Shown here: positions 1 through 64,000 of the stretch, in pieces
Numbering within the stretch: position 1 is the stretch's first letter
Layout: each line of letters starts with the position of its first letter
Assembly (NCBI RefSeq): GCF_963576615.1
Contig: NC_088717.1
Location: forward strand, 59,534,038-59,598,037
DNA from: Watersipora subatra
Lineage: Eukaryota; Bryozoa; Gymnolaemata; Cheilostomatida; Watersiporidae
Direction of reading: 5' to 3'
DNA length: 64,000 bases
Notes under the pieces: generated by a model
Seen by the model: only the letters and a program-made list of their open reading frames with translations
The model's database searches: none
Told to the model about the DNA's origin: nothing
Translations under genes and position numbers: made by a program

Positions 1-2700
1 ACATAGCAACCAAAAATGAAAGTCCAGTGAACACCGAGATGTCACGTACCCTGGAAATCAGACGGTTTGAACGAGAGTGTAAAACTCCAAAGAAATTTAA
101 AGACTATGATATGAAAAGATAAACGGCCGCAATAAGATCACGGACAGAAACAACCAGGACCATTATAAATGTATTAACAATCGACTATTGACAATCAACC
201 AATTCAGAAATAGCAACACAATATTATAGTTTACCACATAACATATTACATATTCACAGCGAATTAAGATCGATGGGAAGGGAATTTCGTAGTGATACTA
301 TTACATTTCACACTGCATTAACATGTTATGTAACCAGATTACTGACCTGGATTAATACTTCATTCCTTTCACCTCGTGGACATCGCAGAGTACAGGCCTG
401 CATTTCTTATGTAATAATAAACTAAACTAGCAGCAATCTAATCTGTCTGATCCTATTAGTAAATGATAATTAATAACTGACAGACACAACAGAGAACAGC
501 TCCAACGACTCAATATTTCTATCTACCAGATCAATCCAGCTACCTCTCCTTCTCAAGGTCCTGCTGGGGCTCCCTCTGCCTGCAGAGGCGCGTTCCTCTA
601 CCTGTGGAGCCTCCCTCTCTCTTCCCTCTGGAGCCTCTACCTCTTCCCTCTACCTATGGAGCCTCTTTCTCCTTCATCAACTGACCCTTTTCTACTTCTC
701 TATCTTAACCACCTATCCTCTACACATAAGGACTTCCGTGACTCTCATCTGACTATCGAAACTCGCAGCCGTATGGACCGAGCAAGCAAACATGGACGAC
801 CGTTCCAGTAAGGGAGTAGCTTTTATTAGCTATTTTAACCTTTTGTCATTCATATTATTGTTTATAACTTTTTAGTTGTGTATTTTAACTGTTGAATTTA
901 TACAATAAGGGATTAACTTTAACTGGTAAATATCAGTATTGCTTACAACAGCTTAACACTTTCACTTGTACCCAAGCTAGTTATAATCAAATTAGTTCCC
1001 ACATGACAAAGCAAAAGTACCCAAACGAAACATAGTCAAATAGAATGAAATGAAAAAGCAAATTCATCACCGATGTTGTGCGTAGATTTGGATTAGTTAT
1101 GTATAACATAATTTTTTCATATCCACTTATAACATCCCTCAACAAAAATGAAACTCTTTCCTAACAATTAAAATAGGAAAGAGCCAGAAGTTTATAAACG
1201 TTTTTGCAACCTGTCAATTCTATATTCTAAATTATTCAATAGCGGAATAACTATACTGTAAATGTGTTTGCTATAGCGTTTAAGATTTTAGAAACATGGG
1301 GATTTTACATAGAACGAGGATCAACCTGCGGTCGTTCGAAGCTATTAGAAGTGATTCAAATGCCTTCGCTACTTCAAAAATGTGCGATTATGTAGTCCAA
1401 TAGCAGACCGAACATATTTGATCGACCAATGAACAATGTTTTAAATGATAACCTCAGAACTTCATCTATAAATTCGAAAAGGTCTCAGACGTTTATTAAA
1501 CGTCGAAACAAAGTTTTAAACGTGTTAAATATCGTCAGCTATGTCACGGCTAGCACGCGTAGCCGTGACATAGGCTAGCACGCGCTTCACAAAAGCGCAA
1601 AACGGGTAAGATTTTAAAAATAATTATAACTAATTCTGAGTTTGTAGTCTGCAGTTCCTAACTCGGTTGCGGAATGTAATATAGATTTTATACAAAACTA
1701 TATATACAAACACCATTTTGTATACATGTTATACAAAACTATTTTCTTACGTCCACGGTACTATACAGAATTACTAATTGCATTTGGTACAATTGCCAAC
1801 ACAGCTACACATTTTGCAAAACCGACTAAAACTCGTAGGCTACGATCTCAAGCTACAACGTGCTATCTTAATTAAACCATACCTTTAATGCTTGGCGCGC
1901 AAATAAAACTCTCGCCCACGTGCTAATTTGAGAAATGAGTTTTTGGTCTACAGTATCTGGGAAAGAAGTAACTGTGGAAGCATTTGCTAATGCAATGTTG
2001 CTTTTTGCCGGTTAATTAGATATATTTATTAGTTTAGGGTGGTTGTAACTGTCAATAGTTTTATCATAGTTTTCTTATTAATGTTATAAATAGAAAATCA
2101 ACCCGAACGGGTTAGTTAATATATATTTCAAACAAATACGCAAACGAAAAATATGTTATTTAGGAAAGTCCTATTTTGCAAGCAAAATTGGTTTGAGCAA
2201 AAGCAATGGCTGTAAGAGTGTTGATATTAAGTTAAAGAGACGTAGTTGGGAGTATAGAACAAGCGCTCGTGCAATTTCAACAGCTAGAATGGACTCTGCT
2301 CGGGGTTAGCTAAAGCTGAGATATGAAAAGAATAGCAAGTGGAGTTCATTTCCTAAGCATGCCGACATTCGTTGTGTTATCGAAACATACACGTATAGAA
2401 ATATCGTTTTAGCAAAGAACCAAGCGTTCATCAACAATGTTCAAAAGGCACTGCGTGTTTGCGGTTTTATCATCTATTGGAATCCCGCTTGGTAAGGCGA
2501 TAAATTACTTGCATCAGTTCTTACCTCATCTTACCTCAGATAATTTAGAACACTCTAAAAAACTACCTAGTGGTATAAGGGTTTTGAGTGCCTCATTGTT
2601 GATAGATTTGGTCATGAATACTTTATGCACTATCAATATTCCAGCATTTGGCTGTTTTAATTACAACATTTATTTGAAATCATTTATTTTAGGATTTGGG
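1..2700. other. Noncoding stretch, no gene recognised
   Basis: I see no convincing exon here. The stretch holds a CT-rich degenerate repeat at about 535-680 (variants of CCTCTACCTGTGGAGCCTCC) and a perfect 14-bp-arm hairpin at 1539-1573. Open frames are short, and none resembles a known protein. Confidence 0.5.
1539..1573. repeat. Perfect short hairpin
   Basis: CTATGTCACGGCTA is followed by the 7-nt spacer GCACGCG and then the exact reverse complement TAGCCGTGACATAG. The word GCTAGCACGCG recurs immediately downstream, so the hairpin sits in a small local duplication. Confidence 0.8.
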
Positions 2701-2710
2701 CATCATGAGA

Positions 2711-3445
2711 TTACTGCCCTATTTTTAGGTCTCGGATACTTCTGGGTAGAAAGCTGTTGTAGTACAACTGTTTAGAGGCATATATTGAGGCAGGTTCTCC
2801 TCTCTCCGCAGATCTTGTGTGCATTGTAGTTAAAGTTCTATTGTTTGTTATTTCGTCATATGCTGATGATAGTATTTTGTGTCTTTCCTCGTTTGAAAGA
2901 ATTCTCATCAGAAGAGAAATTCTGTGGGTTTTTCTTCTATGTTCAAGGGACTGTAGTCCCAAATCATTCCTTCCCTCTGTTACACCATGGCGACCTTTTA
3001 TTCCTTTGATAAATCTTATAGCCTTGTTTTGAACAAGTTCCAGTCTATGACAAGATGCCTTGTCTGCAGGGTCTCAGAGGACATCTGCGTACTCTAATAT
3101 GAGACGGCACAGACTTAGGTAGGCAAGAAGCTTGGCACATTGAGGTGCTTGATGTAAGGTGTATTTAATAGAGCCAAGTGTTTGACTTGCTGAGGCTATT
3201 TTAGAGGCTATATGATTTGAAAATTTCAAGTCAGACTGTATAGTAACCCCAAGATATTTGATTTCTTGCACGCAGTTGAGTAGGTTTCCTCCAATAGTAT
3301 AAGATGGTAGCTGTTGTAGTCTGTTATTAAAAACAACAACTTCACATTTTGTGGTGTTAAATGGCATCATGTTTTCAGTTGACCATTTGTGGAGAGCATC
3401 AATGTTTGTCTGAAATTTCTCTATGTTATTACAGTTTGACTGGTA
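2711..3445 (-). pseudogene. LINE ORF2 C-terminal fragment (Jockey/CR1-like)
   Basis: Read on the minus strand, this encodes the region downstream of the catalytic core of a non-LTR reverse transcriptase. It has a WSTENMMPFNTTKCEVVVF stretch, then IKYLGVTIQSDLKFSNHI, then a thumb-like segment ending LILEYADVL. After a frame break come the typical DPADKASCHRLELVQNKAIRF segment and a C-terminal tail. The catalytic YADD motif and endonuclease are missing, so this is a 5'-truncated, frameshifted dead copy. The family assignment rests on motif order and is not firm beyond the non-LTR class. Confidence 0.8.
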
Positions 3446-4093
3446 ATAGAAATTGTAATTATTACATCTGCATGTAGCTAGTAACTTTATACTTTACACT
3501 TATTATAATGGTGGAAACTAGCATACAATAAACTATTGGAAGTGCAATAAAATGAACCGTCATTATCCATTATAATTACCAAAATCGATTGTTCCGAAAA
3601 ACTAGAAGGCAACTTCTGTTTCAGGTAAAGCAATGTTTCACTCAGTTTGAGAAGCTGTGAAAAGTATAACATGGTGTTTCCCTTTTGTGCAATTAATACA
3701 ATCAAAAGTACATTACTTCCCTTTTTATGATAGCGCCTAAAACCACAAATTTATGGAATTCACGGATTACACAATCCACACCAGCATCACAGGAACCTGT
3801 AGTGTGCGAGGGAAGGAAATACTACAAACAATACACTTGTAGCAAAGGTGAATATCCAAGATAATTGCCACAGGAGCAAGAATAAGAGTTCTCTAGTCAC
3901 AGCGTAGAAGTTGTTTGGCCAATATAATAGAATACTTGAAAGAATAATAAAAGAAAAAAACTTACAAATACTGGATAAACATCATTAGCATCATAAAAAC
4001 AGACCAACATACACCAATGGATATTCTCTAAAACAAACATCTTTACAAAGCAACAAGTACAAAATGATAACAATTATGATGAAAAATTGTTAA

Positions 4094-4996
4094 ATGTTGA
4101 CTGGCAACAAAATTCACATTACAGTTATTTGGTATCAAAAGATGCACCATGTCTTACTCTGCTGTGTTGTAGGTGTAAAGTATGTGGAAATCTGATTACA
4201 AGCTCAAAAATGAGCATTAATCGCGGCCATCACGGAAACTCTATAGGTTGGAATCCCTCTCCAAAACGGCTCAAATGGGGTGTAGTGGAACACAATGCGC
4301 TTTTGTTTACACTCTCATGCAACCTCATTCGTCGAAATATTTTCACAAATATACTTCACGCATTCAATAAAACTATATGTCTATTGTTGTTACGCGTCTA
4401 TTTCATCATCATTGTAATGCTGTTCACTTTGAGCACTGATATCTCAAACCTAACCTAAAAATTAGTTTAAATTTTTAACCTGAGCTCGAAGAAATGCATA
4501 TCATCCTCTGATAAACATGAGGGGCCTGTTAGTCACCTGTGATAGTCGAAAAATGCTGCAGAAATTGTTCGCGCCGTTTGGCAGGAAAAACGGGCAATGA
4601 TCACATTACGACTATAGATGATTAGAACAAGCTGAAACGAAACTGTAAAGTATACTGCATCTATATTTGATAAGGGCTTTCCGGTAGAACTTGAAAAGTT
4701 TGTCATAAACTAGTGCTACAAAACGTTTTATATTGAGCCTTTTATTGGCTTTTCAGTTCATGTGATATAAACACGTGTCAAAACAATAACCACGTCGAGT
4801 TGAGTATGTCATTGAAATAAAGGGATTCCAACCTATGGCATTTTCGTAATGGCTGCGATTAACTGTTCATTTTTTAGCTTAAAAGAGCTTGTAATCACAT
4901 TTCCACATATTTTGCACTTACAGCACAGCAGAGTAAGACATGGTGAATCTTTTGATATCAAATAACTGTACTGTGAATTTTGTTGCAAGTCAACCT
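4094..4996. mobile_element. TTAA-flanked foldback element, copy 1
   Basis: The first ~190 bp (reading GTTGACTGGCAACAAAATTC near the left tip) reappear as an imperfect reverse complement at about 4825-4996. TTAA lies at both edges (4090-4093 and 4997-5000), a TTAA target duplication as in piggyBac or Kolobok families. The 903-bp element has no transposase, so it is nonautonomous. A second copy, with the interior in the opposite orientation, lies at 57673-58581. The open frames inside are shadows of the inverted repeats. Confidence 0.85.
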
Positions 4997-6388
4997 TTAA
5001 CAGAAGTACAATAAAAGGATGAATATGTTTCACTTTCATTTTATTTTAGCTGTGGTGAATTTAGCTGTCTTGTTTCGTCACTAAAGCCTTGTCCACCGGC
5101 TGTCATTGTATGCGGTGGAAGTATGCGAAGCAATTGTATCTAACCAACCATATTAATGTTATAAAGGTCTGAATTATCATCGAATTAGAGGTCACGTTCA
5201 TGCTCATCAAGCTGAAGAGTTACCCTCTCCTGATTTTGACCACATTAAGGTATGAGTACTTCATTAAGCTTGTTATTTGTTCTACCCATAAAATGGCTTT
5301 TATAATCAAGCTTTTTGATATATAAAGCAGGTGGTACCCTCATAATACGAGTACCCTCATAATAATGGTACCCTCATGCCCGCTCGTACATGCTAAGATG
5401 GTCTGATGCTGTAGAACATTACTTCATACCAGTGACGCATGTTGTGTAATGCTAGATGCATCAGTAGCAACACTGCCTAATGTTTTGTTTTCTTTAAATT
5501 CAAGTTTGTTAAAAAAGAATTCCTTGTTTAACAAGCAGAATAATGAGATGCTGTCAACAGCTTCAGTCACACTCCATGTATTAAAACATGGCAATGCATA
5601 GAATATATTGTTATTGAATGTATTGGGCAACAAAACATAGAGGTACTTCTCCATGCCCGCTTTTATTTTTATTCACTACCAACTTTTCTCTCTTATCTCC
5701 ACCTATTATCATCGTATTGGTGGGTAAAAGTTGAGGTCAGACTAATTACCTCAAATTTTAATGCGTTGATTTGTATTAAAAAATATATATACATGTACAT
5801 AGTATGGACATACATATATATATATACATGTACATAAGAATAGTATGGCGTACATTAGGCAAAGTAAGAATACCTGAAGATGCCATTTGTTGATACACCT
5901 GTGCTGATGTGCTGCTAGATTAGATTAATAATTTTTTAATATAAAGTAGTAAAAAAGTGTATAATAAACCATTGCTTGTCTTATCAAAAATAAAGCTCCA
6001 GGTGTCCAGCTGGCCAAAGTAGTTAGCATTTGCAAAAATATTTGAAGACAAAATTCATATACTGTTCTGTCAGACTTGCTGCCGTAAGATAATTTGGAGT
6101 TAAAGGAAAGGTCTTAATTAGTTTATAAGAACTAATGCTTTTTATTTGCGCCACTTCATTGCTTGCTTTTTGTGATGCATTATAATCATAGTAATAATAC
6201 AATGAATAATACCAAAATAGTAATAGTTGTTATTATTCTCAGGCAGCGTTATGATTAGCAAGCACTACATTCTAGAATAGGTACAGGCTTATCGGGTTTT
6301 CAATTTTTATACTTAATTTTACATGTTATGTGAAAATATTAGTAAAGTATATGGTAAATAAATGCATTTCCTGTTTTATGTGATTCAG

Positions 6389-9300
6389 TCATTGGTGGAG
6401 GCGGAAAAAGAGATATCATGGAAAAAAGTTACCATGCGTTCAACTACTGCAGTCAGCAGCTCGGTCAGTGGACTTGTTGAAGTGACAGCTACTAGACAGA
6501 TAGAATGCGAAACTCTATATCATAAGGTACACAGACAGGTGGATAGAGTATGAGACACTCTATCATAAGGTATACTGACAGGTGGATAGAGTGAGACACT
6601 CTATCATAAGGTATACAGACAGGTGGATAGAGTATGAGACACTCTATCATAAGGTATACAGACAGGTGGATAGAGTATGAGACACTCTATCATAAGGTTA
6701 CAGACAGGTGGATAGAGTATGAGACACTCTATCATAAGGTATACAGACAGGTGGATAGAGTATGAGACACTCTATCATAAAATAGACAGACAAGTAGATA
6801 AGATAGAGGAGCATGTGATGCTGTACCGTAAGGTAGCCTGATTGATCTGGTAAATGATGAGCATTTTTGTAGTACCTTCAGATGCTAACTGAGTTATTGC
6901 AAGAATATATAAAGGCCATAGGAACACCAAATGCCGATGAATTGTGGGATACCATTATGTTTCTGCGGGGATATCTCGCCGAAGTGAAGGATGAAAGGAA
7001 GAATCTGTCATTACTCTGGGCCAATTGCCGAGGCTTAGCTGAGCATGCTGGGCAGGCTGCTTTTCATACAGGTGAATAGGATTGCTAAAAATATTGCCAT
7101 TTTATACCATTTCTGACACATGGTTACCTGCAAGTTCCCAGGGACTACCTAACCTCGTCATAGCTTTAGTCTGGCCTGTCAGGGTGTCATCAGTGCTCAC
7201 ATATTTACTAAGTTACCACACAGCGGCAGTGTAGGGACATCTAGGTGCACCAGTGCAGAAGAGCTGCGCTGGGCTGACCAGCAGATCATGTCTCTATAGG
7301 ATGATATAGTAGAGCTATGATTGCGTGATGCCGTGTGTCAAGGTTGATCTTTAAAAGACCAAGGACAAAATGAACCATGGATGATCAGAAGGAAAAACCG
7401 TTATTTCTTAAGGGGTTCTACGTTATGCGCATGACACTAGTTAATCAAAAGCTTTTGTTATCACTGCATAAGTGTGATGCTGTTAGCTGACCGTAAGGCT
7501 ATTTCCATGGCACCAAGATGACACATCACACAGGTGTTTCGCTTCTGAACAAGCTTCTGAATCACAATGGAATGAAAGCGATGCGACTGTTTCCATGCTG
7601 GCATCGCAGCTCCGTATGAGGGTGTGTCGATACACTACCGCTCATGGAAACATAGGAATTGTGATAGGTTATATATATATGTGACCTTTATTTACCCGGT
7701 GCCTCCCATCTTAAACCATAACTGTCACGCACAACTTTTATTGTATTTGCTAGGTACCTGTACCTAATACCTTGTACCTAAATAATACCTAAATACCTTG
7801 TACCTAGTATTTGCTAGGTATTTGTACCCAAAATAAAGATTGGTCCACTAACTTTCAGAGTGTTGAGGGCTTTTTTACACCGTTTTAATATCGGTCTCGA
7901 AAACAACACGATTGAAACAACAAGCTCCATCCATAAAAATGTGACGTAACCTAGCTTTTTAAGATTGGAAGTTAGGGGTGTTTAGTCCAATTTAGAACGA
8001 TAGAGATGGGTGTCTTAAAACTCATTATCTAAATTCAGCCTTCAAAATAATCTTAGTCTTTTCTAAAAGCTAGATAAGCTATTTAGCATTGCATATTTAA
8101 AAAAGCGCGATAACAACGCTAGCTTGTGATAAAACCGCGCTTTTTGAGCTCATTTTTCTCGGCGTTCAGCCTATTTAACATCATCTAACAAGCTACGAGC
8201 AATTTTAAATAGTTTATCTACCTTTCATAAAAGACAGATTATTTTTCAGACTGATTTTGGATAATAATGGGTTTTAAGACACCCATCTCTATCATTCTAA
8301 ATCGGACTAAACATTTGTAACTTCCGTTCCTAAAAAGCTAGGCTACGTCACATATTTATGGGCGAAGCTTGTCATGTCGATCGTGTTGTTTTTGAGACGG
8401 ATATTCAAACACTTAAAAAAAGTCTTAATGACTTTGAAGGTTAGTGGACCAATCTTTATTTTGAGATCAAAATCGGAATCACCGTGTCTGATTTACCTAA
8501 AAAAATACGATAAAAGTTGTACATTGTGCGTGACAGTTATGGTTTAAGTTACTTTACACTACTCCAGGTTCAGAGCTGAGCGCTTACAGGCTTGGTGAGG
8601 TGCTTGTAGCAGCTGATGCAAATATGGCGTCTCTCAACAAACTTTCTACTAATCTTGAGATTGATTTAGCCAAACTTGAGGCTGAAGAAATCAGGAAAAG
8701 CGTTGAGCATGAAAAACGTAAACATCAACAAAACATCAGTTCTGGTAAGTTGTTATTGAGTGGCAAGAAATACAGGATTGTTTTTATAAACTTATTGTAT
8801 CAGTTAACAGCAGCTTCCATAGACAAGGTTGTTACTGTGTCAGTAACTGTATCAGCGATAGCCATTCATCAAATTACTACTGTCAAGCAACAGTTACCGT
8901 AACACCTATATTTGAGCGCCACGGTGCTGTATTTTTCAACCCTTCTATAGTGATGTTCTATTAGAGGTGACATTCAAACGCACTCAGCTTTTAGACTAGC
9001 TGGTCAAATGCACTCCGCTTTTAGACTAGCTGGTCAAATGCACTCCGCTTTTAGACTAGCTGGTCAGAATTTTTGAAAGTTAAATATAACCCATTTGCAG
9101 GTGAGGCAGTATTTATGTTGCCTATATTTTGCACTCGCTTGGCAGAGCGACATTAATGTCAATGGTTTCAGTATTTTTTAAGCGGTTTGTCAAATCCATC
9201 GAATTATCAGACAGAGTTAAACAATGGACTACTTTGAGTAAAACGTAATAGACTGTTAGAGTTGTTATTTATTTCAATCGTGTTGCTTTTAAAGTTGTCA

Positions 9301-10310
9301 GAAAAACTGAAAAAGTGCAAGTTACAAAACGGACTTGGACACGCCGTAACAATGGCGGCTCCTGATACTATTACTTGTTACGCTGTTTCTGATGAACATT
9401 CTAATTGTTCATCTAAATGTTTTACAAGTTTTCAGATCAGCTTGTAACCACCTTATGGATGAATCTGAAGACAACAGATCGAAATTTTACCTTAGTGACT
9501 TTGAATTATAGTGTAGTTGTGACAATTCCAATTGATTTTTTCTAGCACGCTCATCACTAAAACCGTGGAAACCCTGACAACAACGATGGAAGGATTTAGT
9601 GAAATTTTGTAATCTAGTCATTATTAGTACCAATTTTTAGATAATTTTCTACTGATCACCTTTTATTATGGGTTCATAAAGATTAAACATTAGGAATGTC
9701 ATAGTGGCAGTCTATTATAAGTGGTGTTCAACTAGAGGCTGGCGCTGTATTGTTCACCCTTCCCCTATAGTGGCGGTAAAATTTACGTGATTACAAATAG
9801 GTTTTACGATAATTGTCTTAAATAGGTTTTTACTCTGTGAAGCAACAGCTACAGTAAATGTATTTGAAGGTTGTTCCTGTGTCAAGCAGACGTATGTTCG
9901 TTCAAGGAAATGTCATCGCGACTAGTGGTAGCCTGTTTTCTGTCTGTCTTACACTCATTTCAGTTGAGGCTTAGTATTAGTTCCATTTTTCCGTTACTAT
10001 TTAAGTTCTTTAATCACTAAAGGTGAACTTGTGTTCTGCTTCTGCTAGATAAATGAAGCCAATCTAGCCAACAGGTGATGCTTCCGTAGGTTAACTTCAC
10101 GCAAGGCAATTATACGTGGGGTGCTTTTTGGGTAAAGCTATAGAATCAAGTTGAAAATCTGGCAACTTCTCTCTGTAGTTCAAAGCATGGAGCCTTTTAA
10201 CTTATTTTATCACATGATTAACAACTTGAGTAGCTAAATATCATATCTGTTATCATTTATATATCTTCTGATTTACAGCAGAAAATGGAGAGAAACAGGT
10301 TAGTGATTGA
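6389..10310 (+). CDS. Unrecognised coiled-coil protein gene, partial exon set
   Basis: The proposed exons join in phase. They are 6389-6526 (46 codons, acceptor TTCAG, donor AAG/GTACAC), 6882-7071 (ends phase 1), 8568-8744 (phase 1 to phase 1, donor CTG/GTAAGT) and a small terminal exon at 10279-10310 ending QVSD-stop. The joined product is hydrophilic and helical. One exon reads MLTELLQEYIKAIGTPNADE and another contains LAKLEAEEIRKSVEHEKRKH, a likely coiled coil. No signal peptide or membrane segment is visible, and upstream exons are probably missing. The 7.07-8.57 kb intron holds a foldback MITE whose edge is 20 bp from the next acceptor. The first donor is copied in a minisatellite. The gene is convergent with ALG8. 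I do not recognise the family; the first three exons are fairly secure and the last is weak. Confidence 0.55.
6515..6800. repeat. 41-43-bp minisatellite that includes a splice donor
   Basis: About seven copies. Each carries ACTCTATCATAAGGTATAC, the last bases of the exon ending at 6526 plus its GT donor. CATAAG/GT occurs at 6526, 6569, 6610, 6653, 6696 and 6738; the seventh copy has lost the GT. Each unit also has a small inverted repeat, GATAGAGT...ACTCTATC. Confidence 0.9.
7715..8543. mobile_element. Foldback MITE with ~300-bp inverted arms, TTAA target
   Basis: The left arm (7715 to about 8057) starts ACCATAACTGTCACGCAC and matches the reverse complement of the right arm (about 8259-8543). 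TTAA flanks both tips (7711-7714 and 8544-8547). There is no coding capacity. The arms differ by small indels and an internal TACCTTGTACC-type expansion in the left arm. It lies in an intron of the coiled-coil gene, ending 24 bp before the exon at 8568. Confidence 0.88.
8971..9065. repeat. ~30-bp tandem repeat, three copies
   Basis: Three near-identical copies of a unit containing GCTTTTAGACTAGCTGGTCA and AATGCACTCC, within the putative last intron of the coiled-coil gene. Confidence 0.85.
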
Positions 10311-11087
10311 GCTATCGGCCCTGCCCAACTCTAGTTGATATAATGGAGACAGATTTCATAGGAATCATGAACACTACACACTGATTTGCGGACATTCACC
10401 CATTCATATAGATTTATTGTAAAACATGATTTTCGGTGCTATGTAAATCTATGAAGTGTGCATAGCCTGTCCATGAGATTGTTTTTATCAATGATTTTGA
10501 TTTAAAGGGCAACTCGCCGAAATTACTTAGAAAAAATATTTAGCCTAGGGTTTTTACGTCCTTCTATTTAAATATACATTACATACATGTAGTTTTGCTA
10601 ACCATCTAAATTTCCCCTTATGCTCATAAGCGCGGTTATGAGCAGCCATTTGACTAAAAACACTGTCTCAGCCAAACAATGTCATGCACTAACTTCATGA
10701 AGTTGAAGTGCAACAATGTATAAGCAAGTTTGGCTGTTTCTGATGATGGGTCACTGATCAATACCTTTTATGGGTGCCAATCTTAACCAAAAATTGCAAG
10801 GAGACTCATGGATTGGGCAAGATATGTAAAAATACAATGCTGCGTGCATAGCAGTTGCGTCTATAAATGCATATCACTACATAGCTAATACATTAATAAA
10901 GCATTGAAAAGCATAGCAGTCACCTAAAGGGATGGATTTTCAAATAAAATCAAAGAAAAAGCAAAATCGGTCCAAAATGTGTGATGGGGCGGAACATAGG
11001 TAAGATAACTCCTAGAAATCTTTGTTGCTGGACTATTCATTACAAAAGTGAGCTCTGATGTGAACAATATTGCTAATATCATGGCTA

Positions 11088-14000
11088 TCACTGTGCTTTA
11101 ACTTTCCTCTTCCCAGAAACGATCTTCTTGAGCATTCTATGAGAGAGAATGGTCGAATAAAGTCCCACATATGTATATGATATCCCAATTGACGTGTAGA
11201 CACTCATTAGGAGAAGAGGAAGGAAAGGCAGTGTCTCATTTAGCCCCATTAGCGAGTGCCCAACAGAATAGTAAAGCATGACAAGTAAGAGGCCAAACAT
11301 GTAGCCTTTCTCAAGTCTGCTGAATGCCCACTGACTCTTCTTGTCAGCTGATCTGCAAGCAAGGAAGTAAGATCAAAGCTATCGCTTGTACTCGAGGGAT
11401 ATGATCTTGAAAATAAGTTGTTAAGCTCCTACATACACATGCTCAATATACATATTGGAGTTGTCACAGATTAACCTAAAGCCCATTTACCTTAGGAGTT
11501 GCCCCCTATTACTTTAGGAGTTGTCCTACACCAACTTAAATAAGTTACTTGACAGTTGAAGATGTCACACATCAATACGCTCGAGTCATTGAATGCTTTA
11601 GCATAAAACTTACATTGGTCTGCATGTGGTATAAATAACTCAATGTGTGGCATAGTAAGAACTAGGCTACACAGCCATACCTTGACATATTAATTCATGT
11701 CCCAACACTTGACAAAATCAAAATATGAGCAGAGTTTCTAGCAAGTTTCTATGTTGATATACAGTCATACGTCGACTTACGAGCTTAATGCGTTCCGAGA
11801 CTCAGCTCGTATGTCAATTTACTCGCATGTTGGTGCAATTTACTTATATATAGAACAATTAAATATATATTGATTGGTTTCCATACTCTAAAAAAATGAA
11901 AATAAAACACACAAAACCAGATATTGTAACAGAAAGAACATGTTGGTTATTGTCCTAACTTACCACAAGCTTTTAAAAAGAAACAAACAAAAAATAATGC
12001 AAGGAAATGTGATTAATTAAAATGTAAAATTAAATACATGCAATAGCAGCTAGCGCTAGCATTTGCCAGAGAGGGAGATATCCTAGGGAGTTATAGAGAG
12101 TTACCCTTCATTACAACCGTTGACTTTGATAAATTTGGATTTTATCAATGTCTTAAAAGACAAACTTAGAAGCAAATCTAAAAGCAAACTTTCATTTTTA
12201 ACTTGAGGTAATTAAAATTTCTTCGGCGTTCATAGTTGGAAGTTTCTCGCTGGTTAGCTAATTTTTCCTTTGTTTCGCTTTCACGACTAGCCGGCCGTTT
12301 TAAGATCAACCTATCTATGGACGTTTGCCTTTGTCGCCCTTTCAACATGTTGCGATTAGGACGAACACAGGTGGCGTCACAAACGGTTAATCGTTGATCT
12401 TTTATCCAATGCCTGAGCAGTCTCTCCATCAACGGTCGTGAAGATCGCTGCGCCGTTTAGAAACTATGGTTAGTCCTTTTGCGAACTAAATAAATGCCCT
12501 GAATATAATCCTTCTGTTTGATAATTGTGGATGTATTTCTGTCATATTGTTGAGCTAGCTCAATCACGCATACACATTTCGCATATTTTTCAATAATTTT
12601 CCGTTTAATAATTGTTATCATTTGCTTTTTCTTTGCATTTCATCTTTCATTTTACTGGCAAACTTTCGGTCTACGCACAGTACTTTTAATTCACATAATT
12701 CTGCACTGAAAATCGCGCACAAAAAACACGGTACAAAAGTATAACCTGAGCAGTTGAAAAATACAGAGTGATGCTGTTCTCATAAAACACCTCCAGCATA
12801 CTTGGCAACAGACTCACGAGCTCGTATCTCAAACATGGCTCATATGTTAGTGCTAAAACTTGCTTAAAAGCTGGCTCGTATCTCAAGTTTCTCGTACGTT
12901 GGAGCACTCGTAAGTTGAAGTATTACTGTAGTAGTAATCTGTGAGATATGAGCATACGAGCCAGTTCTCGATGGCCACTACATGCCTCAAAAGCTGCAAG
13001 AGGTCTTTTTCGAGAAAATCATGGCTGGATCTTTCTCATCGACTCAGTTTGAAAAAAGGTTTTTAAAAGGCTTGCTAACAGTTGAAGTGAATGCGAGGCA
13101 CAAAGCCTCAAACCGGAAACGGATAATAAAAATCAAAACTCGACAAAAAGTAAGTTTAGTAAAAGATTAAAACTTAGCTTTTAAGTGTGTTCTACTTTGT
13201 GTTAAATTCATTAGGTTAAACTCATTAGGTTAAACTCATTAGGTTAAATTCATTAGGTTGAATTCATTAGGTTAAATTCATTAGGTTAAAATCATTAGGT
13301 TAAATTCATTAGGTTAAATTCAAATTTTCTGTTACATCTTTACCTGACACAAAACTTTAGTGTACCAAATGCTTTGCTGTCTCAGTCTCTCTCAGACCAC
13401 CATTAGTCACTACGTCTGTCTCGAAGGTAAAAACATACAGTAGTGTACATATTAATATTACATTTTATTGCAGATTTTAACAACTACATAGGTATTTGTT
13501 ACTTGATTACCGTAGGTGCTGAATTACACCAATTAAAAACGCTTAAACTTGAACAATTAAGTTTTTCCACCCGCAATATTATGTTTTCTGTGGTTTTTTT
13601 AGTATGGTAACGAATTAATTTGTACTTAGTTATTTTGCATAGGAAATAGTGCCTTGAGACACGAGCAAATTGACATATGAGCTCAGACCAAGAATGCATT
13701 AAGCTTGTATGTCGAGGTATGACTGTACATAAACAGAACATTGAGGCAGAACTACACGTGAGACGAAGAGAGTAATAAGAGTAATAAGCCCATATCGGGA
13801 TGATACAGACAATTATGGAGCAGATATTCATACGTACTGTGGGAGCAAATGAGGCAGAGTGCTCAGCAAGTAAAGAGTGTAGGCTCCAAATCCAGCAAAC
13901 AATATGGGCTGCTCTACAAGTGTATGACAACCGCTATTAGGATTGTCTTCTCCTGTTGAGGGCAGCAAATGAATGGTCGGTCACGAGAATATTTTGCCAT

Positions 14001-17000
14001 ATTGAAGCACTGTAGTTCTAATTGGTTAACAGCAAACTAAGGCTCTGTTTGAGTTTATTAAAACACAAAGATATAACGTAAAATGAAAGCGTTTTATTTC
14101 AGTGTAGACAATTGAGTAGTGAGCTATTTATGGCTGCGCCAGAAAAATAATTGTATCACCACTATTAATACATGTTATCGATGAAGATCGGGCAACCCTA
14201 ATTTATGAGTGGTGCATAAAAACTCCTTAAACTGTCCAAATGTAGTATTTGTTAATGAAACTTGCTGAGGCATCTTGGGATGAAAGGAGAACTTCTGTGA
14301 ATGCATAAGCAGTAGAACTCACACCAACAGATAAGGTATAATTAAACTTACCAAACTGCGTGTAAATAAGAGGAAAAAGAGAAACATGGCTGACGACGGA
14401 TAGGAATATAAAATGACGGCAGTAATCATCACTATCAATGGAGAGCAATGTGAGAGGAATGGTCACTAGTAGGATTGCCTTCTCATGTACGTGCCAGCCG
14501 AACATGAAAGATGTGAATGCACATATTACGAGAGATCTGATGAATGTCCTTGGGCCGGATGGGTTGAGCCATAGATGTATCAGCGTAGGCTGAAATCAAA
14601 CCTAACTATTATTCTATAAATGTACACGTACAATTACTCCGTAGGAATACATGAACAAATGGGTCATGATCTCAGAATCCATGGTTAAGTCGGGTGTGTG
14701 AGATTTGGAGCTCTCTACACTAGCAGAAGGAGAAAATTCTCAGTTATTTTGCAAAACATTAACGTTATAGCATTTAATGCTATAACGTTAAACTGATTTT
14801 TCAAGACATCTTTTCAGATGTCTCTCTGACATGTTTCACCAGTTGATGCACAACTTAAGACAAGCATCTTTGTCAAGATTCAACTTTAGGGTATATCGTA
14901 ATGATAGTATTAACTCATGCATAGTAAACATGCTCACACACCAGCATGAATGTGACAGTCAGAAGTAGAGTAGCTACAGGTGTTACGGATGGCAACACGG
15001 CGTGTTCAAACTCCTGGACAAGGCCTCCTGTCATTGATGCTGAATGGTTTGAGACTGAAATGAGATCTAGCTTACGCCCTGCAAGATGTGAATATCTCTT
15101 ACAGAAATAAGTTTGACATAAACTTATCCAAGATGCATTCCATGAAGGCCTAATACTATAGCCAGAGCTGAGCCTATGTAACATTTTTTAATTCGAAATT
15201 ATATCAGTTAAAAACTGGTTTGATCGAAATCCAATGATAATAAAATCTAACAAATCAACCACCTGATACGCACAATTCAAATCTTACATCACTAAATAAT
15301 GATTCAGCATTTTTGGCAAATTATTAATTAGAAAAACATTTAAAAAGCAAAACAAAACGGCTCCAGTCATCATCTGTTTCCTTTTTCCTTTAATCAATAA
15401 AACAATGACGATATATCAATTAAGAGGTCACAGGATTTCTACAGTAGTGTGTCGACACGCATGGTTAATATTCCAATTGCTTGGAACAAGATCCTTAATG
15501 AGAATACTTTGTATTTCCTTTAATTCGTTCCACAGCCTAAAAACTCAATAATAAATACTTTTCATAATCACATCTGAGCGTTGAAACATTGTATAGCGTT
15601 GAAACAAAACTGTGTAAAACTTATAACTAAAACCTTAATTACACGTAAAAAGTAAATTATCAAGGTAACAATGAGTGAATAGTTTTTCACAGACTGATTG
15701 AGGTATAGCCTTGCCAATCCAGGCGATGGATGGTGCATTGGTAGGGGCCGTGATAGCCATCCCGACATAAACTAGGTGCATTGGTAGGGGCCGTGATAGC
15801 CATCCCGACATAAACTAGGTGCATTGGTAGGGGCCGTGATAGCCATCCCGACATAAACTAGGTGCATTGGTAGGGGCCGTGATAGCCATCCCGACATAAA
15901 CTAGGTGCATTGGTAGGGGCCGTGATAGCCATCCCGACATAAACTAGGTGAACTTTAAATTAGCATAACCTAGTCATGTACTTTTTGTTTGTACATGGAT
16001 ACTTGTTTGTACATGGATACTTGTTTGTACATGGATACTTGTTTGTACATGGATACTTGTTTGTACATGGATACTTGTTTGTACATGGATACTTGTTTGT
16101 ACATGGATACTTGTTTGTACACGGATACTTGTTTGTACATGGATACTTGTTTGTACATGGATACTTGTTTGTACATGGATATTTATTTGTACATGGATAC
16201 TTGTTTGTACACGGATACTTGTTTGTACACGGATACTTGTTTGTACACGGATACTTGTTTGTACATGGATACTTGTTTGTACATGGATACTTGTTTGTAC
16301 ACGGATACTTGTTTGTACACGGATATTTGTTTGTACACGGATACTTGTTTGTACACGGATACTTGTTTGTACATGGATACTTATTTGTACATGGATACTT
16401 GTTTGTACATGGATACTTGTTTGTACATGGATACTTGTTTGTACACGGATACTTGTTTGTACATGGATACTTGTTTGTACATGGATATTTATTTGTACAT
16501 GGATATTTATTTGTACATGGATATTTGTTTGTACATGGATATTTGTTTGTACACGGATACTTGTTTGTACATGGATACTTGTTTGTACATGGATACTTGT
16601 TTGTACATGGATACTTGTTTGTACATGGATACTTGTTTGTACATGGATACTTGTTTGTACATGGATACTTGTTTGTACATGGATACTTGTTTGTACATGG
16701 ATATTTATTTGTACATGGATATTTGTTTGTACACGGATACTTGTTTGTACATGGATACTTGTTTGTACATGGATACTTGTTTGTACATGGACACTTGTTT
16801 GTACATGGATACTTGTTTGTACATGGATACTTGTTTGTACACGGATACTTGTTTGTACATGGATACTTATTTGTACAGGAATACTTGTTTGTACAAGGAT
16901 ATTCACTTGTATGTGGATATTTATTTGTACAGGAATATTTGTTTGTACACGGATATTTGATTGTACAGGAATAACTGTTTCAATTTTATATTTAATTATC

Positions 17001-20000
17001 ATGGCCTCTCCAGTTTTAGCTGTGTCCAAATATTTTTTCTCTCGTCAGCTTCACTTCCTTTCTCATAAAAACTACTAGTCAATTCTCTAGGTTTTTAAAG
17101 AATTGATCTGGAAATGTTTGCCCATGTTTTTCTGTCACTTGCTAATTTAATTCTATGGATGGTACTGCAATCTTCCTTTTTAATTCTATGGATGGTATTG
17201 CATTCTTCCTTTTTACCGCCCGCATAATTCTTTTTGGATCTGAGTCTAAAACTAAAAACTATGTGAAAGAGAGCTGCACACATAGATACTGAATTATACA
17301 TCAATGTTTTGAGTAACCTTGCGTGTCGTATGTTGGAAATTAATAAAAATTACCACTGCAATTACTTCTATTAAATCAAATGAAATTAACTTCAAGGGCA
17401 CCCAAGAGATTTATTTTAATCCTACGAGGACTTGAATAGCCACTGACTAAAGCGAAGCACCTGCAACGATAGGCGTAACAAGTTGTATTCATGTGTGACC
17501 CACCTGCAATGTAAAGCAGCTTGTCAGCCATATTGTAAATGGCCCAGAAGTTAGGTGCCCAATAAGCATGACACAAGCCCCTTTTGAATGGAAACAGCCT
17601 TGAGAGCACTTGACCCAGCTGGCCCTGTTAAGAACAAGATTGGCTATAGAGAGCGCACAACAATTGGCTGACAATGACATAAAGAGATGACAAAGGGAAA
17701 TTCTACATACAAAATAAATGAAAGGTCCAAATGAGGTACCGAATATGCTGACAACTAAACCAGCCAACCCCAGGAATCGCTTGATTGAGAAGGATGACCA
17801 GAGTACACTTCCATCTACAAGTTAAAACCAAAAGAATTGTAACACCTGCAGGTAGTTGACAAATAGAGAAGATACCGCTAAGAAAGACAATGGACCATCA
17901 ACAAGAAACACCGAAAACTATTTAGTAACTTTCTATTGGTTAAATGTCTGATGAAGAGAAAACAGTTGGTATTTCCATTACTGAGCACCTGAGCCCTGTT
18001 GTCAATCATTCCTGCTGTTAATAATCAACAATGCCATCCTAGTATATACGAGTGAACTACCTGGAAAAGCTCTACTCAATACCATCCTAATACAGTAGGC
18101 AATCGTACAACGTAACTAGCCCGTTCCAGGAATGTTTACGCTATAGGGATTTTATGTTATATTTATAGTAAAATACATGTGAATTGCCTAATCCGTTTCA
18201 AGATCTTTCCAGACTTACCCCTTTGACCATACAAAAAGGAAAAACTAAACTTTTCAATATGTGGGCTGTACTGTAACTGCAGTATTATTGGTTTGCATCA
18301 ACAACTGTTCTCCTTTTTCTGATCAACTTCACTGGTTTGATAAACCATTATTATTATTATTGTTATTATTGCAGCAACTTTACAATAAGCTGATGAAGAG
18401 CGCACATCTTCAACGTTCATTCACAACAAATCGCTCATTTTTTCTAAACAGCAAAGTCTATTTTGCAAAGTAAAACTAATAACAAATACATGTATTATAT
18501 ACATCTACAATAAAACAAAACAAAAAATATTTTTACTACAAGAGCAATACTACCTGTTCATCGTTTATTTGTATCCAGGGGTCAAGGTTAAGAAAAAAGA
18601 TAAATTTCAACGATACTCGAACTCGTGACATTCAGATTGGTAGACCGACGCTGTAACACCTGCACCAATCAATCACCTTTGAGTATTTATGAACGCAGCT
18701 ACCTTATTCCCTGTCGCAACATCTGAGGATCTATCACAGCAAACTAGAATGTCACGGAAGTTGTATATATAACAGATACAATGCTACAATGTGAGAGAGG
18801 TTACCATTCGAATCAAATTTGAGAACTCGGCCGACTTGACACTTTACGTTATATGGATTTTTTACTTAGTGCGAAGCAAAAACTTTACATAAATTCTTTA
18901 AGTTATCTGGAATTTACATTGTAGGAGTGTCTAGTGTATATATAAATCAATTATCAGTTGTGGTTCTAGCCAATGAGCTATCAATTATCAGTTTTTATGT
19001 ACCTTTCTGAGAGCTGGAGAAACAGTAGATCCGGAGCAAATAGATGCCATATGCAGGGGCCATGTAAAGATATATGTGTTTGAAGTTGAGCAGGGTAGCG
19101 AAATGCAGAGCTGCCGTCATGTGATTGGCCTAAAGGAAGTTTAGGCATTGTATGCGTGTACATACATGTACATGCAAGCAAGAGTGTACAAAGGCATGTG
19201 TGAAGGTCTATCTACATAGTCTTCTGGTCTGCATGATATAATAGGGTCTCAGTTAACACAGACCATACATCTGGTGCTAAATTTTCTTTTATAAATTCAA
19301 TTTTTTCCCATGAATTTCTTTGCAATGCATATTTTCTCTCAATAGGGTGACGATACAAGAAACTGTCAGCATTGGCCCATAGCATGTCCTAAGTATTCAT
19401 TTATTGACTGACATAAAGAGACAAAATTATTGGTGAGAGACCATGGAGAAAAACTAGCTTAGTTGTAATGCAAATAAATATGTACCAGCTTTTAAAATAT
19501 TTATATTTTGAGTATTCTTGTTATATACAGTCGTACCTCAACATATGAGCTTACTGCCGTCATACGTCGATTTTCACACTCACGTGTCAAATCAAATGTT
19601 TTTTTATATAAAATAACTAAATACAAATCGAACTGTCCTACCATCTAAAAAAAACACTTAGAAACAGGATATTACAAGGAAAATGTGTTTTAAATTGTTG
19701 CAATTCATTCCTACACTCACAAAGTAACTCGTGGTTTTGATTTGCAATAAAAATGCAACAATATTTTACATACATGTACATGTAGTACTGTATTGAGTTC
19801 TTACCTTTGAGACAGACGGAAGTAGCTAACAGCAGTGTGAGAGCAACTCGATGGTTCAGGACACTTTTGTGAGACTACGTAGCATAAACTTTAAATTTAA
19901 CTTGAATGAATTTAGCTTACTAAAGCTTACTAACTTAGCTTACTAAAGCTTACTAACTTAGCTTACTAACTTAGCTTACTAAAGCTTACTAACTTAGCTT

Positions 20001-22323
20001 ACTAAAGCTTACTAACTTAGCTTACTAAAGCTTACTAACTTAGCTTACTAACTTAGCTTACTAAAGCTTACTAACTTAGCTTACTAAAGCTTACTAACTT
20101 AGCTTACTAAAGCTTACTAACTTAGCTTACTAAAGCTTACTAACTTAGCTTACTAAAGCTTACTAACTTAGCTTACTAAAGCTTACTAACTTAGCTTACT
20201 AACTTAGCTTACTAAAGCTTACTAACTTAGCTTACTAACTTAGCTTACTAAAGCTTACTAACTTAGCTTACTAAAGCTTACTAACTTAGCTTACTAAAGC
20301 TTACTAACTTAGCTTACTAAAGCTTACTAACTTAGCTTACTAAAGCTTACTAACTTAGCTTACTAAAGCTTACTAACTTAGCTTACTAGAGCTTACTAAC
20401 TTAGCTTACTAACTTAGCTTACTAAAGCTTACTAACTTAGCTTACTAAAGCTTACTAACTTAGCTTACTAAAGCTTACTAACTTAGCTTACTAAAGCTTA
20501 CTAACTTAGCTTACTAAAGCTTACTAACTTAGCTTACTAAAGCTTACTAACTTAGCTTACTAAAGCTTACTAACTTAGCTTACTAAAGCATACTAACTTA
20601 GCTTACTAGAGCTTACTAACTTAGCTTACTAAAGCATACTAACTTAGCTTACTAAAGCTTACTAAAGCTTACTAAAGCTTACTAACTTAGCTTACTAAAG
20701 CTTACTAACTTAGCTTACTAAAGCTTACTAAAGCTTACTAACTTAGCTTACTAAAGCTTACTAACTTAGCTTACTAAAGCTTACTAACTTAGCTTACTAA
20801 AGCTTACTAACTTAGCTTACCAAAGCTTACTAACTTAGCTTACTAAAGCTTACTAATTTAGCTTACTACGCACAAACTTAAAATGAGTTTTACTTTTATA
20901 CTAAACTTAATTCTAACTTTGTCTTCACATTCATTTCCTATTCCCTTCTTTTGGTCTCTTTGCGGCGCATTTAGACTCGCATTCATCTTCACTTTTAGCC
21001 AGCCTTTGTAAGTCAATATTCATCCGATGAGAAAGACCGAGTGACGCTGTCCCGCAAGCGGCCTCTCGCATACCCAGTCACCTAACAGCCGCATCAAAAA
21101 CCGTCTCGTATGTAAAACTCTTCTCATATCTCCAGGCAAAAATTTACTCAGAATTTTTCTCCTATCTCAAATCTCTTGTAGGTTGGGGCACTCGTATGTC
21201 AAGGTACAACGTACATGTTGCTAACACCAACCTGATACATGGCTGTTATGGACAGTAGAAGAATGCCAAAGAGAAGCCCATTATATTGGAAATGAATATC
21301 TAAGGATTGTTAAGAAATGCTTGCTGATTGGTTGCAGTTTGTGACAGGCTAGACTAATCAAGAGGATAAACAAAATAAGCAAATATAATGACCAGCAGGA
21401 AGGATACGATCGACGATAAAAAGGCCAAAGTTGGTCATCAGACAGACTCCGATTGCAAGATTGGAGTTGTTGATTATGGCTGGTCTATTAGAGACACCCA
21501 CTCTTTTGACCACACAAGTCATGCAGAATCTGTAACACACATGCAGTACCTGCAAGCCATGTCATGCTAAACCTGCAACTCATGCCAAACATACAACTAC
21601 TAGCTTATGTCATGTCCAACTTGCAACCATGTCCTTTATAATGAAGTAATAATTGAATATAGATAATATTAAAAAGGATGGACATGCATATATGGCATTC
21701 CAGCTACCCAGAACTTAGTCAAACCGCAGAACGAAAACTTACTGGTAAACTGCATAGAGGTAGAGAAAGTCAGCACAGATGACAGAGAGTCGTTGGAATA
21801 GAACGCTTGCCTCACTGACATAATTCAACTTGTTAACTTTGACCATCATAGGATCGAAGAGCGGAGCAAACCATGAAAGGGTGAATTCAAACCAAGCAAA
21901 GAAGGGTGGGTAGTCCAGTGTCCATTCCGAAGTCGTCTAGAAATATGGGTAGGCCTATCCATATGGAGGTGAAAATCGTTTCCAGACTAGTTCATAGCAA
22001 AATTGTTAGGCGTGTAATAACTACTATAATATCATCACTAAACAGCAAAGCCGACATATTCGCTCTCCAAAAAGTAGTTTCAATGCTTTTATGAAGTACT
22101 TTTCAAAACTGTACACAATATAACACACAACACAATGATTATTAAACCGTTATCTAAAGAGTTGAAGTTGGTTGGAAAGAATGCTTTGGAAAAAAACATT
22201 CAAACCTTTTAATGTCTCAAGTTATACATGTACAATGCACTAACATCTGTGTACCACTTATCCAAAGGAAGGCTATGTGTGATGGCCAACCAGTTCCGGT
22301 GTACTTCATAGTCAGTAGATCGA
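11088..22323 (-). CDS. ALG8: ALG8, dolichyl-P-Glc:Glc1Man9GlcNAc2-PP-dolichol alpha-1,3-glucosyltransferase
   Basis: The enzyme adds the second glucose to the lipid-linked N-glycan precursor on the lumenal side of the ER, using dolichyl-phosphate glucose (GT57, multi-pass membrane protein). Exons in coding order: 22323-22245, 21936-21743, 21484-21408, 21299-21232, 19129-19003, 17814-17711, 17624-17504, 15078-14942, 14589-14352, 13913-13838 and 11352-11088 (stop included). All junction phases agree. Family landmarks in order: [30 protein letters not shown] (acidic catalytic loop), LLIVDHIHFQYNG-like, [51 protein letters not shown] and [14 protein letters not shown]. These give about 495 residues, near the family's usual length. 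Only the first exon (N-terminus and first membrane helix) was not found. The 21407-21300 intron looks U12-type. Other introns hold Tigger-like elements and two large satellites. No frame break was seen in the exons. Confidence 0.96.
11762..12928. mobile_element. Tigger/mariner-like element with TA target duplication
   Basis: The left tip CAGTCATACGTCGACTTACG matches the reverse complement of the right tip at 12905-12928, and TA flanks both sides (11760-11761 and 12929-12930). At 1167 bp it shows no transposase, so it is nonautonomous. It interrupts the older relative at about 11700-13725 within the last ALG8 intron. Confidence 0.85.
13205..13325. repeat. 15-bp tandem repeat (ATTCATTAGGTTAAA)
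   Basis: About eight copies of the unit, with A/T substitutions, inside the older Tigger-like element. Confidence 0.9.
14760..14790. repeat. Perfect hairpin with 1-nt spacer
   Basis: TAACGTTATAGCATT, a single T, then the exact reverse complement AATGCTATAACGTTA. It lies in the ALG8 intron between the exons at 14942-15078 and 14352-14589. Confidence 0.9.
15731..15950. repeat. 43-bp minisatellite, five copies
   Basis: Five almost identical units containing GGTGCATTGGTAGGGGCCGT and GATAGCCATCCCGACATAAA. The near-identity suggests recent expansion. It lies in an ALG8 intron, just before a larger 18-bp array. Confidence 0.95.
15976..16975. repeat. 18-bp minisatellite, ~55 copies
   Basis: A 1-kb array of TACTTGTTTGTACATGGA. 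The main variants are ACATGG/ACACGG and TACTTG/TATTTG/TATTTA, and units decay towards the right edge. Because 18 is divisible by 3, long open frames appear on both strands (up to 351 codons) with hexapeptide repeats. They sit inside an ALG8 intron and are not genes. Confidence 0.97.
18595..18700 (-). repeat. tRNA-derived SINE-like fragment
   Basis: On the minus strand there is an A-box-like GATTGATTGGTGCAGG, then GTCGGTCTACCAATCTGAAT and a B-box-like GAGTTCGAGTATC at tRNA spacing. No intact acceptor stem is seen, so this is more likely a SINE head than a working tRNA gene. Confidence 0.5.
19003..19129 (-). CDS. ALG8: ALG8 exon with [11 protein letters not shown] motif
   Basis: This internal exon of the ALG8 gene starts in phase 0 ([10 protein letters not shown]...) and ends in phase 1 after SSSQ. 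It carries the [20 protein letters not shown] membrane segment, which is conserved in ALG6/ALG8 proteins. It is listed separately because long introns isolate it and the frame that scores as open here is a different, spurious one. Confidence 0.93.
19528..21211. mobile_element. Tigger/mariner-like element swollen by a satellite
   Basis: The left tip CAGTCGTACCTCAACATATG and the reverse complement of the right tip (CTTGACATACGAG) match the family at 11762 and 31494, with TA at both edges. Most of its length is the AGCTTACTAA satellite at 19915-20870. It lies in the ALG8 intron between the exons at 21232-21299 and 19003-19129. Confidence 0.75.
19915..20870. repeat. 23-bp satellite (AGCTTACTAA units)
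   Basis: Alternating 10-bp AGCTTACTAA and 13-bp AGCTTACTAACTT units give a 23-bp period with occasional phase slips, about 955 bp in all. The 10/13 junction creates an AAGCTT palindrome in every unit. It lies inside a Tigger-like element. Confidence 0.97.
21300..21407 (-). other. U12-type (minor spliceosome) intron in ALG8
   Basis: On the minus strand the 5' splice site reads GATC/GTATCCTTCC, a close match to the U12 consensus GTATCCTTT. TTTCTTAACA lies upstream of the acceptor CCTTAG at the short branch-to-acceptor distance expected of U12 introns. Splicing joins GTC GAT C to AT ATT CAT, restoring the conserved VDHIHFQYN. The intron is 108 bp. Confidence 0.85.
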
Positions 22324-22999
22324 CTGCAAAGGAAAAAATATTTGGTTTTAGCTGAGGCTGATTGTGTGAGATGCGCTGGAGCAGGTTGTCTGATCCTATC
22401 TACGGAGAACGTCATTCGTTTTAATTACAGGAACATACTCGTAATTGTACGAAATAGATTAGATCTCCACCGAGTTGCCCCTGATACAAGGTCTCCCATC
22501 TGCTAAACTGAAGCATTGAGATAATTAATTTTTCTGAATTTGATCAAAACTTAAAGCCATCCTGTGGTATATGTTGATAGTGTTTCACTATGCATAAATC
22601 AAACAAGTGATATTTTAATTTGATTTGGATTCTCATAACAGTCATTTTTTCCAAGCTTCTAATTTATCTTTTGCGGGAACCATTATTCTTGCAAATAAAT
22701 AGCTGTGGAGAGGTTTCCAAGCAACCAGAGATCACATATAAACAATTGCTATAAACTCTAGGTAATTGTCCTGCCGACACTACTAAACAATTCAGCATAT
22801 TTTATGTGGTCGCAAACTTATTCTGATAGCTTTTAGCTGTTGATTTACTGTCTGTGACTTTTTCAAAAGCTATTCACATTTACAAAAGTAAAAAAATTTA
22901 TTGTTGCATGTTTTGGATTTTTAATAGTAATAATAACGCTTACTCATGCTAATTTAGCAAAATGATACAAACAGCCAGTTGAAATTAAACAAGTGGTCT

Positions 23000-25780
23000 A
23001 GCATACAAGCTGCATACTGATAGCAGCAATTGAAATCTAAGGATTACCTATTTGTTGACGGGTTATTGGTTATTTGTATTTATTCTTTAAAGAATAAATG
23101 ACGTGGAAAATAGCTTGGATGAGTTGAATTTTTGTAGTTTTTTCTATTCCGGTGCATCAAAATATCAAATTTCAAAGAATGGCAATGCAATGGTTACAAA
23201 TCGTTAGCACTGTAATAGTATCATCATAACCATTCAAGGAGGACATTGTGTGAAAAGAACACACCACCCTCACCATGCATCCAAAACATTACAGCACATA
23301 AAAAAATTGAACGATACAGTTTATTAAGAACCAATAAGGAAATGCTGCTCTCAAGTGAGCTCCTTTTCAAAGCCACATCTAACAATAGTATGACAGCTCA
23401 TACTCCCTGTGACACCATTTTAACTGGTTTATTATAAAACCTACATTTATATGCGCCCAATTCTTTAAGTCATCAGTTTTTATTGGCTCTACTGATAAAA
23501 TTGTCAATATGATAAAGCTCTGACAAAACTATGCTATTCGTACTACACTTCATGCATCTGGAAATTTTGTCACTGCAGAATGTGAGAAGTATAATTTATC
23601 TGCGCTAGCCACCCAAATCTTTCACTGGGACTTGCCATCCTACTTTTTCATTCTCAAATCTTTCATACAAGCTATAAAAATATACATAAATATTTAAATC
23701 TCTCGAACTACATAACATATGTTTACAGTCAGACAAAAAAGTCATGAAACCAAAATCTTAATCACTATTGGGTAATTGGTTACTCTTTGCTGTTGCTGCT
23801 TCTTTAACCCTTTCAGGCCTGTTCCCGAATATTCCGGGATGAGTTCTGTTCTTTTGGGGCCTGATCCCGAATGTTTCGGGATAAATTGAGTGGCTTTATT
23901 GCTTAGCCTTTTAGCTACATCGGTTTTATTAATTCAGCAAACGAAATTTAAGAGCCTGGGCATCATTTTGATACCCAATATGTATTTGGACAATAAATTT
24001 TTCACTAACAAATTACGCGATAGATATAAACTGTTCCGAAAATTTGTTGATTGCTGTTTTGGAAAAAGTTTATTTGGACGTTGGCAAACTCCTTAAGTGA
24101 ATTAGACGTGGTAATCAGCTCAGGTGAAAAAAATAGCAACAAAAGTAATGTTCAAGAAGAATATTAGAATTTTCTCATGGAAGATGGTAAGTTTTACGTG
24201 GCACTGTATAGAATTAAACCGGTAAAAAACGATAAAAGAACCAGATTTTTTGTTGTGAATTTCAAACAAACTATATTCTAACGGTGTAAGATATGGATTT
24301 TTTATGCTACACATGAATGTAACATCTTAATTAACTCTTTTGCAGGCATAGCAACATAATTTTCGTTTTGTGATACCGACGCTAATGGGCAAAGCGACTA
24401 TTATGTCACCACGCGAACGTTTTTATAACTCGATTTCTGGTTATAATTATGCCTCTTTAGTTTAATTTTTATACTAACAGCAAACTAAAAATAGATTGTT
24501 TTATGTTAGAAACAAAAAAATCAGCCATTTTGAAAAATAAAAACGATCGCTTTTGCAATACTTGAACGAAAAATCTGAAATAAAAACATCTAGATAAATT
24601 TGGGAATTTTGTAGCTTGTTTCTGTTTTCTGAATGTTTTCTCAGAGTGCCACATCTATATTTTACCATCATGTCGTCCTCCAAAGGCTTTAGGCAAAGGC
24701 AAGGCTATATTGGAACAATAATAAGCACATGGTGTTTGATAATTTTGGTAGTGTTGTGACGTAATGTTGGTTCGAAGCTCGTAGCACCTGTTTTATTGCT
24801 TGGAATTGAGAAATCTTTTTTTTGATTTGCTGCTGATAAAGCTTCCTATCAATTTAACATAATCCAACATTGTCAGTACCCAAAGTCTGCTTGTAAGCTG
24901 CATTGAAACATAGTCATTCACTTTGTTTCCTTTGCTGCAAAAAACAAATCTAGATTATTTTAAAAAGTACTCCAATTATACTCAATTTCGTGCAGCTCCA
25001 GTTTAATTGTAAGGCTACTGAAAAATTAATTTGGCTTGGGGGGCAGTCAACTGATAGCTAATTAGTACTGAATGGGCTAAGGATGTTGATACTCACAAAC
25101 TCGCCTTATCATACATTTCGTAAAGATTAGCAAAATTTTACAGTTCATAAAATCTATTTAAGGAAAATCATATAAAACTCGCCTAGGGTGCCAACTACCT
25201 AATAATTCTCTTCCAGCTCATTGCAACTTCAAGTAATGGATGAGCTGCTTTTTGGCAAACATCTTTACAATTTTGCTCATTAAATCATGCAAACCTAAAT
25301 CAAACCGTTTACCGTAGAACATATTAAAATATTCTAGTACAGCAGTCACGGGTACTTCCAGCATTGTGAAAGGTAGGAGAAAGTGTGGAACATTGCGATG
25401 AAAAAAATATTTTCTTTACTGCTTGAAATGAGATGCTCAGATTAACTTGAAATTAACAAAGTAAATAGTATGACATCTTGAATTTGCTCACCTTCAATTA
25501 CAGTTATTAATCTTGATAATTATTAGCACTATTCAAAATTTACTCTATTCACACTGCTGTCCTAATGTACCCCAGCATGTGAGCATACATTGGGAAATTA
25601 TGGAGGGTTCATTGAGATATTTGTGTTTGTGGGTAGCACCCATGTGTATTTACAATAGCAACCATCATATGTAAATATTGAATTGAAATATTGCTAATTG
25701 CTAATACTGAGCTGAAAGCGTGAGCATAGGAAAGCATAGCACATGTTTATGTCAGAATACGCATGTTGTATTAGTTGAAA
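23000..25780. other. Intergenic, no gene recognised
   Basis: No supported exon. The only structure noted is two nearby CCCGAATATTCCGGG-like palindromes at about 23823-23882, preceded by TTAACCCTTTCAGGCC, which resembles the tip of a piggyBac-type element. No matching opposite end was found. Confidence 0.4.
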
Positions 25781-25789
25781 TAAGATGGA

Positions 25790-28245
25790 CGAGCAGTGAA
25801 TTGCAATTTTAGGCACCCTTGCTGTGCCAACGCTAAGGTTGGATTACGCAAAACACTTTGTATGTTATCTTGTGACACTTCATCCTTGTCCTTTCCGTCA
25901 GTCAATACATATGAATCCCCACAGCATTTTGAAACGTTCACTTTCATCCTACCATTCACAATATTCTGAACCTGTCCAACCTAATGCGCCACTGATCTGG
26001 CCCACTATATCGGACAACAAGTGCGCCTTCTTTCATTGTACTCTCCTCATTCTCACAATCCTCAAGAGCATCATCGTTATTTGACCTTAGAGCATTAGCT
26101 AGCACTTCACCAGCTTCATTGTCATTTTCACTACTTTTCTCTGAGGTCAGAACTTTCTTCCTTGATTTCCTTTGCTTGTTTACTTTGCCTGTAAAAGCAT
26201 GACAAGTTATGGTAGAGTTCAACGTGAATTGTTTTGGAGTATCATCTTCATGCAGAGGTTTCTAAACTGCAAGGAAATTTAATTTTATGCCCATATATAC
26301 TTACCTGTCTTTGTAGTAAATCGCTTTATCAATTGATCTTTCACTGGTGTATCAATAAGCACCAAGGACTTGCTTTGTCATGACCTGCCTCCAGCTTTGA
26401 TCTGTCTCGGCGGGGCTTTTGGATATGGGTGCACTTCTTTTGGAGTAGTGAAAGTAGTACTAGCAGTTCTAGCTAGTGTTGCTCTGGCCAAACTTTAGTC
26501 AATGTACTTTCAGCCAATTCAGCAGCTAACATCTGGTTGCTTTCATCAGTAGGGACAGCTTTGTCTCTGACATATGATCCCAGAAAATCGTCATGTGTGA
26601 ATACATCAGGGTTGAAGGGCCATATCCTAGCAACTCTGAGGCCTGATGTCAAATTTTTGCAAGTAATGGCTTTAGAGCAAGCTTGTCCATGTACTCCACC
26701 AATGTTGTTTATGGAAATGGCTTTGCTTGGGTGATGCAACATTTAGTTGTTGAAGGCTGTGTTGAACTGACGTTTGAGTGGACTATATACTCTTCTGCCT
26801 AAAGGCTGGTTCACACTACCTATATCGTCATTTGTCAACATTTTCCTTTCGGCGTTCATCATCGGCTACATGAACCCTAAGCCGATGGCGTTGACAAAGC
26901 AACGCGGATACGTCGGGAAAATTTGCAGCTGTCAAACCTTCCCGATTTTTACCAAGCAACGACGACCGCCTGTACAGTGTGAACCATTTCGGCAATGATA
27001 ATTTACATAGCATGATTTATTTACTTCCGTTTACAATAATTGCTACAGGTCAATAGTTGCTAGTATTCAATTTAAGCGTGCGAAAGCAGTTTCTTCGCGA
27101 AAAATTACAAAGAAAAACGAGAACACTATGTCACGGAGTATTTGCTAATGCAAGCACGGATGGGTTGTGACAGTGTAAACATTGTTATTATGGCCGATCA
27201 CCAAAGTATTGTGGCATCAATGCCGAGACACGGCGATATAGTGTGAGCCAGCCTAAAGGGTTGTAGCTTGTGAGAACAATGTGGAGGAAATGTGAGCAAA
27301 GTTATTCTATTCTCCTTGGCATAAGGGTTTCAAATGTGATGTGGCTGATATGGTTGTCCATTAAAAGCAGCACTGGGTTAGCTGGGTTGCATAAAGTGTG
27401 CTTACAAAATGCTTCAACGAGGCGATAAAAACTTCACCAGTTATTTAGCAAGTCGGTTGCGTAAAACTAGTTGATCCTGAAGGTACTCCATTAAGGATAT
27501 GAGGCATGAAGTGAACTCTGGGAAATATTAAAAATGGATGTATGGCATTCCCAAGACAAACGCATCATCCTAGTGTCACAAGAGTTCCTCTCTGTGCAGA
27601 GGTTAGCTGGACTATTTGTTTAGACCATCTGTCTGTCAACACTTTCAAAGACCTGTGCGCTGTTGCCAACCCAGTTTCTTCGACATTATAAATGTGCTGC
27701 GCTTCCCGCTTTTCTCCACCAATGACTTCTCATGGTCATCATCTCAAGAACTCCTTGTCATTTGTTTTGTTAAATCTGCTAATCCGACCAAAAATAGCGG
27801 CCGCAGATGTTTGTACAATCAGCTGGGGAAACCGCTTTCTAAATCCATATAGCCAATTTAAGCCTGCTCACTCTGTTACTACCCAACTCGGTAGAAAAGT
27901 TGCATTCACTCAGATAGCATACTCATGAGCAAATTGTCGAACGATAACTGTTGTTAGCCCATGTTGAGGCTTGGCAGCAGTGAAAATGTAATTGCATAAC
28001 ATTGATTGCTGGTCATCTGTGAACACTGTCATCTGTTATTAAAGTGTGACTGAAAAGCACTGATGTTCTCAAGCTGTTTGATTTTGGCTTCAGCAACACG
28101 TCTGTGTAGGATATGCCATGAGTGTCTGCAGCTTGGCGAATGGACAGGTTCTCTTTTAGTACTCAAGTAATTGCTACCCTTGTCGTTTCATCATCAGTGG
28201 GTAGCCCTCCAGGGTTTTTGGATTGATTGGCTTTTCTAGGCATAT
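25790..28245 (-). pseudogene. Decayed pogo/Tigger-type DDE transposase
   Basis: The minus strand starts MPRKANQSKNPGGLPTDDET (about 28243), followed by a helix-turn-helix-like segment (LSIRQAADTHGISYTDVL). Downstream are KENRITLLTFPPHCSHKLQP (about 27275-27340), a hallmark of pogo/Tigger/jerky DDE domains, then YSPLKRQFNTAFNN, VARIWPFNPDVFTHDDFL and a C-terminal tail. Several in-frame stops and frame changes make it inactive. A 446-bp element is inserted right after the HCSHKLQP motif. Confidence 0.88.
26806..27251. mobile_element. 446-bp nonautonomous DNA transposon with 8-bp target duplication
   Basis: The ends CTGGTTCACACTA and TAGTGTGAGCCAG are inverted repeats, and the direct repeat CCTAAAGG flanks both sides (26798-26805 and 27252-27259). 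An 8-bp duplication suggests the hAT or P superfamily. Removing the element restores continuity between the HCSHKLQP and YSPLKRQF parts of the host transposase, with one extra nucleotide of later drift. Confidence 0.88.
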
Positions 28246-28249
28246 TGAT

Positions 28250-30560
28250 AGATTTACAAATAATACAATTTTAAAAACTATTTCAACTTTTACAAAGAGC
28301 ATGTTGTCTGGAGTACAATAAGACAGCATTCCAATGTTCCTGTCTTAATGTACCCAGTCTCCCATTTTTGGCACACTTTGGCTTATTGTTGTGAAACAAA
28401 ATATTTATGAAATAATTTTTTATAGCTTAGAGATTAAAAGTATTGCCAAGTCACAGTACTATTGAAATGTTTGCAAGTTAACTCTACTTCCACATACAGC
28501 CTTTTATTAGGATAAATGATGAGAATTTTACATTCACTAATAAAATATAGATTCACTTACCATTCATCTGCATGTGCACCGTGTGCCAAATCCACATTTT
28601 CCTACATCAGTGCTTCCTAAATCATTACCTGTCATTTTGAATCCTGCTAGCATTCTGATTGGACATTTTGTTTGTTAGGAAACACCCACGTCCCAATGTA
28701 CCCTATGTGCCCCACTTCCCCTACATGTGACGGTAATACATTTTTAAAAGTTTGTATAGTCTACACACAAGCAGACTGCAGTGTACTGCTTAACCTCTAT
28801 TGAAAATAGGAACTGCTATGTCAAATTTTAAGCAGTTTATAGTGAATGCAGAAATGTGGTTAGAAGGTTTAATTTTGACGCGATTTGTGTGGCTACGGTT
28901 TATGCCTTGTTTATACATTATTCATTACATTATTTGTAAATACTGGTTTTCTACTATTTTCATGGTTAAGTTACTTTTATTATTTTTTCCTCCAGTAGGT
29001 TTTAGTTAGATCGTTTGACCAGCTGGACGTTGTGATGACGGTGTGTCTGGGAGTTTGAGCAGCAGTGAAAAAGAAATACATGATCGCATTCTTATTTAAC
29101 TGCCACAATTTGGTTATTGATTAAAACAGAGGAGCCAGTACAACAAATAAACTTTTTCACAGGTGCTGAAATAAGTATACACACTGCGACCGTCCTTAGA
29201 TGTATAACTTTTTCGACTACATGTAGTTCGTTTCTTAGATTTTCATGTTCCTATGGGCAGTGTTAAATATACCAATTTAGCACTGCCCATAGGATTATGA
29301 GCAAGCTTACCGCTTACGTACTGGTTTGAAGGTTATTATCGACATTTGTTTACACATGAATTTAATGCAACGAATCCAGAAATGCTGATTACGTAGCTAA
29401 TAAAACTTATCATGCGCTGAAAAAGATATTAGTGCCTAATTTGCAAGTTTTAAACTTAGGTAAGTTCATGCTAAGATATAGCGGTTCTCAATGCAGTACC
29501 CACGTGAATCATAGCCTAACTTTTACTTACTATGTGTTTTTCATTAGAAGTTTAATAAAACTCAGGCACAAAGCCACCACAATAAGGGTGTGGTCCCGCC
29601 ACATGCCTATGGCAGTTAAAATGCTAAACAATTATTATATGAGAAAATAAACGAATATTTCAAGTGGTTGGCCACGTGAAAAACAGGCTTGCTAAGCGGT
29701 TAGTTGGCGTCTGAAATAAATTGCGGTTTTATTGAATGTTAGACTAACACGCAGTATATCAGCGAGTCAAATCGAGTGAAGCGTTGAGAGCACAACTCTT
29801 GTACTAACGATATACGTAGTTAATAATCGGAATTCTAAATCCAGTTTTTGGCTACAACTAGCAGTGCTTACTCAATTATGAAATTAATACATGCAAACGG
29901 AAAATAAATCTAATTTTTAAAACTCTTTTCAAACCAAATAAGGGTGGCAATGTTTTTGAAAGTTGAATGACAACATGCACTAAAATATAGAAATCTAAGG
30001 ACAGCAGGCGAGAAGTCGAGAACAATGTGTGTAATATCCTCTATTAGTCTATAACATCAACAGTAATCAACATCATTGCGCTAGCAAGTAGCATAATTGT
30101 AAGATTAGCAAAACCCATATTGAGCCTGTTAGTCACCGTACTGAGAAAACGATAACGTAATAAGAAGTTACAGAGAACAATGGCTTGCGTGTTACAGAAT
30201 ACCATTATTAAAATATACCAATCAGATCATTTGTGGAAGCACAACTCCCAATTCAAAGTGTTCAATAAAAGATATTAGATGATGATAGAGCATTGGATGT
30301 ATATCACTTGATATATTGGCAAAAATAACATGAGAATATTCTGTAGCACTGATAAACAAGTTATTAAAATACAATAAATAACTCCCACCAGCCCGCTGGT
30401 GATCTCCATGCTAGCCTCTCAAACAGCTGACCCTGTCTTATTACACATGCCAGTTAGAAATTAGGCCCCACACTACCTACTAAGAGGCAACTGATAAACT
30501 GTAACCAGTACACATAATACGTAACAACAGGTAATAGGATTGCGACTGACTAGCTTCGAT
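28250..30560. other. Intergenic, no gene recognised
   Basis: No supported exon. Near 28318-28730 are TACCC/CCCCAC-rich words resembling those near 25562, possibly eroded tips of the Tigger element. A 19-bp-arm hairpin lies at 29250-29293. Confidence 0.4.
29250..29293. repeat. Near-perfect 19-bp-stem hairpin
   Basis: CCTATGGGCAGTGTTAAAT, a 6-nt loop, then its reverse complement with one mismatch. It is intergenic. Confidence 0.85.
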
Positions 30561-30563
30561 CTA

Positions 30564-33500
30564 CTAGACGACTTTGACATCTTCATCCGAGTCGGCATAT
30601 TGTTGAGCAGCGATGAGGCTATGGGAGCGTGTCAGCTCGTGTAGTGACATACGACAGTGACGATGACTGAGTGAGGGATAGTAACGCCGATATACCGTGT
30701 AAGCGATAACCATTCCTAGCAAAGACCCTACCAAGACATCCTGCCAGTGATGATGATTGTCAACTGTTCTACTTATGGCCACACATGTCGCTAGGATTAT
30801 AGGAATGATACTGGTGACCAGCTTCCAACCTTGCCTGTCGCCATTTAGGGAAAATGTCTCCAGTTTACCAGATATGTAGAAGAACACCCACACGAGTCTA
30901 AAACATGCGATCAGAAAGATTTATTATTGAACAGCATGATCAACATGAATTAAGGAGGATGCTTTAAAAATGGTAAGCAAATGCTCAATCTGCTAGATTT
31001 TGTTAGCTGACAACTGCACATAACGACCAACCAGCGTGCACAATCTATATGTTGTGTGTTAACCTTTGCATGCCAAAATTATGTGTAGGCTATAACCTAC
31101 ACAGTAAAGCTCCATGAAGAATGCCCACTGGGGAAGCTTTTCCGACCCTCTATAATATCTGCAGCCAAACCAGAACATTGAACATCGTCACTCCACTCCA
31201 CTTGCTCTTCATGAATAAAACACCTGCAAGAACGGTTATTAGCACACAGGTCGCAATGTTTAACACATAATAGGTAACAGATAACGAAAGCAGCCAGCAA
31301 ACCATGCTGAGTAAAAAGGGAAAGATATCATCTGTCTATAGAGCTTGTGCAAAAGCACATTCAAGCAACACGTATACTTGTTAAAATGCAATCCAATAGC
31401 AATACAACGACCTGCAAAAACTATAACCACCTGCCACAACCACAATACCTTGTTACAGCCATAACAACATACATGTAATCGATTGCTACAGTACAGTCAT
31501 ACCTCTACATATGAGCAAATTGAGATACGAGTAGAATTTCGAGCAAGTTTCTACCTTGAGATACGAGTAATCTTTGAGATACGAGCCGGTTCTTGATGGC
31601 CGCTATATGGCCAAGTATGCAAGAGGCTGCTTTTGAGAACAAATCGCTCAGGTTTTTCTTCGAATCAGTTTTAAGAGTTTTTATAGGGTTGCCTAATTAT
31701 AGTAATGCAAGGGAAAAAGCGTCCAACCGCAACAAATAATACCAAATAAGACAAAATTAAAGTAAGTATTGTAAAAGATTGAAACTTAGCTTTAGGTGTG
31801 TGTTTAGTGAGCTAAATTCTTGTAAGTTAACTTCACAGAACTTCAGTTGCCTAGCCTCACAAAAGTTTAGGATACCGAACGCGCTGCTATCAAGTCTCTC
31901 TCAGACCACCATTAGTCACTACGTCTGTCTCGAAGGTAAAAACGTACTTTAGTGTACATGGTAATGCTACATTTTACTGCAGATTTTAACAACTACATTA
32001 CACCAATTAAAAACGCAATTTTCCTATGTAATACCCTGTTTAATGTGGTTTTCTCTTAGTACGGTACCGGATCATTTTGTAATTAGTTATTTTATATAGG
32101 AAATAGTGCTCAGACCCAAAACACATTAAGCTCATATGTCGAGGTATGGCTATACATAGTGACAACCAAAACAACCTACTACTGTACTTGGTTATAACTG
32201 CAACAAGCTGCCACAATTGTATTGATTTGCCACAGCCATAAAACCCTATTACAGCCAAAAACGTGTCAAGATCACAAGCCAAAACAACTTGTCACAGCAA
32301 TGACAACTTGTCACAGCCATAACAACCAGTCACAGCCATGACAACTTGTCACAGCCATGACAACTTGTCACAGCAATGACAACTTGTCACAGCCATAACA
32401 ACTTGTCACAGCCATAACAACCAGTCACAGCCATGACAACTTGTCACAGCCATGACAACTTGTCACAGCCATGACAACTTGTTACAGCCATGGCAACTTG
32501 TCACAGCCATAACAACTTGTCACAGCCATGACAACTTGTCACAGCCATAACAACTTGTCACAGCCATAACAACTTTTCACAGCCATGACAACTTGTCACA
32601 GCCATAACAACTTGTCACAGCCATGACAACTTGTCACAGCCATAACAACTTGTCACAGCCATGACACCTTGTCACAGCCATGACAACTTGTCACAGCCAT
32701 AACAACTTGTCACAGCCATAACAACCAGTCACAGTCATGACAACTTGTCACAGCCATGACAACTTGTCACAGCAATGACAACTTGTCACAGCCATAACAA
32801 CTTGTCACAGCCATAACAACCAGTCACAGCCATGACAACTTGTCACAGCCATGACAACTTGTCACAGCCATGACAACTTGTTACAGCCATGGCAACTTGT
32901 CACAGCCATGGCAACTTGTCACAGCCATAACAACTTGTCACAGCCATGACAACTTGTCACAGCCATGACATCTGCCACAGCCATGACAACTTGTCACAGC
33001 CATAACAACTTGTCACAGCCACAACTTGTCACAGCCATGACAACTTGTCACAGCCATAACAACTTGTCACAGCCATGACAACTTGTAACAGCCATGACAA
33101 CTTGTCACAGCCATAACAACTTGTCACAGCCATGACAACTTGTCACAGCCATGACATCTGCCACAGCCATGACAACTTGTCACAGCCATAACAACTTGTC
33201 ACAGCCACAACTTGTCACAGCCATGACAACTTGTCACAGCCATAACAACTTGTCACAGCCATGACAACTTGTAACAGCCATGACAACTTGTCACAGCCAT
33301 GACAACTTGTCACAGCCATGACATCTGCCACAGCCATGACAGCCAAGTCAACATCAGTGTTGCCAAAAGATGAGATTGCTAGCAACACGTATACAAACCT
33401 GTAGTAAAAGTCGGGACGAGGCCTACCCGCTGCCAACTTAATCACATTCACCACAGCACCATTGATGAGGCATGCGAGGCTGTAAGACATGAACGCTTCT

Positions 33501-33780
33501 CTCAAGTCTGACCTGTCACGTGTCAGCAGGTACACTATGACTAGTATAAAAGGGCCTGAAAGTACACAACAACATGCTCTTTTTCATTCAAATAGTGACT
33601 TGATTTTAAAATGCAAGCTTATAATATTATAACCTCTTGGCAAAAGGGAAATGTATCATACCTACGGCCAAGACTTCTGTCCATAGGACCCATGTTGGTA
33701 CATAACTCACTCGCCTAGGATACTTGTAGAGCCATATTTCCTCAGGCCTTATGTTTCTAGTGCTCGGCTTGCCCCACTCA
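30564..33780 (-). CDS. Phospholipid phosphatase 4/5-like (PAP2 family)
   Basis: A multi-pass membrane phosphatase of the PAP2 superfamily that dephosphorylates lipid phosphates such as phosphatidate. Exons in coding order: about 33780-33662, 33555-33399, 31223-31101 and 30897-30564 (stop included); phases agree at every junction. The three catalytic motifs are present: KLAAGRPRP (K-x6-RP), SFPSGHSS (PSGH) and SRTVDNHHHWQD (SR-x5-H-x3-D). RPEEIWLYKYPRR in the first exon found, and YYRCF across a junction, point to the PLPP4/PLPP5 (PPAPDC1) branch. The C-terminus is a short acidic tail. The start exon with the first membrane helix was not found, and the 33780 boundary is uncertain. The 2.2-kb intron holds a Tigger-like element and a 1-kb satellite. 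Confidence 0.9.
31494..32152. mobile_element. Tigger/mariner-like element, 659 bp
   Basis: The left tip CAGTCATACCTCTACATATG and the reverse complement of the right tip agree, with TA on both sides. The interior matches the older element at 11700-13725. It is noncoding and lies in a PAP2 gene intron. Confidence 0.85.
32280..33350. repeat. 19-bp satellite with internal dyad, higher-order structure
   Basis: About 55 units of CATGACAACTTGTCACAGC or CATAACAACTTGTCACAGC. Each TTGTCACAGCCATGACAA is an inverted repeat (TTGTCA-n6-TGACAA). A multi-unit block with the rarer variants CATCTGCCACAG and a shortened unit appears twice (about 32965-33040 and 33150-33230), showing segmental duplication inside the array. 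It ends 49 bp before a PAP2 exon. Confidence 0.95.
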
Positions 33781-33839
33781 CCTTCAATAACATTATATGT
33801 GTGACCTCAAAGTGTCAGCTAGGAATTAATACAAAAAAG

Positions 33840-34180
33840 GTTTATTGATCAGGGAGTGTGAAGCGTTGAAGGGACTACACCGAAACACCAAAACACAAAC
33901 CATAAGAAGTACTGGTACAAATGCAGAGTTGGGAGAGGTCAACCAGAAAAATTGTGGATAGGAATACAGTTTCGATATGCAAACATATATGCTTTTACAA
34001 ATACAGAGTAGAGACATGTAAAACGTGAAATGTTGATACGATTGCAAAGTCGAGACATGTAAAACATGAAATGTTGATACGATTACAGAGTTGAGACGTG
34101 TAAAACATATGAAATGTTGATACAAATGAAGAGTCAAACTATGTAAAACATGAAATGCTAATACGAATACCAACATGCGT
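33840..34180. repeat. Degenerate ~54-bp repeat
   Basis: Loose copies of GAGACATGTAAAACATGAAA plus TGTTGATACGATTACAGAG recur with much drift. The open minus-strand frame here only reflects the periodicity. Confidence 0.6.
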
Positions 34181-34362
34181 TAGAGCAAACATTCTTACAA
34201 CACTACGTTATACTTTATTAATTCATTAAACTGCTCAATAACTTAACATAATACAATTTAGGAAATTGCATACAGCGTTAACACAAATGTATTAGAAAAT
34301 ATATGTATGTAAAAATTAATGTAGATGATGTGGATAAAAACAAAAATCTAAAATAGAATTAT

Positions 34363-34985
34363 CACTGACCCTCTGTACACCAGAAGACAAGAAGTAGAAT
34401 TATTACTGACCTTCTGTACACCAGAAGATAAGAAATAGGATTATCACTGACCCTCTGTACACCAGAAGACAAGAAGTAGAATTATTACCGACCATCTGTA
34501 CACCAGAAGACAAGAAGTAGAATTATCACTGACCCTCTGTACACCAGAAGACAAGAAGTAGAATTATTACTGACCTTCTGTACACCAGAAGACAAGAAAT
34601 AGAATTATCACTGACTCTCGGTACACCAGAAGACGAGAAATAGAATTATCACTGACTCTCTGTACACCAGAAGACAAGAAATAGAATTATTTCTGACCTT
34701 CTGTACACCAGAAGACGAGAAATAGAATTATTACCGACCATCTGTACACCAGAAGACAAGAAATAGAATTATTACTGACCTTCTGTACACCAGAAGACGA
34801 GAAATAGAATTATTACTGACCTTCTGTACACCAGAAGACAAGAAATAGAATTATCACTGACTCTCGGTACACCAGAAGACGAGAAATAGAATTATCACTG
34901 ACCCTCTGTACACCAGAAGACAAGAAATAGAATTATTACTGACCTTCTGTACACCAGAAGATAAGAAATAGGATTATTCTGGTAC
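34363..34985. repeat. 41-bp minisatellite, ~15 copies
   Basis: Units contain CTTCTGTACACCAGAAGACA and AGAAATAGAATTATTACTGA. Each has a dyad, CTTCTG-TACAC-CAGAAG. Variants (CCTCTG, CATCTG, CTCTCG) are shared by blocks of units, indicating duplication of multi-unit blocks. Confidence 0.95.
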
Positions 34986-34999
34986 AGAGCTCCAAACAG

Positions 35000-37340
35000 A
35001 AAGGAATCACCCGACTCACAAGAGAACTTCTGCGTGATGACTGTCTCGTGATGCGCTGATGCCTCATCCTCCACTTACTTCCTTCTATGAATTATACATG
35101 CAAAAGTGATCTATTACGGTGAGGCTAAGCATTATGTTGACCCTTCAGAAATAAATTAGAAAGTGCCGAGTATGATATTATGATGAAGTCAATGTTAAAC
35201 ACTTCAGAAAACTGAAAACACTGTCACATTATTAGGATCCCTAGAAATTCCTTGACATCATGAAACAATATTTTCAAATAAAGCCAGTTGATTTAGGACA
35301 GTAAAATATATCTCATATACAAGCAGTTGGCCAGGAAGGGGATTAGGCAGGGGATTAGGGAGGGGATTAGAAAGGGTTGAGATAAGCAATGAGATCAATG
35401 AGGAAATAGTAAGTGAAAGAGAATGGCCACGGGTGACAATTATTCCTACACCCTTTTCAAAGATGGTGTGAGTCCCACATGATCACAACTAGCTGATAGC
35501 AGAAAGCTTACTCTAGACAATAGCAGATATATAGGAGAGGAAGACATAGCCGAAGAATCAAGTGGGAAGATGTGAGAAGCGAGACATCCCTTAAAAGTTG
35601 TAATAAGCTGGCGAGCTAAGCTGCCAGTTGGACATACAGATCAATAGTCTGTCGAACAATCTAGTATAGCTGCACTGCTCAAGTTAACGAGTACAAAAAA
35701 CTTTGCTCAGTTTATGAAAAGATGTAAAGTTCACACTATTGAAAACCTGAAGGAACAACTCTTAAGGTGACTTAAGAGTTGTCTACTTCTTCAATAGACA
35801 GAGCATTGGTGCTGTTTTGAGGTTCTGTGAAATCTTTGTGTAATTATTTTGACTGTTAATTTCAAGACTAGCTACTGAATAAAAATTGATTTTTAATATA
35901 TACTATTTGTAATGCGTGTACCATTTAGTATATCAAACCAGTATCGATTATGTGATTGTATCTTTTTTGAATATAAAGTTAACTATTTATAATCTCATCA
36001 GACAGCTCTATTCTAATTCTAGAAGAGAAGACGATTCACATTTGTTGATTACAGTGAAGGAAAAATATTTTAAAAACACCACAGATCACACAGTTCTTCA
36101 ATTTCACTACTAAAATACAGATAAGTTTATATAAACAATTATTCTGATAGGTTCAACTTATTATCCTCTTTTGTAATTATATAACAGCTAATTGCTATCT
36201 TTTTGATGGAGTTTTCACAAGAGAAAGCCACAAAGATATTTTAGACCTCCAATAGCGTATGGAGCTATATAAACAAAAATCAAGTAGGATTAACAAACCT
36301 GGAGACTGAGAAGAAGTCTGAGCTATCCCGTGCCCGATTACCTTTCAGTACCCATTAAGTTATAGTCATCTACAAGCAAAGATTAGACCAAGTGAAATAA
36401 TATTTTATTTCTAAAATCTGCAATTAATACTGTGTTGTAATCATTAGATGATCACTGCAACCGCTTTAAACTGGACAAAATAAAACTCATGTAATTGATA
36501 CAACGTATGAATCTATATATAAAGTCTTATCGAAATCAGATGAGTTAAAACTAATTTCCTAAAATGGCCACAATATTTAGAATGAACAGGCCATTACATC
36601 CTTCACTACATATCGGCTTGCAAATAGCAAACCTGAATAGCAAGGACATTGGGCTATCATATTTTACTACGACCTCAGATCTGTAAAGAAAAAGGCATAT
36701 TTCTGTATACATAATTGTGGGGGAAAAAACATTGTTTGTTACGCATTGCATTAAATTCCTATCTCTCAGTCTGAGCTATAAGAAAAGGGCATAGAGCTTT
36801 TACACAACTCTCATTGAAGGCATTCAGACACTGCTAAATATATGTCGACAACTAGAAGATTTAGATACTTACAGTCTGTTGTTGACATATATTGGTTTTT
36901 CATATTTTGTACACTATACATTTGCTTTGCAATCAATACAGGCAACAAAGTAGTACCATATAAATATTCAACCAAGAGTAATGAAAAAAACACAAGATCA
37001 ATGGTATGCATACCTGATATATTGTTGGATGATAACTAATTTATGTCATCTATGAAGCGCTACAACACGTGAAAACATTTACCTTTTTAAATAATAGTGT
37101 CATATATCATTAACTTTTTAACTAAAGGGTTATTTTTCATTTTGTCCATTGATCAATGTAACAGCGCTAAACCATGAATAAATAACGTAAGTATAACAAG
37201 CTTTTAGGTTTCCAATAAACCTCAAGTTTAGACCTAGATGGAAAAGATATCCTGCTAATCAGAAACTTGTACATATATTGGGAACAAACGACATGCATAA
37301 AAATTGATAACGCAATTAGTGAGTTGAAACGGTTTAAAAG
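35000..37340. other. Intergenic, no gene recognised
   Basis: AT-rich sequence with short open frames only. It may contain the missing 5' exon of the PAP2 gene, but I could not identify one. Confidence 0.35.
35755..35782. repeat. 12-bp-arm hairpin
   Basis: ACAACTCTTAAG, GTGA, CTTAAGAGTTGT: a perfect stem with a 4-nt loop in intergenic DNA. Confidence 0.85.
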
Positions 37341-37344
37341 AGCA

Positions 37345-38260
37345 AAACAGGAATGTGTTTTTTTACCAGACTTGTTCAACCTTTACAGCAAACCGATTCT
37401 GAGAGAAGTACATGGTATTTAAGAGTTCGTCCTTAGAGGCCATAACATGAACAACTTGCGTTATGCGGATGACACAATATATATTTCTGATTCAGTAAGG
37501 AGTTACAAGAAATACTTGACAAAGTAGTTAAAGAGAGCGGAAAGAAAGGTTTGACGATAGACTGCACGAAAACAGAATGCGTTGCAAGCAAAAGGGCACT
37601 ATAGCCAAAGTGTACCTTATATATAGACGAGAGGATCCAACAGGTTAATAAATTCAACTACCTAGGAAGTATCAAAACGGATGATGGAAAATGTAACTCG
37701 GAAATTAAAAGAAGAATAGGAATGGCAAAAAAATGCTTTTCAGAAATTGAAAAAACTAGTAAAAGACAGGAAAATGTTCATGGACACCAAGCTAAAAATG
37801 CTGTATCGTTATGTATACTCCATCTTTACGTCTGGCAGTGAGTGTTGGACGATTTCAACTCAGATGGAAGGAAAACTGAAAGCAGCGGAAGTATGGTTCC
37901 TAAGGCAAACATTTAGAATATCTTGGACGGATCATAAGTGGAAGTATTAAGAAAAACAGAGAGGGAAAGGAACTTAATTAAAACAATCAGGAAATGACGG
38001 CTGGAGTTTTTGGGCACATAATGTGGAAGGGTCTAGAGAATTTGATGGTAACAAAGAAAATTGAAAAAAAAAACGAGCAAAAGACTGCGGCTGAACTACT
38101 TGGGAAGCCTAAGCAGATGGACGGCGGCTCGACTACCAGAAAGAGAGAGCAGATGTATTGTAGCAAGCATTGCTGAAAGGAACAAGGGATACGAAGTGGT
38201 GGAGAACCATGATCACCCACTCATCACAGGACATGTCAATCAAAGAGAACTGTGATCAAA
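37345..38260 (+). pseudogene. LINE reverse-transcriptase fragment with YADD
   Basis: Joining frames gives ECVFLPDLFNLYS, then NNLRYADDTIYISDS with the catalytic YADD. This is followed by KTECVASKRA, FNYLGSIKTDDGKCNSEIKR and a C-terminal segment containing KLKAAEVWFLRQTFRISWTD. Several frameshifts and stops are present, and the N-terminal endonuclease is missing. It differs in type from the LINE fragment at 2.7-3.4 kb. Confidence 0.85.
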
Positions 38261-38784
38261 TGTATAGACAAGCTAGAGAAATAGAGTTGAAATGAGAGGA
38301 CACGAAAATTATTATCGTGACCTATGTCTTATAAGATTATTAGAACAATAATATTATTAGAATAAATGTCTTTCAAATTACGTTGGAACAAAGAAAATGA
38401 AACATTCTTGTTTTACGCTGAGGAGCAATCGCGAAAAATTGTATCATACAAATTAATTTTAATGAAAATATAGCAAAAAATCAATCTTGTTTCGAACTAG
38501 TAGCCGCTTAGCACGGTACTGTAACGAGTAATTGCCTTGAAACCAATTAAATGAAATAAAAATTTGCATATAGGTTTTGAGTCACTTCATTGTTTTTAAA
38601 TTTGTATTCCACGTTTGGTTTGCGAAAATGATGCACTTTCCGTCTACGTTGCCTAATTCGAAATCCGGATATTGATAGAGCAATCCATTTTTTACATTGC
38701 GAATGCTATACTTCTTCGTAAGTTTATCAGACCCTTATCGCAATAAAGTGAACTTAAGCTAATCAATCCGCCAATTGCACCGAT

Positions 38785-38856
38785 CTATAAATAGCTAGCG
38801 ATTTTTATTGGCCGATAAAATTAGCCTACAACATCGCAACTGTGTGCTACAAATAC
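38785..38856 (+). promoter_or_regulatory. Conserved promoter-proximal block of UBL-VWA gene A
   Basis: CTATAAATAG (MEF2-like or TATA-like) at 38785, CGATAAAATTAG at 38813 and GCTACAAATAC at 38846 recur in the same order and similar spacing upstream of paralogue B (48556, 48583 and 48622). The surrounding sequence is much less alike. A function is inferred only from this conservation. Confidence 0.55.
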
Positions 38857-38947
38857 GCGTGATCGGTTTCATCTTGTCATTTGCAACCTTTCAGGATTTC
38901 GAGAACAGAGCATTTGTTAATAGTGGAACGGAAGCACACAGTAAAAT

Positions 38948-41900
38948 ATGGGAAAATCTACTCAGCTCAACGATTTAGAATCACTTGGCATTACTGTCAC
39001 ACTCAAGCTCCCAGATGGTAAACTAGTTCCGATCACGCTACATCAATGTGATCAAATAGTAAAGATCTACAGTTTGGCATCAAGGGAAGTTGGTGCGAAG
39101 CAGTCACTGATAAGAATAAAGTATTCCGGAAAAGTGCTACAACAACAACAGAGCGTTTCATTTTTGGGACTAATGTCTGGAATGGTTCTGAAAACAGAGG
39201 TAAGTGTGGAGTAGCAATGCCAGGCTGAAAAACATGAATATTACTGAGCTAATACCATCATAAAATTGTGTAACAGATTCTCGCACTGTGAAATGAAAAA
39301 AATTTGTTTTATGCTACCAGATACAGGATAAAAAAACAATGCATAGCACATCTATATTACATCCACCAAATGCATACTTGCTATTTGAAAACATAGCATC
39401 GGTCTAGCAACAAAATCAGGTACATCAAACGAATTTCAATATAACTTGTTGGAACAAAAGTGTTGAAGTTCCTGCAACACAGTAAATAAGCACATTATAA
39501 GGTAACATATATTTCAGGTTATAACAGTCAGAACTCTAGACTTGACAATAAAACTAGAAAGAGAAGATAGCGAGGGTGAGGTGATGACACTTCAGTGCTA
39601 CAACACTGACACTCTCCAGCAGTTGCTCCAGCAACTGGAAGAAAAAGGATGCAGAAACTGTCAAATATATTTAGGAAGTAAAAAGTTGCCAAGCGAACAG
39701 ATGCTCTGTGACCTTAAGATAGGCAACAACTCGACTCTAACAGCGAGACTCCAAACCAAATCAGTTAAAAACCCTACTTCACAGGTACTTATCAATCTCA
39801 GTTACCATCTCAACTGCCTAGCCATATTTTGTTTGATACCTTAGCACTTACTAGTTAATGGTATTTCAGTCTCTGTCAGCACAAGAGTCTCTGCCAGATA
39901 TCATGCCAACATTTACAGCTGATGGAAAACCTGTAGAAGTCGTCTTCTCATTTGATACAACAGGAAGTATGTTCTCCGTCTTAACACAGGTATAGCCTTC
40001 GTAATAATCATTTCAGCTTATATTCGATATTATATTATAGATAGTCAAATAGTTTTCATCACCAATAAAGAAAGTACCGCCGCTTCTGGCATAGAGATCA
40101 CCAGCATTGTCTACTTTTCAACTTTGTGTGCTTTGCAGGTTCGCAACAACCTTCGAGACTTGATTGATCGTCTCCTCGCAGACATACCTAATATTAGAGT
40201 CGGGCTGATGGCGCAGGGAGACTACTGTGATTATTCCAACTATGTCATCAAGTCTCATGAGCTCAGCAATGATGCTGAAAGCTTAAAGAACTTTGCCATG
40301 GATGTTCCTGCTACCGGTGGAGGGGATTCTCCAGAGGTTGGTACAATTTAGTCAATACCACTAAAGATGATGACAGAAGCAGCGACGATTCTACCTAAAA
40401 ATATCAGATTCCAATTGAAACTGACTGTAAATCTTTCGCAACTTGTGAGTCCAGCATAAGATTAGAGAAGTGGTAGTGTTGTGGTACACATAGAATAAGA
40501 GCACACGCATGAAACACGTATAAAGACTAGCCACTTATTGGTTTGTTTAAAGATTACAGGATATTGTAGGCTTACGAGTTGGTCTTAAAAAGAGCTCAAG
40601 AAATGGATTGGAGTGAGGACTCTGCTAAAGCCCTGGTAGTTATTGGAGACAGTGCTCCACACCCCCCTTCCATGACAGACCAAAATATCTACTGGCACAC
40701 TGAGCTAGATATTCTTTCAGCTTTAGGAGTTAAGGTACTTTTTAAAGAGAATGTTATAAAGTATTATCCATGTGACTTTACATCTAAAAGTCACATGGAT
40801 AATCCTAGTTGAGTAGTATTGGTTGACTAGTACCGGTTGACTAGAAATGGTTGACTATTAGCGGTGGACTAGTACTGGTTGATTAGTACTGCTTGATGAG
40901 AACTGGTTGACTAATGCTGGTTGACTAGTACCGGTTGACTAGTACCAGTTGACTAATTCTGGTTGACAAGTACCGGTTGACAAGTACCGGTTGACTATTA
41001 CTGGTTGACTAATTATTATTGGTTAAGTAGACAAAATACAAAAAATGATGATTGTTGACTCTTGTTTAGACTGAGTTGACAAAAAGTTGTTAGCTCTTTT
41101 ACAATAATTTTAGCATATGCAATTCCTGCAATAAATGTCACATTTGATGGAATGGAATTTCCTTCAAAGATAAAATACTGAAGCATTTTGTTTTGCTGCC
41201 CTTTTAAAGGTCTATGGTGTGCAAGCTAAGCCAGATATCTCAGTAACACCTTTCTACAAAGAGCTAGCAGATAGAACCAATGGGGCGTATGTTACATTCT
41301 CCAACTTCTCCCTTATTAAGGACATGTTTCTGGCAGGTGGGTATTTATTAATAGCTGTGCTGTCGCAGAGAGTATTCCTCGAGCTCGAGGGTGTCTCTCA
41401 TTAATACGATAGATGAGCAGTAAGAGCTTAGCTAAGATGGTAGATGTCTAATCACTGGTAATAGTAAAGGACATTATGGATAGAGGGCACTTAGCCGCCC
41501 ATGTCTTTGATATGAAGTTGTCCAAGAGGTGTTTGGCGTTTGAATGTTTGTTAGATGATGTAGCTGACATGTATTATGTGACTGGAGAATATGCACCATT
41601 GTTCTAACGGAAACTAGAATTCAACTATCGGTATTTTTACCGCATGGTTACATCACTCACTCCTGCCATTTGTTCCTCTTCTTTGGGTTACAGTGTGCTA
41701 CAATGAAGCCTCAGAACAACATCTTGGCGAATTCCGAAGTGAATTGGAAGAGGGAGGACAGTTGACAGCCCAACAAGAGCAAATATTCAGTCAGCTCCAA
41801 GAGCAGCAAGAGGCTGTCAAGGAAGACAAAGCAGCTGAAATTGTTGCTTTGCAAATAGCCTTTGATCCAAGACAATCCAAGGTACAATAGAAATAGACAA

Positions 41901-42218
41901 TTTAAGGTCTATTGACAAATAGTTTCTAATTTTTAATCAAGTTACTTTCACATACTTCTGGATTAATGCAAAGAGAATAACACCAGCATGTAACAAGTTA
42001 TATTTCTGCTGTAGAATTACACGAGCACCAAATGGTTTGATAAAGCACTTGACCATGGGACTCCTCAATACTCGCTAAATATGAACACCAACAGATGGGG
42101 TCCATACAACACAAGCAAATGTGCCAAAGATTCCGCCTCTTTGTCATCAACAATCAAGGAGCCAATAAAAAGAAAGAGGCATGTCTCAATTTTCAACTGT
42201 TTTGCATCATCACACTAA
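38948..42218 (+). CDS. UBL-UBL-VWA protein, tandem copy A
   Basis: Eight exons: 38948-39199, 39518-39784, 39870-39989, 40139-40336, 40570-40734, 41210-41336, 41694-41881 and 42015-42218 (stop included). They give 506 residues with all phases matched and no breaks. Residues ~1-84 and ~85-165 resemble two ubiquitin-like domains (VTLKLPDGK...LIRIKYSGKVLQ, then LTIKLERED...IYLGSKKLP). A von Willebrand A domain follows, with the MIDAS-type FDTTGSM, the loop ATGGGDSPEAYELV, VVIGDSAPHPP, and YKELADRTNGAYVTF near its end. Then come a helical EEGGQLTAQQEQIFSQLQEQ segment and a basic tail ending IFNCFASSH. The VWA resembles those of intracellular vwkA-like proteins. There is no signal peptide, so it is probably cytosolic. 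The substrate and role are unknown. AATAAA at 42471 may serve polyadenylation. It is a tandem paralogue of the gene at 48742. Confidence 0.92.
40763..40803. repeat. Perfect 17-bp-arm hairpin in intron 5 of gene A
   Basis: ATTATCCATGTGACTTT, the 7-nt loop ACATCTA, then the exact reverse complement. It lies 29 bp after the donor of exon 5 and is absent from the corresponding intron of gene B. Confidence 0.92.
40803..41025. repeat. ~15-bp repeat (GGTTGACTAGTACC)
   Basis: About 14 variants of GGTTGACTAGTACC or GGTTGACTAATACT in intron 5 of gene A, starting directly after the hairpin. It is not present in gene B. Confidence 0.9.
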
Positions 42219-42299
42219 CTGATTAACTCCCTTAACTAGTATAGTTAAGTATGTTGAGTAGCATATAGTGACAGGGTAAAGGTCATTAAAGGTCATAAG

Positions 42300-43341
42300 G
42301 TTGACTCTTATGAGTGCACAACATTTACCATGGAATATATGTATAGTAAGACGTAGCTGCGGGTGACATATTTAGAGCCCACCCTACAGTTAACACTGTT
42401 TACAATATTGAGCACTATCTGATTTCTTTATCACATAAAACGAGTTCTTATGACAATCGATGTATCTTCAAATAAATTTATTACACAAGGTCGAGCGAAG
42501 ATGTGTTTTTCTCAGATGTTTCACCTAAAGTCAATTCCTACAATGAGCAAGCTTCTTAGACATTCTACATCAGCAACAGTCCACCGAGTGCTTCTTGAAA
42601 TGATCTTCTATCTACATATATTAGTGACACGCATCTCATAACCACAAATCACGCAATCAACATGTTGGCTAGCATGGCCAGAGATAAGTACTGTAGTACA
42701 GCACAAAACGCATGCAAAATATGGAAGATGATTTGTGTTTACCTTGTAGAAATTAGAACCTTTTGCAGCATTTTCTACCATAGAAGCATCAATGAACATG
42801 GGGGCCTTCAAATGTAAAGAATATGTGACATTGCAATAGTCTTTACTACCACATGAGCAAAAAGACATTGGTTTTACATCAAGCTGGTTTACAAACATGT
42901 TTGAAGATGCAGCAAAACCCGCAAAATAGAGTAGCGTGACCACTTTAGCACATTCAAGAATTAGCCTAATCATGCCATCGTTTAGGGCAAGGAAAACAAT
43001 TGTTCAATTAGTATCCACTTGAAGACCGCGCTAAAACACTCGCCAGAACCATGGCTAGAGCATGATGACATATCTTCTAAAGCGATACCAGAAAATGTTC
43101 TTTGAATCTTCATGGTGCCATAAGTTTCTGGCAGCTCTTAAGTAACAATGCACGAATATTTAGATGTCAGAGTGTTGATGCAGAATATGTTATTTGTAAT
43201 ATACAATGCATCTGTGCCATTTCAGACTAGTATTTAAAATCTTTTGGGAAATGCCAGACAAAACTAGATGATTTCTACTGAGCAGTTGCCAAATTAATTC
43301 CCAAACATTTAATATATCATTGTATATCTAATCAAAAGCTT

Positions 43342-43418
<77 letters not shown>

Positions 43419-45940
43419 GATGACCCAAGCAAACTAGCTAAAAAACACACTAGTTAATAATCATCCACCAAAGCATAAAAGTACGAACATAAATAAGAAT
43501 GACCATTGGCTCTAAAGTGAGCAAGTATAAAATCATAGAATAGATGTCATCATGGTTATATGAATGTGAAAGAGCTACCAACTCATTGCAATTGTATTTG
43601 CACAGTATTAGTACACATTCAACTCAGGTCAAACACAAACTCTTCAGGGTTTTTTCTGATAGACCAACTTTTTATGCTCAATTCAGAAAGTAAGGAGTCT
43701 TTTAAACAATGCACAAATTCAATAAAATAAAGTTTAATATTTAAAATCAAACAATAAAATTTAAAAAACAAACAATAAATTAAGTTTAATAAAAAAATAT
43801 ATACCTTGAGAGTCAAAAATATTTTGACCTTCAACTTGTCAAAATACATCACAATGTATTTTGACAAGTTGAAGAACTTATAATAGCAATAAGAAAGTTT
43901 GAAATTTTGTGTTCTTCAACACAAGCATCAATACATTTTGTCATTGAGTAATTATCCCCAATTTCATAACATCATCATAGAGCCAAGTGGTTACATGCTT
44001 TGGGAGCATGGCACTCGCCGTACTTACAATCTTTTTCCCAATCTATCTACCAACCTTGCCTAGTATTTCTAAAAGGGGAAACTCTTTCTTTGATAGTTTG
44101 CTCATGGAATATAAAACTTTGTCACCACTCACAAGCTCACAATTAGTAGGCCTAGAGATTACAACCATCTTGGTATGCCATGCCTTGTTAAAAGTATTTG
44201 TGGTATAGAACTTAACAATCCTATCCGACAGGTTACCAACAGGAAATTAGTCCACAGTGAACCTAACAGACAGAGAGCAGCATGAAGTTGGCTCGAACAG
44301 CCATTGTCGCTGCATCCAATGTGATGAATAGCCATTGTAAGGTTACGAATAAAGAAACTAGGCTTCAGCAGAATGAAAGAAACCAAAGATGAAGAAAATC
44401 CATCAAGACCAGCATCAATGTGTCTGACTGAGCAGAACGGTTGAATCTTCCGACAAACACTTGTCCAGCAAAATACATTTAAAATGTAGTCAAGTTCACT
44501 AACCATAGTTGTATTTGCTGTATGGGATGACAGGTTGACTAAAAACCAGCCAGGCATCAAAGTACCCTCTTCCTTCAACTTTCCTCATCTCCCCTGCTTA
44601 TCAAAATACAACAAATCAAATGAGACAGAGCAGAACTGTCTGTGGCCTAATCAAGACCTTTCAAGCATCCAGAGGGTGTGCACCAATTCATCGAGCATCT
44701 GCTAATCCAAAATAGCAACTGTACTAAAGGGCCATGTAAAACAAGTTAGTACATGACGAGATTGTTATAGGCATCTAAAAGTACTGAATCAATTGCCCAG
44801 ATCTGGATTTTTAGCAATGTGTACAGAAGAAAAATCTGTTTTTTACTCACACTAAGCAATAGGTTTATCGGTATAAAAAAGGACCCTTTCAAATCTTGTT
44901 CGATCGACAAAGGATAGACAGGCTAATAAAGTAGCAGCATTTAATGTGCAAAAAAATATTAAGATATAGAGAAGTAACACTACAAAAAGTGTGGCCTGCG
45001 GAGGTATTTCAGTTCAAGCAATGAAATCGCAATGTAATATTTGCAAGCAGTATGTTAATTAACAGCCTTTGTAGATGCAAAAAATGTTAAAGAAATGCAC
45101 GTTGATGAAGATGGACATAAGGATTTTAGTGAATTATTTTTGAGACCAATGATTAAAGAAAACTACAGAGATACCAAGGCCATAGTTAGGGAAAATGAAG
45201 CTTATCTATCATCTGATTCAGCTTGACAATAGCTCAAGGAGATATTATTACAGCTATTCTTAAACGAACTGGAACTTTCCAAAAAGTCTCAAAATGTATT
45301 GAGAGGGCAAGCAATATGCTAAAAGAGGAAATCAAAAAGCTCGGGAGCACTCAGCATTGCCCCGATAGTTACTGAGATGTTGAATCAGGACGTTAGGTTA
45401 GGCTAGCGGCGACCATTTCTAAAACAGCAATCGGACAGTCTCAAATTAATAGGGACTTTGGGACAAGTTTTGAGAAACCATAAGATGAGTTGTGCAAGAC
45501 TTGACTTGAAACTTGGAATAATTTGACATGATGGGTGGCTCTGTAGATTGGTTTAGTTTTTGTGTGTGCTGCTCATCGGATTGGTGAGATATTTGGGTGG
45601 ATACTTTTGTTTTTGCTCATAACTGCGTGGACCTTTGTTGTTTTTTAGTGTGTGTAGACTACGGCCCGGCCTCAGCTTCGGCAATATCCCGCTAAAGGAC
45701 ACCTGTGGTTGAAGCTTAGACGCCCTTGTCCGTTTTCAAGCCTTGTTTCACCTTTCATTTAAACAGTCTCCAGAAAGTCGAGAAAGGTAGCTGCCTTCCC
45801 AAGTTGAAACATGGAAAGATAGTCATGAAAAAGGTCAACAAGCTAATGAAGAAGTATGCCTTATGATTGATGACACCCAATGAGTCTGGTTCAATCAGAG
45901 TCAGAGCTTTACAATCAGACTAAAAACCACTGGAAACAAT
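42300..45940. other. Spacer between the tandem genes, origin unclear
   Basis: AT-rich sequence with a 70-bp (AT)n run at 43346-43413 and a perfect 20-bp-arm hairpin at 43830-43873. Two open minus-strand frames (42608-42973 and 44159-44578, 121 and 139 codons) have no recognisable domain and no clear splice context. They may be remnants of mobile DNA. Confidence 0.35.
43830..43873. repeat. Perfect 20-bp-arm hairpin
   Basis: TTCAACTTGTCAAAATACAT, the loop CACA, and the exact reverse complement. A 20-bp stem with a 4-nt loop is the longest perfect hairpin I noticed in the window. Confidence 0.92.
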
Positions 45941-45949
45941 ATTAGAAAA

Positions 45950-47150
45950 GCCTATAAGTTTGGCACCTGCTTGTTTTCAACAAATACTACTTTATCTGTC
46001 TAAGTACAATCTGGATATCAAGAAACACTCGCAGACAGACTATCGCATCTTGCTAAACCAGGAAAGGACCAAGAACTACCAAGATTTTATGTTAAGACAG
46101 TTTATGATAGCTCAAGCGCTGAAAGTTGCTCCTACTCATCTGGATGACATTGTGCTAAAACTCAGATCCTAGTGTTTTTACCCTGAGTGATTAAATCAAG
46201 AATGAATGGCCTCATAGTATGCAAGATCTTCCAGAAAAACTTCAAAATTCTTGGTGCTGCAGAAAGGAACTCACTATTTTTGATGGTTTGATCACTAAAA
46301 GTAATAGAATCGTCATCCTTACCGATTCACAGGCTGCAACTCTGCAAGGTCTACAATATATACATCAAAGCGTCACATCTACATTGCAAAGAGCACAATT
46401 ATGGTGTACTGGTGGATGATATCACCGGCTTGTTCAACCAGCGTCAATAATGCCGGATTCATGCTAAAAAGAAACCTCAACCTCCTGAAGGACAAGTTAC
46501 TGCATCTCAACCATCTCAGATACTGGTTGTTGATCTTCTTGGCTTCAAGTGTCAAACATCAATGGTGACCATAGACTTCTACTCCGGCTATATGACTTTT
46601 GCTGTCCTGGACAATGAGTCTGCAGATCAGGTTATCACTGCATTAAATATCAACTTTCAAAAATTTGGATTAGTTGAAGAGATCTACTGAGATAATGGAC
46701 CATGCTTCAAATCAGGAGAATTCACTAATTTTTGTCCAGAACTAGAAATTTTACACGAGACCACCAATCCTCATCACCATCAATCCATGAGTAAAGTTGA
46801 AAGGGCCACACAGACAGTCAAGCAGATTTTGAAAAAGTCAAAAAACAACCTTGATGTCACATGTTGCTTGATTACATATCATGACACTCCAATTAGGAAC
46901 CTCTTGCCAAGCTCTGCAGAACTGTGTATAGAAAGGAGAATCAACACACGTCTTCGTCTTATGTGTGCTCCATTAATAATGAAAGATTTTCAAAAAGCCA
47001 AACCAACAGAGCACAGAGCTGCACATCTGAAGGATCCAAGAAGGAACCAAGATAAATACGTGTGGCGAATCAAGCTGTTTGGTTCACAGAGAAGGGTTGT
47101 GCTGAATAAAAACCTGGCATCAATATATCAAGAGATCCGCATCTGAATTC
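45950..47150 (+). pseudogene. Ty3/Gypsy retrotransposon pol relic (RNase H end to integrase)
   Basis: After the RNase H-like LSKYNLDIKKHSQTDYRIL there is a zinc-binding-domain-like stretch (KELTIFDGLITKSNRIVI) and an integrase core. The core has LLGFKCQTSMVTIDFYSGYM, then an in-frame stop before DNGPCFKSGEFTNFC, then HHHQSMSKVERATQTVKQIL. The D and DNG...E spacing fits a DDE integrase. The frame shifts several times and stops interrupt it, so it is inactive. No LTRs were recognised. Confidence 0.85.
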
Positions 47151-47198
47151 ATACTGGATCTTAAACCAACAAAGCGGCAGAAGTGTCTGCAGAAACAA

Positions 47199-47582
47199 AT
47201 GCAGAAGCGATGCAGACCAACTGCTGCAAAGCATCCAGGGTTATCAGAACAAGTGTGTACTAATGCCAACCCTCTATCATCACCTCCCAATTCACCACCT
47301 CCCAATTCACCACCTCCCAATTCACCACCTCCCAATTCACCGTCTCCTAATTCACCACCTCCCGCTTCACCACCTCCCGCTTCACCACCTCCTACTTTAC
47401 TGCCTTCTAATTCACCACCTCTCGCTTCACCACCTCCTACTTCACTGCCTTCTAATTCACTACCTCCTAATTCACCACTCCTAATTTATCACCTCCTTAT
47501 TCACCATCTCTTAATTTATCGCCTCCTAATTCACCACCTTTTAATTCCCTACCTCCTAGTTTACCACCTGAAGCACGACTAA
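47199..47582 (+). other. Proline-rich 15-bp coding-like repeat
   Basis: An open frame encodes repeats of PPNSP or PPASP from 15-bp CACCTCCCAATTCAC units (about 47275-47570). It directly follows the Gypsy integrase relic and could be part of that element's 3' region. Whether it is expressed is unknown. Confidence 0.5.
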
Positions 47583-48555
47583 ACACACCTGATACAGATG
47601 CGCTGATGTCTGCTACACCTGCACAAAAGACTACATCAGAAAAAGCTTCATACCCATAAAAGAGGAACCATCAACAATGCGTACTACAAGATCAGGTTCA
47701 ATAGGCAAAAATACTAAACGCTTAAATTATACCTACTATTCTTCAAATTTAAAACATTTCCAAACAGGGACATGTTATAACTAGTTCTAGAACACTCCTT
47801 TTGTCGCATGGTCATTAACTACTTATGTACTAGCTTTATGTGATTGCTACTAATGTACTAGCTTTATCTAATAATTTCTAATGTGCTAGCTTTATTACGC
47901 ATTACTAGTATATATAACTCAGCTGCTGAGCACGAAGAGTTCAGTTCACCATTGTCACTGGTTTTATGAAATGCAAGCTCAATGAGAAACATAACACTAC
48001 CTCTAATAACAATACATGTATTGAATGTTTGATAGGAATCGATCTGAAATTTTCTAGTTTCCATTTGTTAGTTCTTGACAAATATTGTTTCAAATCAGCA
48101 AAAAAATGTTGACCATTGCGTAAACGAGTTTACGCAATTTTCTATATACATGTAACGGTAAATAAATTGGCTGAGCATTCTTCACGGTAACTAAACCGCT
48201 AGCTCTAATAGTTTGTTGTGCGATTGCAAAGTATCACAACTGAGTCAGTTGAACTGACTTCACTATGAAATCACTTTTAAGTTTTTACATTCTTATAAGC
48301 AATTATTACAAACTAATAATATTAGACATATCGTCAAATAATCCTGGAGATGTGATGCGGTTTGAATGAAACTCGTTTCAGTTCTTCGTTAAAAATATAC
48401 ACCCGTGCTGTTAACATATACAGTAAATCGAATAAGCGAGTTCTTTACAAAACTATTATTTCGCGACCGAGTACATTTTAGCCTTTCCGTGATAGCTCTA
48501 TTGTGCAAGACCGCTCAGCTTAGGACATACACTATTTGGAATACTATATCTGGTT

Positions 48556-48632
48556 CTAAAAATAGTTGGCTCTATAATTCGTCGATAAAATTAGAACAGC
48601 CAATCAACTGCAAGCAAAAGCGCTACAAATAC
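48556..48632 (+). promoter_or_regulatory. Conserved promoter-proximal block of UBL-VWA gene B
   Basis: CTAAAAATAG, an exact MEF2 consensus, at 48556, then CGATAAAATTAG at 48583 and GCTACAAATAC at 48622. The order matches the block upstream of gene A. The start codon lies 110 bp after the last word. Confidence 0.55.
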
Positions 48633-48741
48633 TCGTGACAGCTTTCTTTTTGGCATTGCGCACTTAGGGTTCGAACACTTTTCTATTAAAACTTAATTAT
48701 TCTGTTTCACCAATATTGTTTTTAGTAGTACATATTCAGGA

Positions 48742-51700
48742 ATGGGTAAATCTACGCAGCTCAAAGATTTAGATTTACTTGGAGTTACAGTCACTCTTAA
48801 GCTTCCAGATGGGAAAACAATTCCAGCCACACTGCATCAACATGACCAAATGGCCAAAATCTACAGTTTGGCATCAGAGGAGTGTGGTGAAAGGCAGTCA
48901 TTGATAAGAATAAAATATTCTGGAAAAGTACTACAACAGCACCAAAGTGTTTCCTATTTAGGATTAATGTCTGGAATGGTTCTAAAAACAGAGGTAAGTG
49001 TGCACTTCTAATTTCAAACTGAAAAGACAAAGTTACGCAACCGATATTACTTTGCAATGTTGTCACAATTTTTGCATTGTATTATAAATTGTGTTTAAAT
49101 CTCTGTTGCTATCTACTAGTCTTTAAAAAAAGCATACTGTAAGAAACATGTATATTTGTTTATTTGCTATTTGAAAATGTAGCATCAGTCTACGTATGTT
49201 AGTCTGGAAACGTTCAAACAAAATTAGGTACATCAAACGAATTTCAATATAACTTGTTGAAACAAAAGTTTTGAAGTTCCTGTAGCACAGTAAATAAGCG
49301 CATAATAAGGTAACACATATTTCAGGTTATAACAGTCAGAACTCTAGATTTGACAATAAAACTAGAAAGAGATGATAACGAGGGTGAAGTGATGACACTT
49401 CAGTGCTACAACACTGACACTCCTCAGCAGTTGCTCCAGCAACTGGAAGAAAGAGAATGCAGAAACTGTCAGATATATTTAGGAAGTAAAAAGTTGCCAA
49501 GCGAACAGATGCTCTGTGACCTTAAGATAGGCAACAACTCGACTCTAACAGCGAGACTCCAAACCAAATCAGTTAAAAACCCTACTTCACAGGTACTTAT
49601 CAATCTCAGTTACCATCTCAACTGCCTAGCCATATTTTGTTTGATACCTTCGCACTTACTAGTTAATGGTATTTCAGCCTCCGTCAGCACAGGAGTCTCT
49701 GCCAGATATCATGCCAACATTTACAGCTGATGGAAAACTGGTAGAAGTCGTCTTCTCATTTGATACAACAGGAAGTATGTCCTCCGTCTTAACACAGGTA
49801 TAGTATAATCTAGAGCAGAAGTGCTAATACTTCAGTATATCTACATGTAGATACTACACAATCCCAAACACACAATAGGTTATAGGTGTGGCCACACCTC
49901 AGTTACACAACAGCGTGTGTTGATTGCGCTTGCCTCAGCGCCGCATGCTGCTCGATGATATCTGACAACTCAATCGAATGGCCGATAAGTCTTTTTTTTG
50001 TATTACAACGCTTTTTTGAAAGGTTCTATAAAATCTTTTAACAAGCTGATAACTTGAATATTGTAGCTGTATGCAGCACCACATGGTACGTTGTACAGAT
50101 GTACTTGTAATAGCCTATTGCAAGGGTCAAACTAATTAATGTTTCAATTGATTGGTCGAGAACTAAAAATGTGAATGACGATTTTAACCTTTTATAACTT
50201 GCAGGTTCGCAGCAGTGTGCGGGACATTGTTGATCGTCTCGTCAGAGACATACCTAATATCAGAGTTGGACTGATGGTACACGGAGACTACGACCACTAT
50301 GCCAACTACGTCGTCAAATCGCATGAACTTTGTAATGACGCTGAAAGTCTAAAAAGGTTTGCAATGGATGTCTCTGCTACCGGAGGAGGTTTTACTATTC
50401 CTGAGGTTTGATATTAAACATTCATACAAACATGAATGCTTGATTGTTGCATGTTTGTGCGATGTTACAGTCCTATGATGTTAGTAGGTTACATCAGATA
50501 GATTAGTACAAAAACTACATGCAATGGTTGCCTTGTTTGCCAAGAAAAGGGCACAAAAACTGAGTGTTGTTGTAGGCTTATGAGCTGGTCTTAAAAAAAG
50601 CTCAAGAAATGGATTGGAGTGAGAACTCTGCTAAAGCCCTGGTAGTTATTGGGGACAGTGCCCCACACCCTCCTTCCTTCACGGACCAAAATATCTACTG
50701 GCATACTGAGCTAGATATTCTTTCAGCTTTGGGAATTAAGGTAAGAACTGCCTCTGATATATCTATGATGACAGTGAATATACATAGACGAGGTGCTAGA
50801 CATAGAACAGAATAGACATTAAAATAATAGACATGGAAATGAGCAGAATCGACATCAACCACCATCTACAAACGGGTTATGAGGTCTGTTTGTCATTCAT
50901 TTATAAATCGAGTATTTGTTGGAGCTGAACAACTATATCTAGTTGCAAGTTTGTAGTTATTAATATTATCTTATTTTTTGGTGGGTTTATTGTTGTTTTA
51001 TTGATTTTCATCTGGGCTCGGTCATGCATACTAAATGTGGAAGGCAACATTTATTGCATGCTGATAGCAAGCACATTTGAACAATTCGTGCGTGGGAAGT
51101 AATAATATTTGTATTTTACTGTTACAGGTCTATGGAGTACAGGCTAGGTCCGACCGTGCAGTCACTTCCTTTTATAAAGAGCTCGCTGACAGAACAAACG
51201 GAGCATATGTTACGTTCTCCAATATATCCCTTATTAAAGACATGTTTCTGGCAGGTGGGTGTCACATTATAAGCTGAGCGTATGTTACAGAGTTTTCTGT
51301 ACATTCATGGTATGACAAGGACAGGCTTTAGTAGTTGTCTGCCTACTAGAGCATGTACTTAGTGTATAGTGATGTAATTGGTGTATTTGACTGACAATAT
51401 GTTGTGAATTCTACATATCTATGATGACAGTGAATATACATAGACGAGGTGCTAGACATAGAACAGAATAGACATAAAAATAATAGACATGGAAATGAGC
51501 AGAATCGACATCAACCACCATCTACAAATGGGTTATGATATGTAAAATTATGGTTATGAGATATAGATGTATGTCGAATTCACAATATGTTGTGAATTCT
51601 AAATTATCTTAGCTATTCTGGATTGGCTAGCTTTCACAATTGTTGCTTACATCAACCTTTATGTTTGGGTTACAGTGGGCTACAATGGGGGCTGTATATC

Positions 51701-52298
51701 ATTGGTTACATCACTCACTCCTGCCATTTGTTCCTCTTCTTTGGGTTACAGTGTGCTACAATGAAGCCTCAGAACAACATCTTGGCGAATTCCGAAGTGA
51801 ATTGGAAGAGGGAGGTCAGTTAACGGCCCAACAAGAGCAAATATTCAGTCAGCTCCAGGAGCAGCAAGAGGCTGTCAAGGAAGACAAAGCAGCTGAAATA
51901 ATTGATTTGCAAATAGCCTTTGATCCAAGACAATCCAAGGTACGTTAGCAACCAGATTTTGATTCACTACCTAGTTGTACATATAAGCTACTTAAAGCAA
52001 TAATGCCACAAGACAGTGGCCACAACTGTGTAGCAGGTAACATGGTCTGTTTGTGTTGTAGAATTATACGAGCGCCAGCTGGTTTGACAAAGCTCTTGAT
52101 CATGGGACTCCTCAGTACACATACAAGCCAGAAACCGACAAATGGGCTCCATGCGCCATAAGCAAGAATGTTCTGTCATTACCATCCACTACTCCTGCAG
52201 GCCGCATTGTTCCCTCTACTTCAAATGTCAGGACGAACAAAAAACCAAAAACAAGGAAACCCACTCTAATTTTCAACTGCTTTGCTTCTTCTCGTTGA
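48742..52298 (+). CDS. UBL-UBL-VWA protein, tandem copy B
   Basis: Exons: 48742-48993, 49326-49592, 49678-49797, 50205-50405, 50576-50740, 51128-51254, 51752-51939 and 52062-52298 (stop included), giving 518 residues. The exon-intron plan equals that of gene A. Exon 1 differs from A at about 16 of 84 residues, exon 2 at about 5 of 89 and exon 7 at 2 of 62. The VWA keeps FDTTGSM and VVIGDSAPHPP. However, the conserved loop GGGDSPEA of gene A reads GGGFTIPEA here, with one extra codon and loss of the acidic residue, so metal binding may be altered. The C-terminal tail is longer but ends with the same IFNCFAS motif. No disabling change is seen. Introns 5 and 6 share a 125-bp duplicated block. 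Confidence 0.92.
50745..50880. repeat. ~125-bp direct repeat, unit 1 (intron 5 of gene B)
   Basis: The sequence from TATATCTATGATGACAGTGA through CCACCATCTACAAACGGGTT recurs in intron 6 at about 51415-51540 with very few differences. Neither copy occurs in gene A. Confidence 0.92.
51415..51540. repeat. ~125-bp direct repeat, unit 2 (intron 6 of gene B)
   Basis: Near-identical to the block at 50745-50880. The two copies bracket exon 6 (51128-51254). Confidence 0.92.
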
Positions 52299-52602
52299 TG
52301 TATTTACCCTGAGCCTGAGAATTACATGTTTTTTGCACCCACTCTGTTGTACAATCTTATATGCTTCATATTATTATTATGTCTAATGGTCCGTGTAACA
52401 AGAAAAAACATGGATTGTCACACAAATTTATTCCCTCTTAGCATATAAAAATAATTCTATTCATAATCACCGTTTTAGCAAAAGTTTATATGTAACTCGC
52501 TTGCAAAAAGTATGTATGTAATCGTATGCTAATATCATCTATACAAATAATAAGTTCTCAAGCAGAGCACTTCATCGGCTAGTTCATGTCTAGCAGCGCC
52601 AG

Positions 52603-55600
52603 TTAAAATGATGACTGAGATCTCTTGGATAAGTTGAGGTTCTCTGAGCTCACCCTCTTTTTCACGTCTTGAGATGTAAGGTCCATGGCTAGCCGCACCT
52701 GCTGCAGCCATGGCTTGTCCTTGAAGTTGCTCGCTATCGATAGGCATTTGATAGCGTAGTCCCGTGACTTGAGTCCACGGTATCTTTCATAGAGAGCAAG
52801 GGTTGTGAGTGCCGGATCTGTCTCCTGCATGAACAGAATTCATAATTTCGCAGTAGACATGTTGATGTCACTTACGATGCGAATCATGAACTGAGTTGCT
52901 TTTTAAAATTTGAGAAACAGAATTATTACCTTAGATTTGCAGTGCTGTAGGTAAGGTTGGACAGTGTTTTCTATGTTGATGAGTGTGAGAGACAGAATTA
53001 TCACCTTAGATTTGCAGTGCTGTAGGTAAGGTTGGACAGTGTTTTCTATGTTGATGAGTGTGAGAGACAGAATTATCACCTTAGATTTGCAGTGCTGTAG
53101 GTAAGGTTGGACAGTGTTTTCTATGTTGATGAGTGTGAGAGACAGAATTATCACCTTAGATTTGCAGTGCTGTAGTTAAGGTTGGACAGTGTTTTCTGTG
53201 TTGATGAGTGTGAGAGACAGAATTCTTACCTTAGATTTGCAGTGCTGTAGGTAAGGTCGGACATTGTTTTCTGTGTTGATGAGTGTGAGAGACAGAATTA
53301 TCACCTTAGATTTGCAGTGCTGTAGTTAAGGTTGGACAGTGTTTTCTATGTTGATGAGTGTGAGAGACAGAATTATCACCTTAGATTTGCAGTGCTGTAG
53401 TTAAGGTTGGACAGTGTTTTCTATGTTGATGAGTGTGAGAGACAGAATTGTTACCTTAGATTTGCAGTGCTGTAGGTAAGGTTAGAGAGTGCTTTCTATG
53501 TTGATGAGTGTGAGAGACAGAATTCTTACCTTAGATTTGCAGTGCTGTAGGTAAGGTTAGACAGTGTTTTCTATGTTGATGAGTATGAGAGACAGAATTG
53601 TTACCTTAGATTTGCAGTGCTGTAGTTAAGGTTAGACAGTGTTTTCTATGTTGATGAGTGTGAGAGACAGAATTATCACCTTAGATTTGCAGTGCTGTAG
53701 TTAAGGTTAGACAGTGTTTTCTATGTTGATGAGTGTGAGAGACAGAATTCTTACCTTAGATTTGCAGTGCTGTAGGTAAGGTCGGACATTGTTTTCTGTG
53801 TTGATGAGTGGCAGCGGTATGGAATATTCAACTGTCTTTACTTTTGCTTTTTTCATCGCCGAGATGACCTGAAATATGTCAACATTTCAGCTGAGCCATC
53901 ACTGCCTGTGATTCAAGGTAAGACAAACCTTTGCAAAATGGCTAGTAGTAATCTTCTTTCACGCTTGAATGATTAGGTTAGAAATATTTTTTATTGTTCA
54001 AAATGAAGAAATAATGGCTTGCTACTGGTATTCGGTTATTTTGGGAACTCAGCTGGCTTCCCGACCAATATAATGCAAAACGATTGTTTGAAATCAGTAA
54101 AACCTGCTATGCATTTTTCACCACGTGTTTATGAGAGGACATATTGTATTTATTCACCACGTGTTTATGAGAGGACATATTGTATTTATTCACCACGTGT
54201 TTATGAGAGGACATATTGTATTTATTCACCACGTGTTTATGAGAGGACATATTGTATTTATTCACCACGTGTTTATGAGAGGACATATTGTATTTATTCA
54301 CCACGTGTTTATGAGAGGACATATTGTATTTTTTCACCACGTGTTTATGAGAGGACATATTGTATTTAAACACATCTATCTATATATAAAAATCTCAAAG
54401 TTTGTCATCTGTGATTTGGTCTGACCATCTACAGCAAGTAGTATCTAACAATGATAAATCTGTATGACAGAAGATTCAATCTCGGAACTTCCCGTACACC
54501 AGGCAACTACCTAACCAATTAAGCTACGTGAGATGCATCGAGCGAAATGAGTCGTTATCTGGATTAAAACACGCAGAGCACTCTGCATGCTCTGCATTTC
54601 TAAACGTCAAGAAAGTTTGCTCCCACGGCTCTTATTAGTAAGTTAGCTTACTAGGTAACTTACTCAAATTAGCCATTGGCAATGTGCCAGGCTAATGGCA
54701 AGTGGCAGACAACTACGCTACCTGTCACTGTTTAAAAGCTGTTTTTAATACCCGTGCATTTGGTAGCTAGCAATAAAATATATCATTACATTTCTGCTCA
54801 TGTATTTGTAGTTTCTACTTGATGGTTCTGTCTCTGGTCCTTCACACCTCAAAAGGTCATAAATTTGATCTCATCGGTGAAATTATCAACAACCAGATGA
54901 GAGGTCTTTGGCAAAAGCATGATTTCTTTTAAACAAGATTTAAGCTGATGTTAACCATTTTTGTCAGACAAACTGTATAAGCTTAAGATTGTACAGTTAG
55001 CTTCAAGTCAAATTGTTGCAGTCTCTTCATAAATATGTGTACATATTTATATATATTATATACATTATATATATTATATGCACATAAAAGGTTGTTCACG
55101 AGAAAAAAACTACTCATTTTGTGGATGAGGTATTTGTGAAGAAGTGTTATGGTTAGTGCTGAACATAGTAGCTTGTCTGAACCTTCCGTTTCTCTCAGGT
55201 TAGTGAGTTCACGTCTATATTATTTTTCAATATTAGAAAACAGGCTTTAATAAGTTCTTGAGTACCTTCAATTATCATAGTACTAGTACGCTAGAAATCA
55301 TAGTACTAGTACGCTAGAGATCATAGTACTAGTACGCTAGAGAGATCATAGTACTAGTATGAGAGATCATAGTACTAGTACGCTAGAGAGGTCATCAGGT
55401 GTAATAAGAATCTGTACAATTATTCTGCGAGGCAACAAGTGGCAGGTGGTAGAGTGGCGCAGTTGATAGTGTGGCTGGCTGGTAAACCAAATACAATGTA
55501 TCTGAGTTTGAACCCTGTGCAATGCATGTTTTTACCTAACCTCTGATTGTAGTGAAGACTAGTGAAATGCCGGCGTTGCATGGTATTAAATATTAGCTTA

Positions 55601-58600
55601 TAAACGGTGATATGAATGCCACACTTATAAACTCAGCTTATAAACATTGCCACTTGCCGTTAGCCTGGCACATTGCCAATGGCTAATTAAGTAAGCTCCT
55701 ACTAATAGAATGATGTTGCGCTGTAACGGAGAGCGGTAGCATATTTGCATCCACATAGGGACATGTGTCGCCCAATGAATCCTTCAATCTCGCGTAGCTA
55801 AATTGGTAAGGCATTTACCTGGCGTAAGGGAGGTTCGGAGATCAAATCTTCTGCGATATGAATTGTCCATTCCAATATTTTAATAGCTATAGCTGGAAAT
55901 ACCGAAGGACATACAAACTATGAGATTTATCCCACGACCAAACACGAGCGGAGCAAATGTTTGAGAGTTTTATGATAAATGCATGTGCACACAACTCACA
56001 AAAATTATTCATCAACAACGTCGCAAACCCTTGTACCGAAATCTCATCTACAAATTTAACCATTTTTCAGTAGAGTCGTTTAAGTATAATAACAATACAA
56101 AACACATATAAGCCTATTTAAATATGTTACCAAGTCTTTGTAAATTGTCGACAATATTTTAAAACTTACCCATCTGATTGGATTGTACACAAATAGACAA
56201 ATTAATTTGGCCGAAAATCGTTATTAAAACTTGCCAAGCCTTATTTTTATCAAAATTAAGACCGGCAAACGAAATGCCGAGCGACAGAGAATAGAACCAT
56301 TAAGTCGTGCGCATTTCACGAAAAAATAACGTGCACATTTCACCAGTCTATATTATTGTCGAAATGCCGAAGGTTTCTGTAATTAACGTAGAAGTACTGA
56401 AATATAATCGTTTTTCTTTGCCGATTTCAAAGTAACTGACATTTTGGACACTTTTCAGTACTTTGGTATTTTAACTGATGTCCAAAGCAGTGAAAGTAAA
56501 GAAAATGACGATGATATTTTTTCTAACGATTCTTATGAGATTATTACAATATTTAATTATAAGTTTGGATGACTATTGAAGTGTTATAGTCACACTAACA
56601 ACATCGATGATGGGCAATATGTTACTGTTATTATTTTTTCTAAATAGTTTTGTTAAATAGATTTACTAAAAATCTATATAAATATCACAACTTCTTAATA
56701 TTGTTAGCTATGAGGTTTTGAAATATAAACAAAATTGTGCATTGGTTTTCTATTATTACTATATTAATAATATTGGTTATTCTAATAATATCAGTGCATT
56801 TTACTTCTAATATTGCATTTCTCCTATTGTAGGGGGAGAGATATAAACATATAATCTTTTCCTTTTATTATTGCTGCTTGTAGTACATAATAACACCCAC
56901 ACCCAGTACATTACAGCTACTATTGCAGTTATCCTATTGCATTGCAGTGCCATTTGACTGCTAATATTGCATTTCTCAACCATCAATACCCTTGCTTTTT
57001 TCCAATATCACTTTGGTAGTGGGCTGCATGACAGGGGAATTTCTAGTATATATATAGATTACAAATTATACTACCTTGATAGATCATTCAAGGAATACTG
57101 TATTCCTCATTTATGTGAAGAATAGATCAACAGAGTCTTAACATGGAGTGAAATGAACTCACTCCATGCAACTAGCCTATATACATGTACATCTAGTGAA
57201 TGTAGCCTTACTAGTCTAAAGGACACAAGTATTGGCTAATAGAAGAGCCTAGAGCAGTATGTAAAAGCTGTTATAACTGGCTATGGCTGAGCGCTGTGCA
57301 ATTAGAACAAATAAGCAAATTAACTCGAGCAATTCACCAAATGATTAAATTACAATTTTTATATAGTTATATAGATAATTGGTTCACAATAAAGTTATAT
57401 AAAAATCAGTGTTTATCTTCTCATGGCAATAATCAACATCATTGCTCTCCAACTTACCACCATTCATTTTACTCATTAGTTATAGCATGAACCCTTTGTA
57501 GAGGTCTATGAACTGTAAAGATACAGATTTACAGAGACACAGGCTACCTTTAGGCTGATCAGAAGGAGCACTGAGTCTCGTAAGTTCTTACTTGCCACAA
57601 GTCATGGCGATGAATCAATGGTTTTTGTCCAAAATTTCTACTGTTTATATCACCCACCAACAACTGCTTTAAAAGTTGACTCGTAACAAAATTCACATTA
57701 CAGTTATTTGGTATCAAAAGATTCACCATGTCTTACTCTGTTGTGTTGTAGGTGCCAAATATGTGGAAATGTGATTACAAGCTCTTAAAAGCTCAAAAAT
57801 GAACAGTTAATCGCAGCCATCATGAAAACGCCGTAGGTTGCAATCCCTCTATTTCGATAACGTACTCAAATCGACGTGGTTATTGTTTTAACAAGTGATG
57901 TTCTCACGTGAAATAAAAGGCCAATAAAAGGCCCAATAAAAACATCTCGTAGGGCTAGTTTATGATAAACACTTTGGGTTCTACCGGGAAGCCCTTATCA
58001 AACTTAGATGTTCGCTACTTTACATTTTCGTTTCGGCTTGGTCTAATCATCTAGTCGCAATCTGATCATGTCACCCATATTTCCTGCCGAATGGCGCGAA
58101 CAATTTCTGCAGCATTTTCTGGTTATCACAGGTGACCATTAGGCTCCTCGTGTTTATTAGAGGATGATATGCACTCTTTCGAGCTAAGGTTTAAAAAATT
58201 AAACTAATTTTTAGGTTAGGCTTTGAGATACTATTGTTCAAAGTAATAGCATTACAATGATAATGAAACAGACGCATAAGGACAATAGACATGGCTTTAT
58301 TGAATGCATGAAATATATTTGTGAAAATATTTCGACGAATGTGTTTGCATGAAAGGGTAAACAGAGGCACACCGTTTTCAACTACGTCCCATTTGGGCTG
58401 TTTTGGAGAGGGATGCCAACCTATGCGTTTTCGTGATGGCTGCGATTAACTGTTCGTTTTGAGCTTCTAAGAGCTCGTAATCACATTTCTACATATTTTG
58501 CACCTACAACACAGCAGAGTAAGACATGGTGAACTTTATGATACCAAATAACTGTAATGTGAAATTTGTTGCAAGTCAACCTTAAAAAATATCTGTAGTT

Positions 58601-61259
58601 TTCTATGAATGGCGATTTGAAGGGCCAATCTAAATTTCAGAATAACAATACCCCAATCAATGTCATGCTTTTTGTCTGAATATGTATATTTTTATTTTTT
58701 TCAATATAATTTCAGCTCATATTGTTTTTCTGATCATACCGTCTCTCTTGGTGCTTCCCTGAGACATTAAAATGTACCTCGAAAGGGTGTTCATATTCTT
58801 TCTTCGTGTAGATGATACTAAATATTTCTTAGCTATCCAAATCGGTTTATGAGCTTAGATGTGGCTTGTAAGTTGTTATTGAAACAGTATATTATTGTTA
58901 GCTCAACTCATTTCTCTCAACCTTTTTATGAATGTATAACTCCACATGAACATTGTTTATGTAAGCGTTTCGAAAAGCAAGTTTTGCTGATAATATAATA
59001 ATAATATTCACTCACCATTCTTTCTTTCTTCTCCTCAGTTTTTGACTTTCCTTTCCCTTTGCTACGATCTTCTTTTCCTGTTTCAATGTAATGGCCTTCA
59101 TTCTCTTTATTGCCTTTATAAAACATGTAAAACTGTTCTGACACAAATAAAAATAGCTTTCTTGGCCTGAGAGCTAGTCTTGTAGCTGCTTCCAGTTGGC
59201 TCCTCAGGCTAACTCAATGCTGTTAGTAGATATATTGAGAGAATTATACCAAATGTTTAAACTAAATTATTTTTAAAATTATGGGTTCAGACAAATATTC
59301 AGAGTTCATTATGTTCAGCAGACCGCAATAACATATACTTTCTTAACCAAAGAGTTGTCTGCTCTTTTGAAAATTGAGCATTGAGGCAATAATTTTGATT
59401 TGGTGTTTCAGTTAGCATTGGATAATCTCTTCACCGTACAGCTACCTATATTTTCTTAAAACATTTCTTAATGATCAGTTTGCTACTCTTCCTATTGATA
59501 ATTACCCAAAGTCTTTGATGTTTTCCGATCTGGCAGCTGTGGTAATTTGCTTGAATCCACAGTTGTTGCAGCTGTTGATGGCCCCTTTGCTCGTTTTTTA
59601 CCCGCTGTAAATGAACATTTGCGATCAGGAAAGATGGTGAGGTAAGTTGTTTGTTGAATATTTATAATGTTGTAATTTTTTAGCTTTTCTTCACTCAACT
59701 AAACGGTGTGTTCAGTGAAATCTTGACAAACAACGGCTCTACATAAAGGTATACGTGACATTTGGCAAAGTGCCAACTAATATTAGAGGTGAACTGAATA
59801 TTTTACTAGCGAATGTATGAGTTTCTTAAAAATAAACAAAATGTTAGAAATTAGTGAAGTAAGGCACAGCTTTGTAGGTAAAAAATAAACTATTATTATT
59901 ATGTTATAAGCAAGCAGTAGATTGCGGATGAAGCATAAAGTTGTTGATATATTGAGGTGCTTTTATTTCATGCCGTAGTTTTGTCTTTGTCCATGGTGGT
60001 TTTGTATGGAATTTGTTTAGTGTTGCCGTAGTACCATAGTGTTCAAAGAGCGGTTGTTTTGTAACTAGCTCTTGGCTTTGTCAGAACCATCGACAGTTAC
60101 ATAGCAACGACCAGCAATGATTTGAACAAAACTACACGGTAAGTAAAGTCCCGATAGCAGTTGAAGCCAGTCTTCCATAATTATACATCGAGACCGCTAT
60201 GATAACCTTTGCGTGCACTAAACTACAAAGTATATTCACTTTCACAAAGAGAGAGGTTTTGAAAGGAAAGCAAAAATTGAAGTGCAGCACACAGTCTAGC
60301 ATTAGGCTAAGCGTGAAGATAGCGAGACGCGTAGCGAGACAAGAGGACAAATTGTCTAAGATATGCACTCGTCAGCCTACCAGTTCGTGCAGCCTCATCT
60401 GTCTCTAGTTGAAGGTTTTCTGCACAGAGAGAACAGGGCACATCAATGATGTAACTGACAGCAGAGGGGCCCTTGAGCAGAATGCATATAGCTAAGGCGT
60501 GGCCATGAAGTTGGTAATACTTGGACAGTCATATAAGTGTTGATAGTAAAACTTAATTATAAAATGTATGTTTCTGGCATATCTACTGCAACAAGATCAA
60601 CAAATAAACATGAAAAAGCGATATAGAAAGCTTCTTACCTCTAGAATTGGTGGAGCGCAGGCTATGCATTCGCTCCTCCATGTCCATATCTTCTACAACA
60701 GCCTCCTCCAATTTGGAAAGGGCTGTGTCCTGGTTCACCAGTCTCACCGTCTGGATGTCCTCTTCAACAATGCCGTCAGATCGAGAGGCCTGCCTCCCTG
60801 TAACCGAATTTGTAATAAAACAGCGCATTCAAATAATGAGCAAAGAGAAGGAAACCATACGAAGTGTTGCTAATGTACCTCCTCGTTGAGCAAGATTTGA
60901 AATTTTGGTTCGGCTCTGCTTGCCCCCTTTTGTTGCATTTGTGACTGCTTTGAAGTACTGTTTGGGAGGAGGCTTTTCTTTGTCAGAGGGGAGAATGAGG
61001 AACGACCTGTCAATTTTCTTTTCTTGGGTCGGGGTTGACCGGCCGTTCATGAGAGAAGAAGAGTAGCCATCTACGAGCACTCCGATACCTGATGCAGAGA
61101 TAATAGTTAGTAACTTTACGCAAGTATCATGGTTGCGTGATAAGCTAATATAATTCGAACTGATATCAGCCACATATATTATTTGTTATGTCATATAATA
61201 GCATATTCCTATCCAACTGAGAATAGTAGGTTATAATATCCTAAATGACTTACATGTAT

Positions 61260-61336
<77 letters not shown>

Positions 61337-62566
61337 TTACATGTATGTACTATATATATATAGGATATCTGTGTTAAGATTGTAATTGAAGCTAATGCAA
61401 TATATTGTATTATGATATATAGTGCCTTGAGTAATGCTGATATACATGTAATAGTACATCGACGAGCGCTTTATATATATTGAGAGTACAATGCTAGCCA
61501 AGATGATATTTTATCAAAGGATGGTGTGGAGTATGCCTGCAGTGTATGATCACGAGGAGCTCACCTACTAAAGTTCCTCCCATTGTGATATACGGGCGTC
61601 TCTTTAAGGTCGACCGACTGGGGCCATTGTTATGGTAATTTCTATCTTTGGCTCTTTCGCACCAGTTTTTCATTTTTGAATATATGTTCAGTGGTAGTGA
61701 TATTCCATTGGCCACTGGTCCATACTACAAAACATTCATATCATCAAATACTAGCGACATAGTTTCCTATACAACTCTATTGCTAAAAAACTCTATTGCT
61801 AAACAACTCTATTGCTAAACAACTCTATTGCTAAACAACTCTATTGTTAAACAACCCTACTGCTAGACAATTCTGTTGATAAACAACTCCATTGTAAGAC
61901 AACTCTATTGGTAAACAACTCCATTGTAAGACAACTTTATTGGAAAACAACTCTAGTGTTAAACAACTCTATTGTTAAACAACTCTATTATTAAACAACC
62001 CTATTGTGAAACAACTCTATTTTTGAACAGCTCTATGGTTGAACAACTCTATTGTTAGACAACTCTATTGTTGGACAACTCTATTATTGGCCAGCTCTAT
62101 TGTTGGACAACTCTACTCTTGAACAACTCTACTCTTGGACAACTCTATTGTTGGACAACTCTATTGGTGGACACTTGTACTATTAGACAAGTCTATTGTT
62201 AAACAACTCTATTGTTAATAAACTGTATTATTAAACAACTCTATTCTTAGACAACTCTATTCTTAAACAACTCTATTGCTAGACAGCTCAATTGTTAGAA
62301 AGATCTATTGCTATTAAACTCTATTGTTAAAGAATTCTATTCTTAGACAACTCCATTGTTAGATAACTCTACTGTTTGACACCGTTCTTGCGATGTCTAA
62401 GTTATCAGCAGCGCACCTGAATTCTGCTCCACTGTTTACCAAGAAGGAACCCAGCCGTTGCCTTCTGCTTTCCCATGAGTGCAACTTGAAAAGGTGTTTT
62501 GTCATAAGCGTTCTTACAGGTTATTGCTGTGATGTTATAGTTCACCAGGGCCCTCATTAATGCTGT
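52603..62566 (-). CDS. ANKUB1: ANKUB1 orthologue (ankyrin repeat and ubiquitin-domain protein), 3' part
   Basis: Eight exons in coding order: 62566-62417, 61724-61565, 61088-60879, 60797-60639, 59604-59506, 59137-59016, 53868-53755 and 52824-52603 (stop included). All junction phases match. The first exon seen encodes the last ankyrin-type repeat (ALVNYNITAITCKNAYDKTPF...). It is followed by the LPLNIYSKMKNWCERAKD and GIGVLVDGYSS segments typical of ANKUB1, a low-complexity linker, and the C-terminal signature YAIKCLSIASNFKDKPWLQQ. The N-terminal ubiquitin-like domain and earlier ankyrin repeats would lie beyond the window's right edge. The function of this family is poorly known. The exon at 53755-53868 is continued by a 12-copy minisatellite containing its end and splice donor. 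The 5.1-kb intron beyond it holds two composite repeats and a foldback element. Confidence 0.9.
52917..53815. repeat. 75-bp minisatellite made of exon end, splice donor and intron
   Basis: Twelve units at exact 75-bp spacing (starts 52917, 52992 ... 53742). The unit nearest the exon overlaps the real ANKUB1 exon. On the minus strand each encodes a variant of PYLQHCKSK followed by a GT donor. Because 75 is divisible by 3, some units are open across junctions, while units with GTCTAA carry stops. Confidence 0.97.
54112..54370. repeat. 36-bp minisatellite, seven copies, each with CACGTG
   Basis: Units contain TTCACCACGTGTTTATGAGA and GGACATATTGTATTTA. All seven have an intact CACGTG E-box, and differences between units are minimal. 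It is in the large ANKUB1 intron; the open frames are periodicity artefacts. Confidence 0.95.
54376..54785 (-). mobile_element. Composite repeat with tRNA-like core, copy 1
   Basis: On the minus strand this runs from a GC-rich tip near ACGGGTATTAAAAACAGC, through GCCTGGCACATTGCCAATGG, to a tRNA-like segment (TAGCTTAATTGGTTAGG as A box, GTTCCGAGATTGAATC as B box), and ends in a TATA-rich tail. Related copies are at 55555-55935 (+) and 62880-63192 (-). Confidence 0.75.
55268..55392. repeat. ~23-bp repeat with ACTAGT palindromes
   Basis: Five units of CATAGTACTAGTACGCTAGA with small indels. Confidence 0.9.
55449..55540 (+). repeat. tRNA-derived SINE-like fragment
   Basis: GAGTGGCGCAGTTGATAGTG (A-box-like) and GAGTTTGAACCCTG (B-box-like) lie at tRNA spacing. 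It abuts the composite repeat that follows. Confidence 0.5.
55555..55935 (+). mobile_element. Composite repeat with tRNA-like core, copy 2
   Basis: Same order as copy 1 but on the plus strand: ATGCCGGCGTTGCATGGTAT tip, GCCTGGCACATTGCCAATGG, then TAGCTAAATTGGTAAGG and GGTTCGGAGATCAAATC. Copies 1 and 2 are therefore inverted relative to each other within one ANKUB1 intron. Confidence 0.75.
57673..58581. mobile_element. TTAA-flanked foldback element, copy 2
   Basis: Inverted terminal arms of ~190 bp match those of the element at 4094-4996. TTAA lies at 57669-57672 and 58582-58585. The 909-bp element's interior is in the opposite orientation to copy 1. It is noncoding and sits 435 bp downstream (in coding sense) of the ANKUB1 exon at 59016. 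Confidence 0.87.
61263..61335. repeat. (AT)n microsatellite
   Basis: An uninterrupted AT dinucleotide run of about 70 bp in an ANKUB1 intron, with a shorter one after TACTTACATGTATGTAC. Confidence 0.95.
61775..62385. repeat. 17-18-bp degenerate repeat (AACAACTCTATTGTTA)
   Basis: About 35 diverged units of AACAACTCTATTGTTA filling most of the ANKUB1 intron before the exon at 62417. Confidence 0.93.
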
Positions 62567-62589
62567 CTGGAAGAAAACAGTTATAATTA

Positions 62590-62815
62590 TATGCGATATA
62601 ACAAATAAACAAATATAAACATAAACGTACATTGTATACACATCTATACATATACATGTACATATAGTTAAAAACATGATGTGTACATTGTATACACATC
62701 TACACATATACGTGTACATATAGTTAAAAACATGATGTGTACATTGTATACACATCTATACATACAAACAGATATATGAAAACATGATGTGAACATTGCA
62801 CACACATTTATATCT
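62590..62815. repeat. ~58-bp tandem repeat
   Basis: About three units with GTACATTGTATACACATCTA and ATATAGTTAAAAACATGATG, rich in TGTACA-type palindromes. Confidence 0.85.
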
Positions 62816-62879
62816 ATAAACCTTTATATATTTCTGAATGTTGGTCATCCGTCATTATATATATATATATCTATCTATA

Positions 62880-63192
62880 GCTATTAAAATCTTGGAATAT
62901 AGAATCCGTAAAGCAGAAGATTTAATCTTGAAACCTCCCGTTCGCCATTCCGACACCTTACTAAGCCACACGAGGCAATAAATGCCGCTATATGAGAGCA
63001 AATAGGCTACCGCTTCGATCACGACGCAAAGTGATGGCGTAACATGAGAAGTGGTAGCTCTTATTCGGAAGCTTACTCAAATTATCCATTGGCAATGTGC
63101 CAGGCTAATAGCAAATGGCAGGCAACTCTCATTACCTCTCATTGTTTATAAGCTAATTTTTAATACCCAGGCAACGCCGGGTAGCATAGCTA
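62880..63192 (-). mobile_element. Composite repeat with tRNA-like core, copy 3
   Basis: Matches copies 1 and 2. The GC hairpin tip CCCAGGCAACGCCGGGTAGC is best preserved here, and the tRNA-like part lies at about 62920-62985. Confidence 0.72.
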
Positions 63193-63424
63193 GTATACAC
63201 ATATATATGAAACTAGATGGTGGCTGATATGACTAGAGTTTCTTATTGCAACTACAATGCTGTGTCGAGTTTGGTGCTCTTCAGGCTGTTTAAAAAGTTT
63301 CTGAAACAGCATTAATAATAGCTGCCATGAAAAATTTTAGTCATATCAAATACCATCTGGTTTTAGTAAACTCAACTCTTCAAGTCCAGAGTTCTCTTTT
63401 CTAACTTAATTACTTTGAAACGAT

Positions 63425-64000
63425 ATTTATATATGTATTAATATATATTAATATATATTTATATATATTAATATATATTTATATATATTTATATATATTA
63501 ATATATATTAATATATATTAATATATATTAATATATATTAATATATATTAATATATATTTATATATATTAATATATATTTATATATATTAATATATATTT
63601 ATATATATTAATATATATTTATATATATTAATATATATTTATATATATTAATATATATTTATATATATTAATATATATTTATATATATTAATATATATTA
63701 ATATATATTAATATATATTAATATATATTAATATATATTTATATATATTAATATATATTTATATATATTAATATATATTAATATATATTAATATATATTA
63801 ATATATATTAATATATATTTATATATATTTATATATATTAATATATATTAATATATATTAATATATATTTATATATATTAATATATATTTATATATATTA
63901 ATATATATTTAATATATATTAATATATATATATATATATTAATATATTTATATATATTAATATATATTATATATATATTAATATATATTAATATATATAT
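63425..64000. repeat. AT-only satellite at window end
   Basis: A 10-bp ATATATATTA/ATATATATTT unit array runs to the last base, so its true length is unknown. It is essentially free of G and C. Confidence 0.95.

Follow-up and report, generated by a model that had tools for sequence, protein, structure and literature searches.

Two tandem genes (A and B) are predicted to encode proteins in which two ubiquitin-like domains (UBL1 and UBL2) are followed by a vWA domain. As judged from the sequence, both the genes and this UBL-UBL-vWA architecture are real, with moderate support for UBL2. With a probability of roughly 40%, the two products would act as intracellular, non-enzymatic adaptors, the vWA domain binding a client and the UBLs binding a partner.

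Gene models and domains of the two copies

The window, i.e. the whole stretch of 64,000 nucleotides that was analysed, corresponds to C10:59534038-59598037 in an assembly of 783.7 Mb and 239 contigs. By predicted GT-AG splicing of the window, gene A extends over 38948-42218 and encodes 506 aa, and gene B extends over 48742-52298 and encodes 518 aa. Both lie on the same strand and contain eight exons each, as listed below together with the evidence for each feature.

38948 to 39199, plus strand: gene A exon 1, 84 aa comprising the initial MGKST and UBL1; splice model, Pfam
39518 to 39784, plus strand: gene A exon 2, UBL2 (89 aa); splice model, Pfam, shuffle test
39870 to 39989, plus strand: gene A exon 3, linker plus first part of vWA, including DTTGSM; splice model, Pfam
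40139 to 40336, plus strand: gene A exon 4, vWA with GGGD loop; splice model, Pfam
40570 to 40734, plus strand: gene A exon 5, vWA with IGDSAPHPP; splice model, Pfam, genome exon query
41210 to 41336, plus strand: gene A exon 6, last part of vWA; splice model, Pfam
41694 to 41881, plus strand: gene A exon 7, segment rich in Gln and Glu, probably a helix; splice model, genome exon query, helix read from sequence only
42015 to 42218, plus strand: gene A exon 8, C-terminal tail closing with SIFNCFASSH, then stop codon; splice model
48742 to 48993, plus strand: gene B exon 1, UBL1; splice model, Pfam, genome exon query
49326 to 49592, plus strand: gene B exon 2, UBL2; splice model, Pfam, genome exon query, shuffle test
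49678 to 49797, plus strand: gene B exon 3, linker and DTTGSM; splice model, Pfam
50205 to 50405, plus strand: gene B exon 4, vWA with loop altered to GGGFTI; splice model, A/B alignment
50576 to 50740, plus strand: gene B exon 5, vWA with IGDSAPHPP; splice model, genome exon query
51128 to 51254, plus strand: gene B exon 6, last part of vWA; splice model, Pfam
51752 to 51939, plus strand: gene B exon 7, Gln/Glu-rich segment; splice model, genome exon query
52062 to 52298, plus strand: gene B exon 8, C-terminal tail closing with LIFNCFASSR, then stop codon; splice model

Both reading frames are uninterrupted (506 codons in A, 518 in B) and all seven introns are GT-AG. Moreover, the intron phases match between the copies, with a phase other than 0 occurring only at the intron before exon 7. 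The two complete eight-exon genes of the original prediction were recovered, both frames being open and the outer coordinates 38948 and 52298 being reproduced, and the conserved C-terminal IFNCFAS tail that it described was found in both proteins, beginning at residue 498 in A and residue 510 in B. The two proteins share 421 of their 505 aligned residues (83% identity). Pairwise dN and dS between A and B are 0.10 and 0.49, respectively, and dN is smaller than dS also within exons 1 and 4. A chance origin of such genes is unlikely, since the exon structure recurs in both copies and dN and dS take these values. The eight-exon structure and the excess of dS over dN also suggest an established gene, and it is a little better than an even bet that A and B belong to an old, ordinary animal family, held in protein databases as uncharacterised, of which one ancestral UBL-UBL-vWA gene was duplicated here. 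Such an ancestry is compatible with the adaptor reading. It is set against the fact that no description of a UBL-UBL-vWA protein was found among the matches listed in narrow full-text literature searches; the combination may be unstudied, its parts being ordinary.

The vWA domain spans exons 3-6 and scores 26.5 bits in A and 31.9 bits in B with PF00092 (VWA), both above the cut-off of 23.8. In the account of PMC7159879, the metal site of vWA domains has one aspartate where strand 1 ends and another where strand 4 ends, and it binds extended peptides. Here, the strand-end aspartates are kept, D202 (DTTGS) in both proteins and that of IGDS at D306 in A and D307 in B, the strands being placed from the sequence. 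The intervening loop reads GGGDSPEA in A and GGGFTIPEA in B, in which the GGGD aspartate is lost and one residue gained; GGGDxPEA, originally ascribed to both genes, is accordingly a feature of A and not of B. A vWA type with DTTGSM, GGGDxPEA and IGDxAPHPP is known from vwkA-like intracellular proteins, the DTTGSM-type motif presumably being common to VwkA and the present pair. The vWA domain of A, the copy compared with solved chains, gave no significant match. At E up to 10, only VWA-type and ubiquitin-type Pfam families were obtained with full-length A and B, so that no enzyme domain is seen. Alpha-kinase, UBA and Vint were not among the Pfam families at this threshold, at which HMMER filters drop most weak matches, and no UIM was reported, a motif that is short and easily missed. 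In NCBIfam nothing came near a cut-off. The highest 19-residue hydropathy is 1.48 in A and 1.27 in B, the first windows lie at or below 1.0 and no strongly hydrophobic stretch is present; both proteins are probably intracellular.

UBL1 is located at residues 17-81. With PF00240, for which the cut-off is 25.4 bits, full-length B scores above it at 28.0 bits, whereas full-length A remains below at 22.6 bits. The N-terminal 173 residues of A, which hold both UBLs, reach 27.9 bits and exceed the cut-off, and exon 1 alone gives 20.4 and 25.0 bits in the two copies, both just under it. Among solved chains, UBL1 matches RAD23 UBLs best (E 4e-4), and chain 2daf of FLJ35834, a PDB name which presumably denotes IQUB, is matched weakly (E 0.15). 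IQUB and ANKUB1 are animal proteins with UBLs, the partners of which are IQ or ankyrin and not vWA. Additionally, a ubiquitin model was built from 16 of the 43 ubiquitin matches in the genome (30 with loci), the identical repeats of a single polyubiquitin and partial matches being dropped, and scores were compared with 3000 shuffles per domain, shuffles with no reported score being counted as low. With this model UBL1 is modest, at 6.0 bits in A and 5.8 bits in B, values reached by 19 and 11 of the 3000 shuffles, respectively; UBL1 fares better with Pfam.

UBL2, located at about residues 100-160, scores 14.5 and 13.4 bits on its own with PF00240, below the curated cut-off. When Pfam was run on ten UBL2 shuffles, none matched PF00240 and five matched other families, one of them unrelated at 19.1 bits. 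Since the latter value is higher than the Pfam score of UBL2 itself, weak Pfam scores alone prove little. With the genome-built model, UBL2 obtains 16.0 bits in A and 12.5 bits in B, and neither value was reached by any of 3000 self-shuffles. No significant match to solved chains was obtained (best E 0.17), and among the 10 solved matches listed for UBL2, six are ubiquitins, ubiquitin variants or putative ubiquitins, a UHRF1 chain not being counted. A profile comparison found no kinship between UBL1 and UBL2, and AlphaFold2 models of the two UBL exons from two-row alignments were of a quality insufficient for fold searching (pLDDT 46.1 and 43.8). Regarding the architecture first proposed, the vWA domain and UBL1 hold well, and UBL2 holds moderately, lying below the Pfam cut-off and exceeding 3000 of 3000 shuffles.

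After UBL1 the sequence continues with TE-VITVRT and after UBL2 with RLQTKSVKN; the C-terminal GG that characterises a conjugatable ubiquitin-like modifier is absent after both domains. Ile44 is important for the ubiquitin-type surface. Its position is occupied by Lys58 in UBL1 and Tyr135 in UBL2, identically in A and B, which weakens any reading based on proteasome docking and argues against a simple RAD23-type shuttle. A shuttle of the RAD23/Dsk2 kind, in which the UBLs would dock on proteasome Rpn10, Rpn13 or Rpn1 and the vWA domain would replace the UBA as client receptor, is therefore considered unlikely, even though RAD23/DSK2 proteins likewise carry an N-terminal UBL, RAD23 UBLs are the best solved matches of UBL1, and Rpn1, Rpn10 and Rpn13 are described as bound by UBL domains in PMC7344625. 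Unlike RAD23/DSK2, A and B possess two UBLs with the Ile44 position changed, no UBA reported by Pfam, and a vWA domain replacing the rest of the protein.

Mosaic identity, copy number and genome context

The identity between A and B varies strongly along the genes, at 81% in exon 1, 97% in exon 2, 95% in exon 3, 76% in exon 4, 92% in exon 5, 77% in exon 6, 96% in exon 7 and 64% in exon 8. Intron 2 is 99% identical (84/85), and introns 1 and 3-7 are 45-74% identical over aligned letters. Differences at fourfold sites, for which only codons with the first two bases agreeing between the copies were taken, amount to 15/32, 0/32, 0/20, 10/22, 4/22, 10/19, 2/17 and 7/15 in exons 1 to 8, respectively; pooled, 0/52 in exons 2-3 stand against 42/88 in exons 1, 4, 6 and 8. 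A permutation run test, which assumes exchangeable codons, gave p 1e-4, none of 10,000 permutations reaching the observed score. Fisher's test of exons 2, 3 and 7 against exons 1, 4, 6 and 8 gave p 4e-11, the exons being grouped post hoc and exon 5 (4/22) omitted. Two tracts resembling conversion were delimited in gene A, with approximate edges in both cases.

39420 to 39995, no strand assigned: conversion-like tract 1, from the end of intron 1 to the start of intron 3; partner at about 49228-49803 in B
41645 to 41881, no strand assigned: conversion-like tract 2, covering exon 7 and the adjoining end of intron 6; partner at about 51703-51939 in B

Within tract 1, 60-base windows are 0.90-1.00 identical from 39429 on. 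Within tract 2, such windows are 0.93-1.00 identical inside 41662-41871, falling to 0.80-0.82 at the edges. Silent and intron sites follow the same mosaic pattern, so that the near-identical patches are most naturally explained by gene conversion within the tandem pair, as far as two sequences allow it to be inferred. Selection at the protein level as their only cause was rejected, since the fourfold sites of exons 2-3 and intron 2 are almost unchanged too. Separately, the 24 bp at 51664-51687 nearly repeat the acceptor region of exon 7.

Genome queries with exons 1, 5 and 7 of A returned only A and B from the 784-Mb genome, and the query with exon 2 returned A, B and two matches at E 0.8-0.9, the best candidates being scored in each case. 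No third copy was found by these four exon queries. In family searches of the genome at E up to 0.001, neither A nor B was among the 16 VWA matches or the 43 ubiquitin matches, and a VWA_4 search gave one match elsewhere, again neither A nor B. The two genes are missed because such searches score them exon by exon, and the pieces score low over 784 Mb. Using narrow patterns, a scan of viral contigs with the joined alignment gave 496 pattern stretches and a scan of prokaryote genomes with the vWA alignment gave 53 stretches, with no relative in either. The intergenic stretch between A and B contains tandem repeats and remnants of decayed retroelements, which are integrase-like at 15.1 bits with rve (below the cut-off).

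Downstream lies a putative ANKUB1-like gene on the minus strand, only the 3' part of which is inside the window. The two in-window frames taken as its exons gave no Pfam match. Three frames outside the window were taken as its 5' exons, of which two matched ubiquitin weakly (11.6 and 12.2 bits) and the third gave no match. These UBL-like frames showed no significant match to the UBLs of A and B (best blastp E 0.12), on which ground a common origin was rejected. The adjacency to ANKUB1, at first regarded as adding interest, consequently adds little, kinship not being detectable and the name of the neighbour being putative.

The tandem arrangement, the mosaic identity and the diverged vWA loop would also suit a pair of immune or stress adaptors specific to the lineage, in which gene conversion maintains similarity and the vWA binding loops diverge, and vWA domains are described in PMC8195603 as modules of bacterial conflict systems and as occurring in some cnidarian TRADD-N proteins. 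Such a role appears rather improbable, given that the exon queries found two copies with no expansion, that overall dN is well below dS, and that PADLOC models, which are bacterial, matched the two proteins with 0 families at E up to 0.1. That gene B is a decaying copy partly rescued by conversion is very improbable: the lost GGGD with its gained residue and the 24-bp near copy would fit decay, but B is open over 518 codons with seven GT-AG introns, outscores A with both Pfam models, and keeps dN below dS in exons 1 and 4 too.

The adaptor reading and known ubiquitin-system proteins

Several known proteins combine vWA with modules of the ubiquitin system. Rpn10/PSMD4, a vWA-UIM receptor of the proteasome in the description of PMC7344625, provides a precedent for such an association and, like A and B, joins a vWA domain to a ubiquitin-related module; in A and B, however, the order is reversed and UBLs take the place of UIMs. 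Eukaryotic VWA-Vint proteins, some with a U-box, and a RING-VWA relative, as presented in PMC2362128, resemble A and B in having an intracellular vWA domain with a ubiquitin-pathway module upstream, whereas A and B carry UBL instead of U-box or RING and no reported Vint. VwkA, according to PMC1420674 a vWA-containing alpha kinase of Dictyostelium, has the vWA domain in common with A and B, in which, in contrast, Pfam reported no alpha-kinase domain.

According to the preferred adaptor reading, the vWA metal site would grip a client peptide, and the paired UBLs would dock a partner by way of a face distinct from the classic Ile44 patch. Docking would then connect the client either with the ubiquitin/proteasome machinery or with a scaffold. 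Since divergence has affected the vWA loops (A has GGGD, B has GGGFTI) and not UBL2, the two copies may differ in client. It is possible, though doubtful, that the pair represents an undescribed animal adaptor family in which two UBLs devoid of Ile44 serve to present a vWA domain as client receptor. Conversion would keep UBL2 and the Gln/Glu-rich segment common to the tandem paralogues, and their vWA loops would diverge, resulting in two receptors with different metal or client preference and a common docking half. The mosaic marks the segments that the pair shares, namely UBL2, the DTTGSM exon and exon 7, and exons 4 and 6 together with the tail may set the specificity of each copy. In a UBL-UBL-vWA protein, known vWA and ubiquitin-system modules would be wired in yet another way.

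Surroundings of the tandem genes

The spacer between genes A and B, the two tandem UBL-UBL-vWA genes, is occupied at 46451-47569 by decayed retroelement pieces, including an integrase-like frame, and the same interval holds a 15-bp tandem repeat that is Pro/Ser-coding. On the minus strand, frames at 30564-33583 contain GRPRPDF and PSGHSS, motifs of PAP2-type lipid phosphatases, and this is likely such a gene. Elsewhere in the Watersipora subatra assembly, ubiquitin repeats are clustered on another contig (C3:1482129-1783898), where one 587-codon polyubiquitin frame is accompanied by many diverged copies.

Repeats within and downstream of gene B

Three repeated features were observed:

about 50757-50882 (intron 5) and about 51418-51543 (intron 6): block of roughly 125 bp, apparently common to both introns as read from the sequence
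51664-51687 (intron 6): 24-bp sequence nearly identical (95.8%) to the acceptor region of exon 7
52911-53810, downstream of gene B: 75-bp unit in 12 copies

Read on the minus strand, every copy of the 75-bp unit appears to include a GT donor along with the last part of an ANKUB1-like exon (..LQHCKSK), and therefore the array may reflect multiplication of this exon end together with its splice donor.
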